This document shows, piece after piece, positions 1 to 50,870 of a stretch of DNA of 50,870 nt. The notes below the pieces were generated by a model. The model had not been told where the DNA came from, did not search any database, and saw only the letters and a list, made by a program, of their open reading frames with translations. The DNA comes from Porticoccaceae bacterium (lineage in GTDB: Bacteria; Pseudomonadota; Gammaproteobacteria; Pseudomonadales; Porticoccaceae): the NCBI GenBank assembly GCA_017858135.1, contig JAFMBY010000007.1, positions 1 to 50,870 on the forward strand. The letters are read 5' to 3'. How positions within the stretch are numbered: position 1 is the first letter of the stretch; each line of letters starts with the position of its first letter. A program made the position numbers and the translations under genes.

Positions 1-1020
1 CAGCAAGTATTGAAAGATGGCGTGCCCTGGAATGCCAATATGATTCTCGACGACGGCGGTGACTTGACTGGCCTGCTACATGAGAAATTTCCACAGGTTC
101 TGGATGCAGTTCACGGTGTGACTGAAGAGACCACCACTGGTGTACACCGTCTCTATGAGATGCTCAAGAGCGGCGAATTAAAAATACCTGCAATCAATGT
201 TAATGACTCTGTGACTAAGTCCAAGTGCGATAACAAGTACGGCTGTCGTCACAGCCTTAACGATGCCATCAAACGCGCCACTGACCATTTACTGTCTGGC
301 AAAAAGGCGGTTGTGGTTGGCTATGGTGATGTTGGCAAGGGCTCGGCTCAATCACTGCGTCAGGAAGGCATGATTGTAAAAGTGACTGAAGTTGACCCAA
401 TCTGTGCCATGCAAGCCTGTCTAGACGGCTTTGAAGTTGTCTCAACGTACATTGATGGCGATGTCAACAAAGGGGTCGACAAGGCCCTGCTAAGTAATAC
501 TGATATGTTTGTCACCAGCACGGGTAACTACAACGTCTGTAGTTCTGATGTGCTCGGCGCGCTAAAGAGCGGCTGTGTGGTGTGTAATATCGGTCACTTC
601 GACAATGAAATCGATACTGCGTTTATGCGTAAAACGTGGGAGTGGGAAGAGATCAAACCTCAGGTGCACAAGGTTTACCGCGACCGCGCTAGCAATGATC
701 ACCTGTTGCTGCTGGCCGAGGGCCGACTGGTTAATCTGGGCAATGCAACCGGTCACCCAAGCCGCATTATGGATGGCTCGTTTGCCAACCAGGTACTGGC
801 GCAGATCGATCTGTATAAAAAGCAGTTTGCGGCACAGGATGCAGCAACCAAAGCTGACATGTTGCGCGTAGAAGTTCTGCCCAAGCATCTTGATGAAGAA
901 GTGGCAGCCCATATGGTGCGCGGTTTTGGCGGTGTGATTACCAAGCTAACTCAGGAGCAAGCAGACTATATTAATGTGCCTGTAGAAGGTCCATTTAAAG
1001 GCGACAGCTACAAGTACTGA
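1..1020 (+). CDS. ahcY: S-adenosylhomocysteinase, 5' truncated by the window edge
   Basis: Hydrolyses S-adenosylhomocysteine to adenosine and homocysteine in the cytosol, removing the product inhibitor of SAM-dependent methyltransferases. The frame is open to the first base, so the N-terminal part lies outside the window; about 339 residues remain of a family usually 430-470 long. Visible family signatures are [16 protein letters not shown] near the edge, the [14 protein letters not shown] segment, and the NAD+-binding loop GYGDVGKG, whose codons begin at 319. The C-terminal end GDSYKY matches the conserved lysine/tyrosine tail that completes the cofactor site of the neighbouring subunit. metF follows after 107 bp and a hairpin, which makes an activated-methyl-cycle pair with it. 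Identification is firm; the real start cannot be seen. Confidence 0.97.
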
Positions 1021-1045
1021 GTTGTTGTGGATGTTGATTGGCCGG

Positions 1046-1077
1046 GGCCCCTGATTCAGGGGCCTCATAGCCCTTTT
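1046..1077 (+). terminator. Probable intrinsic terminator after ahcY
   Basis: An 8-bp perfect GC-rich stem, GGCCCCTG / CAGGGGCC, with a 3-nt ATT loop (1046-1064) lies 26 bp after the ahcY stop. The following T-tract is short and displaced (TTTT at 1074-1077), so termination may be partial and some transcripts may continue into metF. Confidence 0.6.
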
Positions 1078-1127
1078 GCCTAATAGTATCTTAGCGATGC
1101 TCAGCGTATTAAAGGAATAAATATTTT

Positions 1128-1976
1128 ATGATCAGCGACACACCGCATCTGAGTTTTGAGTTTTTTCCCCCAAAAACCGATCAGGGGAAAGCCAATCTCG
1201 CCGTTACACGTCAAAAGCTAGGAAAATTTAATCCGGAATTTTTCTCCGTCACCTACGGTGCCGGGGGTTCAACTCGGGCAACAACCATGGATCAAGTCGC
1301 AGCGATTCAAGCCGATGGTTTTGCCGTTGCACCGCATATTTCCTTTGGTGGCAGCGCTGAAGATGAAGTTTTGGCGTTACTCAACAACTATAAAGCGTCT
1401 GGCGTGCGCCACCTTGTGGCTCTTCGCGGTGATCTCCCCTCTGGGGTCGGTGGCGCAGCGCAGTTAGTCCATGCCAACCAACTGGTTGCATTTATTCGCG
1501 AAAACACCGGTGATCACTTTACTATTCATGTTGCTGCCTATCCTGAGATTCATCCGGAAGCCGAGAGCTACAGCAAAGATGTCTATTGGCTTGGTGAGAA
1601 ATTTAGAGCCGGCGCTGACCGCGCTATGACGCAATACTTTTACAATGCCGACGCCTACTTTAAGTTTGTCGACGAGTGCGCCAAAACCGGCATCGGCGAA
1701 CCGATTGTTCCAGGCATTATGCCGTTAACCAACTACAGTAATCTGATCCGCTTCTCCGACAGCTGTGGGGCTGATATCCCACGCTGGCTGCGCTGGCAAC
1801 TTAAAGAGCGAAGCGACAATGTTGACGATCTGATTAGCTATGGAATCGACATCGTCACTGAGCTAAGCCAGAGACTGCTTGATGGCGGTGCGCCAGGGTT
1901 GCATTTTTACACCATGAACCAATGGCAGGTTCCTGATATCCTATGCCGCAATTTGGGCTATTCGGACAATAATTAA
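1128..1976 (+). CDS. metF: Methylenetetrahydrofolate reductase
   Basis: Reduces 5,10-methylene-THF to 5-methyl-THF using FAD, supplying the methyl group for methionine synthesis. The 282 residues match the usual bacterial single-domain length. The N-terminal FEFFPPKT contains the catalytic glutamate region, and HLVALRGDLP near residue 95 is the conserved flavin-site ALRGD segment. The C-terminal GLHFYTMN is also typical. The ATG is preceded by an AAAGGAA Shine-Dalgarno at 1111-1117. It lies between ahcY and rsmE on the same strand, 9 bp before rsmE, so metF-rsmE are probably cotranscribed. Confidence 0.97.
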   Translation: MISDTPHLSFEFFPPKTDQGKANLAVTRQKLGKFNPEFFSVTYGAGGSTRATTMDQVAAIQADGFAVAPHISFGGSAEDEVLALLNNYKASGVRHLVALRGDLPSGVGGAAQLVHANQLVAFIRENTGDHFTIHVAAYPEIHPEAESYSKDVYWLGEKFRAGADRAMTQYFYNADAYFKFVDECAKTGIGEPIVPGIMPLTNYSNLIRFSDSCGADIPRWLRWQLKERSDNVDDLISYGIDIVTELSQRLLDGGAPGLHFYTMNQWQVPDILCRNLGYSDNN

Positions 1977-1985
1977 TCAGTCGCC

Positions 1986-2723
1986 ATGCGCATTCCTCGA
2001 ATATACACCGATCAGCCGTTGGACAGTGGTGCCAAGGTAACCCTTGAGGGCGGCGCGGCGCGACACCTCTGCTCTGCTTTGCGGATGTCTGTGGGGGAGG
2101 AAATTACACTCTTTAATGGTGATGGCGGTGAGTTCTCGGCAGCGCTCACTGCGCTTGGAAAATCTCAGGTTGGGGTAGTCGTTGGCGAGCACCGAGGGGT
2201 TAATCGCGAATCGCCACTTAAACTGCATCTGGCGATTGCCGTGTCCCGCGGCGAGCGCATGGACTGGATCGTGCAAAAAGCCACTGAGCTCGGCGCCTCC
2301 GAAATCACCCCTCTTTTTAGTGAGCGCACTGAGGTTAAACTCAACGCCGAGCGACTGGAAAAGAAATTGCGCCACTGGCAACAGGTAGCGATCAGCGCCT
2401 GTGAGCAGAGTCAGCGCAATAAACTGCCAACGATTCACGATGCCCAAACCCTGAATCACTGGTTGAGTCAGGGTAATGACGATTCGGCACAATTAAAGCT
2501 CGTACTACATCACCGCAGCGATAAGACCCTTGCCCAACATCAAGCACCAAAACGCGTCTGTCTACTGGTCGGACCGGAGGGCGGTCTCAGTGACAATGAG
2601 ATCCATCACGCCGTAGAGAATGGTTTTGTACCCTTAACGCTGGGCCCCAGAGTGATGCGCACCGAAACCGCACCGCTGGCGGCAATCAGCATTATGCAGT
2701 CAGCTTGGGGAGATATGGGCTGA
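1986..2723 (+). CDS. rsmE: 16S rRNA (uracil-1498-N3)-methyltransferase
   Basis: SPOUT-fold methyltransferase that makes m3U1498 in 16S rRNA of the 30S subunit. It has 245 residues, with a PUA-like N-terminal domain (about 1-70) and a C-terminal knot carrying LLVGPEGGLSDNE and LTLGPRVMRTETAPLAAI, the SAM-binding trefoil-knot signatures of RsmE. The ATG follows metF by 9 bp without a strong Shine-Dalgarno, which suggests coupling to metF translation. The next gene appears to start inside its last codons. Confidence 0.95.
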   Translation: MRIPRIYTDQPLDSGAKVTLEGGAARHLCSALRMSVGEEITLFNGDGGEFSAALTALGKSQVGVVVGEHRGVNRESPLKLHLAIAVSRGERMDWIVQKATELGASEITPLFSERTEVKLNAERLEKKLRHWQQVAISACEQSQRNKLPTIHDAQTLNHWLSQGNDDSAQLKLVLHHRSDKTLAQHQAPKRVCLLVGPEGGLSDNEIHHAVENGFVPLTLGPRVMRTETAPLAAISIMQSAWGDMG

Positions 2724-3589
2724 AGCGGCTCGGTCTCGCGTTCTTGGCAGCTGTCATCGGCTGGGGCTCCCTGCTACTTCAGACATCGGCCAAGGCTGCT
2801 GTATTTGGTGATGGCCACCCTGAAAATGGCATTGAAGATCAACGCCTAGTAACAACTCAACCGCAGCTAAGATCTGTCGGCACCGTGGTCTGCGACGACG
2901 GGCTCAGGGGCACCGCAACGCATATTAAAGCCTCTTTTAGAGAATCAGCTGCACCTATTATAGTCACTGCAGCACATATCTTATTTGAGAAAAAATCTGG
3001 AAAAATGTACCTATCGTGCAGCTATCTCCCGCAAAATAGACGACTAAGTGCCATTCCCTTTTACGCTATTTCAGAGCACGACTACAATCCTTTTGCGGCC
3101 GACAAAATTGAGCAATCTGAGACCGATATTGTTTTTATCGCACTCGCCGGATCACTGCAACAGCCCGCCCTCAGCTTAACCGAGGCAGCCAATATCAATG
3201 ATCAAAAACTGTCTCTGCTCGGCTACAATAGCGATCTAAACGATATTACTGAGTCAGCGGACTGCGAAACATTTGTCTCTGCGCAGTTTGCCAGTGAGAA
3301 GTTGCTGTTGCACGACTGTGATGCCAGAAGCGGGGCATCTGGTGGGCCACTTTTGTTGCAGCTAATATCGCAGCAAGGCAGCGAACCCCAACCCAGCGTT
3401 ATTGCAATACACGGTGGAACGCTATTTTTGCATCCTCAGGACGACGCTGAGCACAGCACCAATGTTGATGGCGCTGTGGCAGATCCGGAAAGGTGGGTCA
3501 ATCAGGCACGTAAAGTCGATCAGGCCCTGCTCGAACGGCTACGACGCTTCAACACATATCTTGCCAAGGGTTTTCCAGATCAAAGCTGA
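2705..3589 (+). CDS. Secreted trypsin-like serine protease family protein
   Basis: Up to 294 residues. A hydrophobic N-terminal segment (about residues 9-31, ending in SAKAA) looks like a signal peptide, pointing to the periplasm or outside. A serine-protease triad can be read in S1 order: VTAAHILF (His91), SETDIVFIAL (Asp141) and GASGGPLLL (Ser212). Substrate is unknown. There is no ATG at a suitable place. Either TTG 2705 (inside rsmE) or TTG 2744 would be the start, and GGGGAGA at 2707-2713 is the only purine-rich patch, so the start is uncertain. Its 3' end overlaps the convergent fabY gene by 41 bp. The catalytic residues support an active protease; regulation and role are not evident. 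Confidence 0.75.
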   Translation: MGRYGLKRLGLAFLAAVIGWGSLLLQTSAKAAVFGDGHPENGIEDQRLVTTQPQLRSVGTVVCDDGLRGTATHIKASFRESAAPIIVTAAHILFEKKSGKMYLSCSYLPQNRRLSAIPFYAISEHDYNPFAADKIEQSETDIVFIALAGSLQQPALSLTEAANINDQKLSLLGYNSDLNDITESADCETFVSAQFASEKLLLHDCDARSGASGGPLLLQLISQQGSEPQPSVIAIHGGTLFLHPQDDAEHSTNVDGAVADPERWVNQARKVDQALLERLRRFNTYLAKGFPDQS

Positions 3590-5447
3590 CATCCCGAGCA
3601 AACCCTGGAATGTGAATGCCCTCAGTAGTAATAGTCACTCCCTCTTCGTCGATGAGAGGCTCTCCGAAACGATAAATCACGTCCAACTGAGCAGCATCGG
3701 CTTGACGTGCATACTGCTCTGCAACTGCGCGTGTGGTGTCGCGCTGAGAGAGATAGTCATTAAACCGATCGGCGTAACGCACGGCCAACATCTCTTCCAC
3801 TTTCGCCGGTGACAGCAGCACCGCGGTGGCGTTGTTACCGCCAAAGCCTTTTGAGTTGATAAACGCGACGTCCATTTTATTGCCGCTAACATCCATATCT
3901 TGTAGCGGGAAGCGCAAACGCTCCTGTGCGACATCCGGGGCAACCTCAGCAATGGTTTTAATGCCTGGGATCATTTGATACTTAAAGGTTCCGAGAGCGG
4001 AAATCAGCTGATCACCGCTGGCAGTCGATAACGAGTGTCCGACGTACGCTTTGATTGCCGTCACCGGCCAATCATAGATATCAAACGCCTGGGCAACACG
4101 CTCGATCAGCTGCGACTCTGTCGTGCGGTTAGCCGGCGTGCTCGAACCGTGGGCGTGGACAAAACTGTGTTTCCTAACGCTCTCTGTACCGACAATATTC
4201 ACTGCCGCGGCCACTGCTTTAGAAAATGAAATATAGTTACCGACACCAGGTGCTGAAATCGACTTTTTAACGCCATCTGCATTGATAAAGACCTCTGGCA
4301 CGGCGCCGTGAATATCCGCGCCCAGTTCGATAGCCAAGGCGTCATCCATTAAAACAATATACTGAGTCGCTTCAGACAGAGTAAAGCCACAGTTGTGCCC
4401 AAAGGGGCGGCTGGCTCGACGCCAGTCTGGCGTTTCGGTACCATCCAGCTTACACAGATTTTCATCGCTGCCAAGCGCGCTCATATTGGCAAAGCCCTCG
4501 GATATTTCTGGAGTCACCGCCGCTTCCGCATTGCCTAAAATCGCTACGCGGCGCCGGCCGCTGCGAATATCTCGCACCGCAGCTTGCAGCACATAGAGAA
4601 AGCTGGCGCAGGCGCCGGTAATCGCTTCAGTGTGGCCAACGCTGCCGAGTACGTAGGCATTAATAAAATCTGCTGGCATTGAGTTCAAACCTAGCGGCAC
4701 CTGCTTGGCGGTGGTCCGGCCTCCACGCAAGCGCGCCTGCAGCAGGCCGCCAAAGCCCTCTTCGGTCATTTGACTTAAAGCGCTAGAAGAGTAAACGCCC
4801 ACTTCGTCTGGACTTACTGATTTGGCAACACTCTCCCATGGAATTCCGATCGAATGCACGGCGTCACTGGCGCCCAATAGTGCCATCTGTAAGCTGCGCG
4901 GATGAAAACGGCTGTTGTAGTGATCGGCCGGATTAAAGCCGCTGGGAAGCTGTCCTGCTGCCTTAGCGATTAGCTCATAATGTGATTCAACAAGATATTG
5001 GCTGGAGCCGCATGCAGTGATTTCTACAGTGCCGTTTTCAAGATCGCGGATCTCCCAGTCCTGTGGTGGAACCTTCGGTAAATCACGCTTCAACATGCTG
5101 AACTGAACAGGCTGGTTGGCGTCTTCAGTGAGGGAAATCTTTTTATGCCCTGGCACCTTGGCCGGATCAAATAACTCGATCTTACGGATCAAGGTACCAT
5201 TGAGCACCTCTTGCCGAAAACGCTGGTCTACCTCGAGCGCACTCAGCAGTGCACCCTGTTGGTCGCGATAGCCTTCACCCTCTTTAGTGACCTGCGCCAT
5301 CAAACAGGCAAGGCTGACAACCGTATCAATCTGTTCTTCAGTTGGTAGTGACTCTAGAATCATACGCCTGAACGCTTGATGAGAAGAACTGCGTCCAGCG
5401 GCGTTGTAGCCACCAAAGCCGACTACAACCGGAAGAGAGTTAAGCAT
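3549..5447 (-). CDS. fabY: Beta-ketoacyl-ACP synthase, FabY type
   Basis: A 632-residue ketosynthase, about 200 residues longer than FabB/FabF. It matches the length and N-terminal style (VVVGFGGYNAAGRSS) I recall for Pseudomonas FabY, which condenses acetyl-CoA with malonyl-ACP to start fatty acid synthesis and can replace FabH. The thiolase-fold catalytic residues are visible: Cys280 in ITGACASF, His433 in VHAHGSSTP and His471 in YVGHSLST. No acyltransferase or ACP domain is attached. The gene is divergent from a GlxA-type regulator across 125 bp. Its 3' end overlaps the serine protease gene tail to tail. The family call is strong; the FabY subgroup rests on length and N-terminus. Confidence 0.85.
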   Translation of the reverse strand: MLNSLPVVVGFGGYNAAGRSSSHQAFRRMILESLPTEEQIDTVVSLACLMAQVTKEGEGYRDQQGALLSALEVDQRFRQEVLNGTLIRKIELFDPAKVPGHKKISLTEDANQPVQFSMLKRDLPKVPPQDWEIRDLENGTVEITACGSSQYLVESHYELIAKAAGQLPSGFNPADHYNSRFHPRSLQMALLGASDAVHSIGIPWESVAKSVSPDEVGVYSSSALSQMTEEGFGGLLQARLRGGRTTAKQVPLGLNSMPADFINAYVLGSVGHTEAITGACASFLYVLQAAVRDIRSGRRRVAILGNAEAAVTPEISEGFANMSALGSDENLCKLDGTETPDWRRASRPFGHNCGFTLSEATQYIVLMDDALAIELGADIHGAVPEVFINADGVKKSISAPGVGNYISFSKAVAAAVNIVGTESVRKHSFVHAHGSSTPANRTTESQLIERVAQAFDIYDWPVTAIKAYVGHSLSTASGDQLISALGTFKYQMIPGIKTIAEVAPDVAQERLRFPLQDMDVSGNKMDVAFINSKGFGGNNATAVLLSPAKVEEMLAVRYADRFNDYLSQRDTTRAVAEQYARQADAAQLDVIYRFGEPLIDEEGVTITTEGIHIPGFARDVSFDLENPWQDMC

Positions 5448-5532
5448 AGAGAATGTCCTTGCAGTGAAGCAATTAAGAGACCGCTAGTGTAGGCAGAGTT
5501 GCCGCAGATTATTTTTGTTAATCAGCCATAAA

Positions 5533-5546
5533 CTAATAGGTATTAG
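5533..5546. promoter_or_regulatory. Inverted repeat between fabY and the AraC-type regulator
   Basis: CTAATA-GG-TATTAG is a perfect 6-bp inverted repeat with a 2-bp spacer in the 125-bp divergent intergenic region. A TATATT (5558-5563) lies just downstream on the plus strand. It is a plausible operator for fabY and/or the regulator. The binding protein is not known. Confidence 0.35.
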
Positions 5547-5572
5547 CCATATCGTGCTATATTGGCCGTACC

Positions 5573-6565
5573 ATGACCTTTAATCTGACACTTTTACTCT
5601 GTGACAATATGCTGGTCTCGAGCACCACTCTGGCCGCTGAGATTTTTCAATTTGCGCAAGCAATGGCACGCGCCAGGAAAAATACGCAGACTAGTTTAAC
5701 GATCCGCTGGGTTAGCGCTGACGGCCAACCAGTGCGAACATCAGCGGGCTTCGAGCTGAGCCCAACACATTCTATCCGTGACGTCTTTACCAGTGACCTT
5801 ATTCATATCCCGGCTCTGTGGCGCAATCCACGGCTCGCCGTACTTAAGCATGGCGCCTATATCCCTTGGCTACAGGAACAGCATCAGCGTAACTGCAGTT
5901 TTACCACGGTGGGCACAGGGGTGTGTTTTTTAGCAGAGGCGGGACTTCTCGATGATAAGCCGGCGACGACACACTGGCATTACTTCGACCAACTGCAGCG
6001 CAGCTATCCCAAGGTCAAGCTGGCACGCCAGCATTTCACGACCCAGGCTGGCAATATCTATTGCGCAGCCAGTATCAATGCCATGGCAGAACTGATGATG
6101 CATCAGGTAGAGCGTATCTTTGGCCGAGTTATCGCGCGCCAGGCGCAGCGCAATTTTTTTCATGAAATTCGCAATTTAGCCGAGCCAGCCAGTATCAGCG
6201 ATCACCAGAAGATACACGGCGATGAAACGATTGTGCAGGCGCAGATATGGCTTCAGGACAATCTCAGCAAGCAGCTCTCAGTGCCCAATCTGGCGGCTCA
6301 GTTTGGCATGAGCACGCGGACCTTCAATCGACGTTTCGCAGCCGCCGCAGGCAATACGCCGGGGCATTATCTGACCGAGGTGCGCATGACCTTTGCCTGC
6401 GACCTATTGAAAAACACCGACTTATCCATCTTGGAGATTGCCAATTATAGCGGCTACAACGACGCCAGCTGGTTCTCTGTTCGCTTTAAACATTGGGCTG
6501 GGAATAGCCCAAAGGAGTATCGCCGTACGGTTCGCGCGAAACTATTTTCTACTGAGGTGACATAA
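5573..6565 (+). CDS. GlxA-family AraC-type transcriptional regulator (DJ-1/PfpI plus HTH)
   Basis: A 330-residue DNA-binding protein. The first 190 residues have the DJ-1/PfpI-like fold used as a sensor domain in this family, with the elbow region TVGTGVCFLAEAGLLD followed by ATTHWH. The last 110 residues hold two AraC helix-turn-helix motifs (LSVPNLAAQFGMSTRTFNRRF and ILEIANYSGYNDASWFSVRF) and end with SPKEYRR. The ligand is unknown. It is transcribed divergently from fabY and shares an inverted repeat with it, which makes fabY an inferred target. No clear Shine-Dalgarno precedes the ATG. A hairpin overlaps its stop codon. Confidence 0.88.
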   Translation: MTFNLTLLLCDNMLVSSTTLAAEIFQFAQAMARARKNTQTSLTIRWVSADGQPVRTSAGFELSPTHSIRDVFTSDLIHIPALWRNPRLAVLKHGAYIPWLQEQHQRNCSFTTVGTGVCFLAEAGLLDDKPATTHWHYFDQLQRSYPKVKLARQHFTTQAGNIYCAASINAMAELMMHQVERIFGRVIARQAQRNFFHEIRNLAEPASISDHQKIHGDETIVQAQIWLQDNLSKQLSVPNLAAQFGMSTRTFNRRFAAAAGNTPGHYLTEVRMTFACDLLKNTDLSILEIANYSGYNDASWFSVRFKHWAGNSPKEYRRTVRAKLFSTEVT

Positions 6566-6575
6566 GCGTCACCTC
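6554..6575. terminator. Hairpin between converging regulator and serA
   Basis: GAGGTGAC-ATAAGC-GTCACCTC is a perfect 8-bp stem whose loop contains the stop codon of the plus-strand regulator; serA ends at 6591 on the other strand. A-rich flanks on both sides make a shared bidirectional terminator likely, though neither side has a long T-tract. Confidence 0.5.
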
Positions 6576-6590
6576 GGCAAAAGACAGCAA

Positions 6591-7760
6591 TTAGATAATA
6601 CGTACGTGAACAACGCCGTCGACCGCCGCTATCTTGGCCTTTAGGCTGGCATCAAAATCGCCTTCGATATCAATAATATTATAAGCAATATCATTGCGAC
6701 TCTTATTCACCATATCGACAACATTGAGTTCGCTATCCGCCAAGATCGACAACACACTGCCGAGGACCTTAGGCACGTTTCTATTACTGAAGGTGATTCG
6801 CGTTCCGCCATTGCGTGCCATTTTAATCTGTGGATAGTTTACTGAATTGCGAATATTGCCATCCTCAAGAAAATCCATCAGCTGATTGGCCGCCATCACC
6901 GCACAGTTCTCTTCGGCCTCTTCAGTGCTGGCGCCAATATGCGGCATCAACAACACATCGCTGCGACCGAGCAACTCTGGCGTTGGGAAGTCGGTGATAT
7001 AGCCAGCAATCACACCATTATCAAGCGCGTCGACGATATCGGCAGTGCTGACTATCTCTTCGCGAGCAAAATTGACAATCTTAGCTGTCGCTTTCATTCC
7101 GGCAAGCGTTTTGCTGTTGATCAAATGCTTAGTCGCTGGGATAGCAGGAACGTGCAAAGTAATAAAATCTGCCCGCGCTAACAGTGCCTCAAGATTGTCC
7201 ATACGCTCTACACTACTCGACAGCTGCCATGCGGCCTCAACCGAAATGGCTGGATCATAACCCACTACATTCATTCCCAGCTCAAGCGCCAAGTTGGCAA
7301 TCATCGAGCCGATGGCTCCGAGACCCACGACACCGAGGGTTTTGCCCTGCACTTCGGCACCGGCAAAACGCTTCTTTTCTTTTTCCAGTAACTTGCCCAT
7401 CTCGGCTGAATCGCTAATCTCAGTGAGGCCCTGAACATAGTTCATGCCACCATAAATATCCCGCGATCCCATCAGCAGCGCCGCGACAATCAACTCTTTC
7501 ACCGCGTTGGCGTTGGCTCCCGGCGTGTTGAAAACGACAATGCCCTGCTCAGTGTAATCGGCAACGGGAATATTGTTGACACCAGCTCCGGCGCGAGCAA
7601 TGGCAACGACAGACGATGGCATCACTTCACTGTGTAACTTCTGGCTGCGCAACAAAATACCATCTGGATCAGCACTTTCACTGGATACCTGATAGCTCTC
7701 CGCGGGAAAGCGGCTGAGGCCTTTGGATGAAATGGCGTTGTAGGTACGAATCTTGAACAT
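6591..7760 (-). CDS. serA: D-3-phosphoglycerate dehydrogenase
   Basis: Oxidises 3-phosphoglycerate to 3-phosphohydroxypyruvate with NAD+, the first step of serine synthesis. In 389 residues it has the substrate domain split around a Rossmann fold (VVGLGAIGS at about 144-152). The catalytic triad of D-2-hydroxyacid dehydrogenases is Arg233 (NFAREE), Glu262 (PTPELLG) and His274 (MPHIGAST). A C-terminal ACT domain starts near residue 318, the usual site of serine feedback. serC lies 43 bp upstream on the same strand, so the two steps form an operon. Confidence 0.95.
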   Translation of the reverse strand: MFKIRTYNAISSKGLSRFPAESYQVSSESADPDGILLRSQKLHSEVMPSSVVAIARAGAGVNNIPVADYTEQGIVVFNTPGANANAVKELIVAALLMGSRDIYGGMNYVQGLTEISDSAEMGKLLEKEKKRFAGAEVQGKTLGVVGLGAIGSMIANLALELGMNVVGYDPAISVEAAWQLSSSVERMDNLEALLARADFITLHVPAIPATKHLINSKTLAGMKATAKIVNFAREEIVSTADIVDALDNGVIAGYITDFPTPELLGRSDVLLMPHIGASTEEAEENCAVMAANQLMDFLEDGNIRNSVNYPQIKMARNGGTRITFSNRNVPKVLGSVLSILADSELNVVDMVNKSRNDIAYNIIDIEGDFDASLKAKIAAVDGVVHVRII

Positions 7761-7803
7761 AGTCTTTATGGTCTCGGTTTTTAATCTTGTTTTCAGTGTG
7801 CTG

Positions 7804-8919
7804 TTAGGCTCTTACGTGGTTATACGCCCAGTCAAGCCAGGGCAGGAGCGCCTTCAGATCAGATGCCTCCACCGTGGCGCCGCACCAAACCCGCAGGCCG
7901 GCCGGAGCGTCGCGATAAGCACCTATATCGTAGGCAACCGCTTCCGAAGCTAACAACTTAACAATCTGTTTAACCTGATCTGCGTCGAGATCAAGGGTCA
8001 GGCAGACGCTGGTATTGGAGATCTGATCCGCCTCCTGAGCCAGAAAATGAGCCCAGGGACGAGTAGCCACAAAGTCCTTTATGACATCTAGGTTGGCATT
8101 GGATTTGGCAATCGCTGCCGGCAGTCCACCGATAGACCGCACCCAGTCGAGAGCGTCGAGATAATCTGCTACACAGAGCATCGAGGGCGTATTGATGGTT
8201 TCACCGCGGAAGATTCCCTCGATCAGCTTGCCACCTTTAGTCATACGGAAAATTTTTGGCATTGGCCAGGCGGGCGTATAGCTTTCTAGACGCTCAACCG
8301 CACGCGGGCTGAGGATCAACATACCGTGAGCACCTTCACCACCGAGTACTTTTTGCCAGCTATAGGTAATCACATCAAGTTTTTCCCATGGCATATCCAT
8401 GGCAAATACCGCGGAGGTGGCATCGCAAATAGTCAGGCCACTGCGCTGGTCGCTAATCCAATCGGCATTTGGTACCTTGACCCCAGCAGTGGTGCCATTC
8501 CAGGTAAACAATATGTCATGCTCTGGATTGGCCTGACTCATATCCGGCAGCTGACCATAGTCCGCGGTATAACTGTTGAGGTTGTCGAGCTTTAACTGTT
8601 TGACAGCATCGGTGAGCCAGCCGCTGCCGAAGGATTCCCAAGCAAACACATCCACTGGTCGCGCACCGAGCACCGACCACATAATCATCTCCACCGCACC
8701 GGTATCTGAGGCGGGAACCACGCCGACTCTATAACCTTCCGGGAGCCCAAGAATCTCGGCTGTATCGCTGCAGGCACGACCTAGAGCAAGCTTGCCAACG
8801 CTGGAGCGATGAGAGCGGCCCAAAGTATCGATAGCGAGATTGTTTAGGTCATAACCCGGACGCTTGGAACAGGGGCCAGAGGAAAAGTTTGGATTAGCGG
8901 GCTTAGTGGTTGGTTTCAT
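7804..8919 (-). CDS. serC: Phosphoserine aminotransferase, alphaproteobacterial/archaeal-type SerC
   Basis: PLP enzyme that converts 3-phosphohydroxypyruvate plus glutamate to phosphoserine. The 371 residues open with [13 protein letters not shown], and [15 protein letters not shown] carries the Schiff-base lysine (Lys190), with Asp166 in TICDATSA contacting the pyridine nitrogen. The pattern [10 protein letters not shown] and the [14 protein letters not shown] segment are those of the second SerC subgroup (known from alphaproteobacteria and Methanosarcina), not of the E. coli type usual in gammaproteobacteria. It forms an operon with serA. A 14-bp palindrome lies about 75 bp upstream of the start. 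Confidence 0.93.
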
Positions 8920-8991
8920 GGGTTGCGGTAGCTTCTTGTCAGTATCAGATTTAATTAAAGGGTGCAGAGTCTAGTGTTACAGATACGCTTT

Positions 8992-9005
8992 TTAAAGCGC
9001 TTTAA
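8992..9005. promoter_or_regulatory. 14-bp perfect palindrome upstream of serC
   Basis: TTAAAGCGCTTTAA reads identically on both strands and lies in the 154-bp gap between the serC start (8919) and the dsbA stop (9074), where the serC-serA promoter must be. It could be an operator or a short terminator remnant of dsbA. No known regulator was recognised. Confidence 0.35.
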
Positions 9006-9073
9006 CTCATGATGGCTATTCCTGTGACCTATATGGCCATAGGAGAAACTTTTGCAGGAGCAGACAAAGAGGA

Positions 9074-9718
9074 TTATTTTTCAGCGGCAGCGCGCTCTTT
9101 AGCAATTAGGAAATCCGCGACATTGAGCATGCCTTCAAAACCATTGGTCATTCGGGTACTGACCCTGTACTTGCCATTGACGATCACCTCAGGTGTTCCC
9201 TGTGTGCGATAACTGCGCATCCTGGCTTTGGCCTGATTGACCATACTACTCATGCCAAAGGAGTTATAGACCTGGGAAAATTTCTCCGCGCTGACGCCGG
9301 CTGCGACAAAAAACTTAGCCAAGTCCTGCTCCGAGCGAATGGCTTCGCGTCTGACATGAATAGCTTCAAAAATAGGCATATGTACCTTGTCTAGCACTTT
9401 GAGCAGAGTGGCGCTGTAATATGCGCGCGCATAGGCTTCCATCGCCGGCTGCCAGACCGCGGGAGTGCGCTGCATATCGACATCCGCTGCCAGTGATGCT
9501 GCCCAGGGCTCAAGCACCGACTCAAAGTTATAACAGTGGCCACAGGAGTAGGAAAATATTTCGTTGACTTCAATCTTGGACTTATCAGCCGTTCTCACCG
9601 CTTGCGGCAGAACCTCGTAGTGAACGCCAGCTTTAAATTTTTCCTCTTCAGCCGCACAGCCCAATGAAACCGGCAGCAGAAGCAGTAAAAAAACATAACT
9701 AGAAATACGTCGCAACAT
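9074..9718 (-). CDS. dsbA: Thiol:disulfide interchange protein DsbA, CGHC active site
   Basis: Periplasmic oxidoreductase that puts disulfides into exported proteins. From the chosen ATG it has 214 residues with an N-terminal signal (about 1-22). The start at 9718 is preferred because AGGAG precedes it by about 6 bp; an upstream in-frame TTG would put that Shine-Dalgarno inside the coding sequence. The active site is SCGHC (Cys59, Cys62), PDI-like rather than the CPHC of E. coli DsbA. The cis-proline loop is TQGTPEVIVNGKY. A cysteine at residue 21 (VSLGCAAEE) hints at a lipoprotein, but the -3 position is not a good lipobox. Cotranscribed with the cytochrome c4 gene, an order shared with Pseudomonas. 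Confidence 0.92.
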   Translation of the reverse strand: MLRRISSYVFLLLLLPVSLGCAAEEEKFKAGVHYEVLPQAVRTADKSKIEVNEIFSYSCGHCYNFESVLEPWAASLAADVDMQRTPAVWQPAMEAYARAYYSATLLKVLDKVHMPIFEAIHVRREAIRSEQDLAKFFVAAGVSAEKFSQVYNSFGMSSMVNQAKARMRSYRTQGTPEVIVNGKYRVSTRMTNGFEGMLNVADFLIAKERAAAEK

Positions 9719-9776
9719 AATAAACTCCTGCAAACCTGTTTAATCGTCTACCAACCCTTAAAAGGGATTTAATAAA

Positions 9777-10418
9777 TCAGTTGAGCCCTGAAATATAATT
9801 CGCTATCGCCTTGATTTCTTTATTGCTCAGTCGCTCAGCGACGCCCTGCATAATCTTGGCGTTGGCACCGCTGGCGCGCTCACCACTTTGGTACTTAAGT
9901 AGCTGGCTCTCAATATAGCCTGCATGCTGACCGCCAAGTGCGGGATAACCCGCCGGATCATTGCCTGTACCAGCCGGAGAATGGCAACCGGTGCAGGAGG
10001 GCACGCCAGTCTGCAGATTGCCACCACGATAAATATTTTCGCCAAGCTCCAAGGCTTCATCCGGATCGCTGTAGCCGATCAGAGTGATTTCTTGCGCTCC
10101 CGATATTTGGCGCTGCTGGCCATCGTAGTAAGCCGCCATGTCCTGCAGGTCCTGGTCAGAAGACGCATCGAGCAGGCCCGTCATTTCAACTATGACGCGC
10201 TCGCCAGACTGGATATTCAGCAGCTGACGGTAAAGATATTTTTCACCCAAGCCGGCTAGCTTGGGGAATGAAGAAACCATGCTGTTGCCGTCATTGCCAT
10301 GACAGCCGGCACACATTGCTACTTTGGATGTTCCTGCTGCTGCATCACCAGATGCGAAACCCTGATTAGCTGTAAATGCAGCTACCAGACAAATAATCGT
10401 TAAAAAGCTTTTTTTCAT
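9777..10418 (-). CDS. Diheme cytochrome c4
   Basis: Periplasmic electron carrier with two class I heme domains, expected to pass electrons from the bc1 complex to terminal oxidases such as the caa3-type enzyme encoded further along. It has 213 residues with a signal peptide ending near FASG (about residue 23). Heme motifs are CAGCH (36-40) and CTGCH (142-146), with candidate methionine ligands such as the IMQGV segment near the end. dsbA follows after 58 bp on the same strand. The start codon lies back to back with the engB promoter region. Confidence 0.95.
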
Positions 10419-10456
10419 GGTTAATCAACTCGTGCAATCCGCTAGAATAGGTGTGG

Positions 10457-10482
10457 TCTGTACAGGTACTTTCATCTGTACA
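10457..10482. promoter_or_regulatory. Direct repeat of TCTGTACA between cytochrome c4 and engB
   Basis: TCTGTACA occurs twice (10457-10464 and 10475-10482), 18 bp start to start, in the 142-bp divergent region. Each copy contains the palindrome TGTACA. Near two-turn helical spacing suggests a paired operator. No regulator is assigned. Confidence 0.35.
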
Positions 10483-10560
10483 ATAGCCATGTCGGCTAAA
10501 GCCGGCGCATTATATACCAACATGCGCCAATTCTTACAGCGAGATAATGACCCTTTATCC

Positions 10561-11199
10561 ATGGATTCGACTCATATCGATTATAAGCGCGTAACATTTC
10601 TGACCAGTGCCCCCTCTCTCAGGCAATGCCCTGACGATAGCGGCTGTGAAATTGCCTTTGCCGGGCGCTCAAATGCGGGTAAATCTAGCGCGATCAATAC
10701 GTTGACGCGAACCCGCGGGCTGGCAAGAACCAGTAAAACGCCAGGTCGAACCCAGCTGATTAATTTCTTTGAACTGGCCGGTGGCAAACGTCTGGTTGAC
10801 CTTCCCGGATATGGCTACGCTAAAGTGCCCATCGCGATGAAGCGCGAATGGGACAAGCATCTTGCCGAGTACCTTCAGATGCGCCAGAGTCTGGCGGGCC
10901 TAGTATTGTTGATGGACATTCGCCACCCGCTGCAAGAGTTTGACCTACAGATGCTCAACTGGGCTGCACAGGCGGGGCTACCGGTCCATATCTTGCTAAC
11001 CAAATCGGATAAACTTAAGCGCGGCCCGGCTCAGAGCGCGCTCTTGATGGTTGAACGACATTTGCGCGATATGGATCCAGGCTGCACGCTGCTCAGCGCA
11101 CAGACATTTTCGTCATTAAAGAAGCAGGGGCTGCCAGAACTTGAGTCGGTGTTAGGCCATTGGATGAGCGCAGACTTTATTGATCCCTCTGCTGACTGA
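10561..11199 (+). CDS. engB: Ribosome-biogenesis GTPase EngB/YsxC
   Basis: Essential Era-like GTPase for 50S assembly. From ATG 10561 the protein has 212 residues, the usual size, with G1 GRSNAGKSS (35-43), G3 DLPGYGYAK (80-88) and G4 LLTKSDK. The frame stays open upstream to 10417, but the extra N-terminal residues are not like the family, and the homologous region begins just before VTFLTSAP. No good Shine-Dalgarno is visible, so ATG 10522 is an alternative. It is divergent from cytochrome c4 and convergent with polA, the arrangement seen in Pseudomonas. Confidence 0.93.
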
Positions 11200-11247
11200 C
11201 CTGCGCAGAGTTCATCAAGACATTACCCAGACAAAAAATCAGCCGAT

Positions 11248-11278
11248 AAAAAAAGCCCCGGTCCAAAGTGGACCGGGG
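11248..11278 (-). terminator. Strong intrinsic terminator of the sRNA / polA transcript
   Basis: On the minus strand CCCCGGTCC-ACTTT-GGACCGGGG (9-bp perfect stem, 11278-11256) is followed by C and seven T (11254-11248). The plus strand lacks a T-tract after the stem, so polarity is clearly leftward, toward engB. Confidence 0.88.
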
Positions 11279-11351
11279 TCTGCGTTGCCTTGCTTGGGAG
11301 TTTCAGCGTTGCAGTTGCTTAGTTGGGGGAGAGTAAGCAATCATGTCTTGC
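11248..11351 (-). ncRNA. Putative Spot 42/ErsA-position small RNA downstream of polA
   Basis: The 277-bp gap between engB and polA holds no gene, but its minus strand looks like a compact ~104-nt RNA. From the 5' end: a hairpin TTGCTTA / TAAGCAA (11340-11334 with 11321-11315) displaying a 12-nt loop rich in C (CTCTCCCCCAAC); a second exposed CTCCC near 11297-11301, in a loop closed by CTGC / GCAG; then a strong intrinsic terminator. The loop is complementary to Shine-Dalgarno cores (GGGGGAG). Location and orientation are those of E. coli spf (Spot 42) and Pseudomonas ersA, known sRNAs between polA and engB. The primary sequence was not recognised as either, so homology is inferred from position and architecture. 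The 5' end is predicted from the promoter. Confidence 0.62.
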
Positions 11352-11356
11352 ACGTA

Positions 11357-11383
11357 TTAAGACAAGCTGAAATGAAATAGTTC
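11357..11383 (-). promoter_or_regulatory. SigmaE/AlgU-like promoter candidate for the sRNA
   Basis: Minus-strand GAACTA (11383-11378), 15 bp, then TCTTAA (11362-11357) resembles the extracytoplasmic sigmaE/AlgU pattern GAACTT-N15/17-TCtrA. Start would be about 11351-11353. A dyad TGTCTT-N9-AAGACA (11344-11364) overlaps the -10 and start and could be an operator. A sigma70 reading was weaker. Confidence 0.42.
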
Positions 11384-11476
11384 ACAAATAATTTAAAAAA
11401 ATTGAAAATATTTTTAATCTTGTGGGCAAGGGTGGTTTTTACTCGCCATTTTGCGCAGTTCATCGCTTAAAAAAAG

Positions 11477-14245
11477 CTAGTGCGCCTCATCCCAGTTGTT
11501 ACCTACGCCAACATCCACAACTAATGGAACCAGGAGCTCAGCAGCATTTTCCATGCGCTCACAGAGCCCCTGCTTGATCACATCGAGTTCCGACTCCGGC
11601 ACTTCCAGCACCAATTCATCGTGCACCTGCATAATAATTTTGCTGTTCAAAGCGCTGGACTCGAGCCAGCTTTGCACGCTGATCATCGCCAACTTAATAA
11701 TATCGGCGGCGGTTCCCTGCATCGGCGCATTGATCGCGGTGCGCTCGGCAGCCTGGCGACGCATGCCATTTCTCGAGTTAATTTCCGGCAGATAGAGCCT
11801 GCGGCCAAAGAATGTCTCGACATAGCCTTTTTCAGCGGCACTGTAGCGAATATTGTTCATATAGTTTTGCACCCCCGGATAGCGGGTAAAATAGAGCTCA
11901 ATATATTCGGCCGCCTGTTTGCGGCCAATACCCAGCTGGCGTGCCAGGCCAAAGGCTGACATGCCGTAAATCAGGCCGAAGTTAATCGCCTTGGCACTGC
12001 GGCGCTGATCGCTGGTGACGGCATCCGTCTCGACACCAAAGACCTCGGCAGCGGTGGCGCGGTGGATGTCCTGTCCGGCACTAAAAGCCGCCAGCAAACT
12101 AGGATCCTGTGACAGATGGGCCATAATACGCAGCTCAATCTGTGAGTAATCCGCAGCGACCAATTTACTGCCCGGCGCGGCAATAAAGGCCTGGCGCACT
12201 CGCCGTCCTTCGGCCGTTCGCACCGGAATATTTTGCAGATTGGGATCTGATGACGACAATCGTCCAGTGGCCGTTCCCGCCTGATGGTACGAAGTATGAA
12301 TCCGCCCAGTCACCGGATTGATCATGGTTGGCAACTTGTCAGTATAAGTGGACTTTAATTTGGCCAGACCTCGATGCTCCAATAGAACCTTGGGCAGTGG
12401 ATAATCCAACGCCAGCTCTTGCAGCACTTCTTCCTTGGTCGAGGGGGCGCCTTTGGCGGTTTTCTTCAACACTGGAATCTGCAGTTTTTCAAACAGGATC
12501 TCACCCAGCTGCTTCGGTGAGGCGAGATTAAACTGCTGCCCTGCGAGATCCCAAGCCTGAGTTTCAAGCTCGGCAAGTCGCTCTGACAACTCCTGGCTCT
12601 GCTGGAATAGCAGCGTGTCATCAACCAGCGCACCGGTGCGCTCAATTCGCGACAATACCGGAACTAACGGCAGTTCGATTTCCTCGAACACTTTTTTCAG
12701 TGCTGCCTCACCCGCAACCCTTGGCCACAACACTTGATGGAGGCGCAGGGTAATATCAGCATCTTCGGCGGCGTAGGGCGCAGCCTGCTCAAGTGGTACC
12801 TGATTAAAGGTTATCTGAGCGGCACCTTTGCCGGCGACATCAGCAAATTTAATCGTTTCTTCATTTAGGTAGTTGAGTGCCAAGCTATCCATATCATGGC
12901 GGCTAGCGACCGAGTCGAGGACATAGGATTCAAGCATGGTGTCAAACGCGATACCGCGCAGCGTTATACCGTGCTGGGCCAGTACACTCATATCATACTT
13001 AAGGTTTTGACCTACTTTTGTCAGCGCAGGGTCTTCTAGATATGGTTTGAGGCTGTCGAGCACAAACTCTGGCTTAAGCTGCTCCGGGGCGCCCATATAA
13101 TCGTGGGCAAAGGGAATATAAGCGGCCTCCCCAGGGGCTGTCGAAAGCGAGATACCGACTAACTGTGCACGCATATAGTCGAGACTGGTGGTCTCTGTAT
13201 CCACAGCAACCAAGTCAGCATGGTTGATCTTTTCGATCCAGGCAGTCAATTCTGACTCGGTTAAAACAAGCTGGTAATTTTTGACGATCGCTGGCGCATC
13301 GGCAGCAGCCTCGACTAAATCATCCAGCTTAGACTCTGAGTTGGCCGCCGGCGCTGACTGTTGATTATTGTTTGTCTGAGCCTCTTCAATCCAGGATTTA
13401 AATTCCATATCTTGGAACAAACTCAGTAAAGCCGAATGATCCGGCTCGCCGTTCTTCAGCTCTGAGAGATGCACCGGCATCTCGACATCAGTTTTTATCG
13501 TCGCAAGCTTGTAGGAGAGGTAGGCGAGCTCTTTGTTTTCGGCGAGCTTCGGCGACATGGTCTTGGCGCCACGAAATCCCAATCCAGCGACCTCGTCTAA
13601 GCGCGTGTAAATGTCATCCAAGCCACCGATGCCTTGCAGCAATCCCAGTGCGGTCTTTTCACCAACCCCCGGGACGCCGGGAATGTTGTCTGATTTGTCA
13701 CCCAGCAGGGCGAGGTAATCAATAATCAATTCTGGCGAAATACCAAACTTTTCGATCACCCCTGCCCTATCCATGGTGGTGTTGTTCATGGTGTTAATCA
13801 GGGTGATATGCTCATTCACCAGCTGGGCAATGTCTTTGTCGCCGGTAGAAATAATCACCGGCTGCTCTGCGGCAGTGGCCTGCACAGCTAGCGTGCCAAT
13901 AACATCGTCCGCCTCGACGCCATCGATAATCAACATCGGCAGGCCCATGGCCTGAATAATTTCATGTATCGGCGCTATCTGCTCGCGTAAATCATCCGGC
14001 ATCGGCGGTCGGTGAGCCTTGTAGTCGCTGTAAATCTCATCGCGAAAGGTTTTACCCTTGGCATCAAAAACGACCACCACGGTGCTCTGCGGGTAGTCTT
14101 TCTGCAGACGCCGCATCATATTGATAACCCCTTTTACGGCTCCAGTCGGCTTGCCTTTGCTATTGGTCAGCGGCGGCAAGGCATGGTAAGCACGATAAAG
14201 ATAGGAAGAGCCATCGACGAGGATCAGCGGGGTAGTAGTGTCCAT
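11477..14245 (-). CDS. polA: DNA polymerase I
   Basis: Repair and Okazaki-fragment polymerase, 922 residues from ATG 14245; E. coli PolA is 928. That start is chosen because [20 protein letters not shown] aligns with the family N-terminus, while 15 extra residues upstream do not. Three domains are intact: 5'-3' exonuclease (about 1-290, with GVEADDVIG and [18 protein letters not shown]), 3'-5' proofreading exonuclease ([23 protein letters not shown] and YAAEDADIT give the DxE and downstream Asp ligands), and polymerase ([32 protein letters not shown] and VHDELVLEV). It follows znuA on the same strand and is convergent with engB. Confidence 0.97.
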
Positions 14246-14343
14246 ATTTTCCACAACAGGTAGCGTTAATATTGAGCCTTCAGGATACACGATTTACCTG
14301 AGTCTGTTGATAATTCGTCGGCCTTGAGGGATTGTTGAGCGTC

Positions 14344-15282
14344 TTAAAAGCAGTCTTTAAACTGCGCGACCAACGTCTGCATAAAGTGTCTATAAGCATC
14401 TTCGTTAAGGGGTTGATCCAGACCCTGGAGATCGATCACCGCGATAGGCAGGGACAACTCCTCAGCAATCACCCGAGCATCTCTGTCCGCATATTGCGGT
14501 TCGACAAAGATACAGCTGGCGGCGGACGTTATCGCCGCCTGGCGCAGGCGATATTGGCTTCTGGCGCCCTGACTGGCACCACTGGCATCGCGGATTGAAA
14601 GACCGGATTGCAGGTTGAAGACGCTAGTAAAGTGATCTAGGGCATCGTGGTGAACTAGAAACTGCTTCTCACTCAGGGGCGTCAACACCGCGGCTAGATC
14701 GGCAATTTGATCGGCGCTGATAATTTCTTTGACCGGGAGTTTAAGGCGCTGCTGGATCTCGGCTGCGATTAGATTGGCGTTGTTGGGATTAAGCCAAACG
14801 TGGGGATCTGCTCTTAGCGCACTGTGGGCACTTAATTCGCTATGGGCATTCAACCGGCTGTGGCCATGACCATGAGCGTGGTCACTATCGCCGCCGACAT
14901 TTTTCTGGCGGTCAGTATCTGTGGGCATACTCAGCGGCAACTGCATCACCGTAATACGCTTATTCTGGGGTAGTAATTGCATCGATTTGGCAATGCGGGA
15001 TTCAAACAACTCACCAATCCAAATTATCAGGCCTGCCTGATCAATTTTCTTCAGCGCGGAAACCGGCAGCGACACCTCATGGGCGGACTGCACCGCCGAT
15101 TGCAGATATTCAACTCGAGCCTGATCACCAACGGCGGACTGGGCGATAATTGCCAGGGGTTTAATGGTAGTGATAATCAGCGGTTTGGTTATTTCGGGGG
15201 CGGCAAAAACTATTTGTACCGTCAGGGCGCTGACTAAGGTAACAATTTTTAGTAAATTGTTATAATGTATCATTTTAATCAT
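14344..15282 (-). CDS. znuA: Zinc ABC transporter periplasmic binding protein ZnuA
   Basis: Captures Zn2+ in the periplasm and hands it to ZnuBC. From ATG 15282 it is 312 residues with a signal peptide ending near IVFAA (about 28); 15273 is an alternative start. Cluster A-1 metal ligands are readable as His68 (QSAHEVSL), His161 (DPHVWLN) and His211/212 (LVHHDALDH). Between them is the His/Asp-rich mobile loop typical of zinc-specific members (DHAHGHGHS, then further spaced His to about 153). It is divergent from zur-znuC-znuB across a Zur palindrome, so transcription should rise when zinc is scarce. Confidence 0.94.
   Translation of the reverse strand: MIKMIHYNNLLKIVTLVSALTVQIVFAAPEITKPLIITTIKPLAIIAQSAVGDQARVEYLQSAVQSAHEVSLPVSALKKIDQAGLIIWIGELFESRIAKSMQLLPQNKRITVMQLPLSMPTDTDRQKNVGGDSDHAHGHGHSRLNAHSELSAHSALRADPHVWLNPNNANLIAAEIQQRLKLPVKEIISADQIADLAAVLTPLSEKQFLVHHDALDHFTSVFNLQSGLSIRDASGASQGARSQYRLRQAAITSAASCIFVEPQYADRDARVIAEELSLPIAVIDLQGLDQPLNEDAYRHFMQTLVAQFKDCF
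15258..15272. promoter_or_regulatory. Possible second, weaker Zur site over the znuA start
   Basis: TGTTATA-A-TGTATCA shares 5 of 7 positions with the perfect inverted repeat and sits at the znuA start codons. A low-affinity secondary site is possible; coding constraint is an equal explanation. Confidence 0.3.
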
Positions 15283-15329
15283 TGGCAATAATGCCCCAGA
15301 GCATCGATAACGATGTGAATGAAATTTGT

Positions 15330-15346
15330 ATGTTATATTATAACAT
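15330..15346. promoter_or_regulatory. Zur box controlling znuA and zur-znuCB
   Basis: ATGTTATATTATAACAT is a perfect 17-bp palindrome (8-bp arms, central T) in the divergent znuA/zur gap. It matches the core of the gammaproteobacterial Zur operator as I recall it (TGTTATAnTATAACA). Placement between both starts suits joint repression. Confidence 0.9.
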
Positions 15347-15397
15347 TGCAATTTAATAAAACGTCATAAAACAACACTTAATCAGGCACAGAGCCCC

Positions 15398-15892
15398 ATG
15401 TTGACCAACTCTCGATTAGTTCACCAGCCCCATGATCACGGCCGCTGCATCAACGCTGCCCTAAATCGTGCCGAGGAACTATGCGCCGCCACTAAGGCGC
15501 GGCTAACACCCACGAGAAAATCGGTGCTGCAACTACTCTGGCAGAGCCATCAACCCCTTGGCGCTTATCAGCTGCAAGATCAGCTGGCTAAGCTTTCCGG
15601 CAAATCCATAGCCCCGCCGACGATCTATCGCGCCATTGAATTTCTTCTTCAGCTCGGACTGATTCACCGTATAGCTTCACTCAACGCCTATATCGGCTGC
15701 CCTTTTCCCGGCAGTGACCACAGCAATCTGTTTATGATCTGCAGTCAGTGTGGCAGCGCCGCCGAAGTGGCCCACAACAGCCTTAATGAGCTGCTGCAAA
15801 AAGCCAGCGATAAGGCTAATTTTACACTACAGAGTCAGACCTTGGAGCTTTTTGGGCTATGCCCAAACTGCACCGAACGCCCAGAGAATTGA
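15398..15892 (+). CDS. zur: Zinc uptake regulator, Fur family
   Basis: Zn2+-dependent repressor of the adjacent uptake genes. It has 164 residues: a winged helix (about 30-95, with LTPTRKSVLQLLW and PPTIYRAIEFLLQLGLIHRI) and a dimerisation domain with two CxxC pairs, CSQC (115-118) and CPNC (155-158), which hold the structural zinc. The His-containing N-terminal stretch (HQPHDHGRC) is longer than in some members. It is first in a tight plus-strand operon (znuC starts 4 bp after its stop) and lies next to the Zur palindrome, so it should autoregulate. Confidence 0.94.
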   Translation: MLTNSRLVHQPHDHGRCINAALNRAEELCAATKARLTPTRKSVLQLLWQSHQPLGAYQLQDQLAKLSGKSIAPPTIYRAIEFLLQLGLIHRIASLNAYIGCPFPGSDHSNLFMICSQCGSAAEVAHNSLNELLQKASDKANFTLQSQTLELFGLCPNCTERPEN

Positions 15893-15896
15893 CAAC

Positions 15897-16661
15897 ATGA
15901 CTAAAGCCCTTATTAGACTCGAGCACATCGGCAAATCATTTGGCTCGCGCCCAGTGCTAGAGAATATCTCTATGCAACTAATGCGCGGGGAGATTACCAC
16001 ATTGATTGGGCCCAACGGCGCCGGCAAATCCACTCTGGTGAGAATTATTCTCGGCTTACTAAAGCCCGACAGAGGCTCAGTGCAGCCCTCAGCCGAACTA
16101 AAGATCGGCTATATGCCCCAGAAGATCAATATAGATCCAACCCTGCCGATCTCAACCTGCCGATTTTTACAGCTGGCCAATACCTCCCACAGTGCCTGTC
16201 ATGCCGCACTGGAGAAGGTGGGTATAGGCCATCTGGCAACAGCGCCGGTGCAAACCCTCTCTGGCGGCGAAATGCAGCGCGCCCTGCTGGCGCGGGCGAT
16301 TGTCCGTAATCCCAACTTTTTGGTGCTTGATGAACCAGTGCAGGGGGTCGATGTCACCGGGCAGAATGCGCTGTACTCCATGATTGCCGAACTGAGTAAG
16401 TCGCTTAACTGTGGCGTGCTGATGGTCTCCCATGATCTACACCTGGTGATGTCGGCAACCGACCATGTTATTTGTCTCAATCAGCATATATGTTGCCAGG
16501 GCAATCCCGAGCAGGTCACCCAAGACCAGGCTTATATTGATATTTTTGGCCAGACGACCGCCGTTTATGCCCATCAACATGATCACCAACATAGCATTCA
16601 TGGTGAGGTTTTAGACCAACAGGGCAACCATCAACATGGGGAGGGCTGTCGCCATGACTGA
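15897..16661 (+). CDS. znuC: Zinc ABC transporter ATPase ZnuC
   Basis: Cytosolic ATPase powering zinc import, 254 residues from ATG 15897; the open frame extends upstream into zur but homology begins at MTKALIRLEHIGKSF. Motifs: Walker A GPNGAGKST (38-46), signature LSGGE (121-125), Walker B FLVLDEP (141-147) and switch His179 in VSHD. The last 30 residues are strikingly His-rich (HQHDHQHS, then NHQHGEGCRHD), a metal-binding tail also known in other ZnuC proteins. Its stop overlaps znuB by 8 bp. Confidence 0.95.
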   Translation: MTKALIRLEHIGKSFGSRPVLENISMQLMRGEITTLIGPNGAGKSTLVRIILGLLKPDRGSVQPSAELKIGYMPQKINIDPTLPISTCRFLQLANTSHSACHAALEKVGIGHLATAPVQTLSGGEMQRALLARAIVRNPNFLVLDEPVQGVDVTGQNALYSMIAELSKSLNCGVLMVSHDLHLVMSATDHVICLNQHICCQGNPEQVTQDQAYIDIFGQTTAVYAHQHDHQHSIHGEVLDQQGNHQHGEGCRHD

Positions 16662-17439
16662 TTTTCTGCTCTATGCACTGCTCGCGGGACTGGGGGTTGC
16701 AATGGTTGCCGGTCCTCTCGGCTGCTTTGTTGTCTGGCGACGCATGGCCTATTTTGGAGACACCTTGGCTCACTCGGCCTTGCTGGGGGTGTCGATCGGC
16801 GTATTACTGGGCATCAATATCAGCATTACCGTGGCAGCCATCCCACTGTTGATTGCTCTGGGTTTGGTCTATTTGGAACAGCGCGGTATTTTGTCGCTGG
16901 ATACCTTGCTCGGCATCCTCTCTCACTCCGCGCTGGCAACAGGCCTAGTGCTCATCTCTCTGCTGCCCGATGTGCGGGTCGACCTGATGTCGCTGCTATT
17001 TGGCGATCTGCTCTCGGTGACCATCAATGATCTGTGGCTGATCTATGGCGTCGCGAGCACGGTTGTTTTGCTGTTGCTATGGCTGTGGAAACCGCTCATT
17101 AATATTACCGTGCATGAGGAGTTGGCGAGTGTTGAGGGGGTCAATGTTTCCGCGGTACGCACTGCGCTAATGTTAATCACCGCACTGGTGATTGCCATTG
17201 CTATGAAGATTGTTGGTGTATTGTTGATTACCGCGCTGCTGATTATTCCGGCGGCTACTGCGCGACGCATCAGCAGTACACCGGAGCAGATGGCGGTCAT
17301 CGCCAGCCTGATTGCAATGTTAACCGTGGTGATGGGTTTAGCGATGTCTTGGTATAGCGATACGCCAGCAGGCCCGTCTATCGTGGTCTGTGGCGCGTTA
17401 CTGTTTACCCTTTCACTAGCCGTTCGGCAGCGAAGTTAA
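16654..17439 (+). CDS. znuB: Zinc ABC transporter permease ZnuB
   Basis: Inner-membrane permease of the zinc importer, 261 residues, almost wholly hydrophobic with about eight membrane segments of the ABC-3 family. ATG 16654 is chosen over 16636 because GGGGAGG (16638-16644) lies about 9 bp before it. The segment MAYFGDTLAHSALLGVSIG is the usual cytosolic coupling region. It overlaps znuC by 8 bp and ends tail to tail with sco: the sequence GTTAAC supplies the stop codons of both genes. Confidence 0.94.
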   Translation: MTDFLLYALLAGLGVAMVAGPLGCFVVWRRMAYFGDTLAHSALLGVSIGVLLGINISITVAAIPLLIALGLVYLEQRGILSLDTLLGILSHSALATGLVLISLLPDVRVDLMSLLFGDLLSVTINDLWLIYGVASTVVLLLLWLWKPLINITVHEELASVEGVNVSAVRTALMLITALVIAIAMKIVGVLLITALLIIPAATARRISSTPEQMAVIASLIAMLTVVMGLAMSWYSDTPAGPSIVVCGALLFTLSLAVRQRS

Positions 17440-18080
17440 CGCTCAAAAACGTTCTTAATTGAGCGCCAAGTTTGGCGCATAGCCACTTCACCGTGGGGGG
17501 CCTTAAAGAACCCATGGTAGTGGCCCTTTGGATTGATCAACACCACCTGAGTGCTGTGATCGACGGTGTAATTGTCATCACTCAGCTCAACTTTGGTATA
17601 GGCGATCGTCAGCTGTGTGGTGAGCTGCAAGATAGAATGGGGGCTGCCTGTCACACCGATAAAGTCATCATTGAAGTAGGGCACATACTGTGCCATTTTC
17701 TCTACCGTGTCGCGCTCAGGGTCGAGTGACACCATGACGATCTGTAACATTTCTTTTTCGCTTTCACCCAAATCTTCATACATCGCATTAAGCGTCGTCA
17801 GGGTAGTAGGGCAAATATCTGGGCAGTTGGTAAAGCCAAAAAACACAATACTCCAAACACCTTTAAAGTTGTCCAAGGTGAAGGGCTCACCATTGTGATC
17901 GACGAGATCGAAATCACTGAATATCCGCGGTGTGCTCAGTTCAATCGCGCCATTAATACGCAGATCTTCAGCCGACATCGGTACCGGTTGATTCATCTTC
18001 CAAGCAAAACCGAAAACGACTAAAACGATAAAGCAGAGTATGACGACGACGGTAAGCTTAATGCGTGCTTGTTGTTTCAT
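17436..18080 (-). CDS. SCO1/SenC/PrrC copper chaperone for cytochrome oxidase
   Basis: Membrane-anchored, periplasm-facing thioredoxin-fold protein that delivers copper to the CuA centre. From ATG 18080 (GGAG 9 bp upstream) it has 214 residues: one N-terminal membrane helix (about 8-28), the copper motif CPDIC (Cys86, Cys90) and the third ligand His175 in VDHSTQ. It is the last gene of the leftward SURF1-cyoE-sco set. A 7-bp stem CGCTCAA / TTGAGCG (17440-17465) lies over its last codons next to the convergent znuB stop. Confidence 0.94.
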   Translation of the reverse strand: MKQQARIKLTVVVILCFIVLVVFGFAWKMNQPVPMSAEDLRINGAIELSTPRIFSDFDLVDHNGEPFTLDNFKGVWSIVFFGFTNCPDICPTTLTTLNAMYEDLGESEKEMLQIVMVSLDPERDTVEKMAQYVPYFNDDFIGVTGSPHSILQLTTQLTIAYTKVELSDDNYTVDHSTQVVLINPKGHYHGFFKAPHGEVAMRQTWRSIKNVFER

Positions 18081-18136
18081 GAACATGTTCTCCAAAACTG
18101 CGTTGTGATGGCGATTGACCAGGCGAAAAAGCGTGC

Positions 18137-19042
18137 TTAAATTATCGGTATTGACTCAACAAGGTAGTGGTCGAGCAACATAATGCAAAACAGTACCATC
18201 AGATACGTAATCGAGTATTTAAAGGTTTTCATTCCCGAATCATCATCCTCACCAAACAGCATAACTAGCGACCAATAGAGAAAACCTGCACCTAACACCA
18301 GCGCGCCGGTTAAATATAACCAGCCAAACATACCGGTCAAAAACGGCAACACGGTGATCACAATCAACAGCAGTGTATAAAGTACGATATTGATCTTGGT
18401 GTATTGCTCACCGTGGGTAACCGGCAGCATGGGGATTTCAGCTTTGGCGTAATCATCCTTGCGATGCACCGCCAGCGCCCAAAAATGCGGCGGTGTCCAA
18501 GCATAGATAATCAATACCAGCAGCAGGGCGTTGTAGTGCACCTCGCCGGTGACGGCTGTCCAGCCAAGCAGTGGCGGCGCTGCACCGGCCAAACCACCGA
18601 TGACAATATTCTGCGGCGTCGCGCGCTTTAAATACATGGTGTAGACAAACGCATAGCCAATGGACGAAGCAAGCGTCAGCCAAGCAGTAATCTGGTTGAT
18701 AAACACCAGCAAAATGACCATTCCAGCCAATCCAGTCAACGCAGCAAACAGAATTGCCTGATTCGGCTGAATGCGACCGCGAGCGATTGGGCGATTGTGG
18801 GTACGCGCCATGGTGTCGTCAATCTTGCGGTCAACGATATGGTTGACCGCGGCCGCTGACCCAGCGCACAGGGCAATGCCCAAATTTCCCAGTATCAACA
18901 CATCCAGAGAGACCATCTGCTCTGTGGCCAATAACATGCCTATCAGAGACGTCAGAATCATGAGCGCAACAACATTGGGCTTGCACAACTCTAGGTAGTC
19001 GCGCCAGCTCACGCCGGTTGTTTCTAATTCGCTTTGTTGCAT
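18137..19042 (-). CDS. cyoE: Protoheme IX farnesyltransferase (heme O synthase)
   Basis: UbiA-family prenyltransferase that adds farnesyl to heme B, giving heme O for heme-copper oxidases. ATG 19042 is selected because GGAG precedes it by 9 bp; 301 residues with about nine membrane helices. The first Asp-rich motif is NHIVDRKIDD (Asn67, Asp71, Asp75) followed by RTHNRPIARGRI, and the second is in HRKDDYAKAEIPMLP. In Pseudomonas ctaA (heme A synthase) lies directly upstream; here that position is empty. Also called ctaB. Confidence 0.95.
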   Translation of the reverse strand: MQQSELETTGVSWRDYLELCKPNVVALMILTSLIGMLLATEQMVSLDVLILGNLGIALCAGSAAAVNHIVDRKIDDTMARTHNRPIARGRIQPNQAILFAALTGLAGMVILLVFINQITAWLTLASSIGYAFVYTMYLKRATPQNIVIGGLAGAAPPLLGWTAVTGEVHYNALLLVLIIYAWTPPHFWALAVHRKDDYAKAEIPMLPVTHGEQYTKINIVLYTLLLIVITVLPFLTGMFGWLYLTGALVLGAGFLYWSLVMLFGEDDDSGMKTFKYSITYLMVLFCIMLLDHYLVESIPII

Positions 19043-19072
19043 AGGGTCCAACTCCAGAGTTCTATCTGTTGA

Positions 19073-19690
19073 TTAACGATCTGGTGAATATTTCAACAGA
19101 TGCTTCATATCTTCCAGCAGCCCCATAACATCATCGTCTTGGGTGAAGTAGAGAATAACCTCTGCATCAGGGGTAACCACAAAATAACGCGTATCGGCCA
19201 TATCCCAGTCTGCTGAGGTGTTTTTCAGCAATTCCTTAAACTCACTTAGGCCTGTGGTTTGGATCGTTAAATGGGGGTGCGCAAGACGGAGATCGTCGTA
19301 CTGCTGTTGTTGTAACTGTGCCGGGTCGGCGAGATAAACACGCTCGGCCCGACGCACCAGCTTACCCATTAGTATGTGAACTGAACGTGTATCTAAGATC
19401 ACCTTGTTACAGCCAGCATCACAGCCTTCACCGCCAGCAATAACAATTTTCCACTTTTGCGCTTTATCGGGAATCGTCGGAAATACGGTGCGCGCATCGA
19501 CAGCAGGCTTAACCAAATGCCCCTGATTGGTAGTGCCCAACATCTCCATCAACTGCAGGCGCTGCTCTTCTGTCTGCGGCTGCATCAACGTGCCGGCCAG
19601 CATTACGCCACCAACCATGATTAACATAATCCAAATCTGAATCTTCATACCTCGGTTGCGAGGCCCCTGATTATTCTGCGCTTCACTCAT
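19073..19690 (-). CDS. Membrane-anchored oxidase-biogenesis protein with a Sco-like CxxxC
   Basis: A 205-residue protein of the type found between SURF1 and COX15 in Pseudomonas oxidase clusters; its function is not established. One membrane helix (about 18-36) anchors a soluble domain. IAGGEGCDAGCNKV holds Cys90 and Cys94 in the same CxxxC spacing as Sco, and YFVVTPDAEVILYF resembles the strand after the Sco copper histidine, but no His is present at the matching place (WDMADTRYFV). I read it as a thioredoxin-fold relative of Sco with an altered metal or redox site. It starts 6 bp after the SURF1 stop, so coexpression is certain enough. Confidence 0.75.
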   Translation of the reverse strand: MSEAQNNQGPRNRGMKIQIWIMLIMVGGVMLAGTLMQPQTEEQRLQLMEMLGTTNQGHLVKPAVDARTVFPTIPDKAQKWKIVIAGGEGCDAGCNKVILDTRSVHILMGKLVRRAERVYLADPAQLQQQQYDDLRLAHPHLTIQTTGLSEFKELLKNTSADWDMADTRYFVVTPDAEVILYFTQDDDVMGLLEDMKHLLKYSPDR

Positions 19691-19696
19691 AAAGCT

Positions 19697-20470
19697 TTAC
19701 TCTTTGGTTGTTTTTGCCATTCTAAGTTTAAGCCAAGCCGCGAGGTTTGAATTGGCATTGATGGTAAGTAGCAACAATACCAGCACCATAACAAACCACT
19801 GCACCGCATAGGCTGTATGCTTCTCCGGCTGCACCGCCACTGTCGGCCAGCCTGTTGTTAATGCACCAACGGAATCGCTATCCAATCGCAATTGGTATGC
19901 AAAAAACTCGTCGGCAAACAATTCTTCCGCACGTTCAGCGGATATCCAACCTATACGCACTGGCCACTTATCAACTGCGCCAACACCATCATCTAGCTGC
20001 AGCCCGCCTTTTAACACCCTGTAGAGGGAACCGCGCAGTTGCACCTCACCATCCACTGGATTTATCTCAGGTAGCTGATTGCGGTCTAGAGATGCCTGCA
20101 CCCAGCCACGGTTCACGAGGATTTTTACGCTGCTGCTAGCGAGGGTCAACACTTCGAATACTTCGTAACCTGGCCGTCCACCGCGGACGCGATTATCCAG
20201 CAAAACACGCCGTGATGCATCTAGTAGACCAACAAATTGAACCTGCCTGTATTGCAGGTTTGAACTGAGATCCAACTGCTCAAACGGGGCCGGCAGCGAC
20301 TGCTGATTAAGCGTGAATTCAGCCAAAATCTCGCGCTTTTCCTGGGCACGGTCCAACTGCCAGCAGCCCAGACTAATCAGCAATGGCGTCATTAAAACAA
20401 CAAACAGCAGCAACTTGGCGTTCGGCTGCCAAGAAAATTTTTCACCGCTAAGATGGGGATCACTGATCAT
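19697..20470 (-). CDS. SURF1 family cytochrome oxidase biogenesis protein
   Basis: Inner-membrane assembly factor thought to help insert heme a into subunit I. It has 257 residues with the SURF1 layout: two membrane helices (about 19-37 and 224-243) around a periplasmic domain. Conserved elements include LGCWQLDRAQEKRE after helix 1, LDNRVRGGRPGYEV, and the HTAYAVQWF segment at helix 2. It is the first gene of the leftward SURF1 - CxxxC protein - cyoE - sco group; the small membrane gene at 20516 is divergent from it. Confidence 0.93.
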   Translation of the reverse strand: MISDPHLSGEKFSWQPNAKLLLFVVLMTPLLISLGCWQLDRAQEKREILAEFTLNQQSLPAPFEQLDLSSNLQYRQVQFVGLLDASRRVLLDNRVRGGRPGYEVFEVLTLASSSVKILVNRGWVQASLDRNQLPEINPVDGEVQLRGSLYRVLKGGLQLDDGVGAVDKWPVRIGWISAERAEELFADEFFAYQLRLDSDSVGALTTGWPTVAVQPEKHTAYAVQWFVMVLVLLLLTINANSNLAAWLKLRMAKTTKE

Positions 20471-20515
20471 TTATGTTTAAATTCCGGCTTCTATTATCTT
20501 TATTCAGAGACCACT

Positions 20516-20785
20516 ATGCTCAAGACCATCATGCTTTTACTCCTTATCGCCTTGATAGCCAGTCTATTTGGCGGCTTAAACTTTTTGGTCAAGGATCTTG
20601 GCGGTAGCAACAAAAAACGTCTGCTCTATGCGTTGGGTCTGCGCGTCACATTGGCAGTGATGTTGGTTGGCACCATTATATACGGCGCTTACACCGGACA
20701 GATCAAAAGTCAGGCGCCATGGGACAAACAACTGCACCCAGAGAATGTAGCACCATCTTCTCCAGCTGACACTCCAGAGCAATAA
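20516..20785 (+). CDS. Twin-transmembrane protein, DUF2909 type
   Basis: An 89-residue protein with two membrane helices (about 2-22 and 36-57) separated by a basic loop KDLGGSNKKR, and a Gln/Pro/Ser-rich tail. This is the small protein that accompanies cox clusters in Pseudomonas, also on the opposite strand to the oxidase genes. Function is unknown; a role in oxidase assembly is inferred from context. The start is ATG 20516; the frame is open further upstream, but that extension has no family look. A terminator follows after 17 bp. Confidence 0.75.
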   Translation: MLKTIMLLLLIALIASLFGGLNFLVKDLGGSNKKRLLYALGLRVTLAVMLVGTIIYGAYTGQIKSQAPWDKQLHPENVAPSSPADTPEQ

Positions 20786-20802
20786 CAGTCAGCATACAAA
20801 CA

Positions 20803-20833
20803 AAAACGGCTAGGCAATCTGCCTAGCCGTTTT
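20803..20833. terminator. Bidirectional intrinsic terminator
   Basis: A 14-bp perfect stem AAAACGGCTAGGCA / TGCCTAGCCGTTTT with an ATC loop. A-run on the left and T-run on the right serve both the plus-strand twin-TM gene and the minus-strand coxB-coxA-ctaG-coxC operon ending at 20858. Confidence 0.92.
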
Positions 20834-20857
20834 AATTACTGTCCAACAAAGTATTAT

Positions 20858-21799
20858 CTAGTCAAACACATAGACAACAAAGAACAACAGAATCCAAACA
20901 ACATCAACAAAGTGCCAGTACCAAGACGCCGCTTCAAAGCCAAACTGATCTTCATTGCTAAAGTGCCCTTTGATTGCGCGAATCAAGGCAATCAGTAGCA
21001 TGATGGTTCCAAGTGTTACGTGAGCGCCGTGGAAGCCCGTCAGCATAAAGAAGGTAGTCCCATAGATGCCTGATTCCAGGGTTAATCCCATGTGCTGATA
21101 GGCATGCACATATTCTTCAACCTGCAGAACCAAGAAGATTATGCCAAGCAATACCGACAGTCCCAGCCAGCCGATAAACTGCTTGCGATTATTGTTCTTT
21201 AAACCGGTGTGGGCAATATGCACAGTAATACTGGAGGTAACCAGAATAACGGTGTTCCAAAGAGGCAACCAGCTTAGCAGCTTGCTCCAGCCTGGAAAGC
21301 TCATTGCTTCGTCTGGGCCAGTAAAGGTTGCGTTGGCTCCATTTGCCGCTTGGTCAGGAGTGACCATCGGGGGCCAATCCGCTTCGTAACCAGGCCAAAG
21401 TAGGGCGTTATTAGCCACGGCAGCATCTGTGGGTGTGTCATCAAATATGCCGATCGCCGCATCACCCCCTAACCAGGAGTTAACGATAACTCGCAGGTAA
21501 AAGAGAGCGCCAAAGAAAGCCGCAAAGAACATTACCTCTGAGAAAATAAACCACAGCATGCCGAGAACATAGGACTGCTTGAGCTGGTCGTTGGCCAGAC
21601 CACGCATATTTTCATCGATAACTATGCTCCACCACTTGAACATCACCAGCGCCATAATGACCAAGCCAGCTGTGAAAACAATGTTACCGTTGCCGACAAC
21701 CCAAGAGGCGGCACCGTAGGCCATTAACCCCATACCCGTGGCAGTAATAATCGGCAGTTTGCTCTGCTCGGGTACGTAATAACTGCTTTCTGTTGACAT
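20858..21799 (-). CDS. coxC: Cytochrome c oxidase subunit III
   Basis: Inner-membrane subunit III of an aa3/caa3-type oxidase; stabilises the D-channel proton uptake of subunit I. It has 313 residues and about seven membrane helices; the family signatures GLMAYGAASWV, YVLGMLWFIFSEVMFFAAFF and GFHGAHVTLGTIM are all present, as is FEAASWYWHFVDVVWILLF at the end. An insertion of about 60 polar residues between helices 3 and 4 (GDAAIGIFDDTPTD...PDEAMSF) is longer than in short subunit III proteins and resembles other gammaproteobacterial versions. Last gene of the structural operon. Confidence 0.95.
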   Translation of the reverse strand: MSTESSYYVPEQSKLPIITATGMGLMAYGAASWVVGNGNIVFTAGLVIMALVMFKWWSIVIDENMRGLANDQLKQSYVLGMLWFIFSEVMFFAAFFGALFYLRVIVNSWLGGDAAIGIFDDTPTDAAVANNALLWPGYEADWPPMVTPDQAANGANATFTGPDEAMSFPGWSKLLSWLPLWNTVILVTSSITVHIAHTGLKNNNRKQFIGWLGLSVLLGIIFLVLQVEEYVHAYQHMGLTLESGIYGTTFFMLTGFHGAHVTLGTIMLLIALIRAIKGHFSNEDQFGFEAASWYWHFVDVVWILLFFVVYVFD

Positions 21800-21837
21800 C
21801 TTTTATCTCCGTTTTGTTATTTCCAATGGCTTGGAAA

Positions 21838-22392
21838 CTACTGTAACTGTGCTAGCGGATTCGCCATTCGATCGGTTATATCGAAAATCGTGTAGGAAAG
21901 CGTCAAACTGGTCACGCCTTCCGGCAAATCCGGATCAATAATAAAAACAAGCTTGAGGTCTGCCTGGTCGCCTGCTGCCAGCGGCTGATTCTCAAAACAG
22001 AAACACTCTGTCTTGTGGAAATAATCCGCCACATTGTTGGGCACCAAACTTGGAATCGCCTGAGAAACCATATCTTCGCCGGTGGTATTGCGCGCGAAAT
22101 AGGTTATTTCTGTCGGCTCACCCGGATGCACAACAACCTTATCTTTGGTAGGTCTAAATTCCCAAGGCATCGATGCATTGTTTGAGGCCACAAACCTAAC
22201 CGTGACCTCGCGCGATGTATCGACTCTGACGTCAACTGCAGTGTACTCATCCCCTGTTTTACCACCGAGCCCGGTGATCTCACAAAACAGATCGTAAATT
22301 GGCGGTAATACAAAGATTGCAAACGCAAACATTGCCGCCGCACCGAAAAGCGACTTGACCACGACTCGGCGGTTAGAAGCATCGACTGACAT
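21838..22392 (-). CDS. ctaG: Cytochrome c oxidase assembly protein CtaG/Cox11
   Basis: Membrane-tethered copper chaperone that loads CuB of subunit I. From ATG 22392, 184 residues with one N-terminal membrane helix (about 14-35) and a periplasmic immunoglobulin-like domain. The copper motif CFCF is at 130-133, and Cys37 just after the helix is the third conserved ligand. It starts 14 bp after the coxA stop, in the order coxB-coxA-ctaG-coxC. The longer upstream reading frame would run into coxA and is not used. Confidence 0.94.
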   Translation of the reverse strand: MSVDASNRRVVVKSLFGAAAMFAFAIFVLPPIYDLFCEITGLGGKTGDEYTAVDVRVDTSREVTVRFVASNNASMPWEFRPTKDKVVVHPGEPTEITYFARNTTGEDMVSQAIPSLVPNNVADYFHKTECFCFENQPLAAGDQADLKLVFIIDPDLPEGVTSLTLSYTIFDITDRMANPLAQLQ

Positions 22393-22406
22393 AGCCTTGG
22401 GCTCTC

Positions 22407-23981
22407 CTATTTCAACTCTGGTGGAGTTGCGAAGGTGTGATAGGGCGCTGGCGATGGAACAGTCCATTCAAGTCCTTCGGCACCTTCCCAAGTCTTTTCT
22501 TCAGTGGTTGGCTTGCCGTTGCGGATCGTCATGATGACGTTGTACAACAACATCAGCTGTGCACCACCGTAAATAAAGGCACCAATACTAGAGACCATAT
22601 TCCAGTCAGCAAACTGCAGACCGTAATCGGCGTAGCGTCGCGGCATACCCGCTAAGCCCAAGAAGTGCTGAGGCATAAAGGCAATATTAAAGCCGATAAA
22701 GGCGACCCAGAACTGCACCTGACCCATGGTTTCGTTGTACATCTTTCCACACCACTTTGGCAGCCAGTAGTAGATAGCAGCCGTGCCACTAAATACTGCT
22801 CCAGCAACCATTACATAGTGGAAGTGGGCAACAACAAAGTAGGTATCGTGGTACTGCATATCAGCAGCCGCAATCGACAGCATCAAGCCGGTGAAGCCAC
22901 CAAAAGTAAACAGAATCACAAAGGCGATACTGAATAGCATCGGGGTTTCAAAGGTCAATGAACCCTTGTACATGGTGGTAATCCAGTTAAATACCTTCAC
23001 ACCAGTTGGCACAGCAATCAGCATGGTGGCGTACATAAAGTACAGCTCGCCGGCGATTGGCATACCCACAGTAAACATGTGGTGAGCCCAGACGATAAAC
23101 GATAGGAAGGCGATTGCCGCCGTGGCGTAAACCATCGAAGAGTAACCAAACAGCGGCTTGCGGCTGAAGGTGGGGATAATCTGCGATACAACACCAAAGG
23201 CTGGCAGGATAATGATGTAGACCTCTGGGTGACCAAAGAACCAGAACACATGCTGGAACAATACCGGGTCACCGCCACCAGCAGCATCAAAGAAGCTGGT
23301 ACCGAAGTTAATATCCATCAACATCATGGTGACTGCGCCGGCCAGTACTGGCATTACAGCAACAAGCAAAAATGCTGTGATTACCCAGGTCCATACAAAC
23401 AGCGGCATCTTCATGTAAGTCATGCCAGGAGCGCGCATGTTCATTACAGTAGCAATAATATTAATCGAGCCCATGATAGATGAGGCACCCATAATATGGA
23501 TTGCAAAGATAAAGAAGTTTACCGATTCTGGAGCATAGGTGGTCGACAGTGGCGCGTAGAACGTCCAACCGAAGTTAGGACCGCCGCCTTCCATAAACAA
23601 CGTTGAAGTCAGGATCGCAAAGGCGAAAGGCAGGATCCAAAAACTCAGGTTGTTCATACGCGGCAGAGCCATATCTGGCGCCCCGATCATCAGGGGAATC
23701 ATCCAGTTAGCCAAGCCAACAAAGGCCGGCATAATCGCGCCGAACACCATGACTAAACCGTGCATGGTGGTCATCTGATTGAAAAATTCAGGTCTAATCA
23801 ACTGCATGCCTGGCTGGAACAGCTCTGCGCGAATAACCATCGCGAAAGCGCCACCCAGTAAAAACATTGAAAAGCTAAACCAAAGGTACAGAGTACCAAT
23901 GTCTTTGTGATTGGTCGTAAATACCCAGCGGCTTATATAAGCGCGCCAGCCATCTGCCAATGTTGCGGGACCATGTGCCAT
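22407..23981 (-). CDS. coxA: Cytochrome c oxidase subunit I
   Basis: Catalytic heme-copper subunit, 524 residues, twelve membrane helices. Heme ligands His74 (MTTMHGLVM) and His388, high-spin heme ligand His386 (VVAHFHYV), CuB ligands His251, His300 and His301, and the cross-linked Tyr255 (GHPEVYI) are all readable. The motif FGHPEVY with Glu253 places it in the A1 class, and GAPDMALPRMNN carries the D-channel Asp103. TGVKVFNW has the K-channel Lys329. Sequence alone does not say whether the hemes are A or O; no heme A synthase gene is in the window. Confidence 0.97.
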   Translation of the reverse strand: MAHGPATLADGWRAYISRWVFTTNHKDIGTLYLWFSFSMFLLGGAFAMVIRAELFQPGMQLIRPEFFNQMTTMHGLVMVFGAIMPAFVGLANWMIPLMIGAPDMALPRMNNLSFWILPFAFAILTSTLFMEGGGPNFGWTFYAPLSTTYAPESVNFFIFAIHIMGASSIMGSINIIATVMNMRAPGMTYMKMPLFVWTWVITAFLLVAVMPVLAGAVTMMLMDINFGTSFFDAAGGGDPVLFQHVFWFFGHPEVYIIILPAFGVVSQIIPTFSRKPLFGYSSMVYATAAIAFLSFIVWAHHMFTVGMPIAGELYFMYATMLIAVPTGVKVFNWITTMYKGSLTFETPMLFSIAFVILFTFGGFTGLMLSIAAADMQYHDTYFVVAHFHYVMVAGAVFSGTAAIYYWLPKWCGKMYNETMGQVQFWVAFIGFNIAFMPQHFLGLAGMPRRYADYGLQFADWNMVSSIGAFIYGGAQLMLLYNVIMTIRNGKPTTEEKTWEGAEGLEWTVPSPAPYHTFATPPELK

Positions 23982-23995
23982 TTATCTAATCTCCC

Positions 23996-25141
23996 TTATT
24001 TGCTTTGCTTGTAGTTGAGAACATCTATTGGCTGAGTGACATCGCCAACATCGTTGCCCCAAGCATTTCGCTGATAATGAATAACCGCAGCTATATTGAC
24101 CTCAGAAAGCTGGTCAGCGAATGACTGCATAGCTGAGCCGGGGACGCCGTCGATCAATACTGCAATGTGGCCTATTTGAGGTCCCAGCGCGATTGGGCTG
24201 CCTTTAATTGCTGGGAATACGCCTGGAATGCCGTTGCCGTCAGCCTGGTGACAGCCTGCACAACTCTGCAGGTAGACGCCTTCGCCTTTGGTCATCAGCT
24301 CTTCAGCTGTCCACTCTTTACCGATAGTCGAAGCGTACTCAACTGCTTCAGCTTTCTTGTTGGCCAACCATGCGTTGTATTCAGCTTCTTCTTTTACCTC
24401 TACGACCACTGGCATAAAAGCGTGGCCCTGCCCGCACAGCTCGGTACATTCACCGACATAGACGCCGGGCTTGTCTGTTTTTGCCCAACCGGCGGTAAAC
24501 AACCCTGGGACAGCATCGCGCTTAACACCAAAATCAGGAACCCACCAAGAGTGAATCACGTCATTGCCTGTCACCAGGAAGCGAACCTTTTTGCCTACAG
24601 GAAGAACCAATGGCTCGGTAACTTCACGAAGATAGTGCTCGCCCTTGGGCGCGCGACCGTAAACTTCGTCGTCAGAGGTGCGCAGTTCACTCATAAACTT
24701 CACGCCTTCGCCGAGGTACTCGTACTGCCACTTCCACTGGTAGCCAGTAATCTTAATTTCGATATCTGGATTGTCAGTGTCGTAGACTTTTAATAGTGCT
24801 GTCGTTGCTGGAAAGGCCATCACAATCAAAATGATTGTCGGGACGATCGTCCAGAGTAACTCAACACCTAAATGTTCATGGAAGTTTTCTGCTACGGCAC
24901 CACGGGATTTGCGGTGTGCGTACATCACGTAAAACATAAAACCAAAAACACCGATACCAATAACGGTACAGACCCAGATCATGATCATGTGAATGTCATA
25001 AGCTGCTTGACTGACTTCGGTGACACCTTGGGGCATATTGAGTTGGCTAGCTGAACTTTCAGCCAATGCACTGCCCGCTATGGGCAATAAAACAACAAGG
25101 CTCAATAGACTCAAGAAAAGTGCTTGCGCTCTTTTCAACAT
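23996..25141 (-). CDS. coxB: Cytochrome c oxidase subunit II fused to cytochrome c (caa3 type)
   Basis: Electron-entry subunit. From ATG 25141 (GGAG 9 bp upstream) it has 381 residues: signal peptide (to about 27), two membrane helices (about 50-74 and 92-113), a CuA cupredoxin domain with His197, Cys232, Glu234, Cys236, His240 and Met243, then a C-terminal class I cytochrome c with CAGCH (294-298) and probable ligand Met338 in GSAMQSF. The fused heme domain is what makes the complex caa3-like. First gene of the coxB-coxA-ctaG-coxC operon; 14 bp to coxA. The frame runs open upstream to 25333 but without family resemblance. Confidence 0.96.
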   Translation of the reverse strand: MLKRAQALFLSLLSLVVLLPIAGSALAESSASQLNMPQGVTEVSQAAYDIHMIMIWVCTVIGIGVFGFMFYVMYAHRKSRGAVAENFHEHLGVELLWTIVPTIILIVMAFPATTALLKVYDTDNPDIEIKITGYQWKWQYEYLGEGVKFMSELRTSDDEVYGRAPKGEHYLREVTEPLVLPVGKKVRFLVTGNDVIHSWWVPDFGVKRDAVPGLFTAGWAKTDKPGVYVGECTELCGQGHAFMPVVVEVKEEAEYNAWLANKKAEAVEYASTIGKEWTAEELMTKGEGVYLQSCAGCHQADGNGIPGVFPAIKGSPIALGPQIGHIAVLIDGVPGSAMQSFADQLSEVNIAAVIHYQRNAWGNDVGDVTQPIDVLNYKQSK

Positions 25142-25464
25142 CGCTTGTTTCTCCGTGGTAAAAATGACTTTTAAAGCTCGTGCTTTTCGAATTGTGCCTA
25201 TGTCTAAACATTGGACGGGTGAAAAACGGCGGCAGTATAGCAAAGCAAACCTGTGATCACTACTGCAAAACGGCCTGAATTGCGCATTGCAAATGTGTCT
25301 TCTCGAAAACAGCGGCCAACAAAAAAGGGACAAACTTTATGGCGTAGAGCACATTATCTGCTAGATTTACACCATGGTCGTCGCACCCATGGCCGCGGCA
25401 TCTAATGGATATAAACCCTGTGAATGGGATTTACTCCAAAATCCATTTCGATAGAGAGTTACCC
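25142..25464. promoter_or_regulatory. Divergent control region of the cox operon and the unknown gene at 25465
   Basis: No convincing gene lies here. On the minus strand TATACT (25239-25234) is a good -10 about 93 bp before coxB; its -35 is poor, as for an activated promoter. GTGATCAC (25253-25260) is a palindrome just upstream of it, not a CRP or FNR site as spaced. A reading frame from 25405 joins the plus-strand gene but lacks a Shine-Dalgarno. Confidence 0.4.
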
Positions 25465-26094
25465 ATGGCTCCACTTTCAGCCCAAAGTAGTGATTATTTA
25501 GTGGCTTTTTTAAACGAGCGCGTACAGCACTTACACGCGTCTATACGGCTGAGAGAGGAAGATGGGACTACTGCGCTGGCATCTTTTATTAAAAAATATA
25601 TTGACCTGGTGCCAGACCTGATTGCGGCTTTCGATGATTTTATTGCTTGCGCCGGCGTTAACGGCGAAATTGCCCGCCAAATAGTCACTGCCAAGGAGTT
25701 TCTCGATGTGCCAATGGATGTTATGTCCGTCGAGGAGGGGCTGGAGGCACACATGTATCAAGCCTATCTAGCTCATCGGCTGCTCGAAGAGCTCAACGAC
25801 ACGCTCAGCGCGCGCTTCAACTGCCCAGTGATCCCGGTAAACATGGCCAGATCTAATTTGATTGTCCATCATATTATCGGCGAGCCGTTTGCCAACCAGA
25901 TTGACAGTGCCATCCAGCTGCTGAATGACAAACTGCTAGCCTCGATCAAAAATAACCATGGGCTAAGCCTGAAATTGCTCGAGTACACCAACAGTCTCGG
26001 CAAAGACCCCTCAGACCGCTTTCCCTGCCTAACCGAATTTTCGGCTATTCGTCTACTGTTTAAAAGTCAAAACTCTCGGGTTCGCCTCAACTAG
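25465..26094 (+). CDS. Unknown helical cytosolic protein next to the cox operon
   Basis: I do not recognise this family. From ATG 25465 (AGAGAG 7-12 bp upstream) it has 209 residues; ATG 25405 would add 20. It has no signal peptide and no membrane helix. The predicted character is all-helical with amphipathic repeats (SDYLVAFLNERVQHLHASIRL, then YIDLVPDLIAAFDDFI). His residues occur in AHRLLEELN and IVHHIIGEPF, and cysteines are few and scattered. It is divergent from the oxidase operon and convergent with the YheV-like gene, 15 bp apart. Length and codon use look like a normal resident gene. Confidence 0.7.
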   Translation: MAPLSAQSSDYLVAFLNERVQHLHASIRLREEDGTTALASFIKKYIDLVPDLIAAFDDFIACAGVNGEIARQIVTAKEFLDVPMDVMSVEEGLEAHMYQAYLAHRLLEELNDTLSARFNCPVIPVNMARSNLIVHHIIGEPFANQIDSAIQLLNDKLLASIKNNHGLSLKLLEYTNSLGKDPSDRFPCLTEFSAIRLLFKSQNSRVRLN

Positions 26095-26109
26095 TCATCA
26101 GCTGAGGAG

Positions 26110-26349
26110 TCAACCCCGCGGATCCACAAGCTTGACCGCTGAGACTTGGTTTGCCTTATCCGCCGCTGCGTTGACACGCGTCTCCAACTCCCTAGGAGCC
26201 GAAAAAACCCGCATTTCGTCGAGAAATCCACAGCTGATACATTCTCGATAATCGATGCCGTCATCAGAAAAAGCCTGAACTTTATCCAAAAGACCGCACT
26301 TGGGGCAGGTCACACCAGCAATAAATCGTTTTTGGGTTGAAAAAGCCAT
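26110..26349 (-). CDS. YheV-like zinc-ribbon protein (DUF2387)
   Basis: From ATG 26349 it has 79 residues. The opening QKRFIAGVTCPKCGLLDKV and second knuckle YRECISCGF give four cysteines (15, 18, 37, 40) arranged as a zinc ribbon. This matches E. coli YheV, a small protein of unknown function normally near kefB/slyX. A 15-residue longer reading exists upstream. It is divergent from the carbonic anhydrase gene with only 50 bp between starts. Function is unassigned; RNA or protein binding is typical of such ribbons. Confidence 0.75.
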   Translation of the reverse strand: MAFSTQKRFIAGVTCPKCGLLDKVQAFSDDGIDYRECISCGFLDEMRVFSAPRELETRVNAAADKANQVSAVKLVDPRG

Positions 26350-26399
26350 TTGAAACTCATCACAATAGGAGATCTTTATTATATCGAGCATCACAGCTT

Positions 26400-26957
26400 A
26401 TGGATCACTCTTTTCGCACACACCTTCGCTCTCATAAAGGCATCTCTCCAAAATTGGGTCAGCGCGTTTATGTTGACCCTGCAGCAACCGTTATTGGCGA
26501 CGTCCATCTTGGCGATGATGCCTCAGTGTGGCCTGGTGCGGTTATTCGCGGCGACATGCATTCGATCAGAGTCGGCGCTAGATCGAACGTGCAAGACAAT
26601 GCGGTTTTGCACATCACTCATGCCAGCGACTTTAATCCCGGCGGCTGGCCACTACAGATTGGTGATGATGTCGTGATAGGTCACCGCGCAGTGCTTCACG
26701 GCTGTACGGTGGGCAACCGAGTTTTGATTGGCAATGGCGCGATTGTTAATGACGGGGCAATTATTCAGGACGAAGTGATTGTCGGTGCCGGTTGCATGGT
26801 GCCGCCAGGAAAAACACTCGCCAGCGGTTTTGTCTATGTTGGCAATCCCTGCAAACAGATGCGCGCGTTGTCCGACAGCGAAAAATCTTTTTTCACCTAC
26901 TCCCCCGCCAACTACGTGAAATTAAAAGATCAATATCTCAGCGAACAACAGCAATAG
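26400..26957 (+). CDS. Gamma-carbonic anhydrase family protein (YrdA-like)
   Basis: Left-handed beta-helix trimer with a metal site between subunits. From ATG 26400 it has 185 residues, as E. coli YrdA (184). Hexapeptide repeats run from about 25 to 150 (GDVHLG, IRVGARSNVQD, VVIGHRAVLHGCTVG, VLIGNGAIVND). The three zinc histidines are His71 (AVLHI), His95 (IGHRA) and His100 (VLHGC). Members of this subgroup bind zinc or iron, but carbonic anhydrase activity has not been shown for all of them. In Pseudomonas a carbonic anhydrase gene is also found near the cox cluster. It converges with aroE, 11 bp apart. Confidence 0.9.
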   Translation: MDHSFRTHLRSHKGISPKLGQRVYVDPAATVIGDVHLGDDASVWPGAVIRGDMHSIRVGARSNVQDNAVLHITHASDFNPGGWPLQIGDDVVIGHRAVLHGCTVGNRVLIGNGAIVNDGAIIQDEVIVGAGCMVPPGKTLASGFVYVGNPCKQMRALSDSEKSFFTYSPANYVKLKDQYLSEQQQ

Positions 26958-26968
26958 ATAGCCGACCT

Positions 26969-27787
26969 TCATAAGGCTTGGCGCTGTGATTTGATCACCG
27001 GTCCAGTCTTGGGCCTGACGTGACGCCAGATATAAAACGACTCTGCAGCCTGCTCTACCAGCATGCCTAAACCATCTGCTGTCTTTGCGCCCTGGCGTTT
27101 TCCCCACTTCATAAAGGGCGTCGGCTGTTCGGCGTAGAGCATATCGTAGCAAGCTGACTCCGCAGCAAGCAGGTCATCGGGCAGCGGCGGCAGGCCTCCG
27201 GTAAGGCCGGCACTGGTACCATTTATGACTAGATCAAACTCCTGACCGGGCAACATATCAAAGCCGCAGCCAAGAATATAACCCAGCTCGGCAAAGCCCT
27301 TGGATAACTGTAAAGCCTTATCCAGAGTACGATTGGCAATCACCACATGCTGTGGCTGCTCCGCCATCAGCGGCTCTAAAATGCCGCGAACAGCACCACC
27401 AGCTCCCAACACCAGCACGCGCTTGGCGCGAACCTGCCAGCCGAGATTGTGCACCATGTCGGTAACCATACCGACGCCGTCGGTAGTGTCGCCAATCACC
27501 GTTCCATCCTCTTGCAAGGTTAGGGTATTGACCGCACCCGCATGTCTCGCACGCGGCGTTAATCGCGCGGCATAAGAATAGGCGTCCTGCTTAAAGGGGA
27601 CAGTCACATTAAGACCTTTGCCGCCAGCGGCAAAGAACGCGTCTGCCGCTGGATCAAAACCACCGATATCCACTTGCTGCTTGGTATAGCTCAGCGCTTG
27701 CCCGGTCTCGAACGCAAAAGCCGTGTGGATCTGCGGTGATCGGCTGTGTGAAATAGGATTGCCAAAAACGGCATATTTGTCGACCAT
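26969..27787 (-). CDS. aroE: Shikimate dehydrogenase
   Basis: NADPH-dependent reduction of 3-dehydroshikimate in aromatic amino acid synthesis. The 272 residues fit AroE. Substrate motifs YAVFGNPISHSRSP and LNVTVPFKQDAY (catalytic Lys66) plus Asp103 in GDTTDGVG are present, and the NADP-binding loop is VLVLGAGGAVRGI. The start lies 1 bp after the hemF stop (TGA-C-ATG), so translation is coupled. The order tsaC-hemF-aroE matches Pseudomonas except that qor is absent. Confidence 0.96.
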   Translation of the reverse strand: MVDKYAVFGNPISHSRSPQIHTAFAFETGQALSYTKQQVDIGGFDPAADAFFAAGGKGLNVTVPFKQDAYSYAARLTPRARHAGAVNTLTLQEDGTVIGDTTDGVGMVTDMVHNLGWQVRAKRVLVLGAGGAVRGILEPLMAEQPQHVVIANRTLDKALQLSKGFAELGYILGCGFDMLPGQEFDLVINGTSAGLTGGLPPLPDDLLAAESACYDMLYAEQPTPFMKWGKRQGAKTADGLGMLVEQAAESFYIWRHVRPKTGPVIKSQRQAL

Positions 27788-27788
27788 G

Positions 27789-29265
<1,477 letters not shown>

Positions 29266-29282
29266 GAGATAATTATCCGTTT

Positions 29283-29432
29283 TTAAATTTGCTTGTAGCG
29301 CCGCATCTTTGACAATAATTGCTTGTCGGCGCGTTCTTTAAGTAGCTTGTCGAGCCTAGACGAAACGTCAACAGGCCCTAGGCAGCGCAGGCTACCGGAA
29401 GTTTTAAAGCGACGCAATAGTTGCCAGAGCAC
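29283..29432 (-). CDS. Possible small basic ORF between dprA and tsaC
   Basis: A minus-strand frame in the 193-bp gap can be read from GTG 29432 for 49 codons to TAA. The peptide is rich in Arg, Lys and Leu (LWQLLRRFKTSGSL, then RLDKLLKERADKQLL). There is no Shine-Dalgarno and I do not recognise it. It may be chance, a remnant, or a real small protein. Confidence 0.2.
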   Translation of the reverse strand: MLWQLLRRFKTSGSLRCLGPVDVSSRLDKLLKERADKQLLSKMRRYKQI

Positions 29433-29458
29433 AGTATTAATCCAGCTTATGTGGGTGT

Positions 29459-30583
29459 TTATCTCATTCGCTGATAGATTCCATTGCGGCTTTCAACCAG
29501 GTCTTTTATCTCCAAAGCAACCAGCAAACGAGACAGCTCAGCAACCGAAAATGAGCCATCTTTTATGAGACTATCCATATCCCTAGGCTCAAAGCCAAGT
29601 TGTGACAAAAGCTTTAATTCGTCCGCATCGAGCTTTTTGTGCACAGCTGATACTGGCATTGTTTGCATCAGAGAAGGTGAAGTATTCAACGCTAAACCAC
29701 CCAGCGCAGCCGCTAGCTGCTCGACAATATCTTGGGCTTTTTCTACAAGATGAGCACCCTGCTTGATCAATTGATGGCAACCACGACTCTGAGGGTTATG
29801 AATAGAGCCCGGAATGGCAAACACTTCGCGATCTTGCTCCACTGCATAACGTGCTGTGATTAACGACCCGCTTTTTAGCGCTGCCTCCACCACCAGAACC
29901 CCTAAGCTAAGGCCGCTGATAATGCGGTTTCTGCTGGGGAAATGTGTGGCCAGCGGCTTGGTTGCGGGCTCAAATTCTGTGATCAGAGTACCGCCCTGAT
30001 CAATGATTTGCTCTGCCAGTTTAAGGTGGGCACGGGGATAAACAGCATCGATGCCGGTGGCCATTACCGCGATGGTTTTGCCTCCCGCATCAAGTGCCCC
30101 GCAGTGGGCGGCGCCATCCACACCATGAGCAAGCCCACTGGTAATCACAAACCCGCCATCAGCCAGATATTGACTCCAGGTTCGCGCATTGTCAGCACCC
30201 CCGCGAGTCATACGACGGCTGCCGACTATCGCTATCTGTGGGAGGTGCAGATTTTCGATGTTGCCACGCAGATAAAGCAGGCAGGGAGCGCCGACAATCT
30301 GTCTTAAACTATCCGGGTAGTCCGAACTGGTGATCGGGATGATTCGAGCCATACAGTTTTCAGCACGCTGCTCAATGCTTTCCACCGACTGGCGCCAGTT
30401 CGCTTGATCATATTGATAGCGAAGATTCTGCAGCAGGGGGTGAAATGACTCCGGATAATCGTCGAGAGACTGCTCAAAAATGGCGCAATAACTGTTGCTC
30501 TGCTCAAGTAGCTGACGCTGAAATTTCGCGGTGAATTTGTCTAACTGCTGCGATACCAGCGCATAGTGACATTCCTTGTCCAC
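29459..30583 (-). CDS. dprA: DNA-processing protein DprA (Smf)
   Basis: Binds incoming single-stranded DNA and loads RecA during natural transformation. In 374 residues it has a helical N-terminal region, a Rossmann-like core (IAIVGSRRMTRGG, VITSGLAHGVDGAAH, TGIDAVYPRAH, THFPSRNRIISGLS and SGSLITARYAVEQ) and a C-terminal winged-helix (from about 315). It sits between the TsaP-like gene and tsaC, as in Pseudomonas. The window shows no other competence gene, so competence is not proven. Confidence 0.94.
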   Translation of the reverse strand: MDKECHYALVSQQLDKFTAKFQRQLLEQSNSYCAIFEQSLDDYPESFHPLLQNLRYQYDQANWRQSVESIEQRAENCMARIIPITSSDYPDSLRQIVGAPCLLYLRGNIENLHLPQIAIVGSRRMTRGGADNARTWSQYLADGGFVITSGLAHGVDGAAHCGALDAGGKTIAVMATGIDAVYPRAHLKLAEQIIDQGGTLITEFEPATKPLATHFPSRNRIISGLSLGVLVVEAALKSGSLITARYAVEQDREVFAIPGSIHNPQSRGCHQLIKQGAHLVEKAQDIVEQLAAALGGLALNTSPSLMQTMPVSAVHKKLDADELKLLSQLGFEPRDMDSLIKDGSFSVAELSRLLVALEIKDLVESRNGIYQRMR

Positions 30584-30639
30584 GCGATGCTCCTTATTCC
30601 CTGCTTTAATTTCACTCCGCGATAACAGCCTAATCGGCG

Positions 30640-31680
30640 TTAGGGATTACGCAGAATATCACCTACATCAATTTGCCGATCTGCTTGCATAACCAGACCA
30701 AAACTCATTTTCTCATAAGTATAAAAGACCATTAATAAACCGATACGCTCATCGGGTAAGCGAATTCGCTCGCTGGCAATACGGTCTTTAACTAAATCGC
30801 CGCGCTTGAAAATTGCCAGCGTGTCGCCTGCCCGCAAGCCATCTCGGTCGCCGCGGTTGATGGCGACAACATCCAAGGCGCCAGCATTGCGGACGCCATC
30901 TTCAATATTCAGCACCGAGGCACTGATCACTGATTGCGGCGCACGCGGGTAAAAGGTCGACGCCAGAGTGCGTTCTTCACCAAACAGTAGGCGATCGTTG
31001 ATACGAATCTCACCGTCGGCGCGGCTAACTGTCAGGGTCGCAACATCGTCTTTCACTGCTTTGATCCTGGCGGCTCCCACATCCATGGCTCTGATACCGA
31101 GCAATTCGCCACTATCTGCATCGACGTAGGGTTCGCCGCGGCGATAGATTGCATAATGCAAGCGCTTGGCGATGAAGTCGCCGCGAGCATAGAAATCATC
31201 ACTCATACCGACCAGTATGCGCCGTTCCGAGCCGCCGATCACATAAGGCGCAGCGCTGAGAGTCGCGTCGTCTGTGACGCGGGTTCTGGATAAGAAGGTG
31301 TCGATAATATCCAGGGGCAGGGCGCTGATAGCCTCCGCACGATCGAGGCTGCGAATCTCTGGCGAAAGCTTTACCTCGCGAGTCCGGCTGACTTTGAGCT
31401 GGGGCACTCCGTCGACATAGACCAAGGTGATGACATCCCCGGGATAGATCAGATGCGGGTTGTCGATTTGTTGATTGGCGTGCCAGATTTCAGGCCACAT
31501 CCAGGGATTTTGTAAGAATAAAGCTGATATGTCCCAAAGGGTGTCACCGCTTTTAACGGTGTAGCTAGTGGGAACATTTTCATTGATCAGAACAGTTTGA
31601 TTAGAGAAGCTCGGGGTGCTAACCAGACTAGTGAATAGCACAGCTGCCAGCAGCGCTGTGCCGAATCCGAATTTTTTCAT
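30640..31680 (-). CDS. LysM-domain periplasmic protein, TsaP-like
   Basis: A 346-residue exported protein with a signal peptide ending near SFSNQ (about 27), one LysM domain at about 39-87 (YTVKSGDTLWDISALF, NPHLIYPGDVITL), and a long C-terminal beta-rich part. By neighbourhood (upstream of dprA, divergent from def) and length it corresponds to Pseudomonas PA0020, which I recall as TsaP, a peptidoglycan-binding partner of the type IV pilus secretin. AAGGA precedes the start. The role in pili is inferred. Confidence 0.85.
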   Translation of the reverse strand: MKKFGFGTALLAAVLFTSLVSTPSFSNQTVLINENVPTSYTVKSGDTLWDISALFLQNPWMWPEIWHANQQIDNPHLIYPGDVITLVYVDGVPQLKVSRTREVKLSPEIRSLDRAEAISALPLDIIDTFLSRTRVTDDATLSAAPYVIGGSERRILVGMSDDFYARGDFIAKRLHYAIYRRGEPYVDADSGELLGIRAMDVGAARIKAVKDDVATLTVSRADGEIRINDRLLFGEERTLASTFYPRAPQSVISASVLNIEDGVRNAGALDVVAINRGDRDGLRAGDTLAIFKRGDLVKDRIASERIRLPDERIGLLMVFYTYEKMSFGLVMQADRQIDVGDILRNP

Positions 31681-31713
31681 ATGCCTGAGTCCTTTCTCCG
31701 GACAGGGTTAGTG

Positions 31714-31719
31714 TATAAT
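31714..31719 (+). promoter_or_regulatory. Consensus -10 (TATAAT) upstream of def
   Basis: TATAAT in GTGTATAATTTC lies in the divergent lysM/def gap. The -35 at 17 bp is weak. If used, the def leader would be about 100 nt and would contain the tRNA-Lys-like segment. Confidence 0.4.
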
Positions 31720-31765
31720 TTCATCATTGTCTGGTGGTGCAGAAAAAGTTACTGATGAAAAGTGC

Positions 31766-31800
31766 CGCCGGGTTAGCCTAATGGTAGCAGTGCTTTTAAC
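31766..31800 (+). pseudogene. tRNA-Lys-like 5' half (decayed or tRNA-mimicking)
   Basis: The leader of def contains, in order, GTTAGC, TGGTAG, CAGT and CTTTTAA. These are the D-arm and anticodon-loop blocks of bacterial tRNA-Lys(UUU), with small gaps between them. The run then breaks into nine T; no variable loop, T-arm (GGTTCGA) or CCA end follows. It cannot be a functional tRNA. It may be a remnant or a structured leader. Confidence 0.4.
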
Positions 31801-31828
31801 TTTTTTTTAGAATTTCGTCACATTCACT

Positions 31829-32335
31829 ATGGCAATATTAAAGATACTCGAGTTCCCAGATCCACGACTGCGGACCGTCGCCAAGCCGGTCACTGACGTC
31901 GACGAGACGATTAAACGTCTTGTTAGCGATATGTTTGAGACCATGAAATCGGCACAGGGTATTGGCTTAGCGGCCTCTCAGGTTAACGTCCACCTGCGCG
32001 TTATTGTCATGAACCTAGGTGACGATGACATCGGCCAGCGAGTGTTTATCAACCCAGAAATCGAGGTCCTCGACGGCAGTATTACCCCCTATGACGAAGG
32101 CTGCCTTTCGGTTCCGGGATTTTATGAAACCGTCGATCGCCCTGCGCATGTCATGATTCGCGCACTCGATGGCGAGGGCAAGGCCTTTGAAGAGGAAGCT
32201 CACGGCTTGCTGGCAGTCTGCATACAGCACGAAATCGACCATCTTGAGGGCAAGTTGTTTGTCGACTATCTGTCGCCATTTAAACGCCAGCGCATTCGCA
32301 AGAAACTTGAAAAAATCCACCGTCAGAATGCATAG
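31829..32335 (+). CDS. def: Peptide deformylase
   Basis: Fe2+/Zn2+ hydrolase that removes formyl from nascent proteins. It has 168 residues, with motif 1 GIGLAASQV (45-53), motif 2 EGCLSVPG (Cys92) and motif 3 QHEIDHLEG (His134, Glu135, His138). First gene of def-fmt-rsmB-trkA-trkH. The ATG has no evident Shine-Dalgarno and follows a T-rich stretch. Confidence 0.97.
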
Positions 32336-32347
32336 GATGTTTTTAGC

Positions 32348-33286
32348 TTGAGAGTACTATTCGCAGGAACGCCAGACTTCGCCGCGGCACACCTGCAGGC
32401 TTTGCTCGACTCTCCAGAGCACTCAGTGATCGCAGTTTATACCCAACCTGATCGACCCGCCGGCCGCGGAAAAAAATTAACCCCCAGTCCGGTCAAAAAA
32501 CTCGCCCTCGACAATGATCTTCCCGTCATGCAACCCCAGTCCCTAAAAGACCCAGAGCAACAGCGTCTGCTCGCCGAGCTTCGGGCAGATATTATGGTGG
32601 TGGTAGCCTACGGCCTTATTTTGCCGCAACAGGTATTGGATACACCGCGCCTTGGCTGCATCAATGTTCACGCTTCGATTTTGCCGCGCTGGCGTGGGGC
32701 GGCGCCCATTCAGCGGGCTATTGAAGCGGGTGATCGGGAGACCGGCGTCACCATCATGCAAATGGATGCCGGCCTCGACACCGGCGCCATGTTAACTGTT
32801 TCGCGCTGCACGATTAATCCCCGTGAAACCAGTGCGACCCTACACCGTAAGTTAGAACATCTCGGCGCACCCGCGCTCCTGCACACCTTAGGTAGCCTAG
32901 CAGCTGGCAGCGCCGTGGCTGTGAGTCAAGATGATCAACTCAGCTGCTATGCGGCGAAAATTGACAAATCCGAAGCGCTGATCGACTGGTCTCAATCAGC
33001 GTTGACATTAGACCATCGGATTCGCGCCTTTAATCCTTTTCCAGCCGCCTACACCACATTGGGCGAGTTGCGTATCAAAATTTGGCAAGCCGAGCCTGCC
33101 GCGGAGGCAAGCCTTTCGCCAGGTCAGATTATCGCTGCTAATCACTCTGGATTACTGGTCCGTTGTGGCGAGCGATCGCTACTTGTAACCGAAATACAGC
33201 TGCCTGGAAAATCGCGTATGGCGGTATCTGAAGTACTAAAGTCCCGTGGCGAGTTGTTCGCACCCCTGACACAGCTAGGCGCCTGA
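32348..33286 (+). CDS. fmt: Methionyl-tRNA formyltransferase
   Basis: Formylates Met-tRNAi using 10-formyl-THF. It starts at TTG 32348: AGGA lies 9 bp upstream, overlapping the def stop, and MRVLFAGTPDF is the invariant N-terminus, so the rare start is well supported. It has 312 residues. Catalytic residues Asn106 and His108 (GCINVHASILPRWRG) and Asp144 (MDAGLDTGAM) are present, as is the C-terminal OB-like tRNA-binding domain (about 205-312). Its TGA overlaps the rsmB ATG (ATGA-type junction, 1 bp). Confidence 0.97.
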   Translation: MRVLFAGTPDFAAAHLQALLDSPEHSVIAVYTQPDRPAGRGKKLTPSPVKKLALDNDLPVMQPQSLKDPEQQRLLAELRADIMVVVAYGLILPQQVLDTPRLGCINVHASILPRWRGAAPIQRAIEAGDRETGVTIMQMDAGLDTGAMLTVSRCTINPRETSATLHRKLEHLGAPALLHTLGSLAAGSAVAVSQDDQLSCYAAKIDKSEALIDWSQSALTLDHRIRAFNPFPAAYTTLGELRIKIWQAEPAAEASLSPGQIIAANHSGLLVRCGERSLLVTEIQLPGKSRMAVSEVLKSRGELFAPLTQLGA

Positions 33287-34590
33287 TGAATACCCGCGCT
33301 GCTGTCGCTGAGGTCATTGCCCAGGTCCTGCGCGGCAAGTCACTGTCCGCACTGCTGCCAGAGTACGCCAGCAAGGTGGCTGAAAAAGACATTGGCCTGT
33401 TTAAGGAGCTCTGCTTCGGCACGTTGCGCTGGTATCCCGCGATTGAACTGTTGTTGCAGGAGCTGATGCAAAAGCCGATGCGAGAGAAAGAGTATGAGGT
33501 TCAGGGACTGCTGGCCTGTGGACTCTATCAACTGATGTATACACGCGTTGCCGATCATGCGGCAATCAATGAAACCGTTGCCGCGGTTACCAAGCTCAAG
33601 CGGCCCTGGGCAAAAGCGCTGGTCAACGCCGTACTGAGGAATTTTCAGCGCCAGCGAGCGGAGCTGGAAGCCAAACTGGCTAAAAACCCTGTTTTCGTTC
33701 GCGCTCACCCACAGTGGTTGCTCGACAGCCTTTTTAGCTGCTGGGGATCCGAGATCGCAATCGACATTATTGCTGCTAACAACCAGCAAGCGCCGATGGC
33801 CTTGCGGGTTAATGCACTAAAGGGATCTCGAGATGATTATCTGCAACAGCTAAATGCCACCAATATCGCCGCCCAAGCAACTCAATTCAGCGAGCAGGGC
33901 ATACTGCTGCAAGCAGCAACGGATGTCTCTGAGCTGCCAGGCTTTAGCGATGGCTCGGTCAGTGTTCAAGATGAGGCGGCTCAGTTAGCAGCGACGTTGC
34001 TAGAGCTCAAACCCAATCAGCGAGTTCTCGATGCCTGCTGCGCGCCCGGCGGTAAAACCTGTCATATTCTCGAGACACAAGCAAACCTCAGCAAGGTGGT
34101 TGCCGTGGAGCTGGAAGGTCGGCGCATGCAGCGGGTAGAGGAAAATCTCCAGCGCCTTGGGCTGAACGCCGAGTTGGTCGTGGCCGATGCCAGTGCAACT
34201 GAAAACTGGTGGGGCGGAGACTCTTTCCAGCGAATTCTTCTCGATGCTCCCTGTTCAGCTAGCGGTGTTATTCGCCGTCACCCGGATATCAAACTACTGC
34301 GCAAACCGACGGATATTGGTAAGCTAGCCGCATTGCAATTGCACCTTTTACGCAGCCTTTGGCAGACTTTAGAAGAGAACGGCATTTTATTGTATGCAAC
34401 CTGCTCGGTTCTGCCGCTGGAAAACGATCAAGTGATCGAGAAGTTTTTAGCTGAAGCGCCTGATGCCGTTCTATACAGTATAGAAGCGCAGTGGGGAATG
34501 AAGACAGATTTTGGGCGGCAGCTGTTCCCCACGATCAATGGCAATGACGGGTTTTATTACTCGCGGTTGCGTAAAACAAGTCAGACGTAA
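33286..34590 (+). CDS. rsmB: 16S rRNA (cytosine-967-C5)-methyltransferase
   Basis: Makes m5C967 in 16S rRNA. It has 434 residues: a NusB-like N-terminal RNA-binding domain (about 1-135, RVADHAAINETV) and a Rossmann SAM domain with DACCAPGGKT (249-258), DAPCSASG (catalytic-pair Cys323) and YATCSVLP (Cys373). Translation is coupled to fmt through the 1-bp stop/start overlap. Confidence 0.97.
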   Translation: MNTRAAVAEVIAQVLRGKSLSALLPEYASKVAEKDIGLFKELCFGTLRWYPAIELLLQELMQKPMREKEYEVQGLLACGLYQLMYTRVADHAAINETVAAVTKLKRPWAKALVNAVLRNFQRQRAELEAKLAKNPVFVRAHPQWLLDSLFSCWGSEIAIDIIAANNQQAPMALRVNALKGSRDDYLQQLNATNIAAQATQFSEQGILLQAATDVSELPGFSDGSVSVQDEAAQLAATLLELKPNQRVLDACCAPGGKTCHILETQANLSKVVAVELEGRRMQRVEENLQRLGLNAELVVADASATENWWGGDSFQRILLDAPCSASGVIRRHPDIKLLRKPTDIGKLAALQLHLLRSLWQTLEENGILLYATCSVLPLENDQVIEKFLAEAPDAVLYSIEAQWGMKTDFGRQLFPTINGNDGFYYSRLRKTSQT

Positions 34591-34613
34591 ACGGATAACA
34601 AGCCGGAATAATA

Positions 34614-35996
34614 ATGAAAATAATAATTGTTGGCGCAGGGCAGGTTGGCGGTACTCTCGCAGAAAATCTGGCCCGCGAGTACAACGATATAACCGTTGTT
34701 GACATCAACGAAGGCACGCTGCGCGCGTTGCAGGACCGCCTCGATATTCGCACCGTCGTCGGCACCGGATCACATCCGGACGTACTGGTTAATGCGGGTA
34801 TAGAAGAGGCCGATATGCTGGTGGCAGTGACCAACAGCGACGAGATTAATATTATCGCTTGTCAGGTGGCCTACTCACTATTTCACACCCCCACTAAGAT
34901 TGCTCGCATCCGCGCTCGCAACTACACCAATCCCAAATACAAAGAAAAACTCTTCAACGACAAACATATGCCGGTGGATGTCATGATCACCCCAGAAATG
35001 GTGGTCAAAGATTACATTCAAAAATTAATCGAACAGCCGGGCGCTCTACAAGTATTGGATTTCGCCGACGGCGCTATTCAGCTGGTCGGCTTGCGTGCCG
35101 TCAAAGACAGTCCTTTAGTCGGTCAACAGTTGCGTACATTGAAAGAGCATATGCCCGATGCAGACGCGAGAGTGGCAGCCGTATTTGGCAAAAGTGGTGC
35201 GATCTTCCCAACCGGCGATACGGTCATTGAAGATGGCGATGAGGTTTTCTTTGTCGCGGCGAAAAAGAACATTCGCAAGGTGATGAGCGAACTGCGCCGC
35301 CTGGAAAAGCCCTATCACCGCTTGATGATTGCCGGCGGTGGCAATATTGGTTTCAGTCTGGCTAAGGCGCTAGAAAAAGACTACAACATCAAAATTATTG
35401 AGTATTCCACTCAGCGCGCCAGACACCTCTCAGAAAAACTCAATAAAAGTGTGGTACTCAACGGCTCGGCAACAGATCAAGAGCTATTGCTGGACGAGAA
35501 TATCGACAAGACCGATGTCTTCCTCGCGCTGACCAACGATGATGAAGTGAACATTATGGCGTCGCTACTGGCGAAAAAGCTCGGCGCTCGCAAGGTGATG
35601 ACACTGATTAATAATCCGGTCTACGCCGACCTAATGCAGGGCGGGGTGATTGATATCGCCATCTCACCACAGCAGGCGACCACCAGTTCACTGCTCTCCC
35701 ACGTTCGCCAAGGCGATATGGTTTGTGTGCACTCACTGCGCCGTGGTGCTGCGGAAGCGCTCGAGATTATTGTTCACGGCGACGAAAAAAGCTCCAAGGT
35801 TGTGGGCCGAGCCATTGGCGATATTAAATCGCCACCCGGTGCGACGCTGGCAGCACTGGTTCGCAATGGTGAAGTACTGATCGCACACCATGACACGGTG
35901 ATCCAGACGGGCGACCACGTGATTGTCTTCGTGGTCGATAAAGCCAACACCAAAGCGATAGAAAAACTGTTTGCCGTGGGCTTCACATTTTTTTAG
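34614..35996 (+). CDS. trkA: Trk potassium uptake system NAD-binding protein TrkA
   Basis: Cytosolic gating ring of the Trk K+ importer, 460 residues (E. coli 458). It has two RCK halves, each with a Rossmann nucleotide site (IIIVGAGQVGGTLAE at about 2-16; LMIAGGGNIGFSLAK at about 238-252) followed by a TrkA_C domain. GGAA precedes the ATG. It lies 23 bp after rsmB and 31 bp before trkH, so both transporter parts are made together. Confidence 0.97.
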   Translation: MKIIIVGAGQVGGTLAENLAREYNDITVVDINEGTLRALQDRLDIRTVVGTGSHPDVLVNAGIEEADMLVAVTNSDEINIIACQVAYSLFHTPTKIARIRARNYTNPKYKEKLFNDKHMPVDVMITPEMVVKDYIQKLIEQPGALQVLDFADGAIQLVGLRAVKDSPLVGQQLRTLKEHMPDADARVAAVFGKSGAIFPTGDTVIEDGDEVFFVAAKKNIRKVMSELRRLEKPYHRLMIAGGGNIGFSLAKALEKDYNIKIIEYSTQRARHLSEKLNKSVVLNGSATDQELLLDENIDKTDVFLALTNDDEVNIMASLLAKKLGARKVMTLINNPVYADLMQGGVIDIAISPQQATTSSLLSHVRQGDMVCVHSLRRGAAEALEIIVHGDEKSSKVVGRAIGDIKSPPGATLAALVRNGEVLIAHHDTVIQTGDHVIVFVVDKANTKAIEKLFAVGFTFF

Positions 35997-36027
35997 AACA
36001 TCTGCATCTTTTAAGGCGTAGCCGCTA

Positions 36028-37476
36028 ATGCACCTCAATGTTATAGCCAGAATACTTGGACTGCTGCTGATGATTTTCAGCCTGACCATGCTGCCACCGA
36101 TCTTGGTGGCGGTGTTATATGGCGAAAATACCTCGTCGATGTTTGCCATGGCATTTGGCATCACCTTGGCGGTCGGTCTGGCATTCTGGCTGCCATCGAA
36201 GCAGGTGACCACGGATATGCGTACCCGCGACGGATTTTTAATCACGGTTTTCTTCTGGCTCGTGCTGAGCACTTTCGGTGCGCTGCCATTGATGCTCGCA
36301 GAGGCGCCAAACCTGAGCTTTATCAATGCACTGTTTGAGTCAGTTTCCGGCCTCACCACCACCGGCGCCACGGTTATCTCTGGGCTTGACGATCTTCCGA
36401 AATCGATTCTCTACTATCGCCAGCAACTGCAATGGCTCGGTGGTATTGGTATCGTGGTGATTGCCGTGGCCATTCTGCCGATGCTGGGTGTTGGTGGTAT
36501 GCAGCTGTACCGCACCGAAACGCCGGGACCCATGAAGGACTCCAAGCTGACGCCGCGTATCCGCGAGACCGCCAATGTGTTATTTAAAATTTATCTGGCA
36601 CTGACCGCTGTCTGTGCGCTCGCCTACTGGCTCGCCGGCATGTCCGGCTTCGACGCAATCAGCCACAGCTTTTCCACCGTCGCCATCGGTGGCTTTTCAA
36701 CTCATGATGCTAGCATTGGCTTTTTTGATAGCTCGGCGATTATGGCTATCTGCGCCTTCTTTATGGTTATCTCGGGCATCAACTTTGCGCTGCATTTCCA
36801 TGTCTGGCACGATCGCAAGATCTCCCATTATTGGTCGGATCCGGAAGCCCGCATGTACATCTACCTGCTGCTGGGCGGCATTGCGATTACCTGCCTATAC
36901 CTCTACTACAGCGGTACCTATGGTTGGAGTGAGAGTATCCGCCAGGGTGGCTTCCACCTAATCTCGATTATGACGACCACCGGCTTCACTACCGATAACT
37001 TCAGTGGTTGGCCAACCTTCTTGCCGTTCTTCTTAATCTTTCTGTCCTTTTTTGGTGCCTGTGCCGGATCCACAGGTGGCGGCATCAAGATAGGTCGCAT
37101 GCTTATATTGGGTCAGCAGTGCATTCGTGAAATCTATCGTTTAGTTCACCCCAACGCGCTGCTGCCGATCAAAATTCACAACCGCAGAATTCCCAGTCGC
37201 GTCGCCGATGCCATCTGGGCATTCTTTGGCGCCTATCTGGCGATTTTCTATTTGATGGTATTACTACTACTGGCATCTGGACTCGATTATGTCACTGCCT
37301 GGTCGGCCACCGCCGCATCACTGAATAATCTTGGCCCCGGTTTGGGTGAGGTGGCAATCAATTTTGCCGATCTGAGTAGTTTTGCCAAGTGGGTACTGTG
37401 CTGGGGAATGCTGTTAGGGCGACTGGAGATTTTTACTCTGCTGGTGCTGTTTACACCCACCTTCTGGAAGAACTAA
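36028..37476 (+). CDS. trkH: Trk potassium transporter membrane subunit TrkH
   Basis: Inner-membrane K+ channel-like subunit, 482 residues, four pore repeats. Selectivity-filter-like loops are readable as GLTTTGATVI, VAIGGFSTHD, IMTTTGFTTDN and AASLNNLGPG, each with the conserved glycine. Partner of TrkA directly upstream. It converges with the retropepsin-like gene, 6 bp away. Confidence 0.96.
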   Translation: MHLNVIARILGLLLMIFSLTMLPPILVAVLYGENTSSMFAMAFGITLAVGLAFWLPSKQVTTDMRTRDGFLITVFFWLVLSTFGALPLMLAEAPNLSFINALFESVSGLTTTGATVISGLDDLPKSILYYRQQLQWLGGIGIVVIAVAILPMLGVGGMQLYRTETPGPMKDSKLTPRIRETANVLFKIYLALTAVCALAYWLAGMSGFDAISHSFSTVAIGGFSTHDASIGFFDSSAIMAICAFFMVISGINFALHFHVWHDRKISHYWSDPEARMYIYLLLGGIAITCLYLYYSGTYGWSESIRQGGFHLISIMTTTGFTTDNFSGWPTFLPFFLIFLSFFGACAGSTGGGIKIGRMLILGQQCIREIYRLVHPNALLPIKIHNRRIPSRVADAIWAFFGAYLAIFYLMVLLLLASGLDYVTAWSATAASLNNLGPGLGEVAINFADLSSFAKWVLCWGMLLGRLEIFTLLVLFTPTFWKN

Positions 37477-37482
37477 CCGCCG

Positions 37483-37965
37483 CTATAGACGGTCAGCGTA
37501 TAGGGCTGCTAATTGAGTATCGCTGATACGCCCTAGAGTGAGAGTCGCGGATGGGTCAATCAAGATATGTTTGTTCATCGCCCCTCTTCCCAGCAGCATG
37601 CGATAGCCCATGCTGTCGCGGTTGGTCAGGGTCAGCTCGATATCCCAGCTCTGTGGCCCTAAAACCATCGGCACTTTAATCACATAACGCTGCTCGGCAA
37701 CACCACTGGTACTCTTTACTGTCCTGCGGTCTGCGACGGGTGCTTCGCAACGAAACGACACTGCGCGGCTTCTCTGCAATGGGTGTACCTCAAATGACAC
37801 CCAATCGACGCCATCACGGGTAAATTTTTGAATATTAAACGCGTGCAGAGCCGAGGTTTTTGCGCCAGAGTCCACCCGCGCCTTGATTGCAGGTATCTCA
37901 AGCTGTGGCAGCTGACACCACTCGGCGCGGCCGATAATCGTTTTCCCCTGTGCCGGATTGCGCAC
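37483..37965 (-). CDS. Retropepsin-like 'ATP-dependent zinc protease' family protein
   Basis: A 160-residue member of the RimB/DUF785 family, usually annotated as a zinc protease; the fold is that of retroviral aspartic proteases. The signature RVDSGAKTSALHA (Asp32) matches the single catalytic aspartate, so a homodimer is expected. The C-terminal half has GYRMLLGRGAMN. No signal peptide. Start is GTG 37965 with GGGA upstream, 3 bp after the TRAP-protein stop, so it is cotranscribed with it. The usual rimK neighbour is absent here. Confidence 0.8.
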   Translation of the reverse strand: MRNPAQGKTIIGRAEWCQLPQLEIPAIKARVDSGAKTSALHAFNIQKFTRDGVDWVSFEVHPLQRSRAVSFRCEAPVADRRTVKSTSGVAEQRYVIKVPMVLGPQSWDIELTLTNRDSMGYRMLLGRGAMNKHILIDPSATLTLGRISDTQLAALYADRL

Positions 37966-37968
37966 TGG

Positions 37969-39057
37969 TTATTTCCCGCGCGCGTTGTAATAGGCTTCTT
38001 CGGAGATAGCGTGATAGGCCTTGGACTGTTGCGCAAAAGCACGCATAGAGTCGGCAATACGCTGCGCCAAAGGATCCTCAGCCGCCATCTCCTCAACCAC
38101 TATGGCGGATATGCGCTGCAACTCCGAGAGAACATCATCGGGTAATCTTTTAACCTGCACACCGTGGGTTTCAATTAACTCGACAAGTGCAGCGTTATTT
38201 CTCGCGGTGTACTCATCCAACATATTCTGATTGGCCGCTCGAGCGGCAGATTCAACAATCGCTTGGAGATCTTCAGGTAGCGATTCCAGCGCCTGCTTGT
38301 TAATAATTAATTCCAGAGTCGGGCCCGGTTCCTGCCATCCCGGATAGTAGTAGTACTTGGCCACCTGATGGAAACCAAAGGCCAGATCATTATAGGGGCC
38401 AACCCACTCAGTGGCGTCAATAACGCCAGTTTGCATGGAGGTGTAGAGTTCGCCGCCCGGTAGCGTCACAGAGATACCGCCGGCGCGGGTAAAGACCTCG
38501 CCGCCGAGACCGGGAATGCGCATTTTTAAGCCTTTGATGTCGGCAATGGAATTAATTTCACGATTAAACCAACCGGCCATCTGCACGCCGGTATTGCCTC
38601 CGGCATAGGGAACCAGATTAAAGGGCTCGTAGAGTTCGCGCCAGAGCTCGAGACCACCGCCGTAATGCAGCCAGGCATTCATCTCCTGGGCATTGAGACC
38701 AAACGGCACCGAAGTGAAAAACGCACTGGCTGGCACTTTGCCCTTCCAGTAGTAAGAGGCGCCATGGCCAACCTCAGCTGTACCCTGGGAGACTGCATCA
38801 AAGACTTCAAAAGCTGGCACCAGTTGTCCGGCGCCAAAGACTTTGATCTTTAGGCGGCCATTACTCATGCGTTCGACATTTTTAGCAAAGTGTTCCGGCG
38901 CTAGGCCGAGACCGGGAAAGTTTTTCGGCCAGGTGGTGACCAGCTTCCAGCTAAATATCTCAGCAGGTTTTGCCGCTGCACGGGTATCTGTATTAGCACT
39001 TTCACCACCACAGCCAACAAGCGCAAGGCACAACAGTGCGGTCCACGTTATACGCAT
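37969..39057 (-). CDS. TRAP transporter substrate-binding lipoprotein, DctP/TakP-like
   Basis: Extracytoplasmic solute receptor, 362 residues from ATG 39057 (AGGGG 6 bp upstream). It has a lipoprotein-type signal with lipobox ALVGC. FSWKLVTTWPKNFPGLGLAPE and the WVGPYNDLAFGF region resemble TakP, a binder of 2-oxo acids as a dimer; PGLKMRI-like and the Arg in KGLKMRIPG fit the carboxylate-binding site. No DctQ or DctM membrane genes are adjacent, so its transporter must be encoded elsewhere. The ligand is inferred. Confidence 0.85.
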   Translation of the reverse strand: MRITWTALLCLALVGCGGESANTDTRAAAKPAEIFSWKLVTTWPKNFPGLGLAPEHFAKNVERMSNGRLKIKVFGAGQLVPAFEVFDAVSQGTAEVGHGASYYWKGKVPASAFFTSVPFGLNAQEMNAWLHYGGGLELWRELYEPFNLVPYAGGNTGVQMAGWFNREINSIADIKGLKMRIPGLGGEVFTRAGGISVTLPGGELYTSMQTGVIDATEWVGPYNDLAFGFHQVAKYYYYPGWQEPGPTLELIINKQALESLPEDLQAIVESAARAANQNMLDEYTARNNAALVELIETHGVQVKRLPDDVLSELQRISAIVVEEMAAEDPLAQRIADSMRAFAQQSKAYHAISEEAYYNARGK

Positions 39058-39097
39058 TTTGATCCCCTTATTATTAGGCTCGCCATCGGTCATCGTC

Positions 39098-41269
39098 TTA
39101 AAGTGCTAACAGATTAGCCGAAGCCAAAATCAATATTTTTGTTCCTACGTCGGCAAAGCGCACATGCACTCTGGCGCGCGGACCATTACCTTCAAAATTT
39201 AAAATCACACCCTCACCATAGACCTGGTGATTAACGCCCTGGCCCAGGGAAAAACCGGTTTCGTCGCCGGAGTCACTGCGCATTGATCCACTGGAAGCAT
39301 TAGAGGCATAGCTCGTCGGCCGGCTGATGGTGTTTTGCAGACGGACTTCTTCGATTACCTCTTTGGGAATATCGCGGACAAATCGCGACACCGAATTAAA
39401 CGACTCGGTACCGTAAATAGAGCGGCTTTCAGCAAAGGTTAGGTAGAGCTTTTGCATGGCCCGAGTAATGCCCACATAGGCGAGGCGGCGCTCTTCTTCG
39501 AGGCGGCCCGGCTCATCCAATGACATTTTATGGGGAAATAAATTTTCTTCCACGCCAGCAATAAATACCAGCGGAAACTCCAAGCCCTTGGCGCTGTGTA
39601 GAGTCATTAACTGCACTGCGTCCTCATCTTCATCGGCCTGTCGATCACCAGAGTCCAGTGCTACCTGATCGAGAAACTGCGGCAGAATCGGCAGATCTTT
39701 ATCTTCGGCTTCAAAGTTGCGACAGGCACCAACCAGTTCTTCAAGATTTTCCACCCGTGCCTGACCGCGCTCACCTTTTTCGCGCTTGTGCATCTCGATC
39801 AAGCCGCTTCGCTGAATGGCATTTTCAGCCTGCTCATACAGTTGTAACTCATCCAATTGGCCGCTCATTTCATTAACCAATTCTAAAAATACTGCGATAG
39901 CATTAGTCGCTCTGCCAGGTAGCCGTTTGTCAGTGACAATTTTTCCCGCTGCTCGCCACAGCGAAATCTGCTCGTCGCGGGCCAGTGCGCGGATGGTCTC
40001 GACCGTACGATCACCGATGCCGCGCGGAGGCACATTGACCACCCGCTCAAAGGCAGTGTCATCGTGGCAGTTCATCATCAAGCGTAAATAGGAGAGGGCA
40101 TTTTTAATTTCCAAACGCTCATAAAAGCGCTGGCCACCATAGATGCGATAGGGAATATCCGCTTGTAGCAGCGCTGCCTCGAGAACTCTCGATTGCGCAT
40201 TGGAACGGTAGAGAATCGCGGCATCTTCGCGACGATTGCCCTGATTAACCCAACTGTGTAGGCGGTCGGCTATATAGCGCGCTTCATCATGTTCGTTAAA
40301 CGCCGCATAGAGCGCGATAGGTTCGCCTTCGCCAGAGTCAGTCCAGAGGTTTTTCCCCAGGCGTTCGGCGTTCTTTGCAATCACAGCATTGGCGGCGCCG
40401 AGAATATTTGAGGTAGAGCGATAGTTTTGTTCCAACTTAACCGTATGGGTATCGGCAAAGTGACGTTCGTAACTGAGGATATTTTCTACCTTAGCGCCAC
40501 GCCAACCATAGATTGACTGGTCGTCATCGCCGACCGCAGTAACACCGCTGACCTTGCCGGCCAACAATCTCAGCCAAGCGTACTGCACGGCGTTGGTATC
40601 TTGAAACTCGTCAACCAATATATGTTGGAAGCGCTGCTGGTAATGATCGAGCACCGCCGGGTGCTGTTTCCATAGCTCCAGCGCGCGCAACAATAACTCG
40701 GCGAAATCGATCACTCCGAGGCGATTGCATATCTCTTCATATTCACGATAAATACGCAGCATTGTCGTCATATGCGGGTCGCCGGTTTCCTGAATATGCG
40801 CGGCCCGCAGACCCTCATCTTTTTGACCATTGATCCACCACTGCGCCTGTTTTGGTGGCCAGCGCTGCTCATCGAGATCCATGCTGCGCATAACTCTCTT
40901 AACCAAGCGCAGCTGATCATCAGAGTCAAGGATCTGGAAATTCTCAGGCAGATTAACGTCTTTCCAGTGCGCCTTTAACAGGCGATGGGCTAGGCCGTGG
41001 AAAGTGCCCACCCACATGCCGCGCAGTGACATACCCATCAACTCGTCAATGCGCTCACGCATTTCACGCGCCGCCTTATTAGTAAAGGTCACCGCCAGAA
41101 TAGAGTAGGGCGAGAGATTATCGACCTGAATTTTCCACGCGATACGATGCACCAACACGCGAGTCTTGCCACTACCGGCGCCGGCCAACACCAACAGGTG
41201 CTGTTTGTCGCTGGTAACCGCTTCTTCTTGCGCCGGGTTTAATTGATTGAGAATCGAGGTGACATCCAT
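39098..41269 (-). CDS. uvrD: DNA helicase II, UvrD
   Basis: Superfamily 1 3'-5' helicase for nucleotide-excision and mismatch repair. It has 723 residues (E. coli 720), with NPAQEEAV Q-motif, Walker A LAGAGSGKT (28-36), AVTFTNKAA, VDEFQDTN (motif II), GDDDQSIYGWRGA (III), QNYRST (IV), LMTLHSAKGLEF (V) and AYVGITRA (VI). The C-terminal end with GVNHQVYGEGVI is the RNA-polymerase/partner-binding tail of UvrD rather than Rep. No clear Shine-Dalgarno; a TAGAAT lies just upstream on its strand. Confidence 0.95.
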   Translation of the reverse strand: MDVTSILNQLNPAQEEAVTSDKQHLLVLAGAGSGKTRVLVHRIAWKIQVDNLSPYSILAVTFTNKAAREMRERIDELMGMSLRGMWVGTFHGLAHRLLKAHWKDVNLPENFQILDSDDQLRLVKRVMRSMDLDEQRWPPKQAQWWINGQKDEGLRAAHIQETGDPHMTTMLRIYREYEEICNRLGVIDFAELLLRALELWKQHPAVLDHYQQRFQHILVDEFQDTNAVQYAWLRLLAGKVSGVTAVGDDDQSIYGWRGAKVENILSYERHFADTHTVKLEQNYRSTSNILGAANAVIAKNAERLGKNLWTDSGEGEPIALYAAFNEHDEARYIADRLHSWVNQGNRREDAAILYRSNAQSRVLEAALLQADIPYRIYGGQRFYERLEIKNALSYLRLMMNCHDDTAFERVVNVPPRGIGDRTVETIRALARDEQISLWRAAGKIVTDKRLPGRATNAIAVFLELVNEMSGQLDELQLYEQAENAIQRSGLIEMHKREKGERGQARVENLEELVGACRNFEAEDKDLPILPQFLDQVALDSGDRQADEDEDAVQLMTLHSAKGLEFPLVFIAGVEENLFPHKMSLDEPGRLEEERRLAYVGITRAMQKLYLTFAESRSIYGTESFNSVSRFVRDIPKEVIEEVRLQNTISRPTSYASNASSGSMRSDSGDETGFSLGQGVNHQVYGEGVILNFEGNGPRARVHVRFADVGTKILILASANLLAL

Positions 41270-41547
41270 AGGGCGCTATTCTAGCAAGTTGTATGACGCT
41301 ATTGTTGGGCTAAATTGGGTTTAACTAGTTAGTTTTTTTGGGCTGGGTTTTTCGGGTTGAGGGTCTCTGATGTAGGCTGGTCGGTCTAAGGTAGACAGCT
41401 CTCTCAGACCGCGCTAGTAGTGTGGCCCGGCAATCTACCGCAGCACAAACTTATTTAGGCTAACCTGATACTCGAGAGAGAGGCGCGGCAAAGAAGAGTA
41501 TTAAGTCGTTTATTTCACTACAAAACTGGCATTAAAACCGTTTTTCT
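41270..41547. other. Gene-free divergent region between uvrD and hexR
   Basis: No convincing ORF is present in these 278 bp. Visible elements are a weak minus-strand -10 TAGAAT (41283-41278) for uvrD and an inverted repeat CGGTCT / AGACCG with an 18-bp spacer near 41381-41410. I cannot assign the long hexR leader any function. Confidence 0.4.
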
Positions 41548-41562
41548 TGTAAATTTTTTACA
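41548..41562. promoter_or_regulatory. HexR-type operator
   Basis: TGTAAATTTTTTACA is close to the HexR consensus I recall (TGTARTWWWAYTACA), ending 20 bp before the hexR start codon. Placement fits autorepression relieved by 2-keto-3-deoxy-6-phosphogluconate. Confidence 0.65.
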
Positions 41563-41582
41563 TAACTCATCTTGGTTACCCT

Positions 41583-42431
41583 ATGAAACCAGCACAGCTC
41601 ACTCAAACGATTAGCGACACACTGATCGACCTGCGCAAATCCGAGCGCAAGGTTGCCGAATTTGTTCTCAAAGAGCCACTCGGTGTAATCCGCATGAGAA
41701 TAGTCGATCTGGCGCAACAGGCTGGCGTCAGCGAACCAACCGTGGTGCGCTTCTGTCGCGCGGTGGGCTGTCACGGCTTTCAAGACTTTAAATTAGCGCT
41801 AGCACAACAGCTCGCCTCAAGCCCAAGTTATGGTCAGATTGCCGTCACCGATACCGATTCCACGCGCGAATATACACATAAGGTTTTCGATTCAACAGTC
41901 GATACCCTGCTAAAAGTTCGCGACAGTCTTGCTCTGGAAAATCTTGAGGCAGCTGTGGCGGCTATTTGCAGTGCACAGCGAGTGGAGTTTTATGGCTTTG
42001 GCGCATCTGCGGCCGTAGCCTTTGACGCTCAGCATAAATTTTTTAGGCTGCAAATCACCTCGGCGGCCTATTCAGATCCTCACCTACAAAATATGTCTGC
42101 CACATCGCTGCAACCCGGCGATGTGGTTATTGCCATCTCACAGTCGGGACGAACCCAAGCGCTGCTCGATTCGATGGAATTGGTTAAACGTGCTGGCGGT
42201 ATAGTGGTCGGACTGGCGCCCAGTGGCACACCGATTGCGCGCAGTGCCAGCATTGCCATCGAAATTGATGCCAAGGAAGATATTCAGATATACACGCCGC
42301 TTTCATCACGCATTGCACATCTGGCTGTTATCGACGTGCTGGCAATTGGTGTAGCTCAGAAAAAAGGCCCACAGCTTCAAGCCCACTTGCAGCAATTGCA
42401 GGCTGGACTCTCGTCTCTGCGCAGTCATTAA
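41583..42431 (+). CDS. hexR: RpiR-family transcriptional regulator HexR
   Basis: A 282-residue regulator: N-terminal RpiR helix-turn-helix (about 1-77, LRKSERKVAEFVLKEP and LAQQAGVSEPTVVRFCRAVGC) and C-terminal sugar-phosphate isomerase (SIS) domain (about 120-260, VEFYGFGASAAVA and VIAISQSGRTQALLDS). In gammaproteobacteria HexR controls zwf, edd, gap and related central carbon genes; none is adjacent here. A HexR-type palindrome lies just upstream, supporting the subfamily call. ATG lacks a strong Shine-Dalgarno. Confidence 0.87.
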   Translation: MKPAQLTQTISDTLIDLRKSERKVAEFVLKEPLGVIRMRIVDLAQQAGVSEPTVVRFCRAVGCHGFQDFKLALAQQLASSPSYGQIAVTDTDSTREYTHKVFDSTVDTLLKVRDSLALENLEAAVAAICSAQRVEFYGFGASAAVAFDAQHKFFRLQITSAAYSDPHLQNMSATSLQPGDVVIAISQSGRTQALLDSMELVKRAGGIVVGLAPSGTPIARSASIAIEIDAKEDIQIYTPLSSRIAHLAVIDVLAIGVAQKKGPQLQAHLQQLQAGLSSLRSH

Positions 42432-42713
42432 TTCTCACCCTGCCGAGTACACAGACTACCATCTATAGCGACAGGTTCAGCTAGGCAGGATACTCACCTA
42501 ATCGAACTTTGTTGCTAAGCGCGTTTTGGTCTACGTTTAGTCCAATAGATTGCCTAATCCAACGCGATAAGCCGCCCGCTAGTAGGTAAGCGATTTTTTT
42601 TTGTTTAAAAAATGGACAGCCCCAACAGGAATTGCTAAAAGGGCAAAAGCACTATGTCTATAGATGATCGTCATTTATTAATTAATCATAAATGACTGCG
42701 TCGGGATCGTAAT
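42432..42713. other. Gene-free AT-rich stretch after hexR
   Basis: No ORF is supported here. A run of nine T (42594-42602) after a short CGCT / AGCG stem may terminate hexR. A perfect 9-bp inverted repeat, GTCATTTAT / ATAAATGAC with a 9-nt spacer (42670-42696), lies 17 bp beyond the stop of the small ORF encoded on the minus strand. It lacks a T-tract, so it may be a binding site or a weak terminator. Confidence 0.45.
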
Positions 42714-42842
42714 TTACTCTTCCTTGTAACTCTCTTCGAGAATTCCTTTTTCTTTAAGCGTTTTGATTAATTTTTCCAAACGCACTAGCGCTACCACTCC
42801 AACCATTCCGAAAACGAAACCCATTACTGCCAACCCCTCCAT
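42714..42842 (-). CDS. Small single-membrane-span protein (42 residues)
   Basis: A short minus-strand gene with an excellent Shine-Dalgarno (AGGAGA, 6 bp before the ATG). The product has one hydrophobic helix, LAVMGFVFGMVGVVALV (about 4-20), followed by a charged amphipathic helix RLEKLIKTLKEKG and an acidic end EESYKEE. I do not know its function; small proteins of this design occur in other gammaproteobacteria. Its ATG and leader form one copy of a direct repeat whose other copy is the glmS 3' end and the MBOAT-like gene leader. It lies 82 bp after the DoxX gene on the same strand. Confidence 0.72.
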   Translation of the reverse strand: MEGLAVMGFVFGMVGVVALVRLEKLIKTLKEKGILEESYKEE

Positions 42843-42895
42843 TTTTGTCTCCTATTAAATCACTGTTTAAATCCACACCACCGTAACAGAATTTC
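42838..42895. repeat. Direct repeat copy A (small-ORF leader)
   Basis: Aligns without gaps for 53 bp to copy B at offset 1073 with 40 identities by my hand count (about 75%), then continues a few bases with one gap. It includes TCTCCT, TTAAATC and CTGTT blocks (the complement of the Shine-Dalgarno and leader). It contains a decayed relative of the last glmS codons. Confidence 0.7.
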
Positions 42896-42924
42896 CGTCG
42901 CCACCGGTACGGTTTCCCGATCAA

Positions 42925-43323
42925 TTACTCAGGTATTAACTTGTCATGGGACTCGTCCATATTGACTGCAGCGAGCAGTAAAAGGCCAGAAAATATTCCA
43001 AGATTTTTAAAGAAATTCTGAGATTCATGTTTGACATCAACACCCTCATAAACATTCCAAAAGTCATGTAAATTTAGGTTTATTAGTAAGACCATCGCAG
43101 CAAAACCAAGCGCGCAAACAACCACCTGTTTATTAAATAAAAGACAGATACTCCCACCAATTTGGGCAACACCAGCAATTGCTAAAAGAATTGGGACCAT
43201 GATCATATTGTGGGTTTCCATTAGCGCTACATGCATATCCCACGATGCAAACTTACCAATTCCTGGTGCAAGAAAATATAATGCAAACAGCACACGAGCG
43301 ATATTTATTAATATAGATTTCAT
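42925..43323 (-). CDS. DoxX family membrane protein
   Basis: A 132-residue inner-membrane protein with four helices and the DoxX opening ARVLFALYFLAPGIGKFASWD, then AGVAQIGGSICLLF and LHDFW. DoxX-like proteins are linked to redox and thiosulfate-quinone chemistry in some organisms, but most are unassigned. AAGGA precedes the ATG. The gene is visibly more A+T-rich than its neighbours and belongs to the patch inserted between glmS and hexR. Confidence 0.85.
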   Translation of the reverse strand: MKSILINIARVLFALYFLAPGIGKFASWDMHVALMETHNMIMVPILLAIAGVAQIGGSICLLFNKQVVVCALGFAAMVLLINLNLHDFWNVYEGVDVKHESQNFFKNLGIFSGLLLLAAVNMDESHDKLIPE

Positions 43324-43475
43324 TGCTGGATCCTTGTTTCATGTCTTAACAAATATTTTTGTTTAACGATTAGATCTCTATTCTTTGACGACTGAGTTTT
43401 TTGAAACAGTGAATTAGATTTCCCCCTTTTTTTTCCAACCTTCTTCACTACTTTTTTATGTCGAAAAACTATTTC

Positions 43476-43901
43476 TTATGCTAAGAGTTTTATCAGGCCA
43501 AAACAGACCGCTATCGAAGATATATTAATCACTGCTCTAATAAAGAAACCGAACCTGCTGTAACTAATATCTAATGATTTTGAGATGTTCATAAAAATTC
43601 CCATCGTGACAAACCAAAATGTTAGAAAGCTCTGCCAACCTAAACCCAACAAGCCGATTGCTAAATCATGGAGTGCACCACTTGCCGCAAAGGTAATAAT
43701 CGACGAAATCGATTTAGGTAGATATCTATTAAGTGGTAGATAGATATATTTAGACAGATAGAACCCCCAAATTGGGTTCCAGTATTTCCAAAACAACACA
43801 TTGCTTTCTGCACCAAATGAGTTTTGAAGGTTTTTTGATAATGACCCTTTACCACCAAGGGGTATGCCATTTCTTTTTAAGACGTATTCAGACAATGTCA
43901 T
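43476..43901 (-). CDS. Short MBOAT-like membrane acyltransferase homologue
   Basis: A 141-residue membrane protein. FWKYWNPIWGFYLSKYIYLPLNRYLP and FAASGALHDLA (His78) recall the catalytic core of membrane-bound O-acyltransferases of the wax-synthase-like MBOAT_2 type. It is far shorter than full enzymes (about 350-450 residues), so it is either a compact stand-alone subfamily or a fragment. Start: ATG 43901 overlaps a five-codon mini-ORF (ATG GAA TCA AAA CCA TGA) that has the better Shine-Dalgarno (GGAG), suggesting reinitiation. AT-rich like the DoxX gene. Confidence 0.55.
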   Translation of the reverse strand: MTLSEYVLKRNGIPLGGKGSLSKNLQNSFGAESNVLFWKYWNPIWGFYLSKYIYLPLNRYLPKSISSIITFAASGALHDLAIGLLGLGWQSFLTFWFVTMGIFMNISKSLDISYSRFGFFIRAVINISSIAVCFGLIKLLA

Positions 43902-43910
43902 GGTTTTGAT

Positions 43911-43967
43911 TCCATTGTCATCTCCTTTTAAATCGCTGTTCGAAACTACTCGACCGTGACGGATTTC
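43911..43967. repeat. Direct repeat copy B (glmS 3' end plus MBOAT leader)
   Basis: Partner of the copy at 42838. It covers the last seven codons of glmS (KSVTVE and stop, 43966-43946), the intergenic spacer, and a GGAG plus ATG like that of the small 42-residue gene. The two copies bound the DoxX and MBOAT-like genes. Confidence 0.7.
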
Positions 43968-45775
43968 GCCAGGTTGCGTGGCTGATCCACATCGGTGCCT
44001 TTTAGTAAAGCAACATGGTAGGAGAGCATCTGCAATGGCAGCGTATAAATAATGGCTTCCAGACTTTTCGGCACATGGGGCATATTGATCACGGTGGTGC
44101 CCGGTTCGCTGATAAAGCCACTGGCCGTATCGGCAAAGACAAACAGCTGGCCACCGCGGGCTCGGACTTCATGGAGATTAGATTTAAGTTTTTCTAATAA
44201 TTCGTTATTTGGCGCGATCGTAACCACTGGCATATCGTCATCCACCAGTGCCAGCGGTCCATGCTTCAATTCACCAGACGGGTAGGCTTCGGCATGAATG
44301 TAGGAAATCTCTTTTAGCTTAAGTGCGCCCTCGAGGGCAATGGGGTATTGCTCACCGCGACCTAAAAATAATGCGTGATGTTTATTGGCAAACGCTTCGG
44401 AAACAGCTTCGATTTCGGCGTCAAGTTTAAGCACAGCGGTACAAAGTGTTGGCAGTTGATGTAGGTTTTGGACTAGCTGTTTTTCCAATTCGGCGCTGAT
44501 GCCAGTGTGTCGTCCGAGCGACAGGGTCAACAGCTGCAAGGCCACCAGCTGGGTGGTAAAAGCCTTGGTCGATGCGACACCGATTTCCGGACCGGCCAAG
44601 GTCATCAGTGAAATATCAGACTCACGAACTAATGAACTGTTGGCGACATTGCAGATGGCGACAAAGCCGAGGTAGTGGCTCTCTTTGGCTTTACGCAGCG
44701 CCGCTAAAGTATCTGCGGTTTCGCCAGACTGCGAAATGGTGACAAACAATGTGCCGGCTGGTACCGGTACTTTTCGGTAGCGATATTCACTGGCAACTTC
44801 GACTTGGCAGGGAACGTTGGCATAGTCCTCGAGCCAATACTTGGCAACCAAGCCTGAGTGGTAGCTGGTGCCGCAGGCAATGATATGGATGTTTTTCGTA
44901 TCAGCAAATAGCTCATCTGCTCGGTACCCAAAAATGGCGTCACGAATATGGTCAGCGGCGATTCGCCCATTGATAGTGTCAGCCAGAACCCTCGGCTGCT
45001 CAAAAATTTCTTTCTGCATAAAGTGACGGTAATGTCCTTTATCAGCAATCTGGTCAGCTTCGTCGAGTTGATTCACTGGCCTCTCAACCTGCGCGCCATA
45101 CTGATCAAAAATGGAATAGGTGGCGCTCGATAATTCCACCAGATCACCTTCCTCTAAGAAGATAAAACGGTCGGTGACCTGGCGCAGGGCCATCTGGTCA
45201 GAGGCAATAAAGTGCTCGTCGATACCAACACCAATTACCAGCGGGCTTCCGCTACGCGCGCCGATGATTGTATCTGGATGATCTTGCGAGATAACACCGA
45301 GTGCGTAGGCGCCATCGAGGCGGGCGATAGTCTGCTCAACCGCGCTACGCAAACCGGTACCCGTTTGCAAATAGTAGTGTACTAAATGGGCAACCACTTC
45401 ACTGTCGGTAGCCGAGAGAATTTTGTATCCTATCGCTTTGAGTTCCGCGCGCAACTCATCGTGGTTTTCAATAATGCCATTGTGCACAACCGATACACCT
45501 GAGGAGTTGTGCGGGTGAGAATTGACACTACTTGGTGCGCCGTGAGTGGCCCAGCGCGTATGCGAGATGCCAGTAAAACCGCTTGCTGGGTTGCTTTCCG
45601 AGGCCTTTTCCAATTCGACCACTTTACCCATGGTCTTGCGCGTCTGCAGCGTTTGCGCACTATCAATAATAGAGAGTCCAGCTGAGTCGTAGCCACGATA
45701 TTCAAGGCGACGTAAACCTTCGATAAGAATTTTAAACACATTTCGCTGCGTTGCAGCACCGACAATTCCGCACAT
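43946..45775 (-). CDS. glmS: Glutamine-fructose-6-phosphate aminotransferase (isomerizing)
   Basis: Makes glucosamine-6-phosphate, first step toward UDP-GlcNAc. The start is ATG 45775, because Cys2 of MCGIVGAA must be the N-terminal nucleophile; 609 residues as in E. coli. It has a glutaminase domain (about 1-240) and two SIS isomerase domains (IACGTSYHSGLVAKYW, TISQSGETADTLAAL, FLGRGEQYPIALEGALKLKEISY); the C-terminal end is QPRNLAKSVTVE. The 3' end is the classical Tn7 target in many bacteria. It is 13 bp downstream of glmU. Confidence 0.97.
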   Translation of the reverse strand: MCGIVGAATQRNVFKILIEGLRRLEYRGYDSAGLSIIDSAQTLQTRKTMGKVVELEKASESNPASGFTGISHTRWATHGAPSSVNSHPHNSSGVSVVHNGIIENHDELRAELKAIGYKILSATDSEVVAHLVHYYLQTGTGLRSAVEQTIARLDGAYALGVISQDHPDTIIGARSGSPLVIGVGIDEHFIASDQMALRQVTDRFIFLEEGDLVELSSATYSIFDQYGAQVERPVNQLDEADQIADKGHYRHFMQKEIFEQPRVLADTINGRIAADHIRDAIFGYRADELFADTKNIHIIACGTSYHSGLVAKYWLEDYANVPCQVEVASEYRYRKVPVPAGTLFVTISQSGETADTLAALRKAKESHYLGFVAICNVANSSLVRESDISLMTLAGPEIGVASTKAFTTQLVALQLLTLSLGRHTGISAELEKQLVQNLHQLPTLCTAVLKLDAEIEAVSEAFANKHHALFLGRGEQYPIALEGALKLKEISYIHAEAYPSGELKHGPLALVDDDMPVVTIAPNNELLEKLKSNLHEVRARGGQLFVFADTASGFISEPGTTVINMPHVPKSLEAIIYTLPLQMLSYHVALLKGTDVDQPRNLAKSVTVE

Positions 45776-45788
45776 AAAACCTGAATTC

Positions 45789-47156
45789 CTATTTGTTTTT
45801 AGTCGGGCGTTTCCAGCCCGCGATATTGCGTTGTTTACCTCGGCCAACGGCGAGATTCCCCAACGGCACTTCGCTGTTAATGGTTGAACCTGCGGCGACA
45901 AAACCTTCTTTGCCGATCGACAGCGGCGCGATCAGAGTGCTGTTAGAGCCAATAAAGCTGTTGTCGCCTATTTCGGTTTTATGTTTATTGACGCCATCGT
46001 AGTTGCAGGTGATAGTGCCCGCGCCGACGTTAACGTTTTCACCGAGTTCGGCATCACCTACATAGCTGAGGTGGTTGATTTTACTGCCATTGCCAACAAT
46101 GGCTTTTTTGGTTTCAACAAAGTTGCCAACCTTAGTGTTGGAACCCAGTTGGGTGCCGGGCCGAATTCGCGCAAAGGGGCCGAGTATCGCGCGATCACCA
46201 ATAGTCGAGTGTTCAATCACGGTGTTAGCGTTAATTTTCACGCCGTCGCCAATTTGGCTATCAATAATATGGCAGTTTGGCCCGATGCTAACCCCTGAGC
46301 CGATAGTCACACTACCCTCAAAGAGACAGTTCACATCGATAAAATTGTCGGTGCCGGCACTGAGCGTGCCGCGCTGATCAAACCGTCTTGGGTCGGCGAG
46401 GCTAGTGCCAGATTCCATCAACTGCTCAGCTAATTGCAGTTGATAGACACGCTCAAGAGCGGCCAATTGCTGACGGCTGTTAATACCCTCAACTTCGCTG
46501 GCTGATATTGGCTGGACGCCTGCCACGCTATAGCCAGCTTGGCGCGCCAGGGCGATCAGGTCGGTCAGATAGTATTCACCCTGAGCATTATTGTTGCCAA
46601 TTTTCGGTATCCAACTGGCAAGCAACTCTGTGGTCAGTGCCATGACGCCAGTGTTGACTTCATTTACCTGCAACTGCTCAGCAGTGGCATCTTTTTGTTC
46701 AACAATGGCTTCGATTTGGTCGTCAGGATCGCGAATAATCCGACCATAGCCGGAGGGATCGGGAAGCTTGATGGTCAAGAGAGCAATATGTTTTTCGTCA
46801 ACGGCAGCGAGCATCTTTGCAATAGTCAACGGCGTAATAAGCGGAACATCGCCATAGAGGATAACCACTTTGGCCTGCTTGCGAAGCTGCCCTAAGGCAC
46901 ACTGTACTGCATGGGCGGTGCCAAGCTGTTCGGTTTGCTCCACCATGCTAAATGAGCCGTCGCTGTAACTGCCGCGAACCGTTTCTGCACCATGACCGGT
47001 GACGACTATCTTATTAGCATCCGCAATGGCATCAGCGGCATCCAGCACATGGCTTAGCAGCGGCTTACCGGCAAGCTTGTGAAGTACCTTTGGCAAATGC
47101 GAACGCATGCGCGTGCCTTTGCCGGCAGCGAGAATAACAATATCGGTTTTGGTCAT
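45789..47156 (-). CDS. glmU: Bifunctional GlmU (GlcN-1-P acetyltransferase / GlcNAc-1-P uridyltransferase)
   Basis: Makes UDP-GlcNAc for peptidoglycan and LPS. It has 455 residues: a pyrophosphorylase domain with LAAGKGTRMRSHLPKVLH near the N-terminus, and a left-handed beta-helix acetyltransferase domain (from about 250; VGNFVETKKAIVGNGSKINHLSYVGDAELG). In operon with glmS (13 bp). Located after the atp operon terminator, as in Pseudomonas and E. coli. Confidence 0.97.
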   Translation of the reverse strand: MTKTDIVILAAGKGTRMRSHLPKVLHKLAGKPLLSHVLDAADAIADANKIVVTGHGAETVRGSYSDGSFSMVEQTEQLGTAHAVQCALGQLRKQAKVVILYGDVPLITPLTIAKMLAAVDEKHIALLTIKLPDPSGYGRIIRDPDDQIEAIVEQKDATAEQLQVNEVNTGVMALTTELLASWIPKIGNNNAQGEYYLTDLIALARQAGYSVAGVQPISASEVEGINSRQQLAALERVYQLQLAEQLMESGTSLADPRRFDQRGTLSAGTDNFIDVNCLFEGSVTIGSGVSIGPNCHIIDSQIGDGVKINANTVIEHSTIGDRAILGPFARIRPGTQLGSNTKVGNFVETKKAIVGNGSKINHLSYVGDAELGENVNVGAGTITCNYDGVNKHKTEIGDNSFIGSNSTLIAPLSIGKEGFVAAGSTINSEVPLGNLAVGRGKQRNIAGWKRPTKNK

Positions 47157-47268
47157 GGCCTGATCACTTTAGTCACGGCAAGCTATTAAGTCGTCGCTTA
47201 ACGTTACTGCCAAAAGTCGGTTAACACAAGCCTGCCTGTGGTAGCTAGCGATGGCTTGGTAACATTAC

Positions 47269-47294
47269 AAAAAAGGGCGGCCGTAGCCACCCTT
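47269..47294 (-). terminator. Terminator of the atp operon
   Basis: Minus strand: AAGGGTGGC-TACG-GCCGCCCTT followed by a T-run (to 47269). The 9-bp stem has one G-T pair and a TACG tetraloop. It lies 22 bp after the atpC stop. Confidence 0.88.
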
Positions 47295-47315
47295 ATCGAT
47301 CCGAGAGCGCTCTTA

Positions 47316-47741
47316 TCAACCTCCCAGTTTTTTTCGCAGTGTTTGAATTGTGCGCAACTGCGCAGTCGCTTCAGCCAACATAGCGGCGGCCTTTGAGTAT
47401 TCAATTTCGCCGGATTGATTGGCGATCGCGCTCTCAGCTTCTTTTACTGCTTCGGCTGCCGCAGCTTCATCAATATCATTGGCACGCACAGCTGTGTCGG
47501 CCAGAATCGAGATGTTATTGGGCTGCACTTCGAGGTAGCCGCCTGACAGATAGTAAATTTCTTCTTCACCATTCTGCTTAACCAGCCGAACAGGACCGGG
47601 CCTCAAGTCGCTGAGCAGTGGAGCATGGCCGGCCGTCACACCCAGTTCGCCAAGCGAGCCGGTGGCAACAACCATCTCGACCAACCCAGAGAACAGGGAT
47701 TCATCCGCACTTACGATGTCACAATGCACTGTTATTGCCAT
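47316..47741 (-). CDS. atpC: F1 ATP synthase subunit epsilon
   Basis: Central-stalk inhibitor subunit, 141 residues: a beta-sandwich (about 1-85, [40 protein letters not shown]) and a C-terminal helical hairpin. Last gene of the atp operon; 43 bp after atpD, and followed by the intrinsic terminator. Confidence 0.96.
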
Positions 47742-47784
47742 GTCTTTATTGCCTTTGCTCGCTGCAATTTATACGTTTAGAAGT

Positions 47785-49224
<1,440 letters not shown>

Positions 49225-50085
49225 TTAAACAGCCGCTGCGCCGCTTACAATTTCTGACAGCTCTTGGGTAATCGCTGCCTGGCGTGCCTTGTTATAAAGC
49301 AGTTGCAATTCATCAATCATTTCACCGGCATTTTCGGTGGCATTTTTCATCGCGAGCATACGTGCGGCCTGCTCACAGGCTTTGTTCTCTACTACACCCT
49401 GATAGACCTGTGATTCGATATAGCGAATCAACATGCCATCAAGGATTTCCTTGGCATCTGGTTCATAGATATAGTCCCAGTGATGCTTAAGGCGATTGTC
49501 ATCATTTGCAGATAAAGGCAGCAATTGCTCGACAGTCGGTGACTGAGTCATGGTGTTGACAAATTCATTACTCACCACAAACAGCTTGTCGATGCGACCT
49601 TCGTCATAGGCGTCCAACATAACCTTTACGCCACCAATCAAATCAGCTGCATTGGGCTCGTCGCCAACATCCTTAACCGCTGCAACAACATTGCCGCCGA
49701 CAGCACTAAAAAAGCCTGCGGCTTTATTGCCGACAACACAGATATCGACTTCAACGCCCTGGTCTGACCAGGCTTTCATCGACCTTAATGCGGCCTTGAA
49801 CAAATTGATATTCAAGCCGCCACAAAGACCGCGATCTGTTGAGATAACGACGTATGCAACGCGCTTTACTTCCCGCTCTTCCAAATACTGATGCTTGTAC
49901 TCGGAGACCGCGTTGGCGATATGTCCTACAACATCACGAATACGCTGTGCGTAGGGCTTACCCACCGCCATGCGTTCCTGAGCTCGACGCATCTTGCTCG
50001 CCGCGACCATTTCCATGGCGCTAGTGATCTTCTGCGTACTACCAATACTAGCAATTTTGGTTTTGACTTCTTTTCCGATTGCCAT
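49225..50085 (-). CDS. atpG: F1 ATP synthase subunit gamma
   Basis: Rotating central shaft, 286 residues. N-terminal helix [26 protein letters not shown] and the C-terminal helix [32 protein letters not shown] are the conserved shaft segments; the Rossmann-like domain starts at [17 protein letters not shown]. 27 bp from atpA. Confidence 0.97.
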
Positions 50086-50112
50086 GCTTTATGCCTGTCC
50101 GATTACTCTGAC

Positions 50113-50870
50113 TTACCAGGTTTGAGTTGCAATAAACTTGTCCAGAGCAGCTTTAAAGCCAGCCGCTATGTCTTCGTTGTAATCGCCTGATGCATTAATT
50201 TGGGTCATCAGATCAGCGTGCTCAGCTTTCATATAGGAGAGCAGTGCGGCCTCAAAATCACCGATTTTGTTTACTTCAACTGCTTGTAAATAACCGTTGT
50301 CAGCTGCGTAAACCATGACGCCCATCTCAGCGATACTCTGTGGTGAGTACTGCTTCTGCTTCATCAACTCGGTAACGCGCTCGCCGTGATCCAACTGCGC
50401 TTTAGTCGCTTCATCGAGATCAGAGGCAAACTGCGAGAATGCCGCCAGCTCACGATACTGTGCCAGAGCAGTACGAATACCACCGGACAGTTTCTTAATG
50501 ATTTTGGTCTGTGCGGCACCACCTACACGCGAAACCGAGATACCGGCGTTCATCGCTGGACGCACACCGGCGTTAAACATATCTGCTTCGAGGAAGATCT
50601 GACCATCGGTAATCGAAATTACGTTAGTCGGTACAAAGGCAGAAACGTCACCCGCCTGAGTTTCAATAACCGGCAGAGCCGTCAATGAACCCGTTTTACC
50701 TTTAACTTCACCGTTAGTGAACTTCTCAACGTAAGTCGGGTTGACTCGAGCTGCACGCTCCAACAATCTGGAGTGCAAATAGAACACATCACCAGGATAG
50801 GCTTCACGACCAGGGGGACGTTTCAGTAGCAGCGAAATTTGACGGTAGGCCCAGGCCTGCTTGGTCAAAT
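50113..50870 (-). CDS. atpA: F1 ATP synthase subunit alpha, 5' part outside the window
   Basis: The C-terminal half, about 252 residues of a roughly 513-residue subunit. [54 protein letters not shown] and the [10 protein letters not shown]-like [10 protein letters not shown] at the end identify it. The arginine finger lies in the SVSRVGG segment. The frame runs through the right edge of the window, so the start is not visible. Confidence 0.97.

What the first reader, a model, noticed from the sequence alone, without database searches (positions are those of the whole stretch)
11248..11383. Unannotated sRNA at the spf/ersA position with an anti-Shine-Dalgarno loop
The minus strand between polA and engB has a strong terminator, a 7-bp hairpin presenting CTCTCCCCCAAC in its loop, and a second exposed CTCCC. 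Both would pair with ribosome binding sites. Spot 42 (E. coli) and ErsA (Pseudomonas) sit in this same place and orientation, but the sequence does not look like either. It could be a lineage-specific Hfq-dependent regulator with its own targets.
Basis: partly seen in the sequence, partly recalled or inferred. Interest (0 to 1): 0.7.

Follow-up and report, generated by a model that had tools for sequence, protein, structure and literature searches.

The report
Stress-type small RNA beside polA
A marine bacterium of the SAR92 group appears to have a small RNA gene, matching no family in the public RNA library, next to its DNA polymerase I gene; it has a cell-envelope-stress type of promoter and a C-rich loop that matches the start regions of outer-membrane nutrient receptors, so it is probably a distant counterpart of the Pseudomonas regulator ErsA.

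Summary
Between polA and engB, minus strand, about 11351 to 11248, lies a 104-nt RNA gene: 7-bp hairpin with loop CUCUCCCCCAAC, a second nearly open CUCCC, and a 10-bp terminator with U7. A covariance model matches 30 of 30 high-quality genomes of the genus; the pairs covary. It is of the sigmaE/AlgU type; the genome encodes RpoE, RseA and Hfq. The RNA fits neither Spot 42 nor ErsA in Rfam, yet Pseudomonadaceae ErsA (12 of 12 loci) has the same slot, a similar promoter and a C-rich stretch; such a promoter follows polA in 22 of 57 non-enteric and 0 of 22 enteric-type loci. Predicted targets are TonB-dependent receptors: one family has GGGGAGA before its ATG in 34 of 36 leaders read. Against: no coevolution of RNA and target, no clear enrichment of such sites, no transcript data. 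A new ErsA-like member; expression, sigmaE control and targets are inferred.

The parts
11378..11383 (-). -35 element GAACTA of a sigmaE/AlgU-type promoter
   Evidence: GAACT[A/T] in 44 of 44 genus copies at a fixed 14-nt distance from the -10; read in the window
11358..11363 (-). -10 element GTCTTA
   Evidence: GTCTTA, GTCTGA, GTCTAA, GTCAAA, GTCCAA or GTCTAT in 44 of 44 copies
11248..11351 (-). small RNA gene, about 104 nt (5' end inferred from promoter position and conservation)
   Evidence: covariance model R1 hit 11249-11351, 117.6 bits; alignment of nine copies
11315..11340 (-). hairpin 1, 7-bp stem UUGCUUA/UAAGCAA
   Evidence: folds; stem letters change across the genus while a stem is kept
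11322..11333 (-). loop CUCUCCCCCAAC, predicted pairing site A
   Evidence: C-run in the loop of a stem of at least 4 bp in 36 of 44 copies; 8-nt match to the start region of a TonB-dependent receptor of the same genome
11293..11302 (-). AACUCCCAAG, predicted pairing site B
   Evidence: present in eight of the nine copies (the ninth, L009, reads GACUCUCCAAG); exact 10-nt complement CTTGGGAGTT before the ATG of a second TonB-dependent receptor (L317)
11256..11278 (-). terminator hairpin, 10 bp
   Evidence: covarying helix, 97.0% of cells paired
11248..11254 (-). U7 tail of the terminator (possible Hfq contact, inferred)
   Evidence: sequence
11477..14290 (-). polA, upstream neighbour on the same strand
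   Evidence: NCBIfam PRK05755 / TIGR00593
10417..11199 (+). engB (yihA/ysxC), convergent downstream neighbour
   Evidence: NCBIfam TIGR03598

Best explanation
A real, independently transcribed trans-acting small RNA, the positional and functional counterpart of Pseudomonas ErsA in the SAR92 clade. Proposed working: under envelope stress RpoE (sigmaE/AlgU type) transcribes it from the conserved GAACTA-N14-GTCTTA promoter; Hfq binds its U-tail; the loop CUCUCCCCC and the second stretch AACUCCCAAG pair with G-rich start regions, above all those of TonB-dependent outer-membrane receptors, and block ribosome entry, lowering outer-membrane protein synthesis. Shown by comparison: conservation of gene, promoter motif, hairpin and terminator; presence of RpoE, RseA and Hfq genes; complementarity to a conserved receptor start region. 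Inferred: transcription, sigmaE dependence, Hfq dependence, repression and targets.
For: Conservation: 30 of 30 high-quality genus genomes at E up to 1. Synteny: of the 30 genus loci L011-L040, 28 show both polA and engB; L029 shows engB only and L030, on a short contig, polA only; the 13 short regions L270-L282 were not checked for neighbours. Covariation: 13 of 17 pairs with changes on both sides, 66 such cells against 21.8 in shuffles (on an alignment fitted to the structure). Promoter: 44 of 44 copies; a similar element, GAACT[A/T]-N15-GTC, lies before rpoE in 27 of the 30 rpoE loci read, of 47 genomes with a match. RpoE 307.9 bits against cut-off 236.15, RseA, Hfq 102.5 bits against 61.7. 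Named loci, GAACTW-N13..17-GTCNNA within 150 nt after polA: 22 of 57 non-enteric (shuffle mean 0.07, most 2; 0 of 57 on the opposite strand), 0 of 22 enteric-type; 16 of the 22 have no R2 match at E up to 0.001. Pseudomonadaceae: RF01719 ErsA in 12 of 12 loci, with GAAC(T/C)-N16/17-[GC]TC and a C-rich stretch. Targets: one receptor family keeps GGGGAGA next to its ATG in 34 of 36 genomes compared, although the protein falls to 52-55% identity and the rest of the leader changes; RNA-leader duplexes average -21.15 kcal/mol against -12.64 for shuffled RNAs; receptor leaders in the own genome carry GGGG or GGGAG in 11 of 23 against 19 of 180 other sampled ORFs, Fisher p 5e-5 (a motif chosen after seeing the leaders).
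Against: No transcript data. The spacer is N14 in every copy, one shorter than before rpoE (N15) and two shorter than in ErsA (mostly N16), so another ECF sigma factor could be the user (11 matches to the RpoE model in the genome); the own genome's rpoE leader is one of 3 of 30 without a pattern match. Matched RNA-receptor pairs are not better than swapped ones (-21.15 against -22.58 kcal/mol; 2000 of 2000 swaps at least as good): no coevolution signal. The receptor preference by duplex energy is weak: loop A p 0.048, with 57 of 200 shuffled loops as good; loop B p 0.21, with 17 of 200. The canonical AGGAG is not enriched (1 of 23 against 18 of 180), and the background sample is not random. 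GGGGGAG before ATG: 13, 23, 9 and 8 sites against 8, 11, 10 and 10 for the reversed control in four genomes. Two of 36 genomes lack the receptor G-tract, and 6 genomes with the RNA (G007, G009, G013, G029, G063, G064) have no receptor match at E 1e-60. The receptor element is itself a hairpin and could be kept for a reason of its own.
Confidence: 0.65

Rival explanations
1. It is only the 3' untranslated region and terminator of polA; the C-rich hairpin has no role in trans.
For: It begins about 125 nt after the polA stop on the same strand, and its terminator is the only one that the scan found in the gap. A 3'UTR-derived sRNA could still act in trans.
Against: A promoter motif at invariant spacing stands just upstream in 44 of 44 copies; several Porticoccaceae outside the genus have two or three tandem copies, unexpected for a mere terminator; the loop C-run is as conserved as the terminator.
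Confidence: 0.13
2. A real sRNA, but not sigmaE-driven: a housekeeping or catabolite-type regulator like Spot 42, or one under another ECF factor.
For: Spacer N14 differs from N15 of the rpoE promoters of the genus; further ECF-like matches in the genome; the Spot 42 model aligns end to end, though at 17.6 bits against a cut-off of 80.
Against: The sigma-70 scan found no site on the minus strand; the motif is of the sigmaE type and resembles that of ErsA, whose sigma22 dependence is published (PMC7565897, passages); 0 of 22 enteric-type loci have the strict motif, though one of them (L174, Paraferrimonas) has a looser form.
Confidence: 0.16
3. A decoy or protein-binding element, for example a C-rich RNA that titrates G-rich RNAs or a protein, rather than a base-pairing repressor of receptors.
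For: No coevolution signal between RNA and receptor leader; the receptor leader forms its own hairpin.
Against: Two separate C-rich stretches match receptor leaders; known RNAs at this locus work through pairing or through matching C- and G-rich motifs (ErsA: PMC7264166, sX13: PMC3771888; passages).
Confidence: 0.06

Closest known systems
ErsA / Pseudomon-1 (RF01719), Pseudomonas
   Same: Same slot and strand after polA; GAACT-type promoter with a GTC- or CTC-type -10; C-rich stretch; terminator; an outer-membrane protein (OprD) is a published ErsA target (PMC7264166 and PMC8395346, passages)
   Different: No Rfam match; genus model R2 finds none of the 12 Pseudomonadaceae loci at E up to 1; the C-rich loop is in a 5'-proximal hairpin here, in the terminator hairpin in the ErsA folded; spacer N14 against N16
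Spot 42 (RF00021), enteric bacteria
   Same: Same slot and strand; similar size; G/C-rich terminator
   Different: 17.6 bits against cut-off 80; no strict promoter motif in 22 enteric-type loci
sX13, Xanthomonadaceae
   Same: Downstream of polA; C-rich loops; G-rich motifs near start codons of targets (PMC3771888, passages)
   Different: Three stems with C-rich loops, Hfq-independent, reported only from Xanthomonadaceae (same passages); no Rfam match of that name here (that Rfam holds an sX13 model is recalled)
Alphaproteobacterial alpha-r7 RNAs
   Same: polA locus, three stem-loops, C-rich motifs, as told in PMC3771888 (passage)
   Different: Not compared here
MicA / RybB of enteric bacteria (recalled)
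   Same: sigmaE-driven RNAs that repress outer-membrane proteins (recalled)
   Different: Other loci and sequences; not tested beyond the Rfam scan

Membership tests
ErsA / Pseudomon-1 (RF01719) | Score above the Rfam cut-off (50 bits) | tested here: not met
   0 matches at gathering score; RF01719 not listed up to E 10; positive control 12 of 12 Pseudomonadaceae loci hit
ErsA / Pseudomon-1 (RF01719) | Between polA and engB, on the polA strand | tested here: met
   slot of ErsA from PMC8575079 (passage)
ErsA / Pseudomon-1 (RF01719) | sigma22/sigmaE-type promoter | tested here: inconclusive
   GAACT-N14-GTC in 44 of 44 copies, but the spacer is shorter than in ErsA (N16); dependence untested
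ErsA / Pseudomon-1 (RF01719) | Hfq-dependent pairing with mRNAs | not testable with these tools
   Hfq is encoded; complementarity only
Spot 42 (RF00021) | Score above the Rfam cut-off (80 bits) | tested here: not met
   17.6 bits, E 0.44; positive control: 5 of the 8 enteric-type loci scanned hit
Spot 42 (RF00021) | Slot between polA and engB, polA strand | tested here: met
sX13 | Three stable stems with apical C-rich loops | tested here: not met
   One C-rich hairpin loop, one nearly open C-rich stretch and a terminator loop without C-run

The most novel reading that the evidence does not exclude
The polA-downstream slot of Gammaproteobacteria is one ancient envelope-stress small-RNA locus: outside the enteric lineages its sigmaE-type promoter and C-rich pairing sites are kept while the RNA body is rebuilt beyond recognition (ErsA in Pseudomonas, this RNA in SAR92, duplicated in Porticoccus and kin), and Spot 42 is the enteric branch that lost the stress promoter and was rewired to carbon control.
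Probability: 0.35. Interest if true: 0.7.

Novelty: new member of a known kind. Interest (0 to 1): 0.52.

Why it matters
SAR92 bacteria are common heterotrophs of productive surface seas (recalled). Searches of the held library for SAR92 with 'small RNA' (4 papers), SAR92 with 'sRNA' (1 paper) and Porticocc- with 'sRNA' (2 papers) list no paper whose title or abstract start concerns a small RNA of these bacteria; the papers were not opened. If right, the finding links envelope stress to the receptors with which these bacteria take up nutrients. [quoted passage not shown] The promoter survey gives that question a testable form.

Tried and rejected
Small peptide in the RNA: an ATG at 11344-11342 opens a 13-codon frame in the window, but copies in relatives have length changes in the loop that shift the frame (read by eye); rejected.

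Rfam chance matches (ylbH, PyrR, L20 leader, anti-hemB and others): all below their cut-offs; rejected.

R1 hits in the order search outside the family: 10 of the 26 genomes; none of these loci (L046, L047, L049, L050, L052-L055, L057, L058) shows polA or engB, nor does L062, a second hit in a genus genome. Treated as chance and not counted.

Coevolution of RNA and receptor leader: tested with swaps and not found. One oddity, read by eye: the hairpin AUCUCCCCCGAGAU of one subclade is the exact reverse complement of the receptor element ATCTCGGGGGAGAT of other subclades; this may be why swaps score better. Unexplained.

Duplex-energy ranking: among 184 sampled ORFs of the own genome the receptor ranks third by loop duplex energy; an ETF-ubiquinone oxidoreductase leader has a 10-nt match and was not followed up.

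Second receptor (L317): found in 9 of 48 genus genomes at E 1e-70. Its exact 10-nt site-B complement stands only in the own genome; one relative (L335) differs by one letter and the other seven show other GGGAG-type leaders.

Alignment A1 mixed strands and was not used; redone. An earlier count gave the ErsA spacer as N15; one search shows N16.

Covariation was counted on an alignment that leans towards the structure (A4 is fitted to R1) and not repeated on an independent alignment of that size.

Full report
What is there. The 277-bp gap between polA (11477-14290, minus) and engB (10417-11199, plus) holds on the minus strand, in order: GAACTA (11383-11378), 14 nt, GTCTTA (11363-11358), an RNA from about 11351 with hairpin 1 (11340-11315; loop CUCUCCCCCAAC), a nearly open AACUCCCAAG (11302-11293), and a 10-bp terminator ending in U7 at 11248. 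The described features are correct, and the fold is better than shuffles (z -3.18, 1 of 200; z -2.05, 6 of 200, for a longer stretch).

Conservation. A DNA search found it in 9 of 56 relatives, the own genome included. A covariance model from these nine (R1) matched 44 of 50 genomes of the genus at E up to 1, and 30 of 30 of the high-quality ones. In the order, 26 of 390 genomes matched at E up to 0.1: 16 of the own family and 10 others, and none of those ten lies by polA or engB. The nearest named relatives by polA are titled Pseudomonadales, Porticoccaceae or SAR92 clade; a genus genome (G004) has a contig of the same length, 19,946 bases, as the SAR92-clade record JABBBH010000047. On the 44 aligned copies of A4 (42 distinct; one locus twice, L282 left out by the threshold), 88.9% of cells pair against 78.6% in shuffles, and 66 cells change on both sides against 21.8. 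In individual folds of 44 copies, one per genome, 36 put the C-run in the loop of a stem of 4 bp or more, with different stems: UUGCUUA/UAAGCAA, CAUAUUCU/AGAGUAUG, AUCUC/GAGAU, AUUCUC/GAGAAU.

Promoter. GAACT[A/T]-N14-GTC is present in 44 of 44 copies. The genome encodes RpoE above cut-off, with RseA behind it, and Hfq. Before rpoE the genus has a similar element with N15 in 27 of 30 loci read, but not in the own genome by the same pattern. So the type of promoter is fairly clear; which sigma factor uses it is not.

The same slot elsewhere. In 30 genomes that I chose for comparison, 12 of 12 Pseudomonadaceae loci carry RF01719 ErsA, with GAAC(T/C)-N16/17-[GC]TC and CTTCCCCCTCCCC-like stretches, which in the one folded lie inside the terminator hairpin. 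One locus of another family (L072) matches RF01719 at 32.3 bits, E 0.019, below the cut-off of 50; the other ten loci of that call gave no such match. Of 79 named loci with 150 nt after polA, 22 of 57 non-enteric ones have the motif on the polA strand (shuffle mean 0.07), and 0 of 22 of the enteric, Haemophilus and Shewanella-type group; the grouping was mine, from organism names. Six of the 22 are loci with an R2 match at E up to 0.001, the other 16 are not. As a control, 2 of 912 windows over the first 2400 nt of these loci match; these windows are mostly polA and what precedes it, but in a few short loci include the gap itself. With a looser pattern one enteric-type locus (L174) also matches. 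35 of 57 non-enteric loci do not match; several of these have very short gaps, and in some Porticoccaceae an insertion moves the RNA beyond 150 nt. Five of eight enteric-type loci scanned carry Spot 42 above cut-off. R2, built from A4, reaches other Porticoccaceae, with two or three tandem matches in several, three in a Porticoccus MAG, but none of the 12 ErsA loci. So homology of sequence with ErsA is not shown; common position, promoter type and C-rich character are.

Targets. GGGGGAG shortly before ATG was sought in four genomes: 53 sites, of which the 30 delivered as loci were inspected. Among these, apart from the sRNA's own complement, the site found in all four lies before a TonB-dependent receptor. 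Over the genus, 39 of 48 genomes have a match to this receptor at E 1e-60. Of the 29 readable leaders (a thirtieth reads N), 24 have ATCTC-G5/6-AGAT right before the start, 3 a variant TTCTCTA/TCTAA-GGGG-AGAA form, 2 neither; eight further primary leaders are (2 of the first form, 6 variants), and most remote paralogs there lack the element. For 36 genomes I had both RNA and leader (of the 39, G058 has no RNA match, the leader of G032 is unreadable, G011 has only a remote paralog); 34 of 36 have GGGGAGA next to the ATG (counted from its listing). Six genomes have the RNA but no receptor match. The RNAs pair with these leaders better than mononucleotide-shuffled RNAs (-21.15 against -12.64 kcal/mol on average), but swapped pairs do as well or better in 2000 of 2000 trials, so there is no species-by-species coevolution. 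In the own genome, 11 of 23 receptor leaders have GGGG or GGGAG against 19 of 180 other ORFs (p 5e-5); GGGG alone 8 against 14 (p 0.0009), GGGAG alone 6 against 8 (p 0.002), any GGG 13 against 41 (p 0.001), AGGAG 1 against 18 (p 0.91), GGAG 9 against 43 (p 0.096). This is post hoc: the leaders were seen first, one of 24 receptors was dropped as truncated, start codons were chosen by my own rule in both sets, and the background comes from about 10% of the genome, partly contigs picked because they carried earlier hits. Duplex energies separate the sets only weakly. One receptor (L317) has the exact 10-nt complement of the second stretch, not kept in relatives.

Literature seen, passages only. 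ErsA: PMC7565897, PMC8575079, PMC7264166, PMC8395346, PMC5819304: sigma22-dependent, polA-engB gap, Hfq-dependent for several targets, represses oprD. sX13: PMC3771888. Pseudomon-1 is listed as RF01719 in PMC2864571. PMC3349714 held none of the terms sought. The searches that name SAR92 or Porticocc- with small RNA or sRNA are (4, 1 and 2 papers, listings only); one search was too broad to tell. Other searches concerned ErsA and Spot 42.

Verdict. It matches no Rfam family but is a known kind of regulator. The wider pattern at polA is suggestive and not proven here.

Noticed in passing
L041, L042, L071 (two matches each), L102 and L067 (three), L277 (two): Tandem copies of the RNA, roughly 130-200 nt apart, between polA and engB in Porticoccaceae outside the genus and in one genus member, as in multi-copy sRNAs.
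   Followed up: partly
L240-L269 and L283-L290, leader directly before ATG: ATCTCGGGGGAGAT, a self-complementary element with a G loop, is kept before most copies of a TonB-dependent receptor gene while the surrounding leader diverges; it may be a cis-element of its own.
   Followed up: partly
L037-L039, L043, L270 (sRNA hairpin): In one subclade the sRNA hairpin AUCUCCCCCGAGAU is the exact reverse complement of the receptor element of the other subclades, while its own receptor leader reads TTCTCTAGGGGAGAA or similar.
   Followed up: no
L308, just before 9506: Ten-nucleotide match to the sRNA loop region shortly before the start of an ETF-ubiquinone oxidoreductase gene; possible further target.
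   Followed up: no
L072, 2801-2924: Sub-threshold ErsA (RF01719) match, 32.3 bits, after polA in another family of the order; may bridge ErsA and its diverged counterparts.
   Followed up: no
window 14344-17439: What looks like a zinc uptake cluster (ZnuA-like, Zur/Fur-like, ABC ATPase, permease) lies beyond polA; named by eye from the ORF translations only.
   Followed up: no
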